This document shows positions 1 to 64,000 of a DNA stretch of 64,000 bases, one piece after another (position 1 is the stretch's first letter; every line of letters starts with the position of its first letter). This stretch comes from Janthinobacterium sp. (GTDB lineage: Bacteria > Pseudomonadota > Gammaproteobacteria > Burkholderiales > Burkholderiaceae_D), in contig NZ_RFSK01000015.1 in the NCBI RefSeq assembly GCF_009923995.1, forward strand, positions 1-64,000, written 5' to 3'. A model generated the notes under the pieces. It searched no databases. It was given only the letters and a program-made list of their open reading frames with translations, and was not told the DNA's origin. Both the position numbers and the translations under genes were made by a program.

Positions 1-60
1 TTCGGTACTGCTTTCGCGCTATCGACAAAGCGTTGTGTTTGTCAGCTGCGAAGAAGGAAG

Positions 61-89
61 AGTATGAAGCATTTCGCTAAATCCGTCAA
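61..89 (-). promoter_or_regulatory. Downstream (P2) promoter of a probable rRNA operon leader
   Basis: On the minus strand TTGACG (84-89), a 17-bp spacer and CATACT (61-66) form a strong sigma-70 promoter, preceded by an A-rich tract (95-101) in the position of an UP element. The remaining 60 bases to the left edge have no coding features and read like the start of a betaproteobacterial rRNA leader. The direction is away from oriC, so it is co-directional with replication. Confidence 0.6.
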
Positions 90-149
90 CCTTCTTTTTT
101 ACTACGTCCCTTTTGTGCCGCAAACTAGTGCGTCTCATTGGGGAGGCGA

Positions 150-178
150 ACTATAGCCAAGTCCTGGCCAGGAAGCAA
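150..178 (-). promoter_or_regulatory. Upstream (P1) promoter of a probable rRNA operon leader
   Basis: Read on the minus strand there is a -35 TTGCTT (173-178), a 17-bp spacer and a -10 TATAGT (150-155), followed by a GC-rich discriminator (TCGCC). Transcription would run leftwards out of the window. A GC-rich discriminator, tandem promoters and the absence of an ORF downstream are typical of stable-RNA promoters. That the target is an rRNA operon is inferred; the genes themselves lie beyond the edge. Confidence 0.6.
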
Positions 179-242
179 GCTTTATCCAGAGAAATCTTCG
201 CGTGCAGCGTAAAATGGCTGTTTTTCCTCGATCCCTGCCGTC

Positions 243-1763
243 ATGACCATCCTGCTCTCCACCCTGAACGCCCGCTATACCCACGCTTCGCTGGGCTTGC
301 GCTACCTGCTGGCCAACATGGGGCCGCTGCAGGCACAGACACGGCTGCAGGAATTCGTCATCGGCACCAAGACCACGGAGCTGGTCGAACGCATCCTGAT
401 CAACAAGCCGCGCATCATCGGTTTCGGCGTGTATATATGGAACGTCGAGGAAACAACGAAACTGGTGGCCATGCTCAAGCGCGTGGCGCCTGAGGTCGTC
501 ATCGTGCTGGGCGGGCCGGAAGTGTCGCATGAGGCGGGCGAGCAGGAGATCGTCAAGCTGGCCGATTACCTGATCACGGGCTGGGGCGACGTCACCTTCC
601 CCAAGCTGTGCGGCGAGATCCTCCATGGCCCCAAGCCGCTGATGAAGATCCACGCAGGCGTGCAGGCGCCGCTGGCGGAACTGCAGCTGCCCTACTCTTT
701 ATATACGGACGACGATATCCGCCACCGCACGATCTACGTGGAAGCGTCGCGTGGCTGCCCGTTCAAGTGCGAATTCTGCCTGTCCGCGCTGGACAAGACG
801 GCATGGCCCTTTGCCCTGGAAAATTTCCTGGCAGAAATGGAATCCTTGCATGCGCGCGGCGCCCGCCTGTTCAAGTTCGTCGACCGCACCTTCAATCTGA
901 ACATCAAGACCAGCCTGAAGATCATGCAGTTCTTCCTGGACATGATCGAGGCCAATCCCAACGATCCCATCTACGCCCACTTCGAACTGGTACCCGACCA
1001 TCTGCCGGACGCCTTGAAAGAAGGCATCAGCAAGTTCCCGCCCGGCGCGCTGCAGTTCGAGATCGGCATCCAGAGTTTCAATCCGGACGTACAATCGCTG
1101 GTCAGCCGCAAGCAGGACAATCAAAAGGCAGCAGATAACATCCGCTGGCTGTGCGAGGAATCGAACGCCCACTTGCACGTGGACTTGATCGCCGGCTTGC
1201 CGGGCGAGGATGAAGCGAGCTTTGCTGCCGGCTTCAACAAGCTGGTGGCCCTGAAACCGCATGAAATCCAGTTCGGCATATTAAAACGGCTGCGCGGCAC
1301 GCCCATCATCCGCCACACGGAGAATTTCGGCATGGTGTTCGACCCGCACCCGCCCTACACCATCCTGGCCAATAAGCAGCTCGATTTCATGAGCATGCAG
1401 CGCCTCGTGCGCTTCGCCCGCTACTGGGATCTGGTGGCCAATTCGGGCCGCTTCGCCAATACGGTGCAATGGATGCTGGGCGATGCGCCATTTGAAAATT
1501 TCATGGACTTTTCGAACTGGCTGTACGCGCACACGGACGCCACGCACCGCATCGCCATGGAGCGCCTGGCCAAGCTGGTGGCGCAATGGCTGCAGACGCG
1601 CGGCATGAGCGCGGCGGAAGCCAACGCCCTCGTCGCCAGCGACTATGCGGGCGGCGCGCAAGCGGCCGCGCACGCCAAGCCGGCCGAAACGGACGCGGGC
1701 ATCACCAAGGCACGCCCGGACATCGCCCTGCCGCAGCGGCAGGCGCGCCACCTGGCATCCTGA
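243..1763 (+). CDS. B12-binding-domain radical SAM protein
   Basis: This 506-residue protein has the BchE-like layout of a cobalamin-binding-type N-terminal domain (about 1-130, Rossmann-like with a GGPEVS segment) followed by a radical SAM domain. The CxxxCxxC cluster motif is at C172, C176 and C179 (in RGCPFKCEFC) and should bind a [4Fe-4S] cluster that cleaves S-adenosylmethionine. A further segment, IGIQSFNPDV, is typical of this superfamily. The substrate cannot be read from the sequence; the family includes methyltransferases and cyclases of unknown specificity. The C-terminal 40 residues are Ala-rich and probably disordered. ATG at 243 is the first start compatible with the conserved N-terminus. 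It stands alone, 57 bp ahead of the lipid-transport operon. Confidence 0.85.
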   Translation: MTILLSTLNARYTHASLGLRYLLANMGPLQAQTRLQEFVIGTKTTELVERILINKPRIIGFGVYIWNVEETTKLVAMLKRVAPEVVIVLGGPEVSHEAGEQEIVKLADYLITGWGDVTFPKLCGEILHGPKPLMKIHAGVQAPLAELQLPYSLYTDDDIRHRTIYVEASRGCPFKCEFCLSALDKTAWPFALENFLAEMESLHARGARLFKFVDRTFNLNIKTSLKIMQFFLDMIEANPNDPIYAHFELVPDHLPDALKEGISKFPPGALQFEIGIQSFNPDVQSLVSRKQDNQKAADNIRWLCEESNAHLHVDLIAGLPGEDEASFAAGFNKLVALKPHEIQFGILKRLRGTPIIRHTENFGMVFDPHPPYTILANKQLDFMSMQRLVRFARYWDLVANSGRFANTVQWMLGDAPFENFMDFSNWLYAHTDATHRIAMERLAKLVAQWLQTRGMSAAEANALVASDYAGGAQAAAHAKPAETDAGITKARPDIALPQRQARHLAS

Positions 1764-1820
1764 CAGGCCGGCGATCGAACAGCGGTGGCGGTCTGCGCCA
1801 TTCTCCCTTAAACTGGCACG

Positions 1821-2954
1821 ATGCCGACTGTACAATCGCCGAAACTGACCCTCTCCCAGACCAGCTCCCAACAGGGAGCCGTCGTCACTGCCAGCGGCAC
1901 CTGGCAGGTGCACGCGCTGGCGCATGACAACGCCATCAAGGCCATCGACGCCCAGCTCAAGCCCCTGCAGGGCGACGCCAACACCCACTGGGACCTGTCG
2001 CAGATCGACAGCATGGACCATATCGGCGCCCAGCTGTTCTGGAATGCCTGGGGCAAGCGGCGCCCCGCGCAGCTGACCCTGGCGCCGTCGCTGGAAGAGT
2101 TTTTCCGGCGCATCGAAGAGACGGGTCCGCTGGAAACGCCGCCCTCGCGCGCCAACCGCCTCACGCCCGTGATGAAGCTGGGCATGGCCATCCTGCTGTT
2201 TTTCGAACACTTGAAGGGCTTTATCGCCCTCGTGGGCCAGGTGACGCAGGATATCGGCCGCTTCGCGCGCCACCCCATGCGCGGGCCGTGGCGTGAAATT
2301 TCCGCCAACATCTTCCATGCGGGCTTCCAGGCGCTGGGCATCACGGCCCTCGTCGGCTTTCTGATCGGCGTCGTGCTGTCCTATCTGTCCGCGCAGCAGC
2401 TGCGCGCCTTTGGCGGCGACATTTATCTGGTCAACCTGCTGGGCATGAGCATCATCCGCGAACTGGGGCCGCTCCTGGCCGCCATCCTCGTGGCGGGCCG
2501 CTCCGGCTCGTCCATCACGGCGCAGCTGGGCGTCATGCGCGTCACGGAAGAGCTCGACGCCATGCTGGTGATGGGCATTTCGCACGGCTTTCGCCTGATC
2601 ATGCCGAAAGTGCTGGCCCTGGCCATTTCCATGCCCCTGCTCGTCATCTGGACGGATACGGCCGCCTTGATCGGCGGCATGGTAGCGGCCAAGGTGGAAC
2701 TGAATCTGTCGGCGCGTTACTTCATCCAGAAGCTGCCCGACGCCGTGCCGCTGGCCAACTACATGATCGGCCTGGGCAAGGGCGCCATCTTCGGCATGCT
2801 GATCGCCCTCGTCTCCTGCCACTTCGGCCTGCGCATCAAGGCCAATACGGAAAGCCTGGGGCGCGGCACCACCACCGCCGTCGTCACGGCCATCACCGTG
2901 GTGATCCTGGCCGACGCCGTGTTCGCCATCGTCTTCAATGGAGTGGGCTACTGA
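1821..2954 (+). CDS. MlaE-family ABC permease with fused N-terminal STAS domain
   Basis: Permease of an MCE-type phospholipid transport system in the inner membrane. Residues about 1-100 form a soluble STAS-like domain (WDLSQIDSMDHIGAQLFW region), the role played by the separate MlaB subunit in E. coli. Residues about 125-377 are the MlaE domain with five or so membrane segments and the conserved block NLLGMSIIRELGPLLAAILV. Its stop codon overlaps the start of the ATPase gene (ATGG/TGATGG junction at 2952-2956), so the genes are translationally coupled. At 377 residues it is about 115 longer than stand-alone MlaE, which the STAS fusion accounts for. Confidence 0.88.
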   Translation: MPTVQSPKLTLSQTSSQQGAVVTASGTWQVHALAHDNAIKAIDAQLKPLQGDANTHWDLSQIDSMDHIGAQLFWNAWGKRRPAQLTLAPSLEEFFRRIEETGPLETPPSRANRLTPVMKLGMAILLFFEHLKGFIALVGQVTQDIGRFARHPMRGPWREISANIFHAGFQALGITALVGFLIGVVLSYLSAQQLRAFGGDIYLVNLLGMSIIRELGPLLAAILVAGRSGSSITAQLGVMRVTEELDAMLVMGISHGFRLIMPKVLALAISMPLLVIWTDTAALIGGMVAAKVELNLSARYFIQKLPDAVPLANYMIGLGKGAIFGMLIALVSCHFGLRIKANTESLGRGTTTAVVTAITVVILADAVFAIVFNGVGY

Positions 2955-3853
2955 TGGCGGACGACACCAATATCGCTTGCGGCACGGGCAAGGAAGGCCA
3001 GTTCAACCTGCATGGCAGCGCGTCCGTGGTGGAAATCACCAACCTGTGGACCAAGTTCGGCCGCACCGTCGTGCACCAGGACTTGAACCTGGAAATCGAG
3101 CGGGGCGAGATTCTCTCCATCGTGGGCGGCTCCGGCACGGGCAAGACCGTGCTGCTGCGCCAGATGCTGGGCCTGGAACACCCGGCCCGCGGCTGCGTCA
3201 AAGTCTTTGGCGAGGATATCAACCAGGCCAGTTCCGACCAGCTGCAGCAATTGCGCAACCACTGGGGCATGCTGTTCCAGCAAGGCGCCCTGTATTCGGC
3301 GCTGACCGTGTTCGACAACGTGGCCCAGCCCATGCGCGAATTGCGCGTGCTGCCCGAGGCGCTGATACGCGACGCGGTACTATTAAAGATGAACATGGTG
3401 GGACTGGGGCCGGAACATGCGCTGAAAATGCCGTCGGACCTGTCGGGCGGCATGATCAAGCGCGTGGCCCTGGCGCGCGCCCTGGCGCTGGAACCGAAGC
3501 TGCTGTTCCTCGACGAACCGACGGCGGGCCTGGACCCGGACTTGTCGGAAAGTTTCGTCTCCCTGATCCAGTCGCTGCACCGCGAGCTGGGCTTGACGGT
3601 GGTGATGGTCACGCATGACCTCGACACCCTGTTTGCCCTGTCCACGCGCATCGCCGTGCTGGCGGCAAAACACGTGATCGCCATCGGCCCCACGCGCGAG
3701 GTAATCGAAGTCGACCACCCGTTCATCAAGCAATTTTTCCTCGGCGACCGCGGCAAGCGCGCGCTGGCCGTCCTCGATGAAAAACAGGCGGCAGACGGCA
3801 AGGCGGCGCAGCCAGGCGACGACGCCGGCACAGACAAGAAAGCGGAGAAGTAA
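2954..3853 (+). CDS. MlaF-family ABC transporter ATP-binding protein
   Basis: This 299-residue ATPase should energise the preceding permease. Visible motifs are Walker A GGSGTGKTVL (about residues 56-65), the signature LSGGMIKRVALARAL, Walker B LLFLDEPTAGLDPD and the switch histidine in VTHDLDTL. The LSGGMIKRVALAR form is diagnostic of the MlaF/Ttg2A group. An N-terminal extension of about 20 residues and a charged Ala/Lys-rich tail frame the domain. It overlaps its neighbours on both sides: the start lies at the permease stop, and its stop at 3851-3853 overlaps the MCE gene start. Confidence 0.92.
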   Translation: MADDTNIACGTGKEGQFNLHGSASVVEITNLWTKFGRTVVHQDLNLEIERGEILSIVGGSGTGKTVLLRQMLGLEHPARGCVKVFGEDINQASSDQLQQLRNHWGMLFQQGALYSALTVFDNVAQPMRELRVLPEALIRDAVLLKMNMVGLGPEHALKMPSDLSGGMIKRVALARALALEPKLLFLDEPTAGLDPDLSESFVSLIQSLHRELGLTVVMVTHDLDTLFALSTRIAVLAAKHVIAIGPTREVIEVDHPFIKQFFLGDRGKRALAVLDEKQAADGKAAQPGDDAGTDKKAEK

Positions 3854-4812
3854 TGGAAAACAGATCACACGCCCTGATGACGGGATTTTTTACACTCACT
3901 TTGCTGGTGGCCGCCATTCTGTTCGGCGTCTGGTTCAACCGCGACCGCGTGGAAAGAGTCCCGTACCTGCTCGCCACCACCCTGTCCGTGCCGGGCCTCA
4001 ATCCGCAGGCGACCGTGCGCTACCGTGGCCTGGAAGTGGGCAAGGTCGACGCCATCGATTTCGACACGCAAAAGGCGGGACAGATCCTCGTGCACATCAG
4101 CGTGGCGCCCGATACCCCCGTCACCAACACCACCTTTGCCACCCTGGGCTACCAGGGCGTGACGGGCATCGCCTACATCCAGCTCGACGACGAGCATGTG
4201 GGCTCGAAGCTGCTGGGCACCAGCAAGGACAAGCCTTCGCTGATTCCCCTGCGCGCGGGCTTGCTGGACCAGCTGGAAAAGCGCGGCAAGCGCATCCTCG
4301 ACCAGGCCGAGCAGATCACCAACAAGGTGAATAACCTGCTGAGCCCGGAAAACCAGGCGGCCATGCTGGGCGCCTTCAATGAAGTGGGCAAGGCGGCCAA
4401 GGCCTTCGGCGCCATTCCGCAGCAGCTGGAGCCGACCCTGACGCAATTGCCGCAACTGACGGAACAGACGCGGCAAACCTTGACGGCCGTCAGCACGGCC
4501 AGCAAGAACGTGTCGGACCTGACGGCCACGTGGAAAAAACTGGGCAACGACATCCAGGCGCCCGGCGGCGTGCTCGACAAGGTCAATGGCACCGTCGACA
4601 AGGTCGGCAGCTCGGTGGAAACGGTGGCCAATGGCGTGTCGCTGGAAGTCTTGCCGCAAGTCATAGAACTGAGCGGCGAGGCGCGTTCCTCGATGCGCGC
4701 CCTGAAAACCACCATGAGCACGCTCAATGAACAGCCGCAGAGCATCCTGTTCGGCGCCCCAGACATTCCGCCCGGCCCGGGCGAGCCCGGTTTTTCGGCG
4801 CCGGGCAAATAA
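3853..4812 (+). CDS. MlaD-family MCE-domain lipid transport protein
   Basis: This 319-residue protein is anchored by one N-terminal membrane helix (about residues 8-27) and exposed to the periplasm. An MCE domain follows (about 38-120, with the typical block VRYRGLEVGKV near residue 57), then a long helical, coiled-coil-like region rich in Gln/Thr/Lys (about 140-280) and a Pro/Gly-rich end. MCE proteins form hexameric rings that carry lipids between membranes. The helical extension makes it longer than E. coli MlaD (183 residues) and closer to single-MCE proteins of Pqi/Let-type or Mce systems that bridge the periplasm. It is part of the overlapping operon 1821-6617. Confidence 0.88.
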   Translation: MENRSHALMTGFFTLTLLVAAILFGVWFNRDRVERVPYLLATTLSVPGLNPQATVRYRGLEVGKVDAIDFDTQKAGQILVHISVAPDTPVTNTTFATLGYQGVTGIAYIQLDDEHVGSKLLGTSKDKPSLIPLRAGLLDQLEKRGKRILDQAEQITNKVNNLLSPENQAAMLGAFNEVGKAAKAFGAIPQQLEPTLTQLPQLTEQTRQTLTAVSTASKNVSDLTATWKKLGNDIQAPGGVLDKVNGTVDKVGSSVETVANGVSLEVLPQVIELSGEARSSMRALKTTMSTLNEQPQSILFGAPDIPPGPGEPGFSAPGK

Positions 4813-4824
4813 GGAGAACGCACC

Positions 4825-5439
4825 ATGCAACTTCCACGCAACGTCACCCTGCTGGCCCTGGCCGGCGCTTTCCTGCTGGGCGGCTGCGCCAGCCGCGGTC
4901 CCCTGCCCACGTTTTACGATTTCGGCCCCGTGACGCCGCAGGCTGCCGCACAGCCGGCCGCGCCTGCCGTGCCCATGCTGGTCATCGCCGAGGCCAACGG
5001 CCCTTCCTGGCTGGATAGCCAGCGCATGTATTACCGGCTGCTGTACGCCGATGCGCAGCAGTCGCGGCCCTATGCCTACAACCGCTGGAACACGCCGCCG
5101 CTGCAACTGTTGAGCCAGCGCCTGAAAACGCGCGCGGCGCAAAGCGGCGTGAAAGTGCTGTCGACCACGGACGCGGCCGCCGGCATTCCCCTGCTGCGCA
5201 TCGACGTCGATGATTTTTCGCAAAACTTCGATACGCAGACGCAAAGCAGCGGCCACGTCTCGCTGCGCGCCTCGCTGTTCCGCGGCCACCGCCTGATCGA
5301 CCAGAAAACCTTCAGCCGCAGCGGACCGGCCGGCAGCGCCGACGCGCAAGGGGGCGCACAGGCGCTGGCCGCCGCCTCGGACGCCATCGCCGCCGACCTG
5401 CTCACCTGGCTGGGCACGCTGACCATCCCGAAAGAATGA
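4825..5439 (+). CDS. PqiC-like ABC-transport auxiliary lipoprotein
   Basis: This 204-residue protein has a type II signal peptide with lipobox LLGGC (Cys at about residue 18), so it should be a lipoprotein, probably in the outer membrane. The rest resembles the ABC-type transport auxiliary family (DUF330, PqiC), recognised by FYDFGP after the lipobox and the VLVIAE-like strand followed by RMYYRL and YAYNRW. PqiC-type lipoproteins dock the MCE tunnel at the outer membrane. Its presence in place of a MlaC-type shuttle suggests a bridging rather than shuttle mechanism. A ribosome-binding site (AAGGAG, 4811-4816) precedes the ATG, and its stop overlaps the next gene by 4 bp. Confidence 0.85.
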   Translation: MQLPRNVTLLALAGAFLLGGCASRGPLPTFYDFGPVTPQAAAQPAAPAVPMLVIAEANGPSWLDSQRMYYRLLYADAQQSRPYAYNRWNTPPLQLLSQRLKTRAAQSGVKVLSTTDAAAGIPLLRIDVDDFSQNFDTQTQSSGHVSLRASLFRGHRLIDQKTFSRSGPAGSADAQGGAQALAAASDAIAADLLTWLGTLTIPKE

Positions 5440-6617
5440 CGGCACCAGCTTCCCCCGCCAGTCCGGCGCCGCCGCCCGCACGCTCGTCGCCCGTCTCGCG
5501 CGCGACCCTGCTCGCCTACGTCTTCCTGATCGTGTACGCCAGCTGGTTTCCGTTCACGGGCTGGCACAGCAATGGCCTGTCGCCGCTGACCTTCCTGGAA
5601 AACACGCGCATGCCCCGCTACTGGACGGGCTTTGACGTGGGCGTCAACGTCGTCGGCTACATCCCGCTGGGCGCGCTGATCGTGTATTCGCTGTTTCCCA
5701 GGGTCACAGGTTTCCTGGCCATCGTCATCGCCACCCTGTGCGGCGTGTTCATTTCCGGCAGCATGGAAGCCGTGCAAACCTATCTGCCCAGCCGCGTTTC
5801 CTCGAATCTCGACTTCTATACGAATTCGGCCGGCTGCTGCATCGGTTCCATCATCGGCGCCTTGACGGCGCGCAAGCTGCTCGACCACAGCCACTTGCTG
5901 CGCCTGCGCCAGCGCTGGTTTGCCCAGCATGCGAGCCAGGGCCTGGTGCTGGTGGCCCTGTGGCCACTGGCACAGATCTATCCGCAAGGCTATCTGTTCG
6001 GCCTGGGCCAGCTGCTGCCCATCCTGTCGGACTGGCTGTCCAGCCTGATGGGCATGGAAATCGACCTGGCATCCTACCTGCGCCCCGACACGATATTGAC
6101 AGTCGAGCAATATTGGCTATCAGAAACCATCATCACGGCCTGCGGCATGACGGGTGCCGTGCTCACCTTGCTGTGCCTGCTGCGCCGCGCCGCGCCGCGC
6201 GCCATTTTGATGCTGACGCTGATCGCCGCCGCCCTGATCGTGCGCTCCATGGCCAGCGCGCTGCTGTTTTCCCCGCAAAACGCCTTCGTCTGGATCACCC
6301 CGGGCGCCCAGGGCGGCTTCCTGATCGGCCTGATCATGCTGGGCGGCCTGGCGTTCGCGCCCCACGTGGCGCAGCGCCGCATCGCGGCCGCCACCTTGCT
6401 GCTGAGCCTGGTGATGGTGAATACGACGCCGATCAACCCGTATTTCATGTCAACCTTGCAAGGCTGGGTACAGGGCAAGTTCCTGAACTTTAATGGCGCG
6501 GCGCAATTCCTGGCCCTGCTGTGGCCTTTCATGGCCCTGTGGTTCCTGTGCCTGCCCTCGCACCGCCTGAACCGGCAGGACGACGTGCAGCGCCAGCGTC
6601 GCGAAGACCACCCATAA
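5436..6617 (+). CDS. VanZ-like family integral membrane protein
   Basis: This 393-residue polytopic protein has about ten hydrophobic segments. The N-terminal half carries the VanZ-like pattern: a first helix with YASWFPFTGW, then a PLG turn in GYIPLGALIV and the SGSMEAVQTYLPSRVSSNLDFYTN-like block (split here between residues about 108 and 132) seen in VanZ domains. Biochemical function is unknown for the family; VanZ itself gives low-level teicoplanin resistance. The 4-bp overlap with the lipoprotein gene makes it the last gene of the lipid-transport operon, so a role in envelope lipid handling is a reasonable inference only. Confidence 0.75.
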   Translation: MTAPASPASPAPPPARSSPVSRATLLAYVFLIVYASWFPFTGWHSNGLSPLTFLENTRMPRYWTGFDVGVNVVGYIPLGALIVYSLFPRVTGFLAIVIATLCGVFISGSMEAVQTYLPSRVSSNLDFYTNSAGCCIGSIIGALTARKLLDHSHLLRLRQRWFAQHASQGLVLVALWPLAQIYPQGYLFGLGQLLPILSDWLSSLMGMEIDLASYLRPDTILTVEQYWLSETIITACGMTGAVLTLLCLLRRAAPRAILMLTLIAAALIVRSMASALLFSPQNAFVWITPGAQGGFLIGLIMLGGLAFAPHVAQRRIAAATLLLSLVMVNTTPINPYFMSTLQGWVQGKFLNFNGAAQFLALLWPFMALWFLCLPSHRLNRQDDVQRQRREDHP

Positions 6618-6657
6618 GCGCTATCATGGCGCATTGATGAATCAGCAGGAGCATAGT

Positions 6658-6975
6658 ATGAGCGACGCACCGTATTTTGAACGCCACGTTTTTTTCTGCA
6701 TGAACAAACGTGAAGACGGCCGCAACAGCTGCGGCGACCATGGCGCGGAAGCAGCGCAAAAGCATTGCAAGCGCCGCATCAAGGAGCTGGACATGAATGG
6801 CGCGGGCAAGATCCGCATCAACCAGGCCGGCTGCATGGACCGCTGCGAGGAAGGCCCGCTGCTGGTGATCTACCCGGAAGCGACCTGGTACACCTACGTC
6901 GACACCAGCGATATCGATGAAATCATCGATACGCACCTGGTGGGCGGCAAGATCGTCGAACGCCTGAAGATTTAA
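6658..6975 (+). CDS. Thioredoxin-like (2Fe-2S) ferredoxin
   Basis: This 105-residue cytosolic protein fits the thioredoxin-fold ferredoxin family. Four cysteines sit in the expected layout: C-x10-C near the N-terminus (FFCMNKREDGRNSC) and C-x3-C later (AGCMDRC), which should bind one [2Fe-2S] cluster. I chose the ATG at 6658 because AGGAG (6647-6651) is correctly spaced before it; an upstream in-frame ATG at 6634 lacks such a site. The electron partner is unknown. It lies 26 bp before an alpha/beta hydrolase gene and the two are probably co-transcribed. Confidence 0.85.
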   Translation: MSDAPYFERHVFFCMNKREDGRNSCGDHGAEAAQKHCKRRIKELDMNGAGKIRINQAGCMDRCEEGPLLVIYPEATWYTYVDTSDIDEIIDTHLVGGKIVERLKI

Positions 6976-7001
6976 TGCCAATTTAAGAGAATGCCACCAG
7001 T

Positions 7002-7664
7002 ATGAGCATCATGAACAGAAACTCGGAAAAATTTACCCTCGCCGGCCATGCGGGCAGCATGGAAGGCTTGCTCGATTTCCCGGCAGACACCCCGCGCGGC
7101 ATCGCCCTCGTTGCCCATCCGCACCCGCTGTACGGCGGCACGATGGACAACAAGGTCACGCAAACCCTGGCGCGCGCCTTTGTCGCCCTCGGCTACGTGG
7201 TGGCGCGCATCAACTTCCGCGGCGTCGGCGCCTCGGAAGGCGTGCATGACCATGGCGTGGGCGAAACGGACGACATGCAATTGCTGTACGAACACATGCG
7301 CGGCCTGTACCCGGGCTTGCCCGTGGCCCTGTCCGGCTTCTCCTTCGGCACCTTCGTGCAATCGAAGCTGCAGGAACGCCTGGCCGCCGCCGGCACGCCC
7401 GTCGAGCGCCTGGCGCTGATCGGCAGCGCGGCCGGCAAGTGGGCCATGGCCGACATCCCGGCCGACACGATCTTGATCCACGGCGAACTGGACGACACGA
7501 TTCCCCTGTCCGCCGTCTTCGACTGGGCCCGTCCGCAGGACATCCCCGTGATCGTGATCCCCGGCGCCGACCACTTTTTCCACCGCAAGCTCAATCACAT
7601 CAAGAACCTCGTGATTGCCTTGTGGCATGGTGACAAACCCGCAATATCAGCAGATGATCATTGA
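7002..7664 (+). CDS. Alpha/beta hydrolase
   Basis: This 220-residue cytosolic hydrolase has no signal peptide. The nucleophile elbow is GFSFG (Ser near residue 115), the acid is probably the Asp in GELDDTIP (near 165) and the base the His in GADHFFH (near 192). Early motifs HPHPLYGGTMDN and FRGVGASEG match the YpfH/dienelactone-hydrolase-like group that includes cytosolic esterases; the substrate is unknown. A second in-frame ATG at 7011 is possible. It follows the ferredoxin gene closely. Confidence 0.82.
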   Translation: MSIMNRNSEKFTLAGHAGSMEGLLDFPADTPRGIALVAHPHPLYGGTMDNKVTQTLARAFVALGYVVARINFRGVGASEGVHDHGVGETDDMQLLYEHMRGLYPGLPVALSGFSFGTFVQSKLQERLAAAGTPVERLALIGSAAGKWAMADIPADTILIHGELDDTIPLSAVFDWARPQDIPVIVIPGADHFFHRKLNHIKNLVIALWHGDKPAISADDH

Positions 7665-7669
7665 AGTGT

Positions 7670-7698
7670 GGGCTTACTACCGCCTGCACGGCTATAAT
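7670..7698 (+). promoter_or_regulatory. Possible promoter for the carboxypeptidase gene
   Basis: A perfect -10 hexamer TATAAT is present at 7693-7698, about 80 bp before the start of the D-alanyl-D-alanine carboxypeptidase. The matching -35 region (around 7670-7675) is poor, so this is a tentative call. Confidence 0.35.
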
Positions 7699-7777
7699 TG
7701 ATCCGTTTTTTCCACGCGGCCATGTCAGTAGCAACAACATGGCCCTCAGCCTTCATCTTTTTCGCAGACCAGCCTCC

Positions 7778-8923
7778 ATGAAAAAACTTTTAGCGGCACT
7801 GGCCTCCAGTGTATTTTTCCTATCCGCCGCCTTCGCGCAAACCGTTCCCGCGCCGACCATCGCCGCCAAGTCCTGGCTGCTGCTCGACGCCACCAGTGGC
7901 CAGATCATTGCTTCGCAAGATCCGGACGCCCGCATCGAGCCGGCATCGCTGACCAAGATCATGACGGCCTACCTGACGTTTGCCGCCATCCGCGAAAAGA
8001 AACTGGCGCTGGACCAGAAAGTGAACGTGTCCGTGCGCGCATGGAAAGTCGATTCGAGCAGCTCGAAGATGTTCATCGACCCGGCCACGCCCGTGTCGAT
8101 CGACGACTTGCTGCACGGCCTGATGATTCAGTCGGGTAACGATGCCGCCGTGGCGCTGGCCGAAGCCGTTGCCGGCGACGAAGGCACGTTCGTCGTGCTG
8201 ATGAACCGCGAAGCCCAGCGCATGGGCTTGAAAAACACCCGTTTTGCCAATCCGCATGGCTTGCCTAGCCCGGAAAACTATTCCACGGCGCAAGACCTGT
8301 CCGTGCTGGCCCAGCGCGTGATCGCCGACTACCCGGAATTCTACAAGATCGATTCCATCAAGAGTTTCACTTACAACAAGATTACCCAGCCTAACCGCAA
8401 CCGCCTGCTGTGGCTGGACCCCACCGTGGATGGCATGAAGACGGGCCACACGGAAGCGGCCGGCTATTGCATGATCGCCTCGGCACGCCGTCCGGGCGGC
8501 ACGGGTGAGCGCCGCCTGATCTCCGTGGTGCTGGGCACCACGTCCGACCAGTCGCGCACGCAGGAAAGCCAGAAGCTGCTGAACTGGGGCTTCCAGAACT
8601 TCGATACGGTCAAGCTGTACTCGAAGGGCCAGGCCGTGGCCACGCCGGAAGTGTGGAAAGGCTCGAAAGGCACCGTGAAAATCGGTTTCGCCCGCGACGT
8701 GCTCGTCACCGTCCCGAAAGGCACGGCGGCGAAGATGAAGCCGGTGCTGGAACGCAAGGACCCGCTGGTCGCGCCACTGGCTGAGAACGCCCCGGTCGGC
8801 AAGCTGAAAATGATGGTGGACGACAAGGTCCTGCTGGAACTGCCCGTCGTGGCCCTGGAGCCGATCAACCAGGCAACCATCTTTGGCCGCGCCTGGGATT
8901 CGATGCGTCTGTGGATGAAATAA
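7778..8923 (+). CDS. D-alanyl-D-alanine carboxypeptidase (PBP5/6, DacA/DacC type)
   Basis: This 381-residue periplasmic enzyme removes the terminal D-Ala from peptidoglycan pentapeptides. All three serine-transferase motifs are present: SLTK (S57-K60), SGN in IQSGNDAAV and KTG in DGMKTGHTEAAG. The C-terminal PBP5 domain (about 285-365) ends in an amphipathic segment for membrane attachment (FGRAWDSMRLWMK). I chose ATG 7778 because it gives a clean signal peptide (MKKLLAALASSVFFL, cleavage after FAQ or nearby); the frame is open upstream to 7661 but that extension is not signal-like. A strong terminator follows. Confidence 0.93.
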   Translation: MKKLLAALASSVFFLSAAFAQTVPAPTIAAKSWLLLDATSGQIIASQDPDARIEPASLTKIMTAYLTFAAIREKKLALDQKVNVSVRAWKVDSSSSKMFIDPATPVSIDDLLHGLMIQSGNDAAVALAEAVAGDEGTFVVLMNREAQRMGLKNTRFANPHGLPSPENYSTAQDLSVLAQRVIADYPEFYKIDSIKSFTYNKITQPNRNRLLWLDPTVDGMKTGHTEAAGYCMIASARRPGGTGERRLISVVLGTTSDQSRTQESQKLLNWGFQNFDTVKLYSKGQAVATPEVWKGSKGTVKIGFARDVLVTVPKGTAAKMKPVLERKDPLVAPLAENAPVGKLKMMVDDKVLLELPVVALEPINQATIFGRAWDSMRLWMK

Positions 8924-8951
8924 GTCCCTGACGTTCCCATACGTTCCCCAT

Positions 8952-8987
8952 AAAAAATGCCCGCAGATGCTGCGGGCATTTTTTTTT
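8952..8987 (+). terminator. Rho-independent terminator
   Basis: A perfect 9-bp stem ATGCCCGCA / TGCGGGCAT (8957-8965 and 8971-8979) with a 5-base loop is flanked by an A-run and followed by nine or so T. It ends the carboxypeptidase transcript and, because of the A-run on the other side, probably also the convergent cytochrome operon. Confidence 0.92.
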
Positions 8988-9006
8988 GGCCTTGCGCTAC
9001 GTCAAC

Positions 9007-10422
9007 TTACTTCAGCGGCGCATCCTTCAGGTGCGGTGCGCGCGGCACGGGCGGGAAGGTGCCGTGGCGGCCGGCGGCAAACGTCGCTTCCGTCTGAGAT
9101 GGCTCCACCGGCACGGACAGCTTGCGCACCTTGGCCACCTGCGCCGCCGTCACAGGCGTGCCGCGGTTGCCCCAGCTGGTCTGGATGAAGGTCACCACCT
9201 GCGCAGTCTGCTCATCGGTGAAGATGTCGGCATACGGTGCCATCGTCAGCGCCGACGGCGCCGTGCGCGTGGCCGGCACGGCGCCGCCCGACAGCACGAT
9301 GTTGATGGCCGACGTAGGGTCGTTCGTCTGCAGCACGGCGTTGCCGGCCAGCGCAGGGAACGCCTTGTCGTAGCCCTTGCCGTCGGAACGGTGGCAGCCG
9401 GCGCAGCGGTCCAGGTAGAGCTGGGCACCCGTGGAATTGACGATGCCGCTGAACAATTGCTTGCCCAGCTTGTCGTCCGCCACGAAGGCGGGCGTGGCCG
9501 GGTTCGATGGCGGCAGGGACTTCAAGTACTTCGCCATCGCCGCCAGGTCGCCATCCGTCATGTGCTGCATGGAATGGGCCACCACATCGTTCATGGCGCC
9601 GAACGACGCCGTATGGCTGTTGCGGCCCGTCTTCAGGAATTCGACGATCTCCGCCGCGCTCCAGCGCGCCAGTCCGCCGCCATGTTCATTGCGCAGCGAT
9701 GGCACGGACCAGCCGTCGATCACGCCGCCGCCGGCCAGGAAGGTGGTGTTGCCCGCGTCCGTCAGCGATTTTTCCTGCATGCCCACGCCGCGCGCCGTGT
9801 GGCAGGCGCCGCAGTGGCCCAGGCCCTGCACCAGGTAGGCGCCGCGCAGCAGTTGCGCATCGCCCGTGGCCGGCACCTTGTACGGCTGCGGCGTGGGGGC
9901 GAAGGCCCAGCGCCAGATGGTCAGCGGAAAACGCATCGACAGGGGCCAGGGAATGTCGGCCGCCTTGTTCGGCGTCGGCTCCGCCTTCACGCCATGCATG
10001 AAGTAGGCGTACAGGGCCTGCATGTCCGCCTCGCTCAGGCGCGAGTACGAGGGATAGGGCATGGCCGGATACACGGTGTAGCCGTGCTTGGTCACGCCGG
10101 TGCGCATCAGCTTGTCGAAATCGGCAAAGCTCCAGTCGCCGATGCCGGCTTTTTTATCGGGCGTGATGTTGGTGGAATACACCTTGCCGATCGGCGTTTC
10201 CATGCCCAGGCCGCCCGCGAACGGCTTGCCCTTGGTGCCGGCCGTATGGCAGGCGATGCAGTCGCCGGCGCGTGCCAGGTATTCGCCCTGGCGTATCAGC
10301 TGGGCGTTCGGGGTGGTGGCGCTGGCGGGAGCAACCGCGCCGGCGGACCAGGCGATGCTGGGAGTACTGGAGGCGAGCGCCAGCAGCAGCGCGCCCACGG
10401 TAGTGGTGAATGTGTTGTTCAT
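9007..10422 (-). CDS. Triheme cytochrome c subunit of a membrane-bound GMC dehydrogenase
   Basis: This 471-residue exported cytochrome has three CxxCH heme-attachment motifs (CIACH near residue 47, CGACH near 195, CAGCH near 330) and a signal peptide (GALLLALASSTPSIAWSA). This three-heme layout is that of the cytochrome subunit of gluconate-2-dehydrogenase and alcohol/sorbitol dehydrogenases, which passes electrons from the flavoprotein to ubiquinone. It is the third gene of the operon 12968-9007. The start is ATG 10422; a TTG at 10440 overlapping the upstream stop is possible. The substrate of the complex cannot be assigned from sequence. Confidence 0.88.
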   Translation of the reverse strand: MNNTFTTTVGALLLALASSTPSIAWSAGAVAPASATTPNAQLIRQGEYLARAGDCIACHTAGTKGKPFAGGLGMETPIGKVYSTNITPDKKAGIGDWSFADFDKLMRTGVTKHGYTVYPAMPYPSYSRLSEADMQALYAYFMHGVKAEPTPNKAADIPWPLSMRFPLTIWRWAFAPTPQPYKVPATGDAQLLRGAYLVQGLGHCGACHTARGVGMQEKSLTDAGNTTFLAGGGVIDGWSVPSLRNEHGGGLARWSAAEIVEFLKTGRNSHTASFGAMNDVVAHSMQHMTDGDLAAMAKYLKSLPPSNPATPAFVADDKLGKQLFSGIVNSTGAQLYLDRCAGCHRSDGKGYDKAFPALAGNAVLQTNDPTSAINIVLSGGAVPATRTAPSALTMAPYADIFTDEQTAQVVTFIQTSWGNRGTPVTAAQVAKVRKLSVPVEPSQTEATFAAGRHGTFPPVPRAPHLKDAPLK

Positions 10423-10436
10423 CTTCTTGTTCTTTA

Positions 10437-12224
10437 TCAAGCGACCAGGGGACGGGGATCTTGCAGGTATTGCTCGCGGATGGCCTTGGCCGACCAGTAG
10501 GTCAGCGCGCAGGCCAGGCCCGTCGGGTTGTAGCCGATGCCGACCGGGAACACGCTGGAACCGACGGCAAACACATTGTGCACGTCCCAGCTCTGCAGGT
10601 AGCGGTTGACGACGCTGGTCTTGCGGTCCGCGCCCATGGCCGTGCCGCCCGCCCAGTGGGTGGTCTGGTAGTTGCGCAAGTCCAGGTGGTCGCCCACGCT
10701 CTTGACGGACACCTTGATCGCTTCCGGATTCATGGCTTCGGCCACCTTCATCATCTTGTCCGTGACGAAACGGCTCATCTTGATGTCGTTTTCCTTCCAG
10801 TCGAAGGTAAAGCGCAGCAATTGCTGGCCAAACTTGTCCGTGTAGGTCGGGTCGAGGTCGACGTAGCAGTCACGGTAGGTCATGTTGGCGCCGTGGCAAT
10901 CGAAAGACACCGTGTTCAGGTAGCTCTTCTTGACGGCCTTTTTCCAGGCAGAACCCCAGGCGGGCGTGCCGTCCGGCGTGGCGATGCCGGAGATCGGTTT
11001 CGAGCCGGCCGGGTTGCACCAGGCGGGCGAGCCGCCGACAAAACCCAGCGGGCCATGGTCGAAATTGTCGCCATTCCAGTCATCGAGCGCGACGCCGGTG
11101 CCGCCGGCGCCGATGAAGGGGTTCGTATTCGTGTCTTCCTTGAAGAAGGTCTGGATGGTGGACATCATCTGGTAGGCGATGTTGCGTCCCACCACGCCCT
11201 CGTTGCTGACGGGATCGTACGGCTTGCCGATGCCCGACAGCAGGAACAGGTGCGCGTTGTTGTAGGCAAAGGCGCTGGCGATGACCAGCTCGGCCGGCTG
11301 CTCGACGGCCTTGCCATCCGCATTGATGTAGGTCACGCCCGTCGCGCGCTTCTTGCTGCCGTCGAGGTTGATGCGCACGACGTTGCAGTTGGCGCGCAGC
11401 TCGAAGTTGGCCACCATGCGCAGGGCCGGCATGATGTTGACGTTGGGCGAAGCCTTGGAATAGTTGTAGCAGGCGTAGCCGGAGCAGAAACCGCAGAAGT
11501 TGCACGGTCCCATCTGGCAACCGTACGGGTTCGTGTACGGGCCGGAGGCGTTCGACGAGGCGTTGACGAAGGGGTGGTAGCCGACGGATTTGGCCGCGCG
11601 GCGGAACAGTTCCGCCGTGTACGGCACTTTCTGCGGCGCCAGCGCGTAATTGTCGGAGCGGTCGCCCTCGAACACATTGCCGTCGCCGACGACGATGCCG
11701 TTGACCTTGTAGGCCTGGCCCGAGGTGCCGAAGACTTTCTCGACGAAATCGAAGTGCGGCTCCAGCTCGGCGTAGGTCACGCCAAAGTCCTGGATCGTCA
11801 TGCCTTCGGGGATGAATTTCTTGCCATAGCGGCGTTCGTAGTGGCTGCGGATCTGCAGTTCTTCCGGCAGGACGCGCCAGTGCATGCCCGACCAGTGCAG
11901 GCCCGCCCCGCCCACGCCCGTGCCCGGCTTGAAGGCGCCGATCTGGCGGTAGGGCACGGCCACGCCCGTGATGCTGTGGCGGAAGGTGAACGTGCTCTTC
12001 GACATGTCCTGAAACAGCTTGGTGCGCTGGATGTAGGTCAGCTCGTCGAGGGTCTTCGGATAGGCGCCGTCGGGATAGGTGTCGCGGTACTCGCCGCGTT
12101 CCAGCGCGACCACGTTCAGGCCCGCTTCCGTCAATTCCTTGGCCATGATGGCGCCGGTCCAGCCGAAGCCGACAATGACGGCATCGACAGGCTTCATTTT
12201 CAAATCTGGTGTGATATCACTCAT
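10437..12224 (-). CDS. GMC-family flavoprotein dehydrogenase subunit (gluconate-2-dehydrogenase type)
   Basis: This 595-residue FAD enzyme oxidises an alcohol or sugar acid in the periplasm. The N-terminus has the dinucleotide motif GFGWTG (residues about 19-24) and acidic strand end VVALERG. The C-terminal GMC signature appears in HWAGGTAMG and in SSVFPVGIGYNPTGLACAL. A Cys-rich stretch (CQMGPCNFCGFCSGYACYNYSKAS split around residues 236-258) is characteristic of the gluconate/2-ketogluconate dehydrogenase subgroup. It lacks its own signal and is probably exported by riding on the Tat-signal-bearing small subunit encoded just upstream. Gluconate is only one possible substrate. Confidence 0.88.
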   Translation of the reverse strand: MSDITPDLKMKPVDAVIVGFGWTGAIMAKELTEAGLNVVALERGEYRDTYPDGAYPKTLDELTYIQRTKLFQDMSKSTFTFRHSITGVAVPYRQIGAFKPGTGVGGAGLHWSGMHWRVLPEELQIRSHYERRYGKKFIPEGMTIQDFGVTYAELEPHFDFVEKVFGTSGQAYKVNGIVVGDGNVFEGDRSDNYALAPQKVPYTAELFRRAAKSVGYHPFVNASSNASGPYTNPYGCQMGPCNFCGFCSGYACYNYSKASPNVNIMPALRMVANFELRANCNVVRINLDGSKKRATGVTYINADGKAVEQPAELVIASAFAYNNAHLFLLSGIGKPYDPVSNEGVVGRNIAYQMMSTIQTFFKEDTNTNPFIGAGGTGVALDDWNGDNFDHGPLGFVGGSPAWCNPAGSKPISGIATPDGTPAWGSAWKKAVKKSYLNTVSFDCHGANMTYRDCYVDLDPTYTDKFGQQLLRFTFDWKENDIKMSRFVTDKMMKVAEAMNPEAIKVSVKSVGDHLDLRNYQTTHWAGGTAMGADRKTSVVNRYLQSWDVHNVFAVGSSVFPVGIGYNPTGLACALTYWSAKAIREQYLQDPRPLVA

Positions 12225-12275
12225 GATGGTTTTTCTTTTTCTTTGATCTAGTACAACAACAATGCGATGACAGGC

Positions 12276-12968
12276 TTAGGCGATGGAGACGGGCGGCAAT
12301 GGGTATTTCTTGCCGTACTGCTCGACCCAGTCCATGTAGTCGGCGCGCGCGCCAGGGAATCCGACCATCTTCCAGGCCAGCATGTCCTTGTTACCGCCGT
12401 GCACGGGGTCGCAGAAATAGCCTTCGCGCGTGTTCTGCAGCAGCTGGTTGAAGAAGGTCTTCGAGGGCACTTCGCCGATGTCCAGGCTGCCCTTCTGCAA
12501 TTGCGTGATGACGGCGTCGCGCTCGGCCGCGGCCAGCTGCACGAAAGGCTTGCCCGACTGTTTATGCACGGCCGCGTTCACGCCCGCCAGGGCGCTCCTG
12601 TACAGCTCGCGCGGCGCCATGTGGAACTGGTAGCCGAACTGTTCGATCGACGGCACGAACGGTCCCTGCATGTACCACAGGGCGCCGTAGGCGTAAGGCG
12701 TGTTCATCTGCAAATCGATGAATTCATGGGCGCCCGCTTCCAGCGCGCCCGGGCCTTCGCCATCGGCGGGGATCAGGCGGTCGACCAGCGCGCTCAAGGT
12801 GGCCCATTCGGTGGCGTCGAAAAAGCGCGGTTTGTAGGCAGGCTGGTCCTTGGAGACGGCCATGGCCAGTCCGCCGCCGGCACCGGCCAGCAGGGCCACG
12901 GCAGGCGCGGCGCCGACGGCCTTGCGCAAGAAATTACGCCGATGGGGCGAAATCCCGATGGTTTTCAT
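12276..12968 (-). CDS. Gluconate-2-dehydrogenase subunit 3 family protein, Tat-exported
   Basis: This 230-residue small subunit has an N-terminal twin-arginine signal (HRRNFLRKAVG, then a hydrophobic stretch AAPAVALLAG). Family members carry the Tat signal for the whole complex and stabilise the flavoprotein. The conserved block LIPADGEGPGALEAGAHEF-like (about residues 63-82) is typical of the family. It is the first gene of the operon, 51 bp before the flavoprotein gene, and is divergent from a TetR-family regulator with a likely operator between. Confidence 0.87.
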   Translation of the reverse strand: MKTIGISPHRRNFLRKAVGAAPAVALLAGAGGGLAMAVSKDQPAYKPRFFDATEWATLSALVDRLIPADGEGPGALEAGAHEFIDLQMNTPYAYGALWYMQGPFVPSIEQFGYQFHMAPRELYRSALAGVNAAVHKQSGKPFVQLAAAERDAVITQLQKGSLDIGEVPSKTFFNQLLQNTREGYFCDPVHGGNKDMLAWKMVGFPGARADYMDWVEQYGKKYPLPPVSIA

Positions 12969-13097
12969 AGGTTTTCCTCAGGCGGCACGAGCCGCCACAA
13001 TGATGGATGGGGGAAGAGCAATGCGGGCAAGCGCCGCTGAGCGTGCAGATTTCACGTGGGATAGGCCAGGGTATCGCAGCGCTCATCTATCTGCCTC

Positions 13098-13113
13098 TTG
13101 GTTAGTTGACCAA
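13098..13113. promoter_or_regulatory. Candidate TetR operator (TTGGT-N6-ACCAA)
   Basis: A perfect inverted repeat TTGGT (13098-13102) / ACCAA (13109-13113) lies in the 225-bp divergent region between the dehydrogenase operon and the TetR gene, immediately before a -35 hexamer. Its position suits control of both directions. Assignment to this TetR protein is inference from location. Confidence 0.5.
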
Positions 13114-13118
13114 CATGA

Positions 13119-13147
13119 TTGACAAGCGCTTGTTTTGCATTTACGGT
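13119..13147 (+). promoter_or_regulatory. Probable promoter of the TetR-family gene
   Basis: TTGACA (13119-13124), a 17-bp spacer and TACGGT (13142-13147) form a sigma-70 promoter about 45 bp before the GTG start. The -35 is perfect and the -10 weak. The inverted repeat at 13098-13113 ends 5 bp upstream. Confidence 0.5.
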
Positions 13148-13193
13148 GCGCATCGTACCATAATTAAAAGAAACATTCAGAGACAGGCTCAAC

Positions 13194-13757
13194 GTGATTA
13201 AAAAAGAGGCGCCGGCGCGTGGCCGCCCGCGCAAGGCGGGCGTGGAAGATGCCGTGCTGGAAGCGATCGTCATGCTGGTCCGGCAACATGGACTGGAAGC
13301 GGTAACGATACAGATGGTGGCCGACGCGGCCGGCGTGGGACGCCAGACGATTTACCGGCGCTGGCCGCGCCGCGAAGAAATGCTGCTCGACGCGCTCGTC
13401 AAGCGCACGGCGGAAAAGCTGCAGCGTGCCCTCGACATGCCGGAAGGCCAGGAAATCGAGGCGATCTGCGCGCGCATCTTCGACAACCTGAACGCCGATG
13501 GCCGCTTCACCTGCGACCTGCTGGTGCTGATCCACGACGACCCGGCGGCGCAGCGGCGTTTCCGCGAACAGATCGTCGCCCCATGGATCGCCCTCGTGGT
13601 GCAGCGCCTGACGCAGATCGGCGTGCGGGCCGACCTCGACCTGCGCCTGTTCGCCTTCATGCTGCAATCGGCGCTCGTCTACCAGATGCAGCTGGGCGGC
13701 GTGCTTGACGAAGCCTTGCAGGAACGCTGCTGCCGCTTCATACGCAGCATGCTGTAG
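13194..13757 (+). CDS. TetR/AcrR-family transcriptional regulator
   Basis: This 187-residue repressor-like protein has an N-terminal helix-turn-helix (residues about 18-62) with the TetR pattern VTIQMVADAAGVGRQTIYRRW, here split as two adjoining pieces (about 41-50 and 51-61). A C-terminal ligand/dimerisation domain of the TetR_C type follows. It appears to start with GTG at 13194; the next in-frame ATG would remove part of the DNA-binding domain. It is divergent from the gluconate-dehydrogenase-type operon, its likely target, and just upstream of an aldo/keto reductase. Confidence 0.88.
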   Translation: MIKKEAPARGRPRKAGVEDAVLEAIVMLVRQHGLEAVTIQMVADAAGVGRQTIYRRWPRREEMLLDALVKRTAEKLQRALDMPEGQEIEAICARIFDNLNADGRFTCDLLVLIHDDPAAQRRFREQIVAPWIALVVQRLTQIGVRADLDLRLFAFMLQSALVYQMQLGGVLDEALQERCCRFIRSML

Positions 13758-13805
13758 CTGGATATAATCATAACGATGATCCCTTCCCCATCTGAAAGCC
13801 AGCCC

Positions 13806-14732
13806 ATGAGCCATGTATTTCCCGCCAGCCTGCAAGCGCCGCGCAGCCGTTTGAGCAGCAACGGTCCCGAACTGTCGCGCATCGTGGCCGGCATGTGGCG
13901 CATCGGCGAGTGGAATATGTCGGCGCAGCAGCGCCTGGCCTTCATCGAGCAATGCCTGGCGCTGGGCGTGACGAGTTTCGACCATGCCGACATCTATGGC
14001 GATTACAGCGCGGAAGGCCTGTTCGGCGAAGCGCTGGCCCTGCAGCCGGGCTTGCGCGACAAGATGGAGCTGGTCAGCAAATGCGGCATCAAGCTGCTCT
14101 CGCCGCACCGCCCGGGCCATGCCATCCAGCATTACGACACGAGCGCGGCGCACATCACCAGTTCCGTGGAACACAGCTTGCGCCAGTTGCAGACGGACCG
14201 CCTGGACTTGCTGCTGATCCACCGTCCCGACCCGCTGATGGATTTCGACGAGATCGCCGGCGCGTTTACCCAGTTACAAGCGTCGGGCAAGGTGCTGCAC
14301 TTTGGCGTCTCGAATTTCAGCCGCCACCAGTTCGAATGCCTGCAGCGGCGCTTCCCCCTCGTGACGAACCAGGTCGAATTTTCGCCGCTGCACGTGGCGC
14401 CCCTGTTCGACGAAACCTTCGACGGCTTGCAGGACGTGGGGGTGGCGCCGATGATCTGGTCGCCGCTGGCGGGCGGGCGCCTGTTCCAGGGCGGTGATGC
14501 GAACGTGGAGAATTTGCGCAATGTCATCAAGCAGATCGCCGACCAGCTGCAGCGTCCGTTTGCCAGCGTGGTATTTGCGTGGATCATGCAACTGCCTTGC
14601 CGCCCCCTGCCGCTGACGGGCACGGGCCGCATCGAAGCCGTGGGCGTGGCCGTGGAAGGCACGCAGTTTTCGCTCAGCCGCAGCGACTGGTTCGCCATCC
14701 TGCGCGCCGCGCGCGGGCACGAGGTGGCTTAA
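13806..14732 (+). CDS. Aldo/keto reductase
   Basis: This 308-residue NADPH-dependent oxidoreductase has a TIM-barrel fold, similar to the YdhF group. Visible elements are the catalytic Asp/Tyr region (TSFDHADIYGDYSAE), the Lys in VSKCGI, and the His in LLLIHRPDPLMD. A TATAAT box at 13763-13768 would start transcription near 13775, so the in-frame ATG at 13776 would be almost leaderless; I prefer ATG 13806, which begins MSHVFPAS. The physiological substrate is unknown. It is followed by a palindromic repeat and the convergent pssA gene. Confidence 0.87.
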   Translation: MSHVFPASLQAPRSRLSSNGPELSRIVAGMWRIGEWNMSAQQRLAFIEQCLALGVTSFDHADIYGDYSAEGLFGEALALQPGLRDKMELVSKCGIKLLSPHRPGHAIQHYDTSAAHITSSVEHSLRQLQTDRLDLLLIHRPDPLMDFDEIAGAFTQLQASGKVLHFGVSNFSRHQFECLQRRFPLVTNQVEFSPLHVAPLFDETFDGLQDVGVAPMIWSPLAGGRLFQGGDANVENLRNVIKQIADQLQRPFASVVFAWIMQLPCRPLPLTGTGRIEAVGVAVEGTQFSLSRSDWFAILRAARGHEVA

Positions 14733-14737
14733 TACTT

Positions 14738-14884
14738 AGAAGGTCTAACAACCGTAGCGAGCGGCAGTGAGGCTCGGCGCCCCCGTTGGCCAAAGAAGCG
14801 CAGCTGTGCGAATGCACGGGGACGCCGAGTCAGTGAGCATCGCAGGCCGCAAATCGCGACGCGCAGTAGGTTGTTAGGCGTTCT
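14738..14884. repeat. 147-bp palindromic repeat, copy A
   Basis: The ends are near-perfect inverted repeats of about 16 bp (14738-14753 against 14869-14884), with CTAACAACC / GGTTGTTAG exact. Internally the copy shares with three other sites in the window the words CTGCGCG, GCGATGCTCAC, CTCGGCG..CCCC and CCGCTCGCTACG (read on the minus strand). It fills the whole gap between the convergent aldo/keto reductase and pssA genes and ends inside the pssA stop codon. It could act as a bidirectional terminator or be a mobile palindromic element. Confidence 0.8.
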
Positions 14885-15692
14885 AGTCGATCTCGTCAGG
14901 GTCGTTGAATACCTGCGGTAGCGCAATGCCGCGCCAGCCCAGGTGCCAGGCCAGGTTCAGGGCCAGGGTGGCGGCGATGTAGACGGCGAAGAAGAGGGCA
15001 AAGAAACTCGTCTTGAGCCACACCAGCAGGGCGATGGCCACGATCAGTACCAGCAGCGCGGCCAGGCTTTTCTTTTGCTTGGAGCTGGGGAAACGCAGGG
15101 TCGACACCATCAGGCTACCCACGCCCACCAGCAGCAGCATCAGCAGATAGCTGTGCAGCATGGAATTGATGGGCGCCGGCCAGGCCACCACCACGGCCGC
15201 CACGCAGGCGGCACCGGCCGTGATCGGCATGCCGACAAAATACAGGGGATCGGTGCGCCCCACGTTCACATTGAAGCGCGCCAGACGCATGGCGCCGCAG
15301 GCAACAAAGAAGAAGCTGGCCATGCCGCCAAAGCGCAGCAGCAGGGGATCGTGTACGCCCATCTGCACAAAGCCATAGCAATACAACAAGACCGCCGGGG
15401 CGCAGCCGAAATTCATCACGTCGGCGATGGAATCGAGCTGCACGCCGAACTGCGAGCTGGTGCCCGTCAGCCGGGCCACATAGCCGTCGAGCGCGTCAAA
15501 CACGCCGGCCAGGACCAGCAGCGCCGCGGCCAGGCGGTAGGCATCCGCGTCGCCCACCGTGGCGTTATCGACGGAAATGACGATGCTGGCAAAGCCGCAG
15601 GCAATCGACAGCAACGTCACCATGCTGGGCAAGGCGTATTTGGCGCGCTGCAGGCGCGACTTGGGCAATGTGTTCAAATTATCGGCAATCAA
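14883..15692 (-). CDS. pssA: CDP-diacylglycerol--serine O-phosphatidyltransferase
   Basis: This 269-residue inner-membrane enzyme condenses CDP-diacylglycerol with serine, the first step to phosphatidylethanolamine. The CDP-alcohol phosphotransferase signature DG-x2-AR-x8-G-x3-D-x3-D is present (DGYVARLTG near residue 69, then GVQLDSIAD). About eight hydrophobic segments are visible, and the polytopic layout is that of the type II (Bacillus/rhizobial-like) enzyme rather than E. coli PssA. It is a single gene, convergent with the aldo/keto reductase, its stop codon touching repeat copy A. Confidence 0.92.
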   Translation of the reverse strand: MIADNLNTLPKSRLQRAKYALPSMVTLLSIACGFASIVISVDNATVGDADAYRLAAALLVLAGVFDALDGYVARLTGTSSQFGVQLDSIADVMNFGCAPAVLLYCYGFVQMGVHDPLLLRFGGMASFFFVACGAMRLARFNVNVGRTDPLYFVGMPITAGAACVAAVVVAWPAPINSMLHSYLLMLLLVGVGSLMVSTLRFPSSKQKKSLAALLVLIVAIALLVWLKTSFFALFFAVYIAATLALNLAWHLGWRGIALPQVFNDPDEID

Positions 15693-16009
15693 AGTAACGG
15701 GAAAAAAACCAGCGCGGCGGCCTGCGCTGCACTATGCTCATTCTACCCTGTGCGGCAGCGGCACCGTCGGCGCACATGCAGGCGACATATCTTTTCATTA
15801 ATGCTCTACGGCATATAAAAATGCCTTAGAATCGATTCCAGGGTGTCACGGCGGCCCCCACAACATTGATACCGCCTGAACAACACCGTCGCGTGCGCAC
15901 GGCACTCGTGGTCGAGAAGGGCAACTGTACCAGGGGTACGGTGCGCCTCGCCGACCGAAAATGACGACGCGCGGCAGGTGCTGGCAGGTGTACTTATACA
16001 GGAGTCAGC
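15693..16009. other. Divergent intergenic region between pssA and the CAP-domain gene
   Basis: This 317-bp stretch has no plausible gene. It should contain the pssA promoter (minus strand) and that of the CAP-domain gene (plus strand). I see a short GGCAT/ATGCC hairpin near 15807-15822, a TAGAAT box at 15827-15832 and an imperfect palindrome around 15918-15936 (CTGTACC/GGTACGG), none strong enough to name. The leader before the TTG start at 16010 is long. Confidence 0.5.
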
Positions 16010-16963
16010 TTGATTGCCTCGTCACTGCGTTGGAAACACACCCTCCCGGCCCTGCTGATTGCCGCCTTGCTGAGCGCTTGCGGCGGCGGTGGCGATAACG
16101 GCAGCAATACGACGCTCAATACCTCGACGCCGGCCGGCCAGCTGACCCAGGAGCCGGGCGCCCCCGCCCTCAGCAACGACATCGCCACGGATGGTTTCAA
16201 CTGGTTCAATTACCGCCGCAGCCAGATCGGCCTGGCGCCGCTGGTGCGCAATGGCCTGATCGACAACGCGGCCCTGGGCCATTCGAATTACCTGAACAGC
16301 AACAATACCGTGGCGCACGAACAAGTGGTCGGCAAGCCCGGCTTTACCGGCGTGAAGCTGGGCGACCGGCTGGCCAAGGCGGGCTACGTGGCCACCTCGC
16401 TGCAGGGCGAAGTCATCGCCGGCGCGGCGAACACGTCCGGCTTCTACCTGGCCGAGGAATTGATCACGGCCATCTACCACCGCTTCGTCATTTTCGAGCC
16501 GCTGTTCAAGGAAGGCGGCGCCGGCGCGGCCGTCAACACCAGCGGCTACGCCTATTTCACCACCGACCTGGCCGGCAACAGCCGCCTTGGCCCCGGCTTG
16601 ACGGCAGGACAGCTCGTCGTCTACCCGTTCAGCGGGCAAGTGAAGGTGGCCACCAGTTTTTCCAGCAATAACGAGTCACCGGACCCCGTCCCGAACCAGG
16701 ACGTGGTCGGCTACCCCATCAGCGTGCATGCCAATTACGGCACGCCCATCAGCGTGACGACGTTCAGCGTGCGCCAGCGCGGCGCTGGCGCGGACTTGAC
16801 GGTGCGCCTGCTCAAGAGCGACAACGACGAGCATACCCCCGTGTCGGCCGCGTCCATCATTCCGCTGGCCACCTTGAGCGCGAATACCGTCTATGACGTG
16901 AGTTTCATCGGCAAAGTCAATGGCGCGGACGTCACGCGCAGCTGGTCGTTCACGACGCGCTAG
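16010..16963 (+). CDS. CAP-domain (SCP/PR1-like) lipoprotein
   Basis: This 317-residue protein has a lipoprotein signal (PALLIAALLSAC, Cys about residue 22) followed by a Gly/Asn/Thr-rich linker. Residues about 60-190 form a CAP domain, recognised by FNYRRSQIGLAPL, the following GHSNYLNSN helix with its His and the later EELITAIYHRFVIFEP segment. A beta-rich C-terminal domain follows (about 215-317). The role of bacterial CAP proteins is poorly known. It starts with TTG at 16010: AGGAG (16000-16004) is spaced 5 bases before it and no upstream ATG is available. Confidence 0.8.
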   Translation: MIASSLRWKHTLPALLIAALLSACGGGGDNGSNTTLNTSTPAGQLTQEPGAPALSNDIATDGFNWFNYRRSQIGLAPLVRNGLIDNAALGHSNYLNSNNTVAHEQVVGKPGFTGVKLGDRLAKAGYVATSLQGEVIAGAANTSGFYLAEELITAIYHRFVIFEPLFKEGGAGAAVNTSGYAYFTTDLAGNSRLGPGLTAGQLVVYPFSGQVKVATSFSSNNESPDPVPNQDVVGYPISVHANYGTPISVTTFSVRQRGAGADLTVRLLKSDNDEHTPVSAASIIPLATLSANTVYDVSFIGKVNGADVTRSWSFTTR

Positions 16964-17067
16964 ACGGGAGCGCCACGGCAAGCGGGCGCAGTGTTCAGGA
17001 CGACTGGATGTAAAATAGCGGTTCCACTGCCATTGACAAGTTTTCGGCTCACTGCACAGCAGGCAAG

Positions 17068-17700
17068 ATGAAACCACACGCCACTTGCGATGATGAGGCT
17101 GCCGTCGCGGCCTCCGACATGGTCCGCATTCTCGACGTCGAGAATGGACTGGGCCGCATCATGGGCGACCGCCCCCTGTACCTGAAAATCCTGCGCCGCT
17201 TCCTGCACGACCACGGCACCACGCCGTGCCAGATCCGCAGCGAGTTCGATGCCGGCAACTACAGTTCGGCGCGTTTGAAAGCCCATACCCTGAAGGGCGC
17301 GGCCGGCATGATCGGCGCGCGCCACGTGCATAGCCTGTCGGAAACCCTGGAAGCGGCGCTGCGCGCGCAGGCGCCGGACCTGGCACAGCAGATGCTGCAA
17401 CTGGAACTGGCGCAGGATCAATTGCTCGGCGCCGTCAGCAGCATGCTGGGCACGCCGGACGACACGCATACGGCGGCGCAAGACATGGCGCCGGACCCGG
17501 CCGCGCCCGCCATCCAGCTGCTGCTGGCGCGCCTGGCCAGCCATCTGCGCGAAGGCGACGGGGCCGCCATCGATATCCTGGAAAATTCGGCCAGCCTGCT
17601 GGCCGCCAGCCTGGGCGTGAACGTGTATCACGAAGTGGCGGCCGCCGCGCACGAGTTCGATTTCGAAGGCGCCCTGGCGGCGCTGCTGCGGCGCCGCTAG
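17068..17700 (+). CDS. HPt (histidine phosphotransfer) domain protein
   Basis: This 210-residue cytosolic protein contains an HPt four-helix domain (about residues 25-125). The phosphoacceptor is H73 in the motif KAHTLKGAAGMIGA. A second, degenerate helical half (about 145-210) lacks the His motif, as if derived from a tandem HPt. Such proteins relay phosphate from a hybrid kinase to a response regulator; neither partner is adjacent, so its pathway is unknown. It is convergent with a 65-residue zinc-ribbon-like protein 13 bp downstream. Confidence 0.82.
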   Translation: MKPHATCDDEAAVAASDMVRILDVENGLGRIMGDRPLYLKILRRFLHDHGTTPCQIRSEFDAGNYSSARLKAHTLKGAAGMIGARHVHSLSETLEAALRAQAPDLAQQMLQLELAQDQLLGAVSSMLGTPDDTHTAAQDMAPDPAAPAIQLLLARLASHLREGDGAAIDILENSASLLAASLGVNVYHEVAAAAHEFDFEGALAALLRRR

Positions 17701-17713
17701 CTAGCTAGCGAAC

Positions 17714-17911
17714 TCAAGGGTTGTACTGCGTCTCTTCCGCATACGCCATGCCGCAGGTCTTGCCGCAAAAGCGGCGCACGGCATCGAGCGGCTTGTCACA
17801 GTACCAACACGCACCTTTGGGCGGCAGGGAGGCGATCAATTCCGGCATGGCGGGCAATGGCCGCGCCAGCACCTCCTCGCATTCCACGACGTCCGGCTGT
17901 TTGCTGTCCAT
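17714..17911 (-). CDS. Small protein with a Cys4 zinc-ribbon-like motif
   Basis: This 65-residue protein of unknown function has a C-terminal half with the pattern CxxC-x11-CxxxC (ACWYCDKPLDAV then RFCGKTCGMAY), suggesting a zinc-binding knuckle like those of small DUF2116-type proteins. The N-terminal half is acidic. It is convergent with the HPt gene and is preceded on its own strand by only about 90 bp to the next gene. Confidence 0.65.
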   Translation of the reverse strand: MDSKQPDVVECEEVLARPLPAMPELIASLPPKGACWYCDKPLDAVRRFCGKTCGMAYAEETQYNP

Positions 17912-18003
17912 GGCGCTTCCTTTCCTAGCGGCACTTCGAGGCCGCTCAGCAAGATTACGTCAGCGCAGTTTGGACTCCATGACATTTCTCAACGGCGTCA
18001 ATG

Positions 18004-18309
18004 CTAGCTTGACTTTTGGTAGCTGCGCACGGCGTCATTGGCTTGCTCATCGATGATTTTCCGCAGGCGCGGCTGCCCCGCATACCTGGCGGCCAGGCGC
18101 TTCCATTGCCGCTGCGCCAGGCCGCACGATTGCTCGACGGCTTGCGTGATCTCGCGCTGGCGCGCCTTGTCATTGTCATCCCATTCGCCGGCAAAATGCT
18201 CGCACATTTGCGCCTGCTCAATGAACTGCGCCACGTCGCGCGGCAGCTTTTCCTGCGCCGGGCACAGCAAGGGCAGGCAGCACAATATGCCGGCGATGCG
18301 GATTTTCAC
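18004..18309 (-). CDS. Small exported protein of unknown function
   Basis: This 101-residue protein has a likely signal peptide (MKIRIAGILCCLPLLCPAQ); the Cys residues near the cleavage site do not form a canonical lipobox. The mature part is helical and contains two Cys (in QMCEHFAGEW and EQSCGLAQRQW) that could form a disulfide. HFAGE[WE] followed by a C...A..W pattern is common in small periplasmic proteins of Oxalobacteraceae. It lies 9 bp downstream of mnmE on the same strand, so it is probably co-transcribed with it. Confidence 0.65.
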   Translation of the reverse strand: MKIRIAGILCCLPLLCPAQEKLPRDVAQFIEQAQMCEHFAGEWDDNDKARQREITQAVEQSCGLAQRQWKRLAARYAGQPRLRKIIDEQANDAVRSYQKSS

Positions 18310-18318
18310 GTTGCGCCC

Positions 18319-19698
18319 TTACTTGCCGATGCAGAAACGGCTGAAGATCACGCCCAGCAGATCGTCGGGCGAGAACTCGCCCGTGATGCTCGACAGCTGC
18401 ACCTGCGCCAGCCGCAGTTCTTCCGCGAACAGGTCCAGCGACTGGTCGTCCTGCGCCGCGTGCTCGGCCGCGATATTCAAGTGCTTGCCGGCCGACTTGA
18501 GCGCGATCAAATGGCGTTCGCGCGCCAGGTACAGCGACTCGCCCGTCTGCTGCCAGCCGGCGATGCGCAACAGTTCCGCGCGCAAGAGGTCGATGCCGAT
18601 GTGCTCGTGCGCCGACAGGTACACGTGGGTGGCGTCCGGCAAGGCATCGACGCCGGGCTTGTGGCCGGACAGATCGATCTTGTTCCACACGCGCACCACG
18701 GGCACGCCTTCGGGGAAGGCGGCGACGATGGTTTCATCGGCCAGAGTCGGGCCATGGTCGGCATCGAGCAGGTGCAAAATCACGTCCGCCTTGCCGATTT
18801 CGCCCCAGGTGCGCTCGATGCCGATGCGCTCGACGGCGTCGATGGTGTCGCCCGCGCTGCGGATGCCGGCCGTGTCGATGATGTTGAGCGGAATGCCCTC
18901 GATCTGGATGGTTTCGCTGACCTTGTCGCGCGTCGTGCCGGCGATCGGCGTCACAATCGCCACGTCGGCGCCCGCCAGCGCGTTCAGCAGCGACGACTTG
19001 CCCACGTTGGGCTGGCCCGCCAGCACGACATTCAAGCCTTCGCGCAGCAGCGCGCCCTGCGCCGCCTGGGCAAACACTTTATTCAAGGCTTCGATGACGG
19101 CCTTCAATTGACCGCGCGCATTCGATTTTTCCAGGAAGTCGATTTCTTCTTCCGGGAAGTCCAGGGTCGCCTCGACCAGCATGCGCAAGCCCGTCACCTG
19201 CTCCACCAGCGCGTGAATCGTGTTCGAGAACGCGCCGGACAGCGATTGCGAGGCGGACTTGGCCGCCGCTTCCGTGGACGCATCGATCAGGTCGGCCACG
19301 GCTTCGGCTTGCGCCAGGTCAAGCTTGTCATTGAGGAAGGCGCGGCGCGTGAATTCGCCCGGCTCGGCCAGGCGCAGGCCGCTGTCCTTGCCCGCTTCGA
19401 GCACGCGCGCCAGCAGCAGCTGCAGCACGACGGGGCCGCCATGGCCCTGCAATTCCAGCACGTCTTCGCCCGTGTAGGAATGGGGACCCTTGAAGTGGAT
19501 GGCGATGCCCTGGTCGATGATGGCGCCGTCCGCTTCCGTAAACGGCAGATAGGTGGCGTGGCGCGGTTTCAGCGCCTGCGCGCCGAACAGGGCCGTCATC
19601 AGGGGAGCGAGGTTTTTGCCGGAGGCGCGGACCACGCCGATGCCGCCGCGTCCGGGAGCGGTGGCGATGGCGGCGATAGGGGAAGAGTCAAGTTTCAT
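18319..19698 (-). CDS. mnmE: tRNA uridine-5-carboxymethylaminomethyl(34) synthesis GTPase MnmE
   Basis: This 459-residue GTPase works with MnmG to install the cmnm5 group on U34 of several tRNAs. The N-terminal folate-binding domain ([17 protein letters not shown]) is followed by a helical domain in which the G domain is inserted: G1 [15 protein letters not shown]3 DTAGIR, G4 NKID. The protein ends in the invariant CIGK that carries the catalytic Cys. The length is that of the family. It sits downstream of yidC in the usual rpmH-rnpA-yidD-yidC-mnmE order, but a terminator separates it from yidC. Confidence 0.97.
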
Positions 19699-19840
19699 GG
19701 GGATATTGTAGATTATTCGGGAAAGGCTGCGGGAGCCGCGCTATTGTCAGCGACAAACCGGGCGCACATGAAGGGGGCGGCTCAGTGGGAAGCCGGCAAA
19801 ACCCACTTTTTTTGACAGCGGCGCCACTGGGTACGATGTC

Positions 19841-19868
19841 AAAAAAAAGCCCGCGCGAGGCGGGCTTT
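19841..19868 (-). terminator. Rho-independent terminator after yidC
   Basis: On the minus strand a 9-bp stem AAAGCCCGC / GCGGGCTTT with a 5-base loop is followed by eight T. It lies 18 bp after the yidC stop, so mnmE must have its own promoter downstream. Confidence 0.9.
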
Positions 19869-19885
19869 CTGGTCGCTGGCCGGAC

Positions 19886-21610
19886 TTACTTGGCCGCTGG
19901 CGCGTATTTCTTGGTGATCACCCATTGCTGGCCGATCGACAGGACGTTGTTGACGACCCAGTAAAGTACCAGGCCCGACGGGAAGAAGAAGAACATCACC
20001 GAGAATGCCAGTGGCATGAACAGCATCATCTTCGCTTGCATCGGATCGGCCGGGGCCGGGTTCAGCTTGGTCGTGATGTACATCGAGATCGCGTACAGCA
20101 CGGGCAGGATGCACCATGGGTCATGCTGGGCCAGGTCGGTGATCCAGCCGATCCATGGCGCGCCGCGGATTTCCACGGACGCGTTCAGCACCCAGTACAG
20201 GGCGATAAACACGGGCATCTGGATCAGGATCGGCAGGCAGCCGCCCAGCGGATTGATCTTTTCCGTCTTGTACAGCTCCATCGTGGCCTGGTTCATCTTT
20301 TGCGGGTCGCCCTTGTAGCGCTCGCGGATGGCTTGCATCTTCGGCGTAACCAGTTTCATCTTGGCCATGCTGCGGTAGCCGGCGGCCGACAGGGGGAAGA
20401 ACGCCAGTTTGATCAGGATCGTGAAGGCGATGATGGTCCAGCCCCAGTTGCCCAGGACGCTATGGATGTGTTCCATGACCCAGAAGATCGGCTTGGCGAT
20501 GATGGTCAGCCAGCCATAATCCTTGACCAGTTCCAGGCCAGGCGAGACGGCTTCGAGCAGGTGGGCGATTTGCGGACCCGAGTACAGCTTGCTGTCCATG
20601 CTGGCCGAGGCGCCTGGCGCCAGGGTCGGCAAAGGCAGCACGTTGCCGATGGCGTACAGGTTGGTGCCGACCTTCTTCGTGAAGATGTCGCGCTTGGCGT
20701 TTTCAGGCGGTACGAAGGCGGACACGAAGAAGTGTTGCGAAATAGCAAACCAGCCGCCATTCGCCGTCTGCGGATGCAGCGCCTTCATGGCATTGTCGTT
20801 GCCCTTCTTCTCGTCTTCCACGGCCGCTTTTTCGATTTTCTCGAACGTCAGCTTCTGGTACTTGTCTTGCGGCGTGTACAGGGTCGGGCCCGTGAAGCTG
20901 CTGTTGAAGAAGGAATCGCCGACGGGCTTGTTGCCGTCATGCGTCAGTTGCAGGTACAGCTGCGGCGTGACGGGGGCCGCGCCCACGTTGGCCACGTCGT
21001 GGCGCACGTCGATGACGTAGTCGCCGCGCTTGAAGGTAAACGTCTTGGTCAGCTTGACGCCGCCTTCGACCGCTTCCATCACCAGTTGCACTTGCTTGCC
21101 GTCACCCAGGGTGCGCACGCCAGGCTGCACGGTGAAACCGCTCGCGTGGGTAGGGAAAGGACCGCCCACCAGGCCCGATTGCGCCAGATAGGTGTGGTTC
21201 GCGCCTTCGTCGAACAGCACTTCGTTTTGCTTGCCTTCGTCAGGCTGGCACCATTTGAACAGGCCGAAGCAGCCGCCAAACCAGCCCGGATTGCCCGCGC
21301 CCTTGAATTTCAGCAATTCCAGACGCTTGACCTGGCCGCCCAGGGTGTCGATGTCGACCTTGATGACGTCGGTCGTGATGGTAATCACTTCGCGCTTGAA
21401 CGCGGCGGGATCGGCCACTTCGCCAGGCACGGCGGTCGCGCCGGCGGCAGGCAAGGCCGTCTTGGCCGGGGTGACAGGCGCCTTGGCGGTTTGTTCCGTG
21501 TTCGCGGAGAACATCGACGGCTTGCCGTTCGAGATCATCCATTCGTTCCAGAGAATTACCAGCGAGACGGAAAACACGATCCACAGGATGGTACGTTTAT
21601 TGATATCCAT
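19886..21610 (-). CDS. yidC: Membrane protein insertase YidC
   Basis: This 574-residue inner-membrane insertase has an N-terminal membrane helix (RTILWIVFSVSLVILW), a large periplasmic beta domain (about 60-340) and the conserved five-helix insertase core (about 355-560), including the sequence QMPVFIALYWVL and the KLNP turn. It is gram-negative YidC in size and layout. I start it at ATG 21610 (MDINKR), the conserved YidC N-terminus; the frame is open further upstream. It is preceded at 11 bp by yidD and followed by a terminator. Confidence 0.97.
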   Translation of the reverse strand: MDINKRTILWIVFSVSLVILWNEWMISNGKPSMFSANTEQTAKAPVTPAKTALPAAGATAVPGEVADPAAFKREVITITTDVIKVDIDTLGGQVKRLELLKFKGAGNPGWFGGCFGLFKWCQPDEGKQNEVLFDEGANHTYLAQSGLVGGPFPTHASGFTVQPGVRTLGDGKQVQLVMEAVEGGVKLTKTFTFKRGDYVIDVRHDVANVGAAPVTPQLYLQLTHDGNKPVGDSFFNSSFTGPTLYTPQDKYQKLTFEKIEKAAVEDEKKGNDNAMKALHPQTANGGWFAISQHFFVSAFVPPENAKRDIFTKKVGTNLYAIGNVLPLPTLAPGASASMDSKLYSGPQIAHLLEAVSPGLELVKDYGWLTIIAKPIFWVMEHIHSVLGNWGWTIIAFTILIKLAFFPLSAAGYRSMAKMKLVTPKMQAIRERYKGDPQKMNQATMELYKTEKINPLGGCLPILIQMPVFIALYWVLNASVEIRGAPWIGWITDLAQHDPWCILPVLYAISMYITTKLNPAPADPMQAKMMLFMPLAFSVMFFFFPSGLVLYWVVNNVLSIGQQWVITKKYAPAAK

Positions 21611-21621
21611 TAGGGTATTTG

Positions 21622-21882
21622 TCAGGAGTGGTTGCAACCGCAAGCGGTCGTTGAAGATTGTTTGCAATCGGCCGGCGGCACCGGGTCGACGCCCCCTTCA
21701 TTCCAGGGGTGGCAGCGGCACACGCGCCTGGCAGCCAGCAGGCTGCCCTTGGCGGCGCCGTGCACGCGCAGCGCTTCCATCGCGTAATGCGAACAGCTCG
21801 GATAGAAACGGCAATTCTGTCCCAGCATGGGGCTGATCAGCAACTGATAAGCACGCAACAGGAACAGCAGCAGGGTTTTCAT
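21622..21882 (-). CDS. yidD: Membrane protein insertion efficiency factor YidD
   Basis: This 86-residue protein carries the family signature CRFYPSCSHYAMEAL and RCHPWNEGGVDPVP, and an N-terminal amphipathic helix (TLLLFLLRAYQLLISP). It assists YidC. The ATG at 21882 overlaps the rnpA stop as ATGA. The C-terminus adds a Cys/His tail (CGCNHS). Confidence 0.95.
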   Translation of the reverse strand: MKTLLLFLLRAYQLLISPMLGQNCRFYPSCSHYAMEALRVHGAAKGSLLAARRVCRCHPWNEGGVDPVPPADCKQSSTTACGCNHS

Positions 21883-22337
21883 GGCGCGGAGGGTGGTGGC
21901 GCAGCAACAGAACGGGCCTGGGCGGCGATTTGTCCCGCGAACAGGCGGCTCAATTCTTCCCGCAGCTCGGCTTTGAGCCGGGTCGTGGTGGCCGGGCCAT
22001 CCTTGCTGTTGACGGCGCGCGACAGGCGCACCACGCAATCGACCGGCGGCAGCGCGCTGTTGCGAAACAGCTCGCGCGTGACGCGCTTGATCGTGTTGCG
22101 GGTCGCCGCGCGCGGCGCGAAACGCTTGGCCACAACGACGCCCAGCCGCGCATGCGGCAATTGATTGTGTCGGGTGTACAGCACAAAATGCGCTGTTTTT
22201 TGCGAAGGGCGCAAACGAAAAACGGATGAAAATTCATCCGTTTTAACGATACGCCGAAAGCGCGCGAAGTCGTGTGAACCTTCGCGTTGATTGCCGACTG
22301 GAGTACAGCTAGCCACGCGATCAGCTGTCAACGACAA
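21879..22337 (-). CDS. rnpA: Ribonuclease P protein component
   Basis: Basic 152-residue protein subunit of RNase P, which matures tRNA 5' ends. The family core is visible: FRRIVKTDEFSSVFR near the start, LGVVVAKRFAPRAATRN (the RNR-type motif, here RNTIKRVTRELFR) in the middle. There is no suitable ATG; the frame begins with TTG at 22337, just two bases after the rpmH stop, suggesting translational coupling, with GTG at 22316 as an alternative. The first ~25 residues before HDFARF are less conserved. Confidence 0.9.
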   Translation of the reverse strand: MSLTADRVASCTPVGNQREGSHDFARFRRIVKTDEFSSVFRLRPSQKTAHFVLYTRHNQLPHARLGVVVAKRFAPRAATRNTIKRVTRELFRNSALPPVDCVVRLSRAVNSKDGPATTTRLKAELREELSRLFAGQIAAQARSVAAPPPSAP

Positions 22338-22339
22338 GC

Positions 22340-22474
22340 CTAGACGGCCAGACGTTTGCGGCCCTTTGCGCGACGTGCGTTGAGCACATCACGGCCACCA
22401 CGGGTAGCCATACGAGCGCGGAAGCCGTGCGTACGCTTGCGGCGAACGACGGAAGGTTGGTAAGTACGTTTCAT
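22340..22474 (-). CDS. rpmH: 50S ribosomal protein L34
   Basis: The 44-residue sequence beginning [18 protein letters not shown] and ending GRKRLAV is the universal L34 sequence. ATG 22474 is the conserved start, with AGCGAGACC before it. It is the first gene of the minus-strand operon that leads away from oriC. Confidence 0.98.
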
Positions 22475-22793
22475 GTTGGTCTCGCTAAAAACAAAAAAAA
22501 TGCAAAATCGGGTCTGACGTCCCGTCAGTTTTTGGTGCCAATGACAATCGCGCACTTATGCCAAGGCACAAGCTGGCCAATCTCATCGCCCGCTTAATCC
22601 ACGCTTAGTCCATATTGTCGTTCCAAATGAATAAACACGGAATACGGGCGGGGAACCCTGAATTATTCAGCATATGCCCCCCTCTTGTCAAGGATTGCCG
22701 TGATCGCCTGGAAATTTGCGCGCCGCCCGCCACCTGCGCCAGAGGCCGCACCAGCGCTGCCTGCAACGGGATAACCGGGGGATAAGTCGCCTC

Positions 22794-22802
22794 TTATGCA
22801 CA
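22794..22802 (+). promoter_or_regulatory. DnaA box (TTATGCACA)
   Basis: Matches the relaxed DnaA-box consensus TTWTNCACA. It lies 182 bp before the dnaA start. Confidence 0.65.
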
Positions 22803-22841
22803 TGGCGCCCCACCCCGCCACACAAAAATAAGCGCTGCGCC

Positions 22842-22850
22842 TGTGGATAA
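22842..22850 (-). promoter_or_regulatory. DnaA box (TTATCCACA)
   Basis: Exact consensus DnaA box read on the minus strand, 126 bp before the dnaA start; it may also serve autoregulation of dnaA. Confidence 0.8.
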
Positions 22851-22975
22851 CTTTCGCAGTCGGGAGTAGAATAGCGCGTTACGTGTGGCGAGCCCTCGCG
22901 CGACGCCGGCCTTGCAACACGGTGACCGCAGGGCAGAATCGATACGCCCTCCCACACCTTTTCACATAGACATAC

Positions 22976-24370
22976 ATGGATAATTTCTGGCAGGCCTGTT
23001 CCGCGCAGTTGGAACTGGAGCTGACACCGCAACAATTCAGTGCGTGGATCAAACCGCTTATCCCTCTCGACTACGAAGAGGGCAAGCTGCGCATTGCTGC
23101 GCCCAATCGCTTCAAGCTCGATTGGGTCAAGACCCAGTTCGCCAGCCGCATCACGGCCCTGGCCATTCAGTACTTCGAAGCGCCGACGGAAGTGCAGTTC
23201 GTACTCGACCCGCGCCTGGCCCTGCCGAAAAAGCCCGTTGCCGCCAGCACCCCGGCCAGCGATCCGAATGGCGGCGCGCCCAGCGCGCGCGCCGCGGAGC
23301 CGCAGCCCAGCGTGCCGGAACTGAGCATCGGCGCCGCGCCGCGCCGCGAGCAGAGCCGCATCAACACCGACCTGACCTTCGACAGCTTCGTGACGGGCAA
23401 GGCCAACCAGCTGGCGCGCGCCGCCGCCATCCAGGTGGCGAACAACCCGGGCGTGTCGTATAACCCGCTGTTCTTCTACGGCGGCGTCGGCCTCGGTAAA
23501 ACCCACTTGATCCACGCCATCGGCAACCAGGTGATGGCCGACAACCCGGGCGCGAAAATCCGCTACATCCACGCAGAACAGTACGTTCGCGACGTAGTGA
23601 CCGCTTACCAGCGCAAGGGTTTCGACGACTTCAAGCACTACTATCACTCGCTCGACATGCTGCTGATCGATGATATCCAGTTCTTTGGCGGCAAGAGCCG
23701 CACGCAGGAAGAGTTCTTCTACGCGTTCGAGGCACTTATTGCCGCAAAGAAACAGATCATCATCACTTCGGATACGTATCCGAAGGAAATCACGGGCATG
23801 GACGACCGTTTGATCTCGCGCTTCGACTCGGGCCTGACGGTGGCCATCGAACCGCCGGAGCTGGAAATGCGCGTGGCCATTCTGCTGAAAAAAGCCAAGC
23901 AGGAAGGCGTGACCTTCTCCGACGACGTGGCCTTCTTTGTCGCCAAGCACCTGCGCTCGAACGTGCGCGAACTCGAAGGCGCGCTGCGTAAGATCCTCGC
24001 GTACTCGCGTTTCCATGGCAAAGATATAACGATTGATATCGTCAAGGAAGCCCTGAAGGACTTGCTGTCGGTGCAGAACCGCCAGATTTCCGTGGAAAAC
24101 ATCCAGAAAACGGTGGCCGACTTCTTCAATATCAAGGTGGCCGACATGTATTCGAAGCGCCGCCCCGCGAATATCGCCCGGCCGCGCCAGATCGCCATGT
24201 ACCTGGCCAAGGAATTGACACAGAAGAGCCTGCCGGAAATCGGCGAGCTGTTCGGCGGCCGCGACCACACCACGGTGCTGCATGCCGTGCGCAAGATCGC
24301 CCTGGACCGCACCAAGAACCCGGAATGCAACCATGAATTGCATGTGCTGGAACAAACATTGAAGGGCTGA
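22976..24370 (+). CDS. dnaA: Chromosomal replication initiator protein DnaA
   Basis: This 464-residue AAA+ initiator has four recognisable domains: N-terminal DnaB-interaction domain (1-85), a variable Ala/Pro-rich linker (about 86-125), the AAA+ core with Walker [11 protein letters not shown] (about 169-178) and Walker [11 protein letters not shown], and the C-terminal DNA-binding domain with the signature [15 protein letters not shown] (about 427). It is slightly shorter in the linker than E. coli DnaA. The ATG start matches the family N-terminus MDNFWQAC. It lies next to oriC and 141 bp before dnaN. Confidence 0.98.
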
Positions 24371-24511
24371 GCGCCGCTCGGGCAAGACTGGCTCAAAACG
24401 TGCTTTACCCTTATTATCTGGGAGAGCGCCGCAGCCGGTCTGCCGGGGCTCCCCTTGCAATGATTGTTAAATTACTACGTTAAACTTCATACCTATACAT
24501 TGAGGATAAAT

Positions 24512-25618
24512 ATGCAATTGGTCAAAACCACCCGAGATACCCTTCTCCGGCCACTGCAGATCGTGAGCGGTATTGTCGAGCGTCGGCACACTATGCCGAT
24601 TCTGGCCAATATCCTCATCCGCAAAGACGGTGAAAATGTCTCCTTCCTGTCCACCGACACCGAAGTGCAGATCACCACGCACGCGGAAATCGGCTCCGGC
24701 GCGGACGTCACGGGCACTACCGTGGCCGCGCGCAAGCTGCTGGACATTCTGCGCGCCCTGCCCGAATCGGGCGATGTCACGATGACCCTGCTGAACAAGC
24801 GCCTGACCGTGCAAACGGGCAAGTCGCGCTTCGCCCTGCAAACCCTGGCGGCGGAAGAGTTTCCAACCGTGCAACAAGCGGAAAGCTACAACGCCTCCGT
24901 CACCCTGCCGCAGAAAACCCTGAAGCACCTGTTCAACATGGTGCATTTCTCGATGGCACAGCAAGACATCCGCTACTACCTGAACGGCTTGCTGCTGGTT
25001 CTGGATGGCAATAATGTCATCGCCGTGGCCACCGACGGCCACCGCCTGGCGTTTTGCCAGGTGGCCACCGAGCAAACCTTTGCGCGCCAGGAAGTCATCA
25101 TTCCGCGCAAGACCATCATCGAACTGCAGCGCCTGCTGGAAGAGAACGACGAGCCGGTGCAGCTGGACATCGCCGCCAACCAGGTGAAACTGACCTTTGC
25201 CGACATCGAGCTGATCTCGAAACTGGTGGAAGGCAAGTTCCCCGACTACACGCGCGTGATTCCAAAAGGCTACAAGAACGACTTCACGATCGGCCGCGAT
25301 GAGCTGCTGCGTTCCCTGCAACGTGCCGCCATCATGACCAGCGACAAGTTCAAGGGCGTGCGCTGCATCATCACCCCGGGCAGCATGAAGATCAGCTCGA
25401 CCAATGCGGACCAGGAAGAAGCCGTCGAAGAGCTGGAAATCGACTACGGCGGCGACTCCGTCGACATCGGCTTCAACGTGACCTACCTGCTGGACGTGCT
25501 GAACAACCTGAAGTGTGAATACGTCAACATCGCCCTGGGCGACTCGAACTCGTCCGCACTGATCTCCATTCCTGACAACGCGGACTTCAAGTACGTTGTC
25601 ATGCCGATGCGGATTTAA
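24512..25618 (+). CDS. dnaN: DNA polymerase III beta subunit (sliding clamp)
   Basis: This 368-residue clamp subunit has three repeated domains and the usual end VVMPMRI. The N-terminus MQLVKTTRDTLLRPLQIVSGIVE (in two pieces, residues 1-12 and 13-23) is the family start, so ATG 24512 is chosen over the open frame extending to 24464. The domain II and III hallmark YYLNGLLL and ATDGHRLAFCQV are visible. It dimerises around DNA to tether the polymerase. The 141-bp gap after dnaA is AT-rich and could hold a separate promoter. Confidence 0.97.
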   Translation: MQLVKTTRDTLLRPLQIVSGIVERRHTMPILANILIRKDGENVSFLSTDTEVQITTHAEIGSGADVTGTTVAARKLLDILRALPESGDVTMTLLNKRLTVQTGKSRFALQTLAAEEFPTVQQAESYNASVTLPQKTLKHLFNMVHFSMAQQDIRYYLNGLLLVLDGNNVIAVATDGHRLAFCQVATEQTFARQEVIIPRKTIIELQRLLEENDEPVQLDIAANQVKLTFADIELISKLVEGKFPDYTRVIPKGYKNDFTIGRDELLRSLQRAAIMTSDKFKGVRCIITPGSMKISSTNADQEEAVEELEIDYGGDSVDIGFNVTYLLDVLNNLKCEYVNIALGDSNSSALISIPDNADFKYVVMPMRI

Positions 25619-25625
25619 GCCTTAG

Positions 25626-28199
<2,574 letters not shown>

Positions 28200-28230
28200 G
28201 CCACCGCGTCATGCCATCACGCATGCAAAG

Positions 28231-28257
28231 AAAACGCCACCTCCGGGTGGCGTTTTT
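28231..28257 (+). terminator. Rho-independent terminator after gyrB
   Basis: Stem AACGCCACC / GGGTGGCGTT (28233-28241 and 28245-28254 with one flexible base), short loop, then six T. It lies about 30 bp past the gyrB stop. Confidence 0.88.
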
Positions 28258-28363
28258 TGTTTCCAGCACCGTCCCCATGGGGAAAAACCCTGCGGCTGAC
28301 TTTTTTCTGCCGCCGCTGTATCCATTATGCGAGAATGCCCCTCCCCCCTGGATGGTGCGCATG

Positions 28364-29503
28364 ATGACAAAACTCGCCGCAATCATGACTGGCATGACAC
28401 TCATGCTGGCAGCCTGCAAGCCCGCAGCCACGGCACCCGCGCCTGACATTCCTGCGGCGATGGGCCAGGCCGCGACCACCCTGCTGCAGTCGAAACTGCT
28501 GCACGCGACATCGATTGCCGGCGTTTATCGCGGCCAGGAATTCATTCTGCATCAGGGCGAGCTGGAAACGGGCAAAGCCAATCCGCCGGACGATACGACG
28601 CTGTATGAAATCGGTTCGGTCAGCAAGACGTTTGCCGGCCTGCTGCTGGCGAACGCCGTGCTCGAGGGAAAGGCGGCGCTCGACGATCCCATACAACAGT
28701 ACCTGCCGGCCGCCTACCCGAACCTGCAGTCGCAGGGGCAGCCAATCCGTTTGCGCCATCTGATCACGCACACCAGCACCATGCCGGGCATGCTGCCATT
28801 GCAGGTGAACACCGTCTTGCAGGATTTCACTGCGCACGCCACGCCGGCCAAGCTCAATGCCGCCTACGCCGACTACGGACAGGCGCAATTCTGGCAGGAC
28901 TTGCACACGGTCAGCATCAAGGGTCCGCTGGGCAAGGACTACGCCTATTCAAGCGCCGGGACCGAACTCGTTGCGCACGCGCTCGAAACAATCTACGGCA
29001 TGCCCTACGAAGTCCTGCTCACGCAATTCGTCACGCGCGCAGCCGGCATGCACGATACCAGGCTGAGACTCACGCCCCAGGATACCGGCCGGCTGGCGCC
29101 CGGCTACCACAGCGACAATCCCGTCGCGACGACGCCGATGCCACAGCTGCCCTGGGGGGCCGCCGGCAACCTGAAGTCGACCATGCAGGATATGGCGAAG
29201 TACCTGCGCCTGCAATTGGGCACCCATCCCGCCGTCGTCGAATCGCACAAGCCGCTGGTCCGCTTCCAGGACGACTTCAGCATTGGCTACTTCTGGAACA
29301 TCGGCAACAATCGGCAGCTGGGCACGCATTATGTCCACCATGGCGGCGTGCCACGCGCGCAAAGCTACGCCTATGCCGTTCCTCAATATCAGCTTGGGGT
29401 CTTCATCATCACCAACCAGAGCGGCGACGCGACTGCCGGCGCCATGGAAAGCGCGCTGGCGCCCATCTTCGACACCGTGGCATCCCTGGAACGCGCGCAG
29501 TAG
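28364..29503 (+). CDS. Serine hydrolase (beta-lactamase/class C-like) lipoprotein
   Basis: This 379-residue protein has a lipoprotein signal (MTKLAAIMTGMTLMLAAC, lipobox LAAC) and a class-C beta-lactamase/DD-peptidase-like domain. The nucleophile motif SVSK (SxxK) lies near residue 86, the YSSAG motif (YxN-like, with Ser for Asn) near 201, and the third motif is HHGG (HxG, taking the place of KTG) near 326. It probably acts as an esterase or peptidase in the periplasm; no resistance role can be inferred. The start is chosen at 28364 because it gives a clean signal; ATGs at 28352 and 28361 are also in frame. Confidence 0.82.
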   Translation: MTKLAAIMTGMTLMLAACKPAATAPAPDIPAAMGQAATTLLQSKLLHATSIAGVYRGQEFILHQGELETGKANPPDDTTLYEIGSVSKTFAGLLLANAVLEGKAALDDPIQQYLPAAYPNLQSQGQPIRLRHLITHTSTMPGMLPLQVNTVLQDFTAHATPAKLNAAYADYGQAQFWQDLHTVSIKGPLGKDYAYSSAGTELVAHALETIYGMPYEVLLTQFVTRAAGMHDTRLRLTPQDTGRLAPGYHSDNPVATTPMPQLPWGAAGNLKSTMQDMAKYLRLQLGTHPAVVESHKPLVRFQDDFSIGYFWNIGNNRQLGTHYVHHGGVPRAQSYAYAVPQYQLGVFIITNQSGDATAGAMESALAPIFDTVASLERAQ

Positions 29504-29560
29504 GCCGGCCCTGGCTGTGGGGAGCGTCGTGCCGCTGCGTCGATGCCATCCCCTAACGCA

Positions 29561-29606
29561 TTGACATGCTTGCTAAAAGCAAGCAATAATCTGCCATAAG
29601 CAAGCA
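29561..29606 (+). promoter_or_regulatory. Promoter with embedded MarR-type operator
   Basis: TTGACA (29561-29566) and AATAAT (29585-29590) are separated by 18 bp. The spacer contains a perfect inverted repeat TGCTTGC-N5-GCAAGCA (29567-29573 and 29579-29585), and a further half-site GCAAGCA lies at 29600-29606. Binding there would block RNA polymerase. The next gene encodes a MarR-GNAT protein, so autoregulation is likely. Confidence 0.75.
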
Positions 29607-29620
29607 AATGGAGGCCCCCC

Positions 29621-30541
29621 ATGCATACGGATCCACTCGGTGAACGCACGGACAGCGTGCGCCGCTTCAACCGTTTTTATACGCGCCAGATTGGCGTGCT
29701 GCATGAACACCTGCTCGACAGCCCGTTTTCGTTGACGGAAGTGCGCATCCTGTATGAGCTGGCGCATCGGAACGATCTCACCAGCGCGGACCTGTGCCGC
29801 GAGCTGGGCTTGAACGCGGGCTACCTGAGCCGGGTGATCAGCGGTTTCGACAAGCAGGGGCTGATCGCCAAGTCGCGCTCGCCCACGGATGCGCGCGCCA
29901 CCCGCCTGCAGCTGACCGACGCGGGCCAGCGCACCCTCGCGCCCCTGGTCGACGCGTCGCGGCGCGAGGTGGCCGCCATGCTGGAACGCCTGCCGCCAAC
30001 GGCGCAGCAGGACCTGGTCGCTGCCATGAACCAGATCGAGGGCTTGCTGGGGGAGCCATCGCCCAGCTATCTCCTGCGCAATCCGCAGCCGGGCGACATG
30101 GGCTGGATCATCCACCGGCAAGCCGTGCTGTATGGGCAGGAATATGGCTGGAACAACGAGTACGAGGCCCTCGTGGCCGACATCCTCGCCAAGTTCGTGC
30201 GCGAATTCGATCCGGCCCGGGAGCGTTGCTGGATTGCCGAGAAAGATGGCAAGGTGATCGGTTCCGTCTTCGTCGTGCGCCAGGACGACACGACGGCCAA
30301 GCTGCGCCTGCTGTATGTCGATCCCTGCGCGCGCGGCCTGGGCATCGGCAGCCGCCTGGTCGACGAGTGCCTGCGCTTCAGCCGCCAGGCGGGTTATGCG
30401 CGCATGGTGCTGTGGACCAACAGCATCCTCACCGATGCGCGCCGCATCTACGACAAGGCGGGCTTCCAGCTGGTCGAGGAAGAGGCGCATCACAGCTTTG
30501 GCAAGGACCTCGTCGGCCAGGTGCTGGCGCGCGACCTGTAA
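29621..30541 (+). CDS. MarR-family regulator fused to a GNAT acetyltransferase
   Basis: This 306-residue protein has two domains: a MarR winged helix (about 5-140, with LTEVRILYELAHR, SADLCRELGLNAGYLSRVI and the wing SPTDARATRLQLTDAG) and a GNAT N-acetyltransferase (about 150-306, with the acetyl-CoA loop DPCARGLGIGSRLVDECL). Such fusions are widespread; their acetylation target is unknown and could be a small molecule that also acts as inducer. A good Shine-Dalgarno (GGAGG 29610-29614) supports ATG 29621. The upstream operator suggests self-repression. Confidence 0.88.
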   Translation: MHTDPLGERTDSVRRFNRFYTRQIGVLHEHLLDSPFSLTEVRILYELAHRNDLTSADLCRELGLNAGYLSRVISGFDKQGLIAKSRSPTDARATRLQLTDAGQRTLAPLVDASRREVAAMLERLPPTAQQDLVAAMNQIEGLLGEPSPSYLLRNPQPGDMGWIIHRQAVLYGQEYGWNNEYEALVADILAKFVREFDPARERCWIAEKDGKVIGSVFVVRQDDTTAKLRLLYVDPCARGLGIGSRLVDECLRFSRQAGYARMVLWTNSILTDARRIYDKAGFQLVEEEAHHSFGKDLVGQVLARDL

Positions 30542-30746
30542 GCGGCGCGTGCCGCTCCCTGGGACGACCCCGACTGTGGCGGCGCCAGGACAGTGGCCGC
30601 CCATTTCCGCATCCGTATCAGCATTCCGGCCAAGAAACCAGTACACTAGTTCCTGAGCGCAACTAATTTTGTGCGCGCACCATGCCGCCGGATCTTGCCG
30701 GGAGGCATCCCCGCCGCAAGGCCTGTTGTCTGCCTGGACGAATGCA

Positions 30747-31808
30747 ATGTTCACTTCGCGCAGCCTGTCTCCCGCCTTCTATTACCTGTTCTTTTCAGGA
30801 GAACCGGAGCAGCAGCAGCGCTTTTTCAAGGAATTGCATTTCATTTCGATAGCCATCCTGACGTTTGGCCTGGCGTGCTGGCTGGTCACGTTCAGCCTGA
30901 CCCTGCCGCGCGCCACGCTCGATTACGCCCATGCGGCGCTGGGCGTGACGGGCATGCTGGTGGGGCTGGTGCTGACCGTGTATGCCAGGTCGCTGCAAGC
31001 CATCATCGCCAGCGGCACGATCAGCGTGCTGTTCATCGGTTTCAGCTTTCGCGTGCTGATGCTGGGCACGGAAGACCCCGCTTTCTGGGTCTTGCCCCTG
31101 GGCGTGATGATTACCCTGACGACGGCGCCCATCTTCAGCGGCATCGCGTATTACCTGGGCGTGTCGCTGGGCGTGTGGGCCATCCTGGGGCTGGGGCAGT
31201 TTCCCGTGCATGCGGGCCAGGCCGACCAGCATTGGCCCATGCTGGCCGTCACCATCAGCGTGATCATCGGCCTGGCGCTGAACATCTATTTTCTCGTCTT
31301 GCGCATCAACAACTACCGCGCCCAGCGCGACCTGGCGACGATGGCCTACAAGGATGGCTTGACCGGGCTCAACAATCGCCGCATGTTTACCCAGGGCGCG
31401 CGCGCCCTGCAGCGCACGGGCATGGCGCCGGCGTATTTCCTCATGATCGACATCGACGACTTCAAGCAGATCAACGACGTCTACGGCCATGACGTGGGCG
31501 ACGAAGTCCTGAAAAAGATCGCCGGCGTAATCGCGGGCTTGTCCGGCGAGCAACTTTGCGGGCGCCTGGGGGGCGAAGAGTTCGCCGTCATCTACCAGGG
31601 TGAAAAGCAGGCCGCCTGCGACTTTGCCGCACGCCTCGTCGACAGCGTCGAGGCGGCGTTCGAGCCGGAGCGCAAGGTTTCCGTCAGCATCGGCGTGGCG
31701 GAACTGCTCAAGGAAGTGGACCTGTCGCACAGCTACCGGCGCGCCGATGAATCGCTGTACCTGGCCAAGAAGAATGGCAAGAACCGCTACGTGCTCAATG
31801 CCGCCTGA
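30747..31808 (+). CDS. Membrane-bound diguanylate cyclase (GGEEF)
   Basis: This 353-residue protein has about six hydrophobic segments (residues about 30-190) forming an unnamed membrane sensor region and a GGDEF domain (about 200-353). The catalytic motif is GGEEF (near residue 274), a functional variant; the DGLTGLNNRRMF and MIDIDDFKQINDVYGHDVGDEVL blocks are intact. The inhibitory I-site RxxD five residues before GGEEF is absent (SGEQ instead), so product inhibition by c-di-GMP is probably lacking. I start at ATG 30747; the frame is open to a TTG at 30669. Confidence 0.86.
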   Translation: MFTSRSLSPAFYYLFFSGEPEQQQRFFKELHFISIAILTFGLACWLVTFSLTLPRATLDYAHAALGVTGMLVGLVLTVYARSLQAIIASGTISVLFIGFSFRVLMLGTEDPAFWVLPLGVMITLTTAPIFSGIAYYLGVSLGVWAILGLGQFPVHAGQADQHWPMLAVTISVIIGLALNIYFLVLRINNYRAQRDLATMAYKDGLTGLNNRRMFTQGARALQRTGMAPAYFLMIDIDDFKQINDVYGHDVGDEVLKKIAGVIAGLSGEQLCGRLGGEEFAVIYQGEKQAACDFAARLVDSVEAAFEPERKVSVSIGVAELLKEVDLSHSYRRADESLYLAKKNGKNRYVLNAA

Positions 31809-32065
31809 GCACCCGTGACGGCTGCCTCGCATGCCAGGATCGCAGCGCGCCAGCCCAGGCAGCTACCGGCGTGGCCCGCTGGCGGGAAACGAGGCGGACT
31901 GGCACGGTGGACAGGGAAAAGCATTGCCATCCCGCATAAGAACATGGCATTTTGGCATTTTGCGGTATGATTTCCGATCGTGCGGCGCTGCCCGGTCCCT
32001 GCCTTGCCCACCTCCTCCATCAAGCAACACCACGCTTGAATAGCATTCTGTCCTAAGGAACTCTT

Positions 32066-33217
32066 ATGTTCGGTTTTAACCTGCGCGTCGCCAAAATGGT
32101 GTGGACGGCCTTCCTCATCGTCCTCTTGCTGTTCATCACATATAAAGTCTCGTCGACCCTCATCGTCGTGGTCTTTTCGATTTTCTTCAGCTACCTCGTG
32201 TATCCGCTGATCGAGCTGCTGGAACGCCACGGCCCCAAGCGCCTGCCGCGCACGGCCGCCATCGGCATCGTCTTTCTGGTCGTCATCTTGCTGGTGGCCA
32301 TACTGGGGTCCATCTTCGGCGCCCGCATCGAGGAGGAGGCGATCAAGCTCAGTGATCAGTTGCCAACCTTACTAAAAGGCAATAATTTTGCCGAGCGCAT
32401 CCCGCTGCCCGAATTCATGGAACCCTTGCGTGCGCGCATTTTGTCCTTCATGCAGGAGCAGCTGAGCACTGGCACGGGCCAGGCCATGCCGCTGGCCAAG
32501 GAAATCAGCCTGGGCGTGATGCACGCGGCCAGCAACCTGATCTACCTGGTGCTGGTGCCCGTGCTGAGCTTTTTGCTGATCAAGGAAGGGCCGGACATGC
32601 GCGATGGATTGCTGTCCCTGCTGAACCGTCCGAACAAGAAACTCTGGGGCGCCATCATCGACGACCTCGACATCCTGCTGTCGCGCTATGTGCGCGCCCT
32701 GCTGCTGCTGTCCATCGCCACCTTCGTCTCCTACAGCATCGCCTTTTCCCTGATGGGCGTGCCGTACGGCCTGCTGCTGGCCGGCGCGGCCGCCTTGCTG
32801 GAATTCATCCCGTTTGCCGGTCCGTTGGCCGCCGCCGTCATCGCCGTCGTCGTGGCCGGCTTCAGCGGCTTCGAGCACGTGTTCTGGCTGATCGGCTTTA
32901 TCGCCGCCTACCGCTTGTTCCAGGATTACGTGGTCAACCCGTACCTGATGAGCGAAGGCGTGGAAGTGAGTCCGCTGATGGTGATTGTCGGCTTGCTGGC
33001 CGGCGACCAGCTGAGTGGCGTGGTGGGCATCTTCCTGTCCGTGCCCGTGATGGCCGCCATCAAGATCGTCTTCGTGCGCGCCCGCGCCGCCTTGCAGGCA
33101 CGTCACGATGCCCTGGAGAAAGCGGAACAGGCCGCGGAGGAAGCGCGCGCCCAGGCCCTGGCCGAGGCGGCGCGATTGCAGGAACAGGGCAGCAAGGTGG
33201 CCCTGGAACCGAAGTAA
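32066..33217 (+). CDS. AI-2E family transporter
   Basis: This 383-residue inner-membrane protein has about eight hydrophobic segments in the AI-2E (UPF0118, TqsA/PerM) arrangement. The family blocks VFSIFFSYLVYPLIELLER near the start, PVLSFLLIKEG in the middle and LEFIPFAGPLAAAVIAV later are recognisable. Substrates are generally unproven; some members export the AI-2 signal, others are Na+/H+ antiporters. The C-terminal 40 residues are a charged Ala/Glu-rich coiled-coil tail. It is convergent with a chemoreceptor gene only 13 bp away. Confidence 0.87.
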   Translation: MFGFNLRVAKMVWTAFLIVLLLFITYKVSSTLIVVVFSIFFSYLVYPLIELLERHGPKRLPRTAAIGIVFLVVILLVAILGSIFGARIEEEAIKLSDQLPTLLKGNNFAERIPLPEFMEPLRARILSFMQEQLSTGTGQAMPLAKEISLGVMHAASNLIYLVLVPVLSFLLIKEGPDMRDGLLSLLNRPNKKLWGAIIDDLDILLSRYVRALLLLSIATFVSYSIAFSLMGVPYGLLLAGAAALLEFIPFAGPLAAAVIAVVVAGFSGFEHVFWLIGFIAAYRLFQDYVVNPYLMSEGVEVSPLMVIVGLLAGDQLSGVVGIFLSVPVMAAIKIVFVRARAALQARHDALEKAEQAAEEARAQALAEAARLQEQGSKVALEPK

Positions 33218-33230
33218 CGCCAGAGCTGGC

Positions 33231-34946
33231 TTAAAACTCTTCCCACTCGCCGCTGCTGTCGGCGGCCGGCTTGGCCGGACGCGGCTTGGCGGCGGCGGGA
33301 GCCGGCGCCAGGCGCAGCGACGGACGCTTCAAGGCCGTGGCGGCGGCGGCCACGACGGGCTTGCGCAAGGCAGGCTTGGCCGCCGCGGAGCCGCCATGAT
33401 TGGCGTCGAGCTTGAAGATGCTGACCATTTCCGCCAGCGCCGCCGCCTGCTCCTGCATGGCTTCCGAAGCGGCCGCCGCCTCTTCCACCAAAGCCGCATT
33501 CTGCTGCGTCACGGTATCCATTTCCGCCACGGCTTGATTGATCTGGCCGATGCCCAGTTCCTGCTCGCGGCCGGCGGCGCTGATTTCCGCCATGATGTCC
33601 GTCACGCGGCGGATGCTGGAAACGATCTCGTCCATCGTCGTGCCCGTCTGGCTGACCAGCTCGCTACCGGCGCCCACGTTCTGCACCGACGCTTCGATCA
33701 GCATCTTGATGTCCTTGGCGGCGCTGGCCGAGCGGTGCGCCAGGTTGCGCACTTCCGTCGCGACGACGGCAAAGCCGCGCCCCTGCTCGCCCGCGCGGGC
33801 CGCTTCCACGGCCGCGTTCAAGGCCAGGATATTCGTCTGGAAGGCGATGCCGTCGATGACGCCGATGATGTCGGCAATCTTTTTCGACGATTCGCTGATG
33901 GAACCCATGGTATCGACCACTTGCGCCACCAGCGCGCCACCTTTCACGGCCACGTCCGAGGCGGACACGGCCAGCTGGTTGGCCTGGCGCGCATTGTCCG
34001 AGTTCTGCTTGACGGTGGAAGTGAGTTCTTCCAGCGAAGACGCCGTTTCTTCCAGGCTCGACGCCTGCTGTTCCGTGCGGCTGGACAGGTCCAGGTTGCC
34101 CGAGGCGATTTCATTGCTGGCCGTGGCGATGGCGCCGCTGCCGTCGCGCACGCCGCGCACCGTGTTCGACAGGCGTTCCTGCATCTGCTGCAAGCCCTTC
34201 AGCAAGGCGCCCATCTCGTCGTGGCGCGTGATGACGATGTCGTTGGCCAGGTTGCCGTCGGAAATGGCGCCGAAGTGGCGCAAGGCCTGGTCCAGCGGGC
34301 CAAAGATGGCGCGCAGCAAGAGGAGGCTGGAAATAATGATCAGCAAGCCGCCCACCACCATGCCGGCAATGGCCAGGGCCACTTGCGTATGGTAGCGGGA
34401 CTGACTGGCCGCATACATGTCGGCCGCCGAGCGCACTTGGTACTGCGTCAGGGTTTCCGCCGCCTGGTCCAGGGTGCGGTACAGGGGCGACAGGCCCGTC
34501 ATCATCAGCGTGTCCGCTTGCGCAACGTTGCCGTCACGCAAAGCCTTGCTCATGATCAGCACGCCGTCGTTGATATAGGCGCTGCGCTTTTTGTCCATGT
34601 CGTCGGACAAGAGTTTTTCTTCCGCGCTTTGCGGCAAGCCCAGGTACACCTTCCAGGCCTTGTTGGACGCTTCCAGGAATTGCTCGGCACGGGACAGCGT
34701 TTCCTTGGCATCGGCGGCGTCCGGATGCACCATCACGCGGTCCATCGTGAAGCGCGCGCGGCCCAGGGCAATTTGCGATTCGCCGATCGCCTGCGTCGAG
34801 GCCAGCTGGTTGCTGTACACCTCGTTGAGGCTGTTATTCGCCGATTTCAGGCTGATCATGCTCATGGCACCCAGCACGGCGATCAGCAAGCCCAGCACAC
34901 TCATGGTGGCAATCAGGCGCATTTTTATTGTTATGTTCGACAGCAT
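33231..34946 (-). CDS. Methyl-accepting chemotaxis protein (TarH-type sensor) with C-terminal WEEF
   Basis: This 571-residue chemoreceptor has TM1 (about 10-30), a periplasmic four-helix bundle of the TarH/4HB type (about 35-190), TM2 (about 192-212), a HAMP domain and a long cytoplasmic signalling domain. The hairpin tip is the invariant [28 protein letters not shown] region (residues about 372-399). The protein ends GEWEEF, resembling the xWxxF pentapeptide that tethers CheR/CheB. An Ala/Lys/Pro-rich linker precedes it. ATG 34946 (MLSNITIK) is chosen as the natural start before TM1. The ligand is unknown. Confidence 0.9.
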
Positions 34947-35365
34947 GCAATCTTCCTCGGTAAGGGCGCAACCATGCCCGCGCTGGCCGGACAAGATGAC
35001 GGCAAACGCCAGACAGGCGGTTCATTTGAATTGTTCAGGACAGGTCGATACGGCGTGTGCGGCGGCAGGGGGAAGGCGGCCCGCGCATATCGTCAGGAGT
35101 GAAATACAGATCAACAGGGTTGAGGTTTCCTGTATTTTTGATTTCCTGACTGCAAGATACAGGGAAAGATTACCGGTAGCAACATCCAGCGTCAATTTTC
35201 ACACATTGTCACAAGCCGGTGATGTTTTTTGCGCAGAACGGGCGTGCCGCATGCCTTGCCGGGCACGCCAGGGCAGGCATCTGCGGCGCGTTTCCACAGC
35301 GGGGCCGCGCCGCAGAGACGCGCCACGGCCATGCTGTTCGGGCACGCCGTGGCCCGCAACGCCGT
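34947..35365. other. Intergenic region upstream of the chemoreceptor
   Basis: This 419-bp stretch between the chemoreceptor start and the stop of the DMT transporter gene (both minus strand) contains the promoter above and a long leader with short direct repeats (CAGGAAA twice, TGTATTT) but no convincing gene. No terminator is visible for the transporter. Confidence 0.5.
35167..35195 (-). promoter_or_regulatory. Probable promoter of the chemoreceptor gene
   Basis: On the minus strand TTGACG (35190-35195), a 17-bp spacer and TAATCT (35167-35172) form a good sigma-70 promoter. It would give a leader of about 215 bases before ATG 34946. Confidence 0.55.
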
Positions 35366-36280
35366 TCAGGCCAGCCCGGAGACGCCGGCGCGCCGGCCAA
35401 ACAGGGGCCGCTGCACCGTCTGCGCCAGCAGCACGCCCAGCAGCGAGATACCGCCGCCGACCAGGTGATATATATGCATGCTTTCGTGCAGCCAGACGAT
35501 GGCCAGCAGGGCCGTCAGCAAGGGCAGCAGGTTGACGTAGATGCTGCAGCGGTTCGGCCCCAGCAGCTTGACGCCTTCGATCCACAGGTAGGACAGCACG
35601 ATGGATGAGCCGATGCCCGCATAGCCGATCAGGGGCAAGGTGGTGGCGTCGAGCCTGGCGCTGCCGGGCGGCAGCAGCAGGAACAGGGGCAGCATGCACA
35701 GCAACGCCGCCAGGGCCTGGCAATAGATGGCTTGCCACGCGGGTATGGATAAGCGCCAGCGGCGCAGCAGCACGCCGTACAGGGCAAACACCAGGCAGGC
35801 CAGCAGCATCAGGGCGTCGCCCGCATGCACGCCCTGCTGCAGCAAGGCCAGCACGTCGCCGCGCCCCACCAGGTACAGCAGGCCGCCAAACGACAGCACG
35901 CCGCCGGCCGCCATGCCCAGCGTCAGGCGCTCGCCCAGCAGCAGCACGCTGAGCAGGGCCGTCATCAGGGGCGCCAGCGCCGTGACGATGGCCATGTTGG
36001 TGGCCGTGGTGCTTTCCGCGGCGCGGTAGGACAGGCTCTGGAACAGCGCCATCGACATCACGCCGCACAGGGCCAGCTGCCACCACTGGCGGCGGATGGC
36101 GGCACGGTTGCGCCACAGGGGGCGGACGATGAACGGCGTCATCACCAGCAGGACCAGCACCAGGCGGTAAAAGGTGATGGCCGTGGGGGCGATGCTGGAG
36201 GCGGCCAGCTTCGAGACGACGACGTTGCCGGCCCACAGCAGCATGGCGAGAAAGGGATACAGATAGGCGCGCACGGGCAT
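35366..36280 (-). CDS. DMT-superfamily (EamA) transporter
   Basis: This 304-residue inner-membrane protein has ten hydrophobic segments in two EamA repeats. The first repeat begins YLYPFLAMLLWAGNVVVSK and the second is recognisable by GYAGIGSSIVLSYLWIEGVK. EamA carriers export amino acids or metabolites; the substrate is unknown. ATG 36280 is chosen because GGAG lies 6 bases upstream of it on the minus strand; an ATG at 36292 lacks such a site. It is divergent from an AraC-family regulator, 101 bp away, its likely controller. Confidence 0.86.
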   Translation of the reverse strand: MPVRAYLYPFLAMLLWAGNVVVSKLAASSIAPTAITFYRLVLVLLVMTPFIVRPLWRNRAAIRRQWWQLALCGVMSMALFQSLSYRAAESTTATNMAIVTALAPLMTALLSVLLLGERLTLGMAAGGVLSFGGLLYLVGRGDVLALLQQGVHAGDALMLLACLVFALYGVLLRRWRLSIPAWQAIYCQALAALLCMLPLFLLLPPGSARLDATTLPLIGYAGIGSSIVLSYLWIEGVKLLGPNRCSIYVNLLPLLTALLAIVWLHESMHIYHLVGGGISLLGVLLAQTVQRPLFGRRAGVSGLA

Positions 36281-36381
36281 GCGGAACTCCATAAATAGGT
36301 GTGGGGAACCATCATGCCGCAGGCACGGTGCGCATTCTCGCGCTAAGATGTCCATACCTATCGCAAAACTGACATTCTTTC

Positions 36382-37170
36382 ATGGATTGTACCGCCCCCG
36401 CCTTTCAGGAATTGCTGCCCGTCACGGCGCGCGCCATGGCGCTGGCCGTCGACTATGCGCACGGCCACGTGATTTCCGTGCACCGCCACACGCATGCGCA
36501 GTTGCTGTATGCCATCGAGGGCGTGATGACCATCGAGACGCAGGGCGGACGCTGGGTGGTGCCGCCCACGCGCGGCGTGTGGCTGCAGGCCGGCGTGGCG
36601 CACCAGGTGCGCATGAGCGGCGCCGTGAAAATGCGCACCGTCTTCATCGACTGCGCCAGCTCGCCCTTGCTGCCGGGCCATAGTTGCGTGCTCGACATCA
36701 GCCCCCTGCTGCGCCAGCTGATCGTGGCGGCCGTCGACATCGCGCCCGATTTCACGGAAGGCAGCCGCGACTGGCATCTGCTGCAATTGCTGTTGCACGA
36801 GCTCGACAGCCTGCCCGTGCTGCCCCTGTACCTGCCCTTGCCGGCCGACGCGCGCCTGCGCGGCATCTGCGCGCGGCTGATGGAACAGCCGGGCGAGCAG
36901 CTGACGGTGGCCCACTGGGCGCAGGAGCTGGCCATCACCGAGCGCAGCCTGCACCGCCTGTTCCAGAAACAGACGGGCATGCGCTTTGGCCAGTGGCGCC
37001 AGCAGGCGCGCCTGCTGCGGGCGCTGGAACAGCTGGCGCATGGCGGCAAGGTCATCGACGTGGCCATGGACAATGGCTACACGAGCCAGAGCGCCTTCAC
37101 GGCCATGTTCAGGAAACATTTCGGCAGCACGCCGACGGCGTTTTATCAAGTCAGGCCCATCGCCGCGTAA
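36382..37170 (+). CDS. AraC-family regulator with N-terminal cupin
   Basis: This 262-residue protein has a cupin-like sensor domain (about 15-110; VHRHTHAQLLYAIEGVMTI and the following VVPPTRGVWL) and a C-terminal double helix-turn-helix (about 165-262; WAQELAITERSLHRLFQKQ and VAMDNGYTSQSAFTAMFRK). It is the same subfamily as the regulator at 54900-55742. Divergence from the DMT exporter suggests local control of efflux, which is inference. Confidence 0.87.
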   Translation: MDCTAPAFQELLPVTARAMALAVDYAHGHVISVHRHTHAQLLYAIEGVMTIETQGGRWVVPPTRGVWLQAGVAHQVRMSGAVKMRTVFIDCASSPLLPGHSCVLDISPLLRQLIVAAVDIAPDFTEGSRDWHLLQLLLHELDSLPVLPLYLPLPADARLRGICARLMEQPGEQLTVAHWAQELAITERSLHRLFQKQTGMRFGQWRQQARLLRALEQLAHGGKVIDVAMDNGYTSQSAFTAMFRKHFGSTPTAFYQVRPIAA

Positions 37171-37288
37171 ATAAAATGCTGCTATGCATCAATAATCATG
37201 GGCGATCGCCGCCGGGCTTGTTATCATCGCAAGCCTTATGGCACCGTGCCCATCCTGGCAGCGGTGTTGACCTTATTCCCACGCCACC

Positions 37289-37888
37289 ATGACACAGAAT
37301 TTCTTCCAGACTTTTATCCTGCTCCTGCTCGTCACCGACCCGTTCGGCAACGTTTCCCTGTTCGTCAATGCCCTGAAACGGGTGCCCATCGAGCGGCGCT
37401 GGAAAGTCGTGGTACGCGAATGCATGATCGCCTTCGGTATCTTGCTGTTGTTCATGTTCTTCGGCCGCCATTTCCTGAACGCCTTGCAGCTGTCGGAAAT
37501 CGCCCTGCGCATCGGCGGCGGCGTGATCCTGTTCCTGATCGCCATGCGCATGGTGTTTCCGCAACCCAGCGCCGGCAATAGCGACCACGAGATGGGCGGC
37601 GAACCGTTCATCGTGCCGCTGGCCATCCCCGCGCTGGCCGGCCCCTCGGCCCTGGCGACCGTGCTGCTGTTTTCCTCGCATGAAATGAACGACGTCATCG
37701 CCCACGTGGCGGGCTTGACAGCCGTGGCCGCCGTCTGGCTGGCCGTCTTCCTGTGCGCCGAACGCCTGCAGCGGGCGCTCGGTCCACGGGTCATGACGGC
37801 CTTCGAGCGCCTGATGGGCCTGATCCTGACGGCGATGGCCATTGAAATGTTGCTCGCCGGCATACGCGCCTTCCTGAAATCCGTTTAA
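37289..37888 (+). CDS. MarC-family integral membrane protein
   Basis: This 199-residue protein with six hydrophobic segments has the MarC/UPF0056 pattern: LLLVTDPFGNVSLFVNALK near the N-terminus, IALRIGGGVILFLIAMRMV, and FIVPLAIPALAGPSALATVL. MarC was once linked to multiple antibiotic resistance in E. coli but later shown not to be; function is unknown. It is followed 31 bp later by a DinB-family gene on the same strand. Confidence 0.88.
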   Translation: MTQNFFQTFILLLLVTDPFGNVSLFVNALKRVPIERRWKVVVRECMIAFGILLLFMFFGRHFLNALQLSEIALRIGGGVILFLIAMRMVFPQPSAGNSDHEMGGEPFIVPLAIPALAGPSALATVLLFSSHEMNDVIAHVAGLTAVAAVWLAVFLCAERLQRALGPRVMTAFERLMGLILTAMAIEMLLAGIRAFLKSV

Positions 37889-37919
37889 CATACAGCTTCA
37901 TCCACCGGAGGAGTCCAGC

Positions 37920-38465
37920 ATGAGCCGTTGCGCCCACCTTTGCCTGATGGCCGATTACAACCAGTGGATGAATACCAAGGTCTACGCGGCGGCGGCCGGC
38001 CTGCCGCCGGAAGAGCTGCGGCGCGAGCGAGGCGCCTTCTTCGGCTCCCTGCTGGGAACGCTGAACCACGTGATGGTGGGCGACACCCTGTGGCTGCAGC
38101 GCTACGCGAAACACCCGGCCGGCTTTCCCCTGCTCGACCCCATCCGCGCCATCACGCCTCCCGCCTCGCTCACGCACCCGCTGTACGCGGCCGAGGAGTT
38201 CGCCGCCATGCATGCGCACCGGCAATGGCTGGACGGAGTCATCGTCGCCTGGGCCGCCTCCATCCAGGAAGCCGACCTGGACCACCTGCTCGACTACCGC
38301 AACAGCAAGGGACCGAACCGGCGCGAGTTCTTCAGCCTGCTGATGCATTTCTTCAACCACCAGACGCACCACCGGGGCCAGGCCAGCACCCTGCTGTCGC
38401 AGGCGGGCGTGGACATCGGCGACACGGATTTACTGTTCCGCATCCCCAACCATATCGGCGACTGA
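37920..38465 (+). CDS. DinB-family metal-binding protein
   Basis: This 181-residue protein has the four-helix DinB/YfiT fold. The three metal-ligand histidines are visible in LGTLNHVMVGD (H near 44) and in HFFNHQTHHRGQ (two His near 143-147). It begins LMADYNQWMN, typical of the family. Some relatives are thiol S-transferases using mycothiol or bacillithiol; in a betaproteobacterium the cofactor is unclear. Its 3' end overlaps the convergent MFS gene by 36 bp. Confidence 0.85.
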   Translation: MSRCAHLCLMADYNQWMNTKVYAAAAGLPPEELRRERGAFFGSLLGTLNHVMVGDTLWLQRYAKHPAGFPLLDPIRAITPPASLTHPLYAAEEFAAMHAHRQWLDGVIVAWAASIQEADLDHLLDYRNSKGPNRREFFSLLMHFFNHQTHHRGQASTLLSQAGVDIGDTDLLFRIPNHIGD

Positions 38466-39620
38466 CGACGGGCGGTAGCACCAGGCCTTGAGCAGGATCA
38501 AGACCAGCGCCAGCGCCCCCAGCAGCGCGCCACAGGCCAGCGCCCCTTGCATGCCATAGTGTTCAATGGCCATGCCGCCAGCCAATGCGCCCACCGTCAC
38601 GCCCAGGTTGATGGCGGCGATGTACACGCCGATGGCGAACGCGGGCGCCTCGCGCGCTTCGCTGCTGAGCCACACTTGCGTGACGATCAAGCCGCTCGTG
38701 TGCGCGGCGCCCCAGAACAGCAGCAAGACGCCCAGCGCGACCCAGCCGAGATCGCCGCCCGCATGCCGGTACAGCAGCCAGTACGCCAGCCCCAGCAGCA
38801 CAGGCTGCAGCAGCACCGTGCGCAGCACGTGCGTGCCCAGCTGCCTCCCGGCAAACAGATTGCCCGCCACGCCGCCCGCGCCAAACACCACCAGCGCCAG
38901 CCCCGTCTGGCGCGCCGACAGACCCGCTGCCTGCTGCAGGTAGGCGGCCGCATACGCGTACACGGCAAACATGGCGGCAAAGACAAACACGGCGGCGGCG
39001 ATATTGAGCCACAGGGCGGGTTTGCGCAGCACGGCCAGCTGGCGGCCATAGGCCATGGGCGCTACGCGCGGCGTGTCCGGCAAGAAGCAATACAAGCCCA
39101 GCGCGGCCAGGGCATTGACGAGGGCGCAGGCAAGAAACGACGCCTCGTAGCCCAGCTGCGCGGCGATCCAGGTGGTGAGCGGGATGCCCAGCACCATGCC
39201 CATGCTGGTGCCCGTGAACGCATGCGCGCCGGCCCGCGCCGCGTCCTGCGGCGGGTACAGGGCGGTGGCGGCCACCATGGCCAGCGAGAAATACACGGGG
39301 TGGAACAGGGCCGGCACGATGCGCAGCGCCAGCAGCACCTCGAAGCGGGGCGCATAGGCCGACGCCACGCTGGCCAGGGAAAACACCAGCAGGGAGACGA
39401 CCAGCACGCGCTTGCGGCGCCAGCGCGTGGCCAGCAGCACGAGAAAGGGACCACCCACGGCGATCACCAGGGCGAACAGGCTCACCAGCGAGCCCGCCTG
39501 CGCGGCCGTCACGGCGTAGCGCTGCATGATCATCGGCAAGATGCCCACCACGCCAAACTCGATGCAATACACGCCGAACAGGCCCAGCGCGAGGAAGACG
39601 ATGGGGTGCGGGCGGATCAT
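38430..39620 (-). CDS. MFS transporter (DHA1/arabinose-efflux-like)
   Basis: This 396-residue protein has twelve hydrophobic segments. The motif following TM2 (LATRWRRKRVLV) is the MFS motif A variant and the family block GTSMGMVLGIPLTTWIAAQL lies at TM5. The layout is that of drug/metabolite exporters such as AraJ/YdhP; the substrate is unknown. ATG 39620 follows the upstream hydrolase gene with a 4-bp overlap (39617-39620), so both are one operon under the divergent LysR gene. Confidence 0.86.
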   Translation of the reverse strand: MIRPHPIVFLALGLFGVYCIEFGVVGILPMIMQRYAVTAAQAGSLVSLFALVIAVGGPFLVLLATRWRRKRVLVVSLLVFSLASVASAYAPRFEVLLALRIVPALFHPVYFSLAMVAATALYPPQDAARAGAHAFTGTSMGMVLGIPLTTWIAAQLGYEASFLACALVNALAALGLYCFLPDTPRVAPMAYGRQLAVLRKPALWLNIAAAVFVFAAMFAVYAYAAAYLQQAAGLSARQTGLALVVFGAGGVAGNLFAGRQLGTHVLRTVLLQPVLLGLAYWLLYRHAGGDLGWVALGVLLLFWGAAHTSGLIVTQVWLSSEAREAPAFAIGVYIAAINLGVTVGALAGGMAIEHYGMQGALACGALLGALALVLILLKAWCYRPSSVADMVGDAEQ

Positions 39621-40813
39621 GGCGTTTCCCTGGCGCCAGCTTCCTTGCTGCCATACACGGCCTGGCACAGCTCCATCACGAACGGCCCCGCCATGCCCTC
39701 CAATGCCGTGTTCGTAAACGCCACCACGGACAGCTCTTGCGCAGGATCAACAAACCACGCATGGCCATACGTGCCGCCCATGCGCCAGCTGCCCACGGAC
39801 TCCGGCGTGGCGGCGGCCTGCGCGTCCGTCAGCACGGTAAAACCGAGGCCAAAGCCCCGTCCCGGCCAGAACGGCAAGTCGCACGCACCCGTCTGGCTCT
39901 CGCCCATCTGGCGCGCCAGCGCCGGCGGCAGCAAGGGCGCGCCGCCCAGCCGCAGGGATTCCAGCAGGCGCATGAAGTCCGGTGCCGAACCGACCATGCC
40001 GGCGCCGCCAGACGGGTAGGCGTGCGCATCGAGCGCGCGCGCCGGCGACAAGGTAAACCCTGCCATGCCGTCGAGAAACGGCAGATGGTCGTCCCCCACG
40101 TCGCGCAAACGGCGCGGCCGCAATTCTCCCGCCGCGCGGTCCGCATAGGCGACGGCCAGGCGCGCCGGGTCCGTGGCCTTAAAACCCGTGTCGCGCATGG
40201 CCAGCGGCGCCGTCACCAGCTGTTGCACGGCTTGCGCCAGCGGTAAATCCGTCACCGCTTCGATCACGGCGCCCAGCACGTCGGTGGCGATGGAATATGC
40301 CCAGCGCGTGCCGGGCGCGTAGGCCAGCGGCACCGTGGCCAGGCGGCGCAGGTTGTCTTGCAGGGAAATACGGGACGCATCCATGCCGTCCGACACACCC
40401 GCCAGCGCATAGGCGCCACCGGGCGGCTGGAAGAAGCCGTAGTCGAGCCCTGCCGTGTGCGTGAGCAGGTGACGCACGGTAATCGGCGCCACGCTGCCAT
40501 CCGGCTGGCGCGGCGCAAAATACGGCAGCCAGCGCGCCACGTGGTCATCCAGACCCAAACGATGCTGTCCCACCAGCGCCAGCGCGGCCGTCGAGACGAT
40601 GGGCTTGCTCACGGATGCCAAGCGGAACAGCGCATCGTCGCGCATGGGCATGCCCGCCTCGCGGTCCAGGTGGCCGGCGGCGCGGCGGTACACTTCCTGG
40701 CCACGGTGGCACACGAGCACCACGGCGCCCACCAGGCGCTGCTGGCGCAAAACACCGTCGAGCAAGGGATCGATGCGGGCGGACAGGGCCGCGGGAGAGC
40801 AATCGGACATCAT
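39617..40813 (-). CDS. Serine hydrolase (beta-lactamase-like), cytoplasmic
   Basis: This 398-residue protein has the class-C beta-lactamase/esterase fold without a signal peptide. The SxxK motif is SVSK (near residue 67), the YSIAT sequence stands at the YxN position (near 168), and the third motif is probably the HAW near 346. Similarity is to EstB-type esterases such as those found in secondary metabolism and lactone hydrolysis. It is the first gene of a two-gene operon with an MFS exporter and is divergent from a LysR regulator. Confidence 0.83.
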   Translation of the reverse strand: MMSDCSPAALSARIDPLLDGVLRQQRLVGAVVLVCHRGQEVYRRAAGHLDREAGMPMRDDALFRLASVSKPIVSTAALALVGQHRLGLDDHVARWLPYFAPRQPDGSVAPITVRHLLTHTAGLDYGFFQPPGGAYALAGVSDGMDASRISLQDNLRRLATVPLAYAPGTRWAYSIATDVLGAVIEAVTDLPLAQAVQQLVTAPLAMRDTGFKATDPARLAVAYADRAAGELRPRRLRDVGDDHLPFLDGMAGFTLSPARALDAHAYPSGGAGMVGSAPDFMRLLESLRLGGAPLLPPALARQMGESQTGACDLPFWPGRGFGLGFTVLTDAQAAATPESVGSWRMGGTYGHAWFVDPAQELSVVAFTNTALEGMAGPFVMELCQAVYGSKEAGARETP

Positions 40814-40890
40814 GGTGAGCCTTTCAAATGATCAAGCTGCCAAGGTAAGGCAGGCGCGATCAAAGAAAAACAGGCTATAGTTTCCGTCTG

Positions 40891-40910
40891 TGCGGACGTT
40901 GGCATCCGCA
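40891..40910. promoter_or_regulatory. Candidate LysR-type binding site
   Basis: TGCGGA (40891-40896) and TCCGCA (40905-40910) are perfect inverted halves with an 8-base centre, in the 123-bp region between the divergent hydrolase-MFS operon and the LysR gene. It contains the T-N11-A core expected for LysR sites. Function is inferred from location. Confidence 0.55.
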
Positions 40911-40936
40911 ATCAATGGTGACGAAACGGAAGCGAC

Positions 40937-41827
40937 ATGGATAACCTGGCGGGATTGACGGCCTTCGTGCAGGCGGCGGAACTGCGCAGTTTTGTGGCGG
41001 CGGGCCGGATGCTGGGGATTTCCGCCTCGGCCGTGGGGAAAAGCATCGCGCGGCTGGAAGCGCGCCTGGGGGTGCGGCTGTTTCAGCGCAGCACGCGCAG
41101 CATCGCGCTGACGAGCGAGGGAAGCGTGTTTCTCGAACGCTGCCGGCGCATCCTGGGCGAGATCGAGGCGGCCGAACTGGAGTTATCCAATAGCAAGAGC
41201 GCGCCCCAGGGCCGGCTGCGCGTCAGCCTGCCCCAGGTGGGCAGCCTGCTCAATCCCGTGCTGGCGGCGTTTGCACGCGCCTATCCGCAGGTCGAGCTGG
41301 ACCTCGATTTCAGCGACCGCCGGGTCGACGTCATCGAGGAAGGCTACGACGCCGTCGTGCGCGTGGGCGAAAGCGCCGACAGCCGCCTGATGAGCCGACA
41401 GCTGGGCCAGTTCCAGCTGCAACTGGTGGCCGCGCCCGCCTACTTGGCGCAGCACGGCACGCCCGCGCAGCCGGCCGACCTGCGGGGCCATACCTGTCTG
41501 CTGTACAAGTTTCCCAGCAGCGGCAAGGTCGAGGCCTGGCCCTTGCCCGACTGGCCCGCCCTGCAGGCGGCGGGCTTGCCGGCTGTATTGAACTGCAACA
41601 ATGTGGATACCCTGCTGCACTTTGCCGAAAATGGCCTGGGCATCGCCGCTTTGCCGGACTTTGCCGTGCGCGCGGCGCTCGCCGCTGGCCGCCTGCGGCC
41701 CCTGCTGGAAGCGCACCGCCAGCACGACGGCGCCTTCCGCATCCTGTGGCCCAGCAGCCGCCACCTGACGCCGAAACTGCGCGCCTTCATCGACTTCCTG
41801 GCCGCCCACGTGTTTCCCGAAGGCTGA
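40937..41827 (+). CDS. LysR-family transcriptional regulator
   Basis: This 296-residue regulator has an N-terminal winged helix ([20 protein letters not shown], then [21 protein letters not shown]) and a periplasmic-binding-like effector domain (about 90-290). It belongs to the DsdC/CrgA-like branch common in Proteobacteria. The divergent operon of hydrolase plus exporter is its likely target, with the palindrome at 40891-40910 as a candidate site. Confidence 0.9.
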
Positions 41828-42048
41828 TGTTTCCTGCCGGCGCCGCGCTCGTTGTTTCCATACGACAACTTATTTCATTTGCCGCCGGTTCTTGTACTTT
41901 TCAGCAACTTGATACAAGTATTTGTATTGCAGTGCGGAATTTTGAGGAACAATTACAGGCTGGCCGCCGTTACGTAGAAACCCGTAGTGGCAAGGCAGCG
42001 CCTGGCCGGTGCAACGCTTCCTCTCACTTCCGCAACACGAAAGCAATC

Positions 42049-43758
42049 ATGTCACTCACACAATTCAAAATCGGCACCCGGCTCGGGATCGGGTTCGCGG
42101 TGGTCCTCGGCTTGCTGGTGGCCGTGCTGCTGGTCGGCCTGTATTCCATGGGGCAATTGAGCAACCGCACGCACGACATTGTCACCGACAAGAACGTCAA
42201 GATGGCGGCGGCCAATACCATGAGCGACAACGTGCGCACCATTACCCTGGCGATCACCAGCGTGGTGGTGGCGCCGACGGAAGCGCTGGTGCAGGCGGAA
42301 CTGGCGAAGATCGGCGATGCGCGCAAGAAATACGGCGCCGCCAAGGAAATCCTGCAAAAGAAAATCACGACGGACAAGGAAACGGCGCTGATGGCCGAAC
42401 TGGACGCCGCCCTGAAAGCGGGCGCGCCGCTGAACAACAAGGTCATCGAGCTGCGCAATGCGGGCCAGACGGAAGAGGCGATCGCCTTCCTGACCCAGCA
42501 GGCCGCACCGAGCCTGAAGCGCGTCCTGGGCGCGCTCGACAGCCTGGTCGCGCTGGAAGGCGAACTGGCGGCGCAGGCGGCCGGCGACGCCGAAGCGCTG
42601 AGCAGCAGCGCGCGCGCCTCCATGATCCTCCTGGGCAGCCTGGCCGTGCTGCTGGGCGCCTTCGTGGCGTGGATCATCACGCGCTCGATCACCCGTCCCA
42701 TCAATGCCGCCGTGGGCGTGGCCGAGACGGTGGCCTCGGGCGACCTGTCCTCGCACATCGTGGTCGACTCCAGCGATGAAACGGGGCGCCTGCTGGGCGC
42801 GCTGAAAGCCATGAACACCAGTTTGCTGGGCGTGGTGGCGCAAGTGCGCCATGGCACGGATGCGATCTCCACGGCATCGAGTGAAATTGCCGCCGGCAAC
42901 CTCGACCTGTCGTCCCGCACGGAAGAGCAGGCCAGCTCGCTGGAAGAAACAGCGTCGGCCATGGAAGAGCTGACCTCGACCGTGAAACAGAATGCGGACA
43001 ATGCGCGCCAGGCGAACCAGCTGGCGAAAAGCGCGTCCGAAGTGGCCGTGCGCGGCGGCAGCATCGTCTCGCAAGTGGTCGACACCATGGGCACCATCAA
43101 TGAATCGTCGAAAAAGATCGTCGACATCATCGGCGTCATCGACGGCATCGCCTTCCAGACGAATATCCTCGCCTTGAACGCGGCCGTGGAAGCGGCCCGC
43201 GCGGGCGAGCAGGGGCGCGGCTTTGCCGTCGTCGCCACAGAAGTGCGCAACCTGGCGCACCGTTCCGCCTCGGCCGCCAAGGAAATCAAGGAACTGATCG
43301 CCGCCTCCGTGGCCAACGTGGACACGGGTTCGCGCCTCGTCAATGAAGCGGGCCAGACCATGGGCGACATCGTCGACAGCATCGTGCGCGTGACCGACAT
43401 CATGGGCGAGATCACCTCCGCCACGCACGAGCAGACCATCGGCATCGAACAGATCAACATGGCCATCGCCCAGATGGATGAAGTGACGCAGCAAAACGCG
43501 GCCCTGGTGGAAGAAGCGGCGGCCGCCTCGCAAAGCATGCAGGAACAGGCGGGCGAACTGGCCCACGTGGTGGGTTTCTTTAAAACCGGCAACCATGTCG
43601 CCACCGTCAGCAAGCTGAGCACGGTGCGCGCCACGCCGAAAGCGGCGGCCATCGCCCGCCCCGCCGCCAGGCCCACGCCTGCCGCGCGCCAGGCCGTCGC
43701 GGCCGCCCCGGCACGCCGCAGCAATGCGGGCGCCGACAGCGAATGGGAAGAGTTTTAA
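42049..43758 (+). CDS. Methyl-accepting chemotaxis protein (4HB sensor) with C-terminal WEEF
   Basis: This 569-residue chemoreceptor has TM1 (about 11-32), a periplasmic four-helix bundle (about 35-190), TM2 (about 193-213), HAMP and a signalling domain containing the invariant hairpin ([18 protein letters not shown], about 366-383). It ends DSEWEEF after an Ala/Pro/Arg-rich linker, again a CheR/CheB-tether-like pentapeptide. The frame is open upstream to 41746, overlapping the LysR gene, but the sequence before ATG 42049 is not receptor-like. A terminator follows. Confidence 0.92.
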
Positions 43759-43785
43759 CCAATAGCAACATCCGCTGCACACGCC

Positions 43786-43818
43786 AGCCAGGCAGGAAGT
43801 TGCTGCCTGGCTTTTTTT
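43786..43818 (+). terminator. Rho-independent terminator after the chemoreceptor
   Basis: A 10-bp perfect stem AGCCAGGCAG / CTGCCTGGCT (43786-43795, 43803-43812) with a 7-base loop is followed by a run of T. Confidence 0.92.
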
Positions 43819-43933
43819 CGTCCATTCGCCGCACTTTTTTTGCGGCAAAGCGCGCGCAATAGACAAAAGTGCAAAACATGCGCTGCGCATACCCTTTACA
43901 ATCCTCGCTCGCTTTACAAAATAATTGGTCATC

Positions 43934-46900
43934 ATGAATCAGGCAGAACAGCAGCGCCTCCTGGCTATCCTGGAGTATTGGCACAAGATCGAATTCTTTA
44001 TCCCGTTTGACCTGAATCAAATCACGGACGTCGAAGACCCGTCCACCGTGCGCCTCCTGCCGCGCGAACAGCTGGCGCAATTGCCGCCGCAATTCGCCAC
44101 CCAGTGGCCAGTGCCATCCGACCGCGAAATCGACGGCTTTTCCTTGTTCCTCGGCGTCTTCGACAAGGCGGAAATCAGCAAGGCTTGCCCGCCGGCCAGC
44201 GGCCCGGACAGCCTGGCCGACACGGAAAAAACAGAGCTGCTGGGACGCTCGTGCTTTGCCCGCCTGAACCTCAATGCGCTGGGCGAGCCGCAGTTCGATC
44301 CCGTGTCCGTGTCGACCTTGCCGTGGGCGCTGGGCCGCGCCCGCACGCCGGACTGGTCCGGCCTGAGCGTGGACGCCTTCAGCGACAGCCAGCTGGCCCT
44401 GCAAGACAGCCTGCGCAACTTCGCGGCCAGCCGCGCCTCCCAGCCAGTGACGGACGAAGCCGGCAATATCTCTTCTCCCCTGTCCGGCATGGAAATCGCC
44501 GCACTGGCCGACCTGCTGATGGACTGGGCCGGTTTCCGCCCGTCCGCCGGCCAGCCGCTGGCCGTGCTGGAATTGCGCACGCGCAAGAAACGCGCCGCCG
44601 TGGCGGACGCCGATGGCGCCGAATCCAGCCAGAACCGCAGCCTGGACTTTGGCGATGCGGTGGAGCCGTCCATCGATATCCTCAACAGTTTTTACCTGGA
44701 CGACCTGGAGCAGATCATCCGCGCCTTGCGCGGCGGCAAGCTGCCCGCCACGGTGGCCGCCTACCTGACGCCGCTGGCGCAGGACGAGCGCATCGACCTG
44801 TACAGCCCGGCCGGACGCCAGGCGCTGGCCGCCATGCTCAATCCGGCGAACATGAACCGGGGCCACTGGCTGGAAGACGCCAGCTACGCCATGAGCCTGA
44901 TGCAGCAGTTCGCCATCCACGGCGCGCGCACGGGCCTGCATGACCGGGGCATCTTTTCCGTCAACGGTCCGCCCGGCACGGGCAAGACGACCTTGTTACG
45001 TGAATTGTTCGCCGACAACATCGTGCGCCGCGCCGCCGTGCTGTCCTGCCTGGACCGCGCCGCCGACGCCTTCATCGGCAAGGTGGCCGTCGCCTTCGAA
45101 GGCGTGCGCGACCCCATCACCATCGCGCGCCTGCGCCCGGAACTGACGGGCTTTGAAATGGTCGTCGCCTCGTCGAACAATGCGGCGGTGGAAAACATTT
45201 CCGGTGACCTGCCGAAGCCCAAGCAGCTGGGCAAGGAATGGGCGCGCACGCGCTACTTTGAAAGCGTGGCGCGCCGGGTCGTCGCCGACGGCAATGGCGC
45301 CAACCGCGCCCTGGGCGAACAGGACGCGCCGTGGGGCTTGATGTCTTGTGCGCTGGGCAACAGCGCCAACCGCCGCCGCTTCATCAGCAATTTCTACGAC
45401 GACGACTGGGACAAGACGACGCCGCGCAAGACGCCGAACGCGCAGAACATCCGCCAGTGGCTGGCCGGCTACCAGGGCGTCAGCTTCGCCCAGGCGGCGC
45501 GCGAGTTCCGCGAGACGGAGCACGTGGTGGAAAAAGCCCTGGCCGAACAGGGCCAGTATGCGGCCCTGTGGCAAGCCGTGGGCACCTGCACGCAGGACGA
45601 ATTCATCCACAGCAGCCAGCAGGCGCTGATCGCGGCGGAACAGGAGATGGATGCGGCCAACGGCGCCCTGGCCGGCGCGCTGGCGCAGCAGGACACCTTG
45701 CTGGCCAGCAAGAAAGAATTGCTGGAAGAGGAACGCCTGGTGGCGCTGACGCAGCCGGGCTTCTTTGCCCGCCTGTTCCGTACGGCACCGGCACGCGCCT
45801 ACAGGGACGCCGTCGTCGCCAACGCCGAAGCCCAGCGCCAGGCCGCGCGCGACGTCTCGGCCATCAAGCTGCTGCTCAAGGGCGAGCTGGAGCCGCGCTG
45901 CGAGCGGGCCCGCAACAGCCTGCACATCGCCCTGCGCACGGCGCAGTCGCGCCAGCGCGAATGGGATGACAGCACGGAACTGCTGCGCCGCGCCCGCCTG
46001 CGCTTCCCCACCATCCTCGCCCCCGACTCGCTGGAAGCGCTGGACGGCGACGCCCTGCAAATCGGCGGTCTGTGGCATGAACCGGCCCTGGCGCGCCTGC
46101 GCTCGCGCCTGTTCGCCAAGGCCCTGGCCCTGCATGAAGCGTGGTTGGCGGAAGTGGCGAAGAAGGGCGGACCCGGCTTTGGCGGCAACTTGCTGGCCGT
46201 GTCGAAATTACTGAAAAACAAGCGCGCCTATGACCAGTCGCACGTCGCCATGGTATGGCACAGCCTGTTCATGGTGGTGCCCGTCGTATCGACCACGTTT
46301 GCCTCGTTCGCGCGCCAGTTCCAGGGCATGGGCCCCGAATCGCTGGGCTGGCTGTTCATCGATGAAGCAGGCCAGGCCGTGCCGCAGGCGGCGCTGGGCA
46401 GCCTGTGGCGCGCCCGGCGCGCCGTCGTCGTCGGCGACCCGCTGCAGATCGAACCTGTGTTCACGGTGCCGGGCCGCCTCGTGCAGACCTTGTCCGCCCT
46501 GTCGCCGCACACGCAGGACGGCAGCTACGCGCCCACGTCCGTTTCCGTGCAGACACTGGCCGACAAGGCCAACCGCTATGGCGCCGTCGTCGGCGCCAAC
46601 GGCGAAAAACCCTTGTGGATCGGCAGCCCCCTGCGCGTGCACCGCCGCTGCGTGGAACCGATGTTTTCATTGGCCAACGCCATCGCCTACGAAGACAAGA
46701 TGGTCTACGGGCTGAGCGAGCGCACGCCGCCGGCCGGCGCGCGGGGCCTGACGCGGGGTCCCAGCCGCTGGATCGACGCCGTCGGCGCCGTCAGCTACAA
46801 GCAGGTGGTGCCCGTGCAGCTCGATTTCGTGCTGGAAGTGCTGCTGAAACTGTATCGCCGCGACGGCAAACTGCCCGAGCTGTATGTGATTACCCCGTTC

Positions 46901-47272
46901 AAGGCCGTGCGCGACGCATTGCGTTCGCGCATCATGGAACTGGACTGGGACCGCCGCCTCGGCTACGGCAAGGCGCCGACGGCGCGCGAACTGCGCCAGT
47001 GGAGCAGCCAGATGGTGGGCACCGTGCACACCTTCCAGGGCAAGGAGCAAGGCGTGGTAATGCTGGTCCTCGGTGCCGACGACAGCACGGCCGGCGCCGC
47101 GCAATGGGCGGCGGCCACGCCGAACCTGCTCAACGTGGCCCTGACGCGGGCGCAGCATTTTGTGTACATCGTCGGCAACCCGCTGCTGTGGGGCCAGCTG
47201 CCCCATTTTGCGCCCGCCTGCGCGCAATTGCCGCATACGGGCATGCATGAGTTTTTGGTGGAGATGGGCTAG
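43934..47272 (+). CDS. Large Upf1-like SF1 helicase/ATPase with coiled-coil insertion
   Basis: This 1112-residue protein has all helicase motifs of the Upf1-like (DNA2/NAM7) superfamily 1: Walker A NGPPGTGKTTLL (about 343-354), motif Ia ASSNNAAVENIS, motif II FIDEAGQAVPQ (about 806-816), motif III VVVGDPLQIEPV, motif V GTVHTFQGKEQGVV and motif VI LLNVALTRAQ. The first ~300 residues match no domain I know. Between motifs Ia and II lie two long Ala/Glu-rich coiled coils (about 560-605 and 635-690) joined by an aromatic turn PGFFARLFRT. The ATG at 43934 is preferred over a TTG at 43925. It stands alone between a chemoreceptor and a two-component system; the biological role is unknown. Confidence 0.85.
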   Translation: MNQAEQQRLLAILEYWHKIEFFIPFDLNQITDVEDPSTVRLLPREQLAQLPPQFATQWPVPSDREIDGFSLFLGVFDKAEISKACPPASGPDSLADTEKTELLGRSCFARLNLNALGEPQFDPVSVSTLPWALGRARTPDWSGLSVDAFSDSQLALQDSLRNFAASRASQPVTDEAGNISSPLSGMEIAALADLLMDWAGFRPSAGQPLAVLELRTRKKRAAVADADGAESSQNRSLDFGDAVEPSIDILNSFYLDDLEQIIRALRGGKLPATVAAYLTPLAQDERIDLYSPAGRQALAAMLNPANMNRGHWLEDASYAMSLMQQFAIHGARTGLHDRGIFSVNGPPGTGKTTLLRELFADNIVRRAAVLSCLDRAADAFIGKVAVAFEGVRDPITIARLRPELTGFEMVVASSNNAAVENISGDLPKPKQLGKEWARTRYFESVARRVVADGNGANRALGEQDAPWGLMSCALGNSANRRRFISNFYDDDWDKTTPRKTPNAQNIRQWLAGYQGVSFAQAAREFRETEHVVEKALAEQGQYAALWQAVGTCTQDEFIHSSQQALIAAEQEMDAANGALAGALAQQDTLLASKKELLEEERLVALTQPGFFARLFRTAPARAYRDAVVANAEAQRQAARDVSAIKLLLKGELEPRCERARNSLHIALRTAQSRQREWDDSTELLRRARLRFPTILAPDSLEALDGDALQIGGLWHEPALARLRSRLFAKALALHEAWLAEVAKKGGPGFGGNLLAVSKLLKNKRAYDQSHVAMVWHSLFMVVPVVSTTFASFARQFQGMGPESLGWLFIDEAGQAVPQAALGSLWRARRAVVVGDPLQIEPVFTVPGRLVQTLSALSPHTQDGSYAPTSVSVQTLADKANRYGAVVGANGEKPLWIGSPLRVHRRCVEPMFSLANAIAYEDKMVYGLSERTPPAGARGLTRGPSRWIDAVGAVSYKQVVPVQLDFVLEVLLKLYRRDGKLPELYVITPFKAVRDALRSRIMELDWDRRLGYGKAPTARELRQWSSQMVGTVHTFQGKEQGVVMLVLGADDSTAGAAQWAAATPNLLNVALTRAQHFVYIVGNPLLWGQLPHFAPACAQLPHTGMHEFLVEMG

Positions 47273-47276
47273 AACA

Positions 47277-47342
47277 CCTGACCCAACCTGCTGCGCGTCG
47301 TGATTTGCCGTCTCCGATGCTCACTGCCTCGGCACCCCCCAC
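47277..47342. repeat. Palindromic repeat, truncated copy B
   Basis: The left half only of the repeat family: it begins CCTGACCCAACC like copy C, then CTGCGCGTCG, GATTTGCCG and GATGCTCACTG-CTCGGC as in copies A and D, and stops at the stop codon of the convergent histidine kinase. The complementary right half is missing. It lies between convergent genes. Confidence 0.75.
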
Positions 47343-48757
47343 TAATCCACCCTACCCTGGGCCGGGAAGGTGAGCGTAAACGTCGTGGCGGCCGCGTCGG
47401 ATGCGACCGTCGCGCTACCGCCGTGCAGCTGCATGATGGCCGTGACGATGGCCAGGCCCAGTCCCGTGGAGGCGGCCGAATCGCTGCGGGCCGGGTCGGC
47501 GCGGTAGAAGCGCTCGAACAGGTGCGGCAAGTGGCGGGCGGGGATGGCGGGACCGAGGTTGCTTACGCTCAATTCCACGCCCCCGTTCGCCGCATGCGAG
47601 CGCAGTAAAATCGTGCTGCCCGGCGCCGCGTGGCGGATGGCGTTCGACAGCAAATTGCCCAGTGCGCGGCGCAGCAGCTGCGGCTCGGCCGTCACCATGC
47701 CGCTGCCGTGGCAGGCCAGCGCCAGCTCGCGTTCTTCGGCCAGGCCTTCGAAAAAGTCCGCCAGCCGCAGAAATTCCTCCTGCACGGGCATGCTTTGCTT
47801 GATCAGGACCATTTCTTCCTGCTGCGCCCGCGCCAGGAACAGCATGCTGTCGATCATGCGCGACAGCCGCTCCAGCTCCTCCACGTTTGACGACACGAGC
47901 TGTTCATACTCGTGCGCGCTGCGGGGGCGGGCCAGCATGACCTGGCTTTGTCCCAGCAGATTCGTGACGGGCGTGCGGAATTCATGCGCGAGGTCGGCGG
48001 AAAACTGCGACAGCCGCGCATAGCCTTCCTGCAACCGCGCCAGCATGGCGTTCAACGCGTGGATCAGCGGCAAGAGTTCCGTCGGCGCATCGCGCGCTTC
48101 CAGCTGCTGGCCCAGCTTGCCGGGCCGCACGAGGGCCGCGTGGGCGGCGATATTGCGCAGGGGCCGCAAGCCGCGCAGCAGCATCACGCTGGCCAGCAAC
48201 GCCGCCACCAGCGCGCTGACGGCCACGGAGACGACAATCTGCCAGCGGTAGGCGGCAAACATGGCCGTGCGGTCGCCATACACGCGGGCGACGGAAATGT
48301 CGGCCATCTGCGCCGGGTCGCCGATGCGCGCGCTGGCCGCCACCACCCTGGCCGGATAGCCGTCGCGGCTGGTCCAGCTGACGATGTCGCCGGCCGTGAC
48401 GGGCGCATCGACGGCCACGGGCACAGGATGCGCCACCTTCTCGCCGTTCGGATTGACATCGATCAAACGCGTGCCATCGGCGCGCACGATGCGCACTAAT
48501 GAATTCTCCTGTCCGCTCATGGTGTCGCGGAAATACTGGGGCCGCTCGCGGATGATGTCCAGGGTGCCCGCATTGCCGAGCAGCTGCTGGATCTGGCGCA
48601 GTTTTCCCAGCAATAAAATATCGTCGCGGCGCTCGATTTCCGCCACGAACGAGCGGTACAGATGCATGCCGAGGCCGGCCGACACGAGGGCCACGATCAG
48701 CACGAAGACGAGCGTGACGCGCAGGGTCAGCGAGCGGCGCAGTTGCGAGAATTTCAT
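47342..48757 (-). CDS. Sensor histidine kinase, heavy-metal/HprS-like
   Basis: This 471-residue membrane kinase has TM1 (about 13-33), a periplasmic domain of about 140 residues, TM2 (about 178-198), HAMP, a DHp domain with the phosphoacceptor in [12 protein letters not shown] and a HATPase_c domain ([17 protein letters not shown]). The layout is that of the CusS/IrlS/HprS group of sensors. Only one Cys is present (in LACHGSG, catalytic domain), so any redox sensing must use other residues such as Met. Its ATG overlaps the response-regulator stop by 4 bp. See the notes on 49524-49539 for the HprRS-hiuH parallel. Confidence 0.9.
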
Positions 48758-49464
48758 GCGCCGGCGCCGCTGTCGGGCGCACTGGGGGCGCGCAATTCGC
48801 AGACATAGCCCATGCCCCGCAAGGTATGGATCAGCTTGGGCTCGAACGGATCGTCGAGCTTGCTGCGCAGGCGGCGGATGGCCGCGTCGATGACGTTGGT
48901 ATCGCTCTCGAAATTGATGTCCCACACTTGCGAGGCGATGATGGAGCGCGACAGCACTTCGCCCTGGCGCCGCGCCAGCAGATGCAGCAAGCCGAACTCC
49001 TTGGCCGTGAGGGTGATGCGCTGGCCTTGCCGGCTGACCTTGCGCTTCATCACGTCGATTTCCATGTCGCCGATGCGGATCACGTCCTCCTCGCGGGGCG
49101 GGCCGCGCCGCAACAGCGTGCGGATGCGCGCCACCAGTTCCGCAAAGGCGAACGGCTTCACCAGGTAATCGTCGGCCCCCAGTTCCAGTCCCTTGACCCG
49201 GTCCTGCACCTCGTCGCGCGCCGTGAGAAAGATGACGGGCACGTCCGCGCCGCCCTCCTGCAGGCGCAGGGCGCGCAGCACTTGCCAGCCATCCATGATG
49301 GGCAGCATGACGTCGAGCACGATGAGGTCGGGCGCCTCGTGGCTGGCCATGTGCAGGCCGTCCCGGCCATTGCGCGCCAGGCTCACCGTAAAGCCGGACT
49401 CGGCCAGGCCGCGCAGCAGGTAGTCGCCCGTCTTCGGTTCGTCTTCTATGACCAGGATGCGCAT
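48754..49464 (-). CDS. OmpR/PhoB-family response regulator, HprR/CusR-like
   Basis: This 236-residue regulator has a receiver domain (1-120; [13 protein letters not shown], phospho-Asp in LIVLDVMLP near 54, K in FLVKPFAF) and an OmpR winged helix (about 135-230; [18 protein letters not shown] and [17 protein letters not shown]). This is the heavy-metal response regulator subgroup. ATG 49464 (MRILVIED) is the family start. It is first in the operon with the kinase, divergent from a GlcG-like heme-binding gene and hiuH, with a candidate box between. Confidence 0.92.
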
Positions 49465-49523
49465 GGCTGGGGGCTTTCTTGTGGGAAGTTGGCCCATTCT
49501 ACGCCGCGTGCCCGGTGCTGCGG

Positions 49524-49539
49524 ATGATAAAAATGTCAT
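49524..49539. promoter_or_regulatory. Candidate HprR/CusR-type binding box
   Basis: ATGATA-N4-TGTCAT (49524-49529, 49534-49539) is an inverted repeat with one mismatch. Read on the minus strand it gives TGACA-N4-TATCA, one base from the TGACA-N4-TGTCA spacing of the E. coli CusR/HprR box. It lies 59 bp from the regulator start and 66 bp from the heme-binding gene. Confidence 0.5.
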
Positions 49540-49605
49540 GCGGCGATCATCTTCCCGTGGGGCAAGCCTGGCCATACTGGCGCCATTCTCTTGCATGGAC
49601 ACCAC

Positions 49606-50100
49606 ATGAAAACCTTGTTCTTCGCCAGTACCCTACTGTGCCTGCTGACCGGCCCCGCCCACGCCCAATTGCGCCAGGTCAATGACCTGTCGCTGGCGGC
49701 GGCCAACAAGCTGGCCGATGCGGCCGTGGCCGCGTGCCAGGCGCAGGGCCGGCACGTCGCCGTCACCGTGCTCGATCGTGGCGGCAATATCGTCACCGTG
49801 CAGCGCGCCGATGGCGTGGGCCCGCACAACACGGCAGCGAGCGGACGCAAGGCCTACACGGCCCTGTCGACGAAAAACGATACGCAGGCGCTGGCCGTGG
49901 CCGCGCGCGGCAACCCGGACATGGCCAATCTGACGACCGTGCCGGAACTGTTGCTGCTGGGCGGCGGCCTGCCCTTGCGCGCCAAGGGCGACATCGTCGG
50001 CGCCATCGGCGTGGCCGGCGGCGGTGGCGCGCAGCCGGACCGCGCCTGCGCCCTGGCCGCCTTAGCCGCCGTGCCCGAGCTCGATCTCCCCCAAACCTGA
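49606..50100 (+). CDS. GlcG/HbpS-family heme-binding-type secreted protein
   Basis: This 164-residue protein has a signal peptide ([20 protein letters not shown]) and the DUF336/GlcG domain seen in HbpS and PduO C-termini; the blocks [15 protein letters not shown] and [21 protein letters not shown] are the family hallmarks. Relatives bind heme or corrinoid and may protect against oxidative stress. ATG 49606 is preferred over 49591 because it begins the signal peptide. The next gene, hiuH, starts 11 bp after its stop, so the two form an operon. Confidence 0.85.
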
Positions 50101-50111
50101 AAGCAACGACA

Positions 50112-50519
50112 ATGAGCTATCTGAACAAAACCGCTGCCGCCCTGGCCTTCGCCAGCCTGTCCGGCCTGGCCCTGGCCGCCAATCCATTGAGCGTGCACAT
50201 CCTCGACCTGCAGAGCGGCCAGCCGACGGCCGGCGTGACGGTGACGCTGGAACAAAAGAAAGGGGACGGCTGGCAACAGCTGGGCAGCGCCGTGACGAAT
50301 GCGCAGGGGCGCATCGCGGCCATGTATCCGGCCGAGACGCCCATGCAGGCGGGCGACTACCGCATCGTGTTCAAGACAGGCGAGCACTATGCGCGCCTGA
50401 AACAGGAAACCTTCTTCCCGGAAATCCCCGTGCAATTTCACGTGGAAAAGACGGACCAGCACTACCACATACCGCTGCTGCTCAGTCCTTTCGGTTTTTC
50501 CACGTATCGGGGTAACTGA
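50112..50519 (+). CDS. hiuH: Hydroxyisourate hydrolase (transthyretin-like), exported
   Basis: This 135-residue enzyme converts 5-hydroxyisourate to OHCU in the uric acid pathway. A signal peptide (about residues 1-21, ...LSGLALAA) sends it to the periplasm, as in E. coli HiuH. The motifs HILDLQSGQPTAGVTVTLEQ, the central Arg region and the C-terminal HIPLLLSPFGFSTYRGN are those of the family, but the last residue is N in place of the usual S of YRGS. It is the second gene of an operon divergent from an HprRS-like two-component system, as in E. coli. Confidence 0.9.
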   Translation: MSYLNKTAAALAFASLSGLALAANPLSVHILDLQSGQPTAGVTVTLEQKKGDGWQQLGSAVTNAQGRIAAMYPAETPMQAGDYRIVFKTGEHYARLKQETFFPEIPVQFHVEKTDQHYHIPLLLSPFGFSTYRGN

Positions 50520-50526
50520 CGGCCGC

Positions 50527-51225
50527 TCAGCCCAGCGTCTTCGCCGTCTGCCCGAACAGCACGCTCTTCGCGTCCTCGCTGACGGTGGGCTGCACGTTGA
50601 CCTCGGCCGCGCGCGCATACGCCCGCACGGTGGCCGGACGGGCGGCGATGGCGGCGAACCAGCGCGCCAGGTGCGGGAAGTCTTCCAGCTTCTGGCGCTG
50701 GCGCGCGTGCGGCACGATCCACGGGTAGATCGCCATGTCGGCGATGGAATAGGTGTCGCCGGCCACAAACTCACGGTCCGCCAGGCGCTTGTTCAGCACG
50801 CCGTATAGCCGGTTCGTTTCATTGACGTAGCGCGTGATGGCGTACTCGATCGGTTCGGGCGCGTATTGCACGAAATGGTGGTTCTGCCCTGCCATGGGGC
50901 CCAGGCCGCCCATTTGCCAGAACAGCCATTGCATGACTTCGGCGCGTCCGCGCACGTCGGCGGGCAGGAATTGCCCGCTTTTCTCGGCCAGGTATTGCAG
51001 GATCGCCCCCGACTCGAACAGGGACAGGGGCGCGCCGCCATCTTCCGGCGCCTGGTCGACGATGGCGGGGATGCGGTTGTTGGGGGCGATGGCGAGAAAC
51101 TCGGGCTGGAACTGCTCGCCCTTGCCGATATGCACGGGAATGATGTTGTAAGGCATGCCCGCTTCTTCCAGGCACATCGTCACTTTGTGCCCGTTGGGCG
51201 TGGTCCAGTAATACAGGTCGATCAT
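50527..51225 (-). CDS. Glutathione S-transferase, YfcG/YghU-type
   Basis: This 232-residue cytosolic enzyme has a thioredoxin-like N-terminal domain (LYYWTTPNGHKVTMCLEEAG, APNNRIPAIVD) and an all-helical C-terminal domain. The TPNGHK motif is typical of nu-class YfcG and YghU, which have disulfide-bond reductase activity. The start ATG 51225 (MIDLYYWT) matches family length. It is convergent with hiuH (7-bp gap). Confidence 0.88.
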   Translation of the reverse strand: MIDLYYWTTPNGHKVTMCLEEAGMPYNIIPVHIGKGEQFQPEFLAIAPNNRIPAIVDQAPEDGGAPLSLFESGAILQYLAEKSGQFLPADVRGRAEVMQWLFWQMGGLGPMAGQNHHFVQYAPEPIEYAITRYVNETNRLYGVLNKRLADREFVAGDTYSIADMAIYPWIVPHARQRQKLEDFPHLARWFAAIAARPATVRAYARAAEVNVQPTVSEDAKSVLFGQTAKTLG

Positions 51226-51434
51226 CGTGGTCTTTCCGCTCGGTGGGGTGGACAGGCGGACGCGGGATAAGTATTGTGGAACTATTGTCGCGCCGCAACT
51301 GGTGTGCATGGATATAATGCCACGTCAGCGGAAAACAAGACGGCGGCGGCGCCAGCGGCCACGCAAGCAAGCGCCCACTCTCGCCAACGCGATGAAAGCA
51401 CGCCATTCCAGAGAACCTTCAAAGAAAGCCGACC

Positions 51435-51857
51435 ATGCGCAAACTCCTGATCGTCACGCTGTCCGTCCTGCTGTCAGGCTGTGTCCAGGACTTCGCCATC
51501 TATATGTTTGACGGCCAGGACCACTCCCTGACCGTGCGCCGCCAGCAACGGTACTTTTGGCAAGATACGGTGGAAGTGCAGCTGATGGCGACGAATTTGC
51601 CGCAATGCCAACGCCTGCACACCCTGTCGACGGATGCGCCGGCCGACATCAAGGTGGAGCTGTTCGCGGCCGGCGACGGCGTGTGGAACATCCGCATGGG
51701 CAAGCAGCTGTGGCAGGCGGAAACGAATACCTGCAATGAACTGACGGAAATGGAAAACGACCCGAAAGCCGACCTGGGCCAGCCGGTCGGGAAATTCGTC
51801 GTCGTCGATGAAAAACTGAGCTTCGAGCCGGCGCCGCAGGCGGCGCCAGCCCAATAA
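51435..51857 (+). CDS. Small lipoprotein of unknown function
   Basis: This 140-residue protein has a lipoprotein signal (KLLIVTLSVLLSGC, lipobox LSGC, Cys about residue 16). The mature part contains two Cys pairs in LPQCQRLH and ETNTCNELTEM, possibly a disulfide, and an acidic C-terminal tail with Ala/Pro. I know no named family for it. Its stop lies 5 bp from the convergent chemoreceptor stop. Confidence 0.7.
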   Translation: MRKLLIVTLSVLLSGCVQDFAIYMFDGQDHSLTVRRQQRYFWQDTVEVQLMATNLPQCQRLHTLSTDAPADIKVELFAAGDGVWNIRMGKQLWQAETNTCNELTEMENDPKADLGQPVGKFVVVDEKLSFEPAPQAAPAQ

Positions 51858-51861
51858 ACGC

Positions 51862-53511
51862 CTAGCGCGCCGCCAGGCTGCGCGCCGGCTTGCGACCCAC
51901 GGCGCGTGGCACGCCCGCCGGGACGGCTGCCAGGCGCGGCGCCGTGCCCTGATGCTCCTGCGCCGACAGCTTGAAGCGCGCCACCAGCTGGGCCAGCACG
52001 GCCGCCTGGTCCTGCATGCTCGACGCCGCTGCCGCCGCCTCTTCCACCAGCGCCGCATTCTGCTGCGTCACGCTGTCCATCTCCGTGATCGCCTGGTTGA
52101 CGTGGCCGATGCCCGTGCTTTGCTCGTGCGAGGCGGCCGTGATGTCGGCCATGATGTCGGTCACGCGCGACACGCTGGCCACCACCTGGTCCATGGTCGT
52201 GCCCGCCTGGGCGACGAGGGTACTGCCGGCCGCGATGCTGTCGACGGAGGCGCCGATGAGTTCCTTGATTTCCTTCGCCGCGCCCGCCGAGCGCTGCGCC
52301 AGGTTGCGCACCTCGGATGCCACGACGGCGAAGCCGCGCCCCTGTTCCCCCGCGCGCGCCGCTTCCACGGCGGCATTCAGGGCCAGGATATTCGTCTGGA
52401 AGGCGATGCCGTCGATGACGCCGATGATGTCGACGATCTTGCGCGACGAAGCGTTGATGGTATCCATGGTGCCGATCACCTGCGCCACCACGTCGCCGCC
52501 CTGGCGCGCCACTTTGGAAGCGGACTGCGCCAGTTCATTCGCCTGCACGGCGTTGCCCGCGTTCTGCGTGACGGTCGACGTCAGCTCTTCCATCGAGGCG
52601 GCCGTCTCTTCCAGCGAACTGGCCTGCATTTCCGTGCGCGCCGACAGGTCCATATTGCCGCTGGCAATCTCGCTCGACGCCGTGGCGATGGTTTCGGCGC
52701 TGTGGCGGATTTCGCTGATCGCGTCAACGAGGTTGGTCTGCATGGTCTTCATGGCGTACAGCACGCTGTGGCGGTCGTTCGCATGCGTGCGCACACTGCT
52801 GCTCAGGTCGTTATTCGCGATCTTTCCCGCCACTTCGGCCGCATATTCGGGGTCGCCGCCCAGCGCATGGCGCAGGCTGCGGTTGATGGCCACGACGACG
52901 GCGGCCAGCAGCGCGCACACGAGCAGCAGCACGCCCAGCGAGGTCAGCAGGGACTGGCGGAAGGCGGCGTCGATATCGTCCATGTACACGCCCACGACGA
53001 TGGTCCAGGCCCACGGCTTGTAGGCCACCACGCGGCTCATCTTCGGTTCGGCGTTCTTCTGGCCGGGACGGGGGAAATAGTAGTGGACGAAGCCCTTGCC
53101 CGCGTCGCTCTTGCCGACGGCAACGATGTCACGGTACAGATAGGTGCCGTTGGCATCCTTGAAATCCGACATGTTCTTGCCATTCGTTTGCGGCGCGGCA
53201 GGATTCATCACGACGACGGCGTCGAGGTTGATGATGGACAGATAGCCGGTCTCGCCGAAGCGCATGCTCTTGATGACGGCCGTGGCCTGCTTTTGCGCCT
53301 CTTCCTTCGTCAGGGCACCGCTGGCGGCCAGGTCGCCGAACATCTTCACGGCGCCCAGGCCCAGGTCGGCAGCGTTGCTCAGGTCGGCGCTGCGCTCCTC
53401 GATGCGGATCTTGCGGATTTCCAGGGCGTTATAGACGAAGATGACGGTGATGCATAACAGGCTGCAAATCAGGGGAATCCATAACTTTTGCTGGAACGTC
53501 AATTTCTTCAT
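51862..53511 (-). CDS. Methyl-accepting chemotaxis protein with single Cache domain
   Basis: This 549-residue chemoreceptor has TM1 (about 7-27), a periplasmic single-Cache (sCache_2) domain (about 35-185; RFGETGYLSIINLDAVVVMNP-like, split about residues 85-104), TM2 (about 195-215), HAMP and the signalling domain with the invariant hairpin [18 protein letters not shown]. Unlike the other two receptors in the window it ends in a basic tail and lacks the WEEF pentapeptide. ATG 53511 (MKKLTFQQ) is chosen. Confidence 0.9.
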   Translation of the reverse strand: MKKLTFQQKLWIPLICSLLCITVIFVYNALEIRKIRIEERSADLSNAADLGLGAVKMFGDLAASGALTKEEAQKQATAVIKSMRFGETGYLSIINLDAVVVMNPAAPQTNGKNMSDFKDANGTYLYRDIVAVGKSDAGKGFVHYYFPRPGQKNAEPKMSRVVAYKPWAWTIVVGVYMDDIDAAFRQSLLTSLGVLLLVCALLAAVVVAINRSLRHALGGDPEYAAEVAGKIANNDLSSSVRTHANDRHSVLYAMKTMQTNLVDAISEIRHSAETIATASSEIASGNMDLSARTEMQASSLEETAASMEELTSTVTQNAGNAVQANELAQSASKVARQGGDVVAQVIGTMDTINASSRKIVDIIGVIDGIAFQTNILALNAAVEAARAGEQGRGFAVVASEVRNLAQRSAGAAKEIKELIGASVDSIAAGSTLVAQAGTTMDQVVASVSRVTDIMADITAASHEQSTGIGHVNQAITEMDSVTQQNAALVEEAAAAASSMQDQAAVLAQLVARFKLSAQEHQGTAPRLAAVPAGVPRAVGRKPARSLAAR

Positions 53512-53822
53512 GTGGCTGTCTCCAACTGTATGTGCGGCGAAGGGGGCAAGTCCGCATCCGGCTCTGCGGCCAGCAATGCGGCGGCGACGGCGCTCTGGCG
53601 GCACCGTTCAGACGTCTCCAGCATACGCTCGAACTACCGATATTTACAATGCCGGGAAGCAATGAATTTTGCCCGGTGTTGTTAATGCGTTGCGACAATT
53701 GATGAGAATTGATGCTGCATTGCGGCAGCACGGCACGCGGCTCCCGTGCCGCAAGGCCGGCGGGGGCGGCGCGCGTGTGTCAAAATGCACACCGGATACA
53801 CGATGAATCGCGAAAGAACAGC
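53512..53822. other. Intergenic region with alternative hairpins
   Basis: This 311-bp region between the Cache chemoreceptor and a small plus-strand gene has no gene of its own. At 53720-53754 two mutually exclusive hairpins share arms: CGGCACG/CGTGCCG (53731-53737, 53745-53751) and TTGCGGCA/TGCCGCAA (53720-53727, 53747-53754). A GTGTG-N8-CACAC repeat follows near 53777-53794, before the start at 53823. Confidence 0.5.
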
Positions 53823-54188
53823 ATGACCAAGAATGAAGCCATGAAACGCATCAATGACCGCCTGGGCAAACCCACCCTGACGGACAAGAACACGCACTTT
53901 GCCAGCGTCGCCAGCTATGGCACGGACGAAGGCTGGTGGCTGAAGATTCCCTTCCTTACCTTCAAGCAGGAATTGCACTTCATCCTCAACAATGAAAAGA
54001 CGAAGAGCTTCCAGCACCTGAAGATCGGCGCCAACCAGATCCTCAGCCCCGGCATGAAATTTCGCAGCACGGGCGGCGCGGCCGACGCCTTCATGTCGGC
54101 CTCGGCACCGAAACGCCTGGTCGACCTGCTCGACGGCGGCAGCAAGTACAACTTCACCAAGCATTTCATCAACGACTACCGCTACTAG
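53823..54188 (+). CDS. Hypothetical protein
   Basis: This 121-residue Lys-rich protein lacks Cys, signal peptide and membrane segments. It contains a WWLKIPF stretch and a basic C-terminus (YNFTKHFINDYRY). I recognise no family. ATG 53823 (MTKNEAMKR) is chosen because the open frame upstream is GC-rich and not protein-like. It is convergent with 54301-54729, with repeat copy C between. Confidence 0.6.
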   Translation: MTKNEAMKRINDRLGKPTLTDKNTHFASVASYGTDEGWWLKIPFLTFKQELHFILNNEKTKSFQHLKIGANQILSPGMKFRSTGGAADAFMSASAPKRLVDLLDGGSKYNFTKHFINDYRY

Positions 54189-54193
54189 TCCCA

Positions 54194-54305
54194 CCTGACC
54201 CAACCTGCTGCGCGTCGGTATAGGCAGCCTGCGATGCTCACCGTACTAGAGTACGGTTGCGCTTCTCGGCTACCTCTCCCTTCCGCTCGCGACGGTTGGG
54301 TCAGG
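54194..54305. repeat. 112-bp palindromic repeat, copy C
   Basis: The ends are perfect 12-bp inverted repeats CCTGACCCAACC (54194-54205) and GGTTGGGTCAGG (54294-54305). It shares CTGCGCGTCG, CCTGCGATGCTCACC, the core hairpin CCGTACTAGAGTACGG with GTTGCGCTTCTC, and CCGCTCGCGACGG with the other copies, but lacks the CTCGGCGCCCCC arms of copies A and D. It lies between two convergent genes and its right end covers the stop codon of 54301-54729. Confidence 0.85.
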
Positions 54306-54729
54306 CGTCGTGAGGCCTTGTCGGATCATTGTGGGGCGGCAGCCAGGCCTTGAGCAAATGCTGGGCGATGTCGAGCGCGTCGTCGCGGCTGGTGCCGAAG
54401 TGCAGGGGGTAGCCCCAGAACTTGCCGAACATGACGGCAAAGGCCTTGCCGGCCAGGCGCTTGGCGGCGCTCGGTTCGACCAGTACCATGCCCTGGATGT
54501 AGGCGCGGATGGCGGCCTTGTTCCGCTTCATCCAGAGCGATGCGCGCTTGCGTTCTTCCTGCGGGTGCTCGTGCCCGTCCTCGTCAAAACCTTCCTCGCT
54601 GAGGATGACAAAGGCCTGCCGGCGCGCCAGCAGCGCATCGAACTGGGCGAACAGCACGTCGGGCGGGACGCCGGATGCGGCTTCGCGGCGCATCCAGACG
54701 AGGGGAAAATGGGTGATATCGAGTTGCAT
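54301..54729 (-). CDS. Hypothetical protein
   Basis: This 142-residue soluble protein has a helical, charged composition: the N-terminus MQLDITHFPLVWM, then an acidic EEGFDEDGHEHPQEER stretch, then a basic helix KRASLWMKRNKAAIRAYIQGM. It resembles small hypothetical proteins seen next to STAS or anti-sigma genes in beta-proteobacteria, but I cannot name a family. It is convergent with 53823-54188. Confidence 0.6.
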   Translation of the reverse strand: MQLDITHFPLVWMRREAASGVPPDVLFAQFDALLARRQAFVILSEEGFDEDGHEHPQEERKRASLWMKRNKAAIRAYIQGMVLVEPSAAKRLAGKAFAVMFGKFWGYPLHFGTSRDDALDIAQHLLKAWLPPHNDPTRPHDA

Positions 54730-54899
54730 GGGTGACTCCTTCAAAGGGGGTTGCCGTTCCTCCTCACCTTCATCAGAACACGGGCGGCGGCGGTTGCCGT
54801 TGAAGCGGGGCTGCGGATAGCCACACGATACCGGTGGCGGCGCCGCACGTCATTGCATAAAATAGCCACAATATTATTCAATCCAGCCAAAGTTCTCCC

Positions 54900-55742
54900 A
54901 TGCCTCATCCTCTGCTGCCCAACATGCTCACCGCCCGGCTGGGCCTGGATGCCGCTGCCTCCATCTTCGATTTCGACGTCGATGGCGTGCTGCGTCCCTT
55001 GCTGGCCGTGGGCCTGGCCAGCGTGCGCGAGGACGGCGAGCAGGCGCCGCACCGGCACCGCAAGGGGCAGCTGCTGTATGCCACGCGGGGCGTGATTCAT
55101 TGCGAGGTAGAAAGCGGGGTATGGATCGTGCCGCCCCAGTGCGCCGTGTGGATACCGGGCGGCCTGATGCACGCGGCGCAGGGCGTGGGCGAGGCGGAAT
55201 GCTATTGTCTGTTCGTCGAGCCGGCCATGGCGCCGGCCCTGCCCGCCGTCTGCTGCACCGTGGCCGTCTCGCCCCTGCTGCGCGAGCTGATCGCCAAGGC
55301 GGCCGCTTTCCCCACCCTGACGGTGCTGCATGGCGCGCAGGAACGCCTGGTGGCCACCCTGCTCGACGAGCTGGCGGCCGCGCCCGTGGAAGACTTGCAC
55401 TTGCCGATACCGCGCGACGCGCGCCTGCGCCGCCTGGCCGCGCTGCTGCTGGCGCAGCCGGCCGACAAAAGCACGCTGGCCGAATGGGCTAGCCGCATCG
55501 GCATGAGCGAGCGCAGCATGACCCGGCAGTCGCTGCAGGAAATGGGCATGAGCGTGGGCCGCTGGCGCCGGCAGCTGCACGTCATCCTGGCCTTGCAACG
55601 GCTGGCGCAAGGCCACAGCGTGAAAGCCGTGGCGCTGGAACTCGGGTATGAAAACACGAGTGGCTTTGTCACCATGTTCCGCAAGGCCGTGGGCAAGCCG
55701 CCGGCCCGCTACCTGGCCGAACGGGAATCCAAGAAAATATAA
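54900..55742 (+). CDS. AraC-family regulator with N-terminal cupin
   Basis: This 280-residue protein has a cupin sensor domain (HRHRKGQLLYATRGVIHCE, VPPQCAVWIPGG) and a C-terminal AraC double helix-turn-helix (WASRIGMSERSMTRQSLQEM; VALELGYENTSGFVTMFRK). It is a paralog-like companion of the regulator at 36382-37170, with the same domain order. No adjacent divergent transporter reveals its target. It is convergent with folE, with a terminator between. Confidence 0.87.
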   Translation: MPHPLLPNMLTARLGLDAAASIFDFDVDGVLRPLLAVGLASVREDGEQAPHRHRKGQLLYATRGVIHCEVESGVWIVPPQCAVWIPGGLMHAAQGVGEAECYCLFVEPAMAPALPAVCCTVAVSPLLRELIAKAAAFPTLTVLHGAQERLVATLLDELAAAPVEDLHLPIPRDARLRRLAALLLAQPADKSTLAEWASRIGMSERSMTRQSLQEMGMSVGRWRRQLHVILALQRLAQGHSVKAVALELGYENTSGFVTMFRKAVGKPPARYLAERESKKI

Positions 55743-55746
55743 AACG

Positions 55747-55774
55747 CATAAAAAAAGGCGGCATATGCCGCCTT
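55747..55774 (-). terminator. Rho-independent terminator after folE
   Basis: AAGGCGGCATATGCCGCCTT (55755-55774) is a perfect palindrome; on the minus strand it is followed by a run of T, so it ends folE. On the plus strand there is no T-run. Confidence 0.85.
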
Positions 55775-55796
55775 CGTCCTGCATCGTCGCCGAAAA

Positions 55797-56363
55797 TCAG
55801 CTTTCGCGCGCCAGGGCCAGGAATTCCGTGCGCAGCGCCAGGTTCGGCTGCATCTCGCCCAGCATGGCCGAGGTAATGGTTTCCTCGCCCGGCGTGCGGA
55901 TGCCGCGGCTTTCCATGCACAGGTGGCGGCAGCGTACGACCACGCCCACCGACTTCGGTTCCAGCACTTCCATCAGCGCATTGGCGATCTGCATCGTCAT
56001 GCGTTCCTGCACTTGCAGGCGCTTGGAGAAGCAATCGACGAGGCGCGTCAGTTTCGACAGGCCGACGATTTTGCCATTGGGCACGTAGCCGATGGTGGCC
56101 TTGCCGAAGAACGGCGCCAGGTGGTGTTCGCAATGGCTGTAGACGGGAATGCCGCGCACGACGATCAGCTCGTTGTACTGTTCCGCCCCATCTTCGAAGG
56201 CTTTCAGCAGGTCGACCGGGTCCTGGCCATAGCCGGAGGTCCAGTGTTTCCAGGCTTTCGCCACGCGCGCCGGCGTTTCCAGCAGGCCAGGACGCTGCGG
56301 ATCTTCGCCCAGGCTGCTGATCAGCCGGCGCCAGTCGTTTTCGGAGAATTCTTCTTGAGACAT
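55797..56363 (-). CDS. folE: GTP cyclohydrolase I
   Basis: This 188-residue enzyme opens GTP to dihydroneopterin triphosphate, the first step of tetrahydrofolate synthesis. The zinc-binding motifs are CEHHLAPFFG and the later Cys in VVRCRHLCMESRG. ATG 56363 (MSQEEFSEN) is chosen over an upstream start at 56387. Slightly shorter than E. coli FolE (222), as in many bacteria. It is followed on the same strand upstream by nudC. Confidence 0.96.
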   Translation of the reverse strand: MSQEEFSENDWRRLISSLGEDPQRPGLLETPARVAKAWKHWTSGYGQDPVDLLKAFEDGAEQYNELIVVRGIPVYSHCEHHLAPFFGKATIGYVPNGKIVGLSKLTRLVDCFSKRLQVQERMTMQIANALMEVLEPKSVGVVVRCRHLCMESRGIRTPGEETITSAMLGEMQPNLALRTEFLALARES

Positions 56364-56441
56364 GCTAAACCACCCTAAAATTTGCAATTGCCGCCAGTAT
56401 ATAGAAAATGTGACCGCCTGCCCCGGCAGACCTTGCTTTGT

Positions 56442-57278
56442 CTATACGGCCGGCGGCCGGTGCGCGCGCACCAGCAGGGCGGAAATCGAGACGCTCGACG
56501 TCGCCTCCGGCCACGCATCGCCGGGACCGAACCAGCGCGCCTCGGCGATTTCGTTCTCGTCCAGGCGGATTTCACCATCGAGGTAATCGGCCGTAAACGC
56601 GATCATCAGCGAATGGGGAAACGGCCACGACTGGCTCATGAAGTACTGCAGATTGTGCACACGCAAGCCCACCTCTTCCATCACTTCACGGTGCACGGCT
56701 TCCTCGATCGACTCGCCCGCTTCCAGGAAACCGGCCAGCGGACTGAAGCGCTGCGACGGGGAATGCTTGTGCATGGCCAGCAGCACCTGCTCGCCCTTGC
56801 GGATGAGCACCATCATGGCCGGCGAGATGCGCGGATACGCGAGCATGCCGCAGGCGGCGCAGGTGAAGCAGCGCTCGCCGCGCGCGCGCTGCATGGGCGT
56901 GGCGCAGACGCCGCAATAACGGTGCGTGCGCGCCCATTCGGCCAGCTGCACGGCACGGCTGGCCAGGCCCAGGAAGCCGTCGTCGACGGCGTTGAACAGC
57001 GAGCGCAGGCCGTGCCAGGCCAGGCCGCTGTCGGCCGGCAAGGACTCTTCATCGCGCCAGACGGTCTGGCAATAACGGCCCTGCCACAAGCCCACGGGCT
57101 GGGCGCGGCCCAGGTCGATGTCGAGCGCGGCCACCTCGGCTGCGGTGGGCAGGGCCAGTTCGGGCGTGCGCAGCAGCAGGCGTCCCCGGTGGAAGACAAA
57201 CGTGAGGGTGTCGGCGGCGGCCGGCGCCGGTTCAGGCGCATCGATGAGGGGAGTAAAGGCGTCAGGAGTGTGGAGCAT
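56442..57278 (-). CDS. nudC: NADH pyrophosphatase
   Basis: This 278-residue Nudix hydrolase cleaves NAD(H) and removes NAD caps from RNA. The zinc-ribbon CGVCATPM / CFTCAACG lies near residue 115-135, the Nudix box GFLEAGESIEEAVHREVMEEVGL near 170-192 (quoted here in part: GESIEEAVHREVMEEVG), and the NudC-specific SQSWPFPHSLM near 205-215. The start is ATG 57278 (MLHTPDAF). The frame is open upstream but the extra segment is not NudC-like. Confidence 0.93.
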   Translation of the reverse strand: MLHTPDAFTPLIDAPEPAPAAADTLTFVFHRGRLLLRTPELALPTAAEVAALDIDLGRAQPVGLWQGRYCQTVWRDEESLPADSGLAWHGLRSLFNAVDDGFLGLASRAVQLAEWARTHRYCGVCATPMQRARGERCFTCAACGMLAYPRISPAMMVLIRKGEQVLLAMHKHSPSQRFSPLAGFLEAGESIEEAVHREVMEEVGLRVHNLQYFMSQSWPFPHSLMIAFTADYLDGEIRLDENEIAEARWFGPGDAWPEATSSVSISALLVRAHRPPAV

Positions 57279-57424
57279 GCTGGAAGGAAATTGTAAAGGT
57301 TGCTCATCATACTCCCGCCGCGCGGCGCCTGCGCGCGTAGCAGCGGCGGGCGGGCAAAGCAAGCATTCATGCGGCATGACAGTGTTTTTTTCCCAGCACG
57401 GAGAAAGCGTTGCGTAAACGAGAC

Positions 57425-57443
57425 TGATAACGATTCTCATTTA
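57425..57443. promoter_or_regulatory. Fur box
   Basis: GATAACGATTCTCATTTAC (57425-57443) matches the 19-bp Fur consensus at most positions of both outer repeats. It lies 128 bp upstream of the TonB receptor gene, so iron repression of that gene is likely. Confidence 0.8.
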
Positions 57444-57570
57444 CGAAATAGTGTCCGATTATTACAATGTCGCTCAACCCGCCCCACCGCCAGCCACTTG
57501 CCTGCGTGCGATTGCACCGATCCGGCAGCGCCAGCCAGGAGCCCTCCCCTGACCCTATCGAGAGAGCAAG

Positions 57571-59901
57571 ATGGCAATCAAGAGCCGCAAACACGCCCCA
57601 TCCCGTTTCAACCAGCACGTCGGCGCCGCCCTGGCCGTGATGCTGCTGCCCGTCGCCGCCCAGGCGGCCGACCCTGCCGGCCAGAGCGCCCCCGCATCGC
57701 AGCAAACCCTGAACGAAATCAAGGTCGTGGGCTCCAAGGAAAATGACTTCAAGGCCGAGAAGGCGTCGTCGCCGAAATACACGGAAGAACTGGTCAACAC
57801 GCCGCAAACCATCGTCGTGATCAAGAAGGAATTGATCGAACAGCAAGGCGCGCTGACCCTGACGGACGCGCTGCGCAACACGCCGGGCGTGGGCACCTTC
57901 TTCCTCGGTGAAAACGGCAACACGAACACGGGCGACGCCGTCTACATGCGCGGCTTCGATGCGTCGGGCAGCATCTATGTCGATGGCGTGCGCGACGTCG
58001 GTTCCATCTCGCGCGACATCTTCAACATCGAGCAGATCGACGTGCTGAAAGGCCCGGCGGGCACGGACAGCGGCCGCGGTTCGCCGACGGGCTCGATCAA
58101 CCTGGTCAGCAAGACGGCGACCATGGAAAACAAGTTCAACTCCCTGCTGACGGCCGGCAGCGGCAAGCAGAAGCGCGCCACGGCCGACTGGAACCGCGTC
58201 CTCGACACGGACACGGGCACGGCCTTCCGCCTGAACCTGATGACGCAGGACAGCGGCAACCCGGCGCGCGACGAAATCAAGAACAAGCGCTGGGCCGTCG
58301 CGCCCACCGTCACCTTCGGCATCGGCAAGCCGACGCGCATCACGGCCAGCTACCTGCACGTGGACCAGAACAACGTGCCCGACGGCGGCGTGCCCACCAT
58401 CGGCCTGCCCGGCTACACGACGCCGGACACCATCACGGCAACGAACAAGGTCATCCGTACCTTCCTGAACGACGCCGCCCGGGTCGATCCAAAGAATTTC
58501 TACGGCTCCACTTCGGACTACGACAAGGTCAAGGCCGACATGGGCACCTTGCGCATCGACCATGACTTCTCGCCCACCGTGCAATTCCAGAACACGACGC
58601 GCTATGGCAAGACCAAGCAGGACTACCTGCTGACGGCCTTCATGGGCACCACGGCCAACCTGAAGACGCCCGTGGCCACCGATCCGTCGACCTGGACCCT
58701 GGCGCGCTCCACGCGCACGGTGAAGGACCAGGAAAACACCATCCTCACCAACCAGAGCATCCTCAGCGCGCAGTTCGACACGGGCGCGCTGAAGCATTCC
58801 ATCGTGGCCGGCGCCGAGTTCACCAGCGAAAAGCAGACCAACTACAGCTATGTGGCCGCCAGCATGGGTACCCTGCCCGCAGCCAACCTGTACCATCCGA
58901 ACCCGCGCGACCCCGTCACCGGCTTCAATCCCGTGCGCAACGGCGCCTACAGCGAAGGCGAAGTCAACACGCAAAGCGCGTATGTCTTCGATACCATCAA
59001 GTTCGGCGACAAGTGGATCTTCAACGGCGGCGTGCGCTTCGACCATTTCAACACCAGCTATGACGCCGTCACCCTGCAGGCGGCCGTGACGCCGCCCGCC
59101 GTGCAGCCATTGCCCGTGGGCACGCCGATTCCCGCGCACATCACCCTCAGCGACACTTTGACCAACGGCAAGATCTCGGCCCTGTACAAGCCGACGCCGG
59201 ACAGCAGCGTGTATGCGCTGTGGGCCACGTCGAAAGCGCCGCCCGGCACCAACTTCACCCTGAGCACGGGCGCCAGCAGCGCGCAAAACCCGATCTACGA
59301 CCCGCAGGAAACCACCACCAAGGAAATCGGCACCAAGTGGGACTTCCTGAAGCAGAAACTGTCGTTCTCGGCCGCCCTGTACCAGACGGAAGTGAAAAAC
59401 GAAGTGGAACAGGACCCCGTCGACCTGATCTATTACCAGAACGGCAAGAAGCGCGTGCAGGGCGTGGAAATCGGCATGGTGGGCGAAATCATGCCCAACT
59501 GGCTCGTCAGCGCCGGCTATACGCGCATGAATACCAGTGTCGAGTCGGGCAAGGTCGTCACGGCCAGCGGCATCAATAACCTCAGCTACACGCCGAAGCA
59601 GGCCTTCACGGGCTGGACGTCGTACACCCTGCCCTTCGGCCTGAAGCTCGGCGGCGGTGCCCGCTACGTGGGCGAAATGCTGCGCGGCACCGACGGCGCC
59701 GTCGGCACGCCGGCCCGCATCGATGCCTACTGGGTCTTCGATGCCATGGCGACGTATCCGGTCAACAAGAACCTCGACCTGCAGCTGAACGCCTACAACC
59801 TGGCCGACAAGGCTTACGTGGCGGCCATCAACAAATCCGGCTACCGCTACACGCCCGGCCAGCCCCGTTCCTTCAGCCTGACGGCCAATATCAAGTTCTG
59901 A
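57571..59901 (+). CDS. TonB-dependent catecholate siderophore receptor, Fiu-like
   Basis: This 776-residue outer-membrane receptor has a signal peptide (residues about 1-33, HVGAALAVMLLPVAAQA), a plug domain (about 65-170 with ELIEQQGALTLTDALRNTPG and RGFDASGSIYVDGVRDVGSI) and a 22-strand barrel ending in the outer-membrane signature ...FSLTANIKF. The YVDGVRDVGSISRDIF and GRGSPTGSINLV blocks are those of Fiu, which imports catecholates and their ferric complexes. The 5' end has a Fur box; downstream is a terminator. Confidence 0.92.
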   Translation: MAIKSRKHAPSRFNQHVGAALAVMLLPVAAQAADPAGQSAPASQQTLNEIKVVGSKENDFKAEKASSPKYTEELVNTPQTIVVIKKELIEQQGALTLTDALRNTPGVGTFFLGENGNTNTGDAVYMRGFDASGSIYVDGVRDVGSISRDIFNIEQIDVLKGPAGTDSGRGSPTGSINLVSKTATMENKFNSLLTAGSGKQKRATADWNRVLDTDTGTAFRLNLMTQDSGNPARDEIKNKRWAVAPTVTFGIGKPTRITASYLHVDQNNVPDGGVPTIGLPGYTTPDTITATNKVIRTFLNDAARVDPKNFYGSTSDYDKVKADMGTLRIDHDFSPTVQFQNTTRYGKTKQDYLLTAFMGTTANLKTPVATDPSTWTLARSTRTVKDQENTILTNQSILSAQFDTGALKHSIVAGAEFTSEKQTNYSYVAASMGTLPAANLYHPNPRDPVTGFNPVRNGAYSEGEVNTQSAYVFDTIKFGDKWIFNGGVRFDHFNTSYDAVTLQAAVTPPAVQPLPVGTPIPAHITLSDTLTNGKISALYKPTPDSSVYALWATSKAPPGTNFTLSTGASSAQNPIYDPQETTTKEIGTKWDFLKQKLSFSAALYQTEVKNEVEQDPVDLIYYQNGKKRVQGVEIGMVGEIMPNWLVSAGYTRMNTSVESGKVVTASGINNLSYTPKQAFTGWTSYTLPFGLKLGGGARYVGEMLRGTDGAVGTPARIDAYWVFDAMATYPVNKNLDLQLNAYNLADKAYVAAINKSGYRYTPGQPRSFSLTANIKF

Positions 59902-59933
59902 AGTCAAAAGAACACGCCTCGCGCACGCCAGCG

Positions 59934-59957
59934 GCCCCTCTTCGGAGGGGCTTTTTT
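59934..59957 (+). terminator. Rho-independent terminator after the siderophore receptor
   Basis: GCCCCTC (59934-59940) and GAGGGGC (59945-59951) form a 7-bp stem with a TTCG tetraloop followed by six T. Confidence 0.92.
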
Positions 59958-60010
59958 ATTGTCCTGATAATCTTGCCTTTTTCGTCCCCGGCCGCGCCGC
60001 CGCGACTAGC

Positions 60011-60026
60011 GTATGAAAAGTCATAC
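60011..60026. promoter_or_regulatory. Candidate upstream activator site (DctD-like)
   Basis: GTATGA (60011-60016) / TCATAC (60021-60026), a perfect 6-4-6 inverted repeat, sits about 150 bp upstream of the predicted sigma-54 start. Distance and symmetry fit a DctD-type enhancer site. Assignment is by position. Confidence 0.5.
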
Positions 60027-60103
60027 AGCGATGGCCGCCCCCGTCCAATATTTCGCGCAGCGATGCAATCTAACAACATTTTTGAAATTAAATAAGTGCC
60101 TTA

Positions 60104-60116
60104 AATCAATAGGTTA
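60104..60116 (+). promoter_or_regulatory. IHF-binding site
   Basis: AATCAATAGGTTA is an exact match to the IHF consensus WATCAANNNNTTR. It lies between the candidate enhancer and the -24/-12 promoter, the standard place for DNA bending in sigma-54 systems. Confidence 0.65.
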
Positions 60117-60143
60117 GGAAAGGTTCTGCTGAAAATCCATTTC

Positions 60144-60159
60144 AGGCATATCCTTTGCT
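60144..60159 (+). promoter_or_regulatory. Sigma-54 (-24/-12) promoter of dctA
   Basis: AGGCATATCCTTTGCT holds the essential GG (60145-60146) and GC (60157-60158) with exactly 10 bases between, and TTTGC at -12. Transcription should start near 60170, about 118 bp before the dctA ATG. Sigma-54 control of dctA by DctB/DctD is established in rhizobia and others. Confidence 0.72.
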
Positions 60160-60287
60160 ATGTACAGGTTTTGCTGCAAATAATCGCTAGCATGCAAGGG
60201 CTTGTTTTTGAGAAATATTGACTCCAAGCTTGAGTTGCTCGCTATCAATAATCCGCTCACAGCGGCGCTTCATTTGGAGGAGTCAAA

Positions 60288-61601
60288 ATGAAAAAGAAAC
60301 GGCCATTAACCCTGTACATCCTGATTGCCATGATTCTCGGCATCATCGTGGGGTATGGATGCAACACCGCCTTCCCTGATGCCAAAGTCAGCGCTCAGAT
60401 CGCTGGCAATATTTCCATCGTCACCGACGTCTTCTTGCGCCTGATCAAGATGATCATCGCGCTGCTGGTGTTCTCCACCCTGACGGTCGGCATCGCCCAC
60501 ATGGGCGACGGCAAGACGGCGGGCCGCATCGGCCTGAAAGCCATGTGCTGGTTCGTCGTCGCCTCGCTGGTGTCGCTGGCGCTGGGCATGGTGCTGTCGA
60601 ACCTGATGCAGCTGGGTACCAACCTGGGCTTGCCATTGCCGGACGTACACGCCTCGACCAACCTGAAGACGGCCGCGTTCACGCTGAAAGACTTCTTCAC
60701 GCACCTGGTGCCGAAATCGCCGATCGAGGCGATGGCCAACAATGAAATCCTGCAAGTACTGGTCTTCTCCATCTTCTTCGGCGGCGCACTGGCCGGCCTG
60801 GGCGAATCGGGCAAGACCCTGACGGCCGTCGTCGACCAGCTGGCGCAGGTCATGCTGCGCATCACCGGCACCATCATGAACATGGCGCCGCTGGCCGTGT
60901 TTGCCGCCATGGCATCCGTCATCACCACCCACGGCCTGGGCGTGCTCGTCACGTTCGCCAAGTTCATGGGCGGCTTCTACCTGGGCCTGGTGTGCCTGTG
61001 GGCACTCCTGATCGCCGCCGGCTTCGTCGTCATCGGCAAGCGCGTCTTCACGCTCGTTTCCCTGATCCGCGAACCGTTCCTGCTGGCCTTCTCGACGGCC
61101 AGCTCGGAAGCGGCGTATCCGAAACTGCTGGTGGCACTGGACCAGTTCGGCGTGGACCGCAAGATTTCCAGCTTCGTGCTGCCGATGGGCTACTCCTTCA
61201 ACCTCGATGGCTCGATGATGTACTGCACCTTCGCCGTGCTGTTCATCGCGCAAGCCTACGGCATCGACCTGTCGATCGGCACGCAGATCACCATGCTGCT
61301 GCTGCTGATGCTGACCTCGAAGGGCATGGCCGGCGTGCCGCGCGCCTCGCTGGTGGTGATCGCCGCTACCCTGAACCAGTTCAACATCCCGGAAGCGGGC
61401 CTGCTGCTGCTGATGGGCGTCGACCAGTTCCTCGACATGGGCCGCTCGGCCACCAACGCGGTCGGCAATGCCGTCGCCACGGCCGTCGTCGCCAAGTGGG
61501 AAGGCGGCCTGGCCACGGAAGAAGAAGCAGCTGCGGCCAACGCAGCCAACCAGAACACAGAAAGCCACTGGGGCGAAGCGGACCACGCTAGCAAGGCCTA
61601 A
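60288..61601 (+). CDS. dctA: C4-dicarboxylate/cation symporter, DctA-family
   Basis: This 437-residue inner-membrane carrier of the DAACS family has eight or so membrane helices and the two re-entrant loops. The serine-rich loop is AFSTASSEAAYPKLL (about 265-279) and the second hallmark is GYSFNLDGSMMYC (about 300-312). Substrates are probably C4-dicarboxylates, judged by the sigma-54 promoter and the dctB-like gene downstream, but DAACS carriers of glutamate or aspartate look similar. A strong Shine-Dalgarno (TGGAGG) precedes ATG 60288. Confidence 0.88.
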   Translation: MKKKRPLTLYILIAMILGIIVGYGCNTAFPDAKVSAQIAGNISIVTDVFLRLIKMIIALLVFSTLTVGIAHMGDGKTAGRIGLKAMCWFVVASLVSLALGMVLSNLMQLGTNLGLPLPDVHASTNLKTAAFTLKDFFTHLVPKSPIEAMANNEILQVLVFSIFFGGALAGLGESGKTLTAVVDQLAQVMLRITGTIMNMAPLAVFAAMASVITTHGLGVLVTFAKFMGGFYLGLVCLWALLIAAGFVVIGKRVFTLVSLIREPFLLAFSTASSEAAYPKLLVALDQFGVDRKISSFVLPMGYSFNLDGSMMYCTFAVLFIAQAYGIDLSIGTQITMLLLLMLTSKGMAGVPRASLVVIAATLNQFNIPEAGLLLLMGVDQFLDMGRSATNAVGNAVATAVVAKWEGGLATEEEAAAANAANQNTESHWGEADHASKA

Positions 61602-61607
61602 GGCGCC

Positions 61608-61640
61608 ATGGCCCGCCACGAGCGGGCCATTTATTTGTTT
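61608..61640 (+). terminator. Rho-independent terminator after dctA
   Basis: ATGGCCCGC (61608-61616) / GCGGGCCAT (61622-61630), a perfect 9-bp stem with a 5-base loop, is followed by a T-rich stretch. Confidence 0.85.
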
Positions 61641-61707
61641 TCCATGTTGAGTAACAAGCAGTCAGGTAGTGCGATCAGTAGTTATCCCCCTTACTAGAGA
61701 GATTCTC

Positions 61708-62700
61708 ATGAAAAAAGTCCTGTTTACCCTGCTGGCCCTCGGCGCAGCCTCCGGCGGCGCCCTGGCGCAATCCAGCGTGACCATCTATGGCGTGGCCGAT
61801 GCCGGCCTGGTGCTCGACAAGGATGCGGCGGGCGACCGCCTCAACCGCGTCGCCTCGGGCGTCGCCTCCGGCTCGCGCATCGGCTTCAAGGGCAAGGAAG
61901 ACCTGGGCGGCGGCCTGTCCGCCAATTTCGTGCTGGAAAGCGGTTTCAATATCGATACCGGCACGTCGGGCCAGGGCGGCCTGCTGTTCGGCCGCCAGGC
62001 CTACGTGGGCCTGTCCGGCAGCGCCGGCGCCGTCACCCTGGGCCGCCAGTACTCGCCCTACTACCTGGCCCTGCGCGACGTGGCCGACCCCTTCGTCATC
62101 GGCCTGGCCGGTACGGCCTCGAACCTGATGGTGACGAATATCCGCGTCGACAACATGGTGCAATACACCACGCCGACGTACAGCCACCTGTCGGCCGACT
62201 TCGCATATGGCTTCGGCGAAGTGGCCGATGACAATGCGAAAAACCGCAGCGTGGGCGGCGCCGTGCACTACATCGACGGCCCCCTGAACGTGACCCTGAC
62301 GCACCACCGCAAGGAAAATGCCCTGGCGACGCAGCAGACGCGCAACACCCTGCTGGCCGCCCGCTACGACTTTGGCGTGCTGCAAGGCAACTTCGGCTAC
62401 GCCGACAACCGCGCCCTGGACAACAGCAAGAGCAATGACGTGCTCGTGGGCTTCAGCGCCCCGTTCGGCGCCACCAAGCTGGTCGCCTCCTACATCCGCC
62501 ACAACGACAAGAGCAGCCTGAACCGTGACGCCCAGCAATGGGCCATCGGCGCGTTCTATTCCCTGTCCAAGCGCAGCGACCTGTACACGGGTTATGGCCA
62601 CATCAGCAACAAGAACGGCGCCACCTTCGTCGTCGGCAATGCGACGGACAATGGCACGGGCAACAGCGGCTTCAACCTGGGCATGCGTCATACTTTCTAA
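61708..62700 (+). CDS. Gram-negative porin
   Basis: This 330-residue outer-membrane protein has a signal peptide (KKVLFTLLALGAASGGALAQ) and the betaproteobacterial porin pattern: SSVTIYGVADAGLVL, RIGFKGKEDLGGGL, VGLSGSAGAVTLGRQYSP and the terminal LGMRHTF with C-terminal Phe. It should form a trimeric 16-strand barrel. ATG 61708 follows a good Shine-Dalgarno-like stretch (AGAGAGA) and gives the signal. Between dctA and dctB, it probably admits dicarboxylates across the outer membrane. Confidence 0.92.
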   Translation: MKKVLFTLLALGAASGGALAQSSVTIYGVADAGLVLDKDAAGDRLNRVASGVASGSRIGFKGKEDLGGGLSANFVLESGFNIDTGTSGQGGLLFGRQAYVGLSGSAGAVTLGRQYSPYYLALRDVADPFVIGLAGTASNLMVTNIRVDNMVQYTTPTYSHLSADFAYGFGEVADDNAKNRSVGGAVHYIDGPLNVTLTHHRKENALATQQTRNTLLAARYDFGVLQGNFGYADNRALDNSKSNDVLVGFSAPFGATKLVASYIRHNDKSSLNRDAQQWAIGAFYSLSKRSDLYTGYGHISNKNGATFVVGNATDNGTGNSGFNLGMRHTF

Positions 62701-62701
62701 G

Positions 62702-62848
62702 GACGTCGGCCAAAACCTACTGCGCGGCGCGCTTTGCGGCCGGCGATGCTCACCGGCTCGGCGCCCCCGTACTAAAGTACGGTTGCGCCTCTCGACCACA
62801 AGGGGGCGCCGAGCCTCACTGCCGCTCGCTACGATTTTGTCGGACGTC
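62702..62848. repeat. 147-bp palindromic repeat, copy D
   Basis: The ends are near-perfect inverted repeats starting GACGTC (62702-62707) and ending GACGTC (62843-62848), continued by GGCCAAAACC / GATTTTGTCG. Inside are 12-bp arms CTCGGCGCCCCC and GGGGGCGCCGAG and the core CCGTACTAAAGTACGG with GTTGCGCCTCTC. Length equals copy A. It directly follows the porin stop codon. Confidence 0.85.
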
Positions 62849-62873
62849 GAGGCGTCCGTGAAATAAAAGCATG

Positions 62874-62905
62874 AGCCGCCGGATGCATGTCCGGCGGCTT
62901 TTTTT
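62874..62905 (+). terminator. Rho-independent terminator after the porin and repeat D
   Basis: AGCCGCCGGA (62874-62883) / TCCGGCGGCT (62890-62899), a perfect 10-bp stem with a 6-base loop, is followed by a run of T. Confidence 0.92.
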
Positions 62906-62961
62906 ATATGGCAACGCACCTTGATGCGATACTGTGGGCTCTTGCAAGTTCGCACCTGATT

Positions 62962-64000
62962 ATGAATACCAGCAGCAAATCACCTCTTTCCTGGCGCCAG
63001 CGCCTGTCGCAACGGTCGGGCCGCGAAGCGCTGGCCTGGGGCGTGGTGCTGGCCGCCTGCCTGGCCACCGTGTGGCTCGTGTATTTCTGGACGGAACGCA
63101 TCGCCATCGGCAAGCTGCAGGCCAGCGGTGCGCAGCGCCTGGAGGTGTACGTCAGCAGCCTGGAAAACGCGCTGGAAAAATACGATTTCCTGCCCAAGAC
63201 GCTGGAACTGAACCGCGACGTCATCCGCCTGCTGCAGCACCCGGAAGACCCGGTGCTGGTCGACACGGTCAACCATTACCTGGAACAGATGAATGCCCAG
63301 GCAAAGTCGTCGACCATCTTCATCAGCAACCTGGACGGCAACACGCGGGCCGCCAGCAACTGGCAGCAGCCGGACAGTTTTATTGGCGACAATATCTCGT
63401 TCCGTCCCTACGCCCAGGATGCCCTGCGCGGCACGCCGGGACGCTTTTATGGCGTCGGCACGACGCGGCTGGAGCCCGGTTACTTTTTTGCCCACGGCAT
63501 CTATCAGAATGGCCGCATGCTGGGCCTGGCAACGGTGAAGGTGAACCTGGAAAACCTGGAAAAGCGCTGGGTGCAAGGCGCGGACAAGGTCATGCTGGCC
63601 GATGAACACGGCGTGATCTTCCTCAGCTCCATGCCGGACTGGAAATACCGCACCCTGGCGCCCCTCTCGCCGGCCATCGTCGAAGAACTCAACCGCACGC
63701 GCCAGTACTACTCGAAGCAGCTCGAACCGATTCCCTTCGTCTCCGACCGCCAGCTGGGCAATGGCGCCCGCGTGATCAGCGTGCGCGAGCAGGAACGGGC
63801 CGATGCGCCGCCCAAGACCAGCTCCAGCGTCATGACGCAAATCAAGCTCAAGTCGCCGCGCGACTGGACCTTCATCTATCTGTCCGACCTGGCGCAGGCG
63901 AAGGCCAGCGCGCGCGCGGCGGCCGCCTTCTCGTGCGTGCTGCTGGGCTTTTTCATGCTGCTGTTCTTCTATCTGCGCCAGCGGCGCGCAGCCGTGGCGC
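62962..64000 (+). CDS. dctB: C4-dicarboxylate sensor histidine kinase DctB, 5' part (cut by window end)
   Basis: The first 346 codons are visible and run off the right edge without a stop. TM1 (about 25-44, ALAWGVVLAACLATVWLVYF) is followed by a periplasmic double-PAS/Cache sensor domain (about 50-315) with DctB hallmarks such as YVSSLENALEKYDFLP near 62-77, SFIGDNISFRPYAQDAL, GTTRLEPGYFFA and ADEHGVIFLSS. TM2 is about 315-337. The kinase domain lies outside. The sensor should detect C4-dicarboxylates and activate DctD and the sigma-54 promoter of dctA. Confidence 0.9.
   Translation, partial: MNTSSKSPLSWRQRLSQRSGREALAWGVVLAACLATVWLVYFWTERIAIGKLQASGAQRLEVYVSSLENALEKYDFLPKTLELNRDVIRLLQHPEDPVLVDTVNHYLEQMNAQAKSSTIFISNLDGNTRAASNWQQPDSFIGDNISFRPYAQDALRGTPGRFYGVGTTRLEPGYFFAHGIYQNGRMLGLATVKVNLENLEKRWVQGADKVMLADEHGVIFLSSMPDWKYRTLAPLSPAIVEELNRTRQYYSKQLEPIPFVSDRQLGNGARVISVREQERADAPPKTSSSVMTQIKLKSPRDWTFIYLSDLAQAKASARAAAAFSCVLLGFFMLLFFYLRQRRAAVA

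Follow-up and report, generated by a model that had tools for sequence, protein, structure and literature searches.

The described system closest to the repeat analysed here is BRE, which is about 90 bp long (75-91 bp), occurs in tandem in variable number and, in the part of the report available to us, has its function left open (Hot et al. 2011, PMC3110155). The same part describes BRE as chromosomal and mostly intergenic, with some copies overlapping ORF ends by a few bases and with polymorphism at its loci, and names Bordetella, Polaromonas, Acidovorax, Delftia, Rhodoferax and others as hosts (PMC3110155). Among enterobacterial repeats, the excerpts consulted describe ERIC/IRU/RU-1 as carrying TA at the ends, with target duplication, as held to be mobile and as having a reported orientation-dependent effect on RNA (PMC2229807), and give 127 bp as the size of ERIC (PMC2759123). 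REP/BIME elements are presented, in the corresponding excerpts, as units of 20-40 bp with an end tag and an association with RAYT, extragenic and mostly downstream of genes, the GTAG termini of REPs often supplying a TAG stop codon (PMC3733652, PMC2817692).

The repeat family analysed here was found in the 64-kb window, which is the whole stretch of Janthinobacterium DNA under analysis (64,000 nt), and it can be set beside BRE in several respects. The core of about 88 bp (within a full unit of 116 bp) compares with about 90 bp for BRE, the hosts belong to the same order, the location is likewise chromosomal and mostly intergenic (0 of 116 midpoints in genes, and no plasmid match to a one-copy query), and tandem arrays occur, here in genome G306, with none among the listed Janthinobacterium places. 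However, the available part of PMC3110155 reports no stop-codon anchoring, no orientation rule relative to genes and no box structure. Likened by description and not by sequence, the family likely belongs to the same superfamily as BRE and, by description again, is probably BRE itself. The repeat type is known, and the seating on stop codons is its unusual part. The family in outline has probably been described, and the box structure, the target bias and the stop-codon anchoring were not found in the literature searched: nothing found there describes a repeat with this kind of orientation and anchoring relative to stop codons, and the box sequences as a text query brought up no title on repeats of such kind among the matches listed.

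As far as the excerpted sources go, ERIC is comparable by description as a small repeated palindrome of similar size that is held mobile, and REPs, like the repeat here, are extragenic and lie mostly downstream of genes. The present repeat differs from REPs in its length of 116 bp, its internal boxes, its variable ends without a GTAG/CGTC end tag and the lack of any RAYT link in our comparisons. Integron attC sites are imperfect palindromes that lie behind stop codons in gene orientation and have conserved asymmetries, their outermost boxes being conserved. The ends of copy A in the window presumably resemble attC core sites; however, the outermost arm here is among the most variable parts of the element, and the copies are dispersed.

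Copies in the window

The window holds three full copies (C, D and A) and a fifth copy, all of one family, together with a left-half remnant (B). Copy C is a complete 116-bp element on the plus strand at 54192..54307 (cmsearch 132.6 bits, E 7e-28), and its orthologous site is polymorphic in Janthinobacterium. Copies D (62702..62848, plus strand; cmsearch 62704-62846, E 3e-15) and A (14738..14884, minus strand; cmsearch 14740-14882, E 1e-10) are 147-bp variants, longer because of an extra apical block, which D carries on both arms. Since C, D and A are among the 31 copies on which the covariance model was trained, their scores are partly a matter of construction. Copy B (about 47275..47338, plus strand) is identical to the left arm of C in its first 26 nt and is absent from the covariance-model match list. 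The fifth copy (15873..15990, minus strand; 70.7 bits, E 2e-13), which lies outside the training set and had been overlooked in the first-pass annotation, sits between divergent genes, a long way from the nearest same-strand stop codon, and is one of only 3 divergent placements among 116.

Copies A, B and C sit between convergent genes, and D begins behind a porin gene whose stop codon (62698..62700, plus strand) is 3 nt upstream of the model start of D. At copy C, the stop codon of the upstream plus-strand gene (54186..54188) lies 3 nt before the element, and that of the convergent minus-strand gene (54301..54303) falls within the right outer arm; all three stop codons are from our own gene calls. 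The four repeats of the first-pass annotation were thus recovered at their positions to within a few bases, by sequence and cmsearch (B by sequence), and so was their arrangement, three between convergent genes and the fourth after a stop. The word GCGATGCTCAC, which had been quoted as shared by the copies, is not significant alone (4 matches with at most one mismatch against 2.9 expected).

Family size and distribution

A genome-wide search with the covariance model returned 127 rows at E ≤ 0.1 in the 6.18-Mb Janthinobacterium genome, which after removal of 6 second-strand matches correspond to at least 121 distinct places, far beyond the four copies first noticed in the window and a lower bound because 150 of 8113 first-look candidates were scored. 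Five places without flank were dropped, leaving 116 copies, weak matches included, for the seating counts. Outer arms and T-R-R triplets were scored on the 108-109 copies above 45 bits, mismatches on 106 copies, and target-site duplication on the flanks of 101 copies (second flank test, 59/86). In a specificity control, 61 loci of other genera around a TonB receptor (1.28 Mb) gave 0 matches at E ≤ 0.01; the TonB receptor gene near copies has Janthinobacterium strains as its best named relatives, up to 96% identical. Six 20-kb stretches of the same genome without a listed copy reached a best E of 0.35 and, since the list came from the model itself, are not an independent control. No Rfam 15 family reached its gathering threshold in the window, and at five loci all Rfam matches were far below threshold, the best over the element being MIR8788 (29.4 bits against a threshold of 124, E 0.15).

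Among sampled genomes of the same GTDB family, 205 of 343 match at E ≤ 1e-4, representing 32 of 44 genera. An initial survey at E ≤ 0.01 detected the element in 34 of the 37 Janthinobacterium genomes covered, the source genome among them, at 1 to at least 60 copies each; outside the family but within the order, 4 of 24 genomes gave 1 to 11 weak matches. Copy number within Janthinobacterium ranges from 0 to at least 121, no element having been found in the genome surveys of G027. Genome G306 contains five tandem arrays with a unit spacing of about 112-156 bp, each opening with a full unit; in two of them most units match model positions 11-106 only, and in 5 of 5 a stop triplet, as read from the bare sequence, precedes the first full unit by 2-5 nt. 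These arrays (L408-L412) are candidate variable-number loci. No tandem array occurs among the 121 listed places of the present genome. With one copy as query, 0 of 72,556 plasmid records and 0 of 50,697 phage records matched, searches that diverged copies could escape, and an exact core pattern gave 0 matches in IMG/VR; a plasmid search with the host region as query matched mainly a chemotaxis gene.

Anatomy and covariation of the palindrome

The unit is a 116-bp imperfect palindrome with four nearly invariant boxes, CTRCTGCGCG and TGCGATGCTCR in the left arm and TGCGCTTCTC and CGCTCGCKACG in the right arm, which are opposed as two asymmetric internal loops. The stems that separate the boxes are an outer one of about 14 nt, a middle one and, at the apex, a stem-loop (CCGTAC..GTACGG); the core between the outer arms is about 88 bp long. 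In copy C (all features on the plus strand), the left outer arm (54192..54205) pairs with the right outer arm (54294..54307), as read from the sequence and from helices 1 and 2 of the covariation analysis. Proceeding inwards and out again, the alignments place left box 1 (TGCTGCGCG, nearly invariant) at 54206..54214, left box 2 (TGCGATGCTCA) at 54230..54240, right box 2 (TTGCGCTTCTC, also evident in the sequence) at 54257..54267 and right box 1 (CCGCTCGCGACG) at 54283..54294, with the apical stem-loop, supported by sequence and covariation, at 54241..54256. In some copies a stop codon lies inside the outer arm, so that the edge of the element is not fully defined.

Stem sequences change between copies while complementarity is kept, and in diverged copies and other genera the outer arms are visibly different yet complementary copy by copy. 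An alignment of 34 rows (A2), comprising one copy, the best, per genome for 30 genomes from 17 other genera, three Janthinobacterium copies and the second-strand reading of one, was fitted to the covariance model, which favours paired structure. Pairing holds in 96.2% of its cells, double changes occur in 24 of the 34 pairs, and the 219 double-change cells compare with 60 after shuffling. When the partner is shifted by one column, pairing falls to 31-38%. Among standard pairs, 219 differ on both sides and 15 on one side, 9 of these 15 in a single box-2 pair. The 30 rows from other genera alone are 95.8% paired, with double changes in 24 pairs and 202 double-change cells.

Conservation of the boxes over the 17 other genera, together with the lack of matches in plasmid, phage and viral-contig collections, would fit a fixed site for DNA binding or chromosome organisation, maintained for the sake of the nucleoid or of repair. 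However, copy number within one genus varies between 0 and at least 121, and the compared sites differ between strains, which makes such a fixed site extremely unlikely.

A hairpin in sense RNA should tolerate G.U and not A.C, so that the count of A.C against G.T mismatches serves as a test and offers a general way to separate DNA-level from RNA-level palindromes. In variable pairs, a class that omits pairs barely varying or mostly T.G, A.C outnumbers G.T by 22 to 4 in A2, by 19 to 4 in the 30 other-genera rows (p 0.003) and by 94 to 54 in the present genome, where two columns carry 35 of the 94 and the counts without them are 59 and 43 (p 0.14). Over all 34 pairs, G.T exceeds A.C (30 versus 22 in A2; 150 versus 108 in this genome), largely because of the box-2 pairs, where T.G/G.T is part of the conserved motif. 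The mismatches speak somewhat more for a hairpin in DNA than for one in sense RNA, and the analysis leans towards a palindrome that would be kept at the DNA level by folding of one strand (the bottom strand, if either), by template switching between the arms, or by both. A sense-strand structured RNA was rejected as the main reading, A.C exceeding G.T in variable pairs and no Rfam family matching.

Placement behind stop codons

Genes were called with our own hexamer caller, and no annotation was used. None of the 116 copies has its midpoint inside a called gene; 69 lie between codirectional genes, 43 between convergent and 3 between divergent ones, and 1 was unscored. The 5' end lies -15 to +10 nt from a same-strand stop codon in 89 of the 116, with exactly 3 nt between them in 31, whereas random positions and orientations in the same gaps averaged 22.8 and reached at most 28 of 115 in 40 trials; the 3' end is equally close to an opposite-strand stop in 10 of the 116. 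The element is oriented with the upstream gene. The proposal of the first-pass annotation that the copies form one family biased towards gene 3' ends therefore holds at genome scale, across at least 121 places, and copies scattered inside genes without such a bias were not what the 116 placements revealed. A seat near a same-strand stop codon applies to the 89 and not to every copy, and the bias is weaker in other genomes; nor is the convergent placement seen in the window a rule, as the codirectional copies outnumber the convergent ones.

In 30 genomes of other genera, with one copy each, an ORF of at least 80 codons ends -12 to +10 nt from the 5' side in 14 of 30 and at the 3' side in 1 of 30. 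Forty further copies from the upper part of the lists of four genomes (20/56, 10/25, 5/22 and 5/12) were near a stop in 17 cases at the 5' side versus 8 at the 3' side, and in G194 the counts were 0/5 at the 5' side versus 2/5 at the 3' side. Stop-codon anchoring is thus plain in the present Janthinobacterium genome, and elsewhere it occurs in weaker form.

A T-R-R triplet is found 3 nt before the element in 8 of 26 copies away from gene stops, and TGG occurs there too. Random T-R-R hits per gap predict 20.2 of 108 copies at stops versus 68 observed (z 14.8); targeting of T-R-R alone thus predicts too few placements at stops, and an extra cause is needed, so that either the insertion machinery has a preference for gene ends or most insertions elsewhere are lost to selection. 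Although small palindromes between genes are common, few families reveal their placement rule; here the orientation, the T-R-R preference and the near-contact with stops amount to a sharp, testable one.

A transcriptional role was weighed against the same placements. At least five T within 8 nt occur in the next 12 nt of 15 of 109 copies, and a simple terminator finder called an intrinsic terminator downstream of 21 among 66 element-bearing genes and of 41 among 216 genes lacking the element, the background gene pairs coming from stretches mostly picked around copies and so forming no fair genome sample. At site D, the same terminator-like hairpin with T-tract (62875..62905, plus strand, by sequence alignment) follows in strains with and without the copy. 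Terminator action is, on these sequence features, unlikely to be the reason for the seating, and the element may still affect mRNA ends. The domesticated bidirectional terminators suggested in the first-pass annotation agree poorly with the one-way orientation (89 versus 10 of 116) as well as with these T-tract and terminator counts, and a bidirectional terminator was rejected as the main reading, T-tracts being few and downstream terminators at least as frequent with the element.

More broadly, the hairpin might act in cis at 3' ends, transcribed with the upstream gene as a terminator or mRNA-end stabiliser, so that selection would keep sense-oriented hairpins behind stops. Such a role would account for the orientation and the seating behind stops, and for the rarity of divergent placements (3, compared with 69 codirectional and 43 convergent), and it agrees with a long stable hairpin and with the excess of G.T over A.C across all 34 pairs. 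However, the excess of A.C in variable pairs is the opposite of the wobble tolerance of a sense-strand RNA, U-tracts are few, terminator-like hairpins downstream are at least as frequent as at element-free genes, and at five sites no more than 1 to 15 of the 30 loci compared hold a full element; a cis-acting role is accordingly judged rather unlikely.

Strain polymorphism and insertion sites

Comparison with strains lacking a given copy, a check named in the first-pass annotation, revealed presence/absence polymorphism at 7 of 7 sites, with full, deleted and empty states. At site C, 5 of 17 scorable loci are filled, 2 internally deleted and 10 without the element (3 more were unscorable), and at site D 6 of 19 are filled and 13 are without it. 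Among 30 loci each, the element is full in 3 behind hscA; behind hscB it is present in 2, one full by the box test and one a diverged copy in L262, the 'partial' state of L279 probably being false. Full, partial and element-free loci number 9, 3 and 18 behind ribBA, 15, 3 and 12 upstream of ribBA, and 13, 9 and 8 beside a gcvA-like gene. In the internal deletions inspected, a short hairpin with the outer stem remains. Filled, empty and part-deleted alleles thus exist in sister strains. The polymorphism fits past mobility, although it could stem partly from loss.

Site D occurs in other strains in 116-, 130- and 143-bp versions, the 130-bp version having the apical block on the left arm only and the 143-bp versions on both arms. 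In L156 (15127-15242), an orthologue of D, the left arm is matched by a perfectly complementary stretch of 22 nt immediately right of the apex, and the remainder of the right arm is unchanged, an arm copying that is consistent with a template-switch conversion inside the palindrome. At hscA, the frame of the filled allele shares its end codon with many of the strains that lack the element, though not with every one, and at ribBA the filled allele seems, from the frame reading, to have a different C-terminus (L281 versus L283 and L286). Six strains (L286, L288, L289, L296, L298 and L300) carry a short allele at the ribBA end that resembles an excision footprint.

Neither site comparisons nor flank statistics yielded a clean target-site duplication. 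The element upstream of ribBA is flanked by TTA on each side, those at hscA and near the gcvA-like gene by TGA/TAA, and the one at site D shows an 8-bp direct repeat. In both flank tests the signal was confined to one base; in the test on 101 copies, the best among 225 offset pairs had a base in common in 48 against 28 expected. IS5-like insertion sequences produce a TNA target duplication. The repeat could on that basis be a classical MITE of an IS5-like DDE insertion sequence with terminal inverted repeats NRACRCCTGACMAAACC, a possibility in keeping with the inverted ends of most aligned copies and with the TNA-like repeats upstream of ribBA, imperfect at hscA and near the gcvA-like gene. 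However, the outer arms offer no fixed terminal sequence, as they vary but stay complementary, and it was for this that a fixed-end MITE was rejected as the main reading. The strong orientation bias also speaks against it, since TNA is self-complementary and TNA targeting should give both orientations, and searches with queries other than the element ends found no partner insertion sequence. A DDE-type MITE therefore appears quite improbable.

A proposed model of mobilisation and tests of a transposase link

Non-autonomous mobile palindromes, the other possibility named in the first-pass annotation, are the likely reading in view of the at least 121 places and the presence/absence polymorphism at 7 of 7 sites, and the family is real, large and probably mobile. 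In the explanation that we hold with slightly more belief than doubt, non-autonomous palindromes of about 116-120 bp would be moved in trans by a hairpin-recognising recombinase and kept at stops. The recombinase would recognise the folded DNA hairpin with its two conserved asymmetric internal loops and insert it in a fixed orientation, preferring a T-R-R triplet at the 5' side of the element. Most copies in this genome would have been retained where that T-R-R is, or abuts, a gene stop codon, selection presumably favouring these positions because insertion there leaves the protein intact.

A bolder version draws on the attC principle without an integron. It supposes Burkholderiaceae-wide DNA-hairpin recombination sites with a folded bottom strand, which a dedicated recombinase would place behind stops in gene orientation and whose re-copied arms would build their own matching outer stem at each insertion; we regard this version as clearly unlikely. 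If a dedicated enzyme exists, it might provide a tool for harmless insertion behind genes. What deserves to be followed is the four-box anatomy with its covariation, the pairing signal at the DNA level and the way in which copies sit, oriented, behind stops.

For these probably mobile palindromes, no transposase or autonomous relative could be tied to the element in a Y1/RAYT comparison over 343 genomes and at the loci of the present genome. Y1_Tnp occurs in 321 of the 343 genomes and in 40 of 40 genomes searched within the genus, including G027, where the surveys found no element, and being almost universal its presence is uninformative. An element of the REP/BIME type moved by a RAYT (Y1 tyrosine transposase) would accord with a chromosomal intergenic hairpin containing mismatches and with the GTAG present in both box-1 motifs on the bottom strand of the cross-genus consensus. 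However, the element is present in 5 of the 20 listed genomes without a Y1 match, G195 (56 matches) being one of them, and the unit of 116 bp contrasts with the 20-40 bp given for REP units in the consulted part of PMC3733652. The search for a RAYT proposed in the first-pass annotation led to two RAYT-like loci in the source genome, L239 (G000:C94) and L238 (G000:C79), with no element in the 6 kb fetched and, at one of them, a different palindrome. A REP/RAYT origin is thus very improbable, and a RAYT-driven REP was rejected as the main reading on account of these element-free loci and of G195, which has no Y1 transposase match. The palindrome at L238, of the GGGGTCGGACCC type and different from the element, lies just behind the RAYT-like gene. 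Many genomes of the genus contain frames (about 242-253 aa) close in size to the RAYT-like gene of L239.
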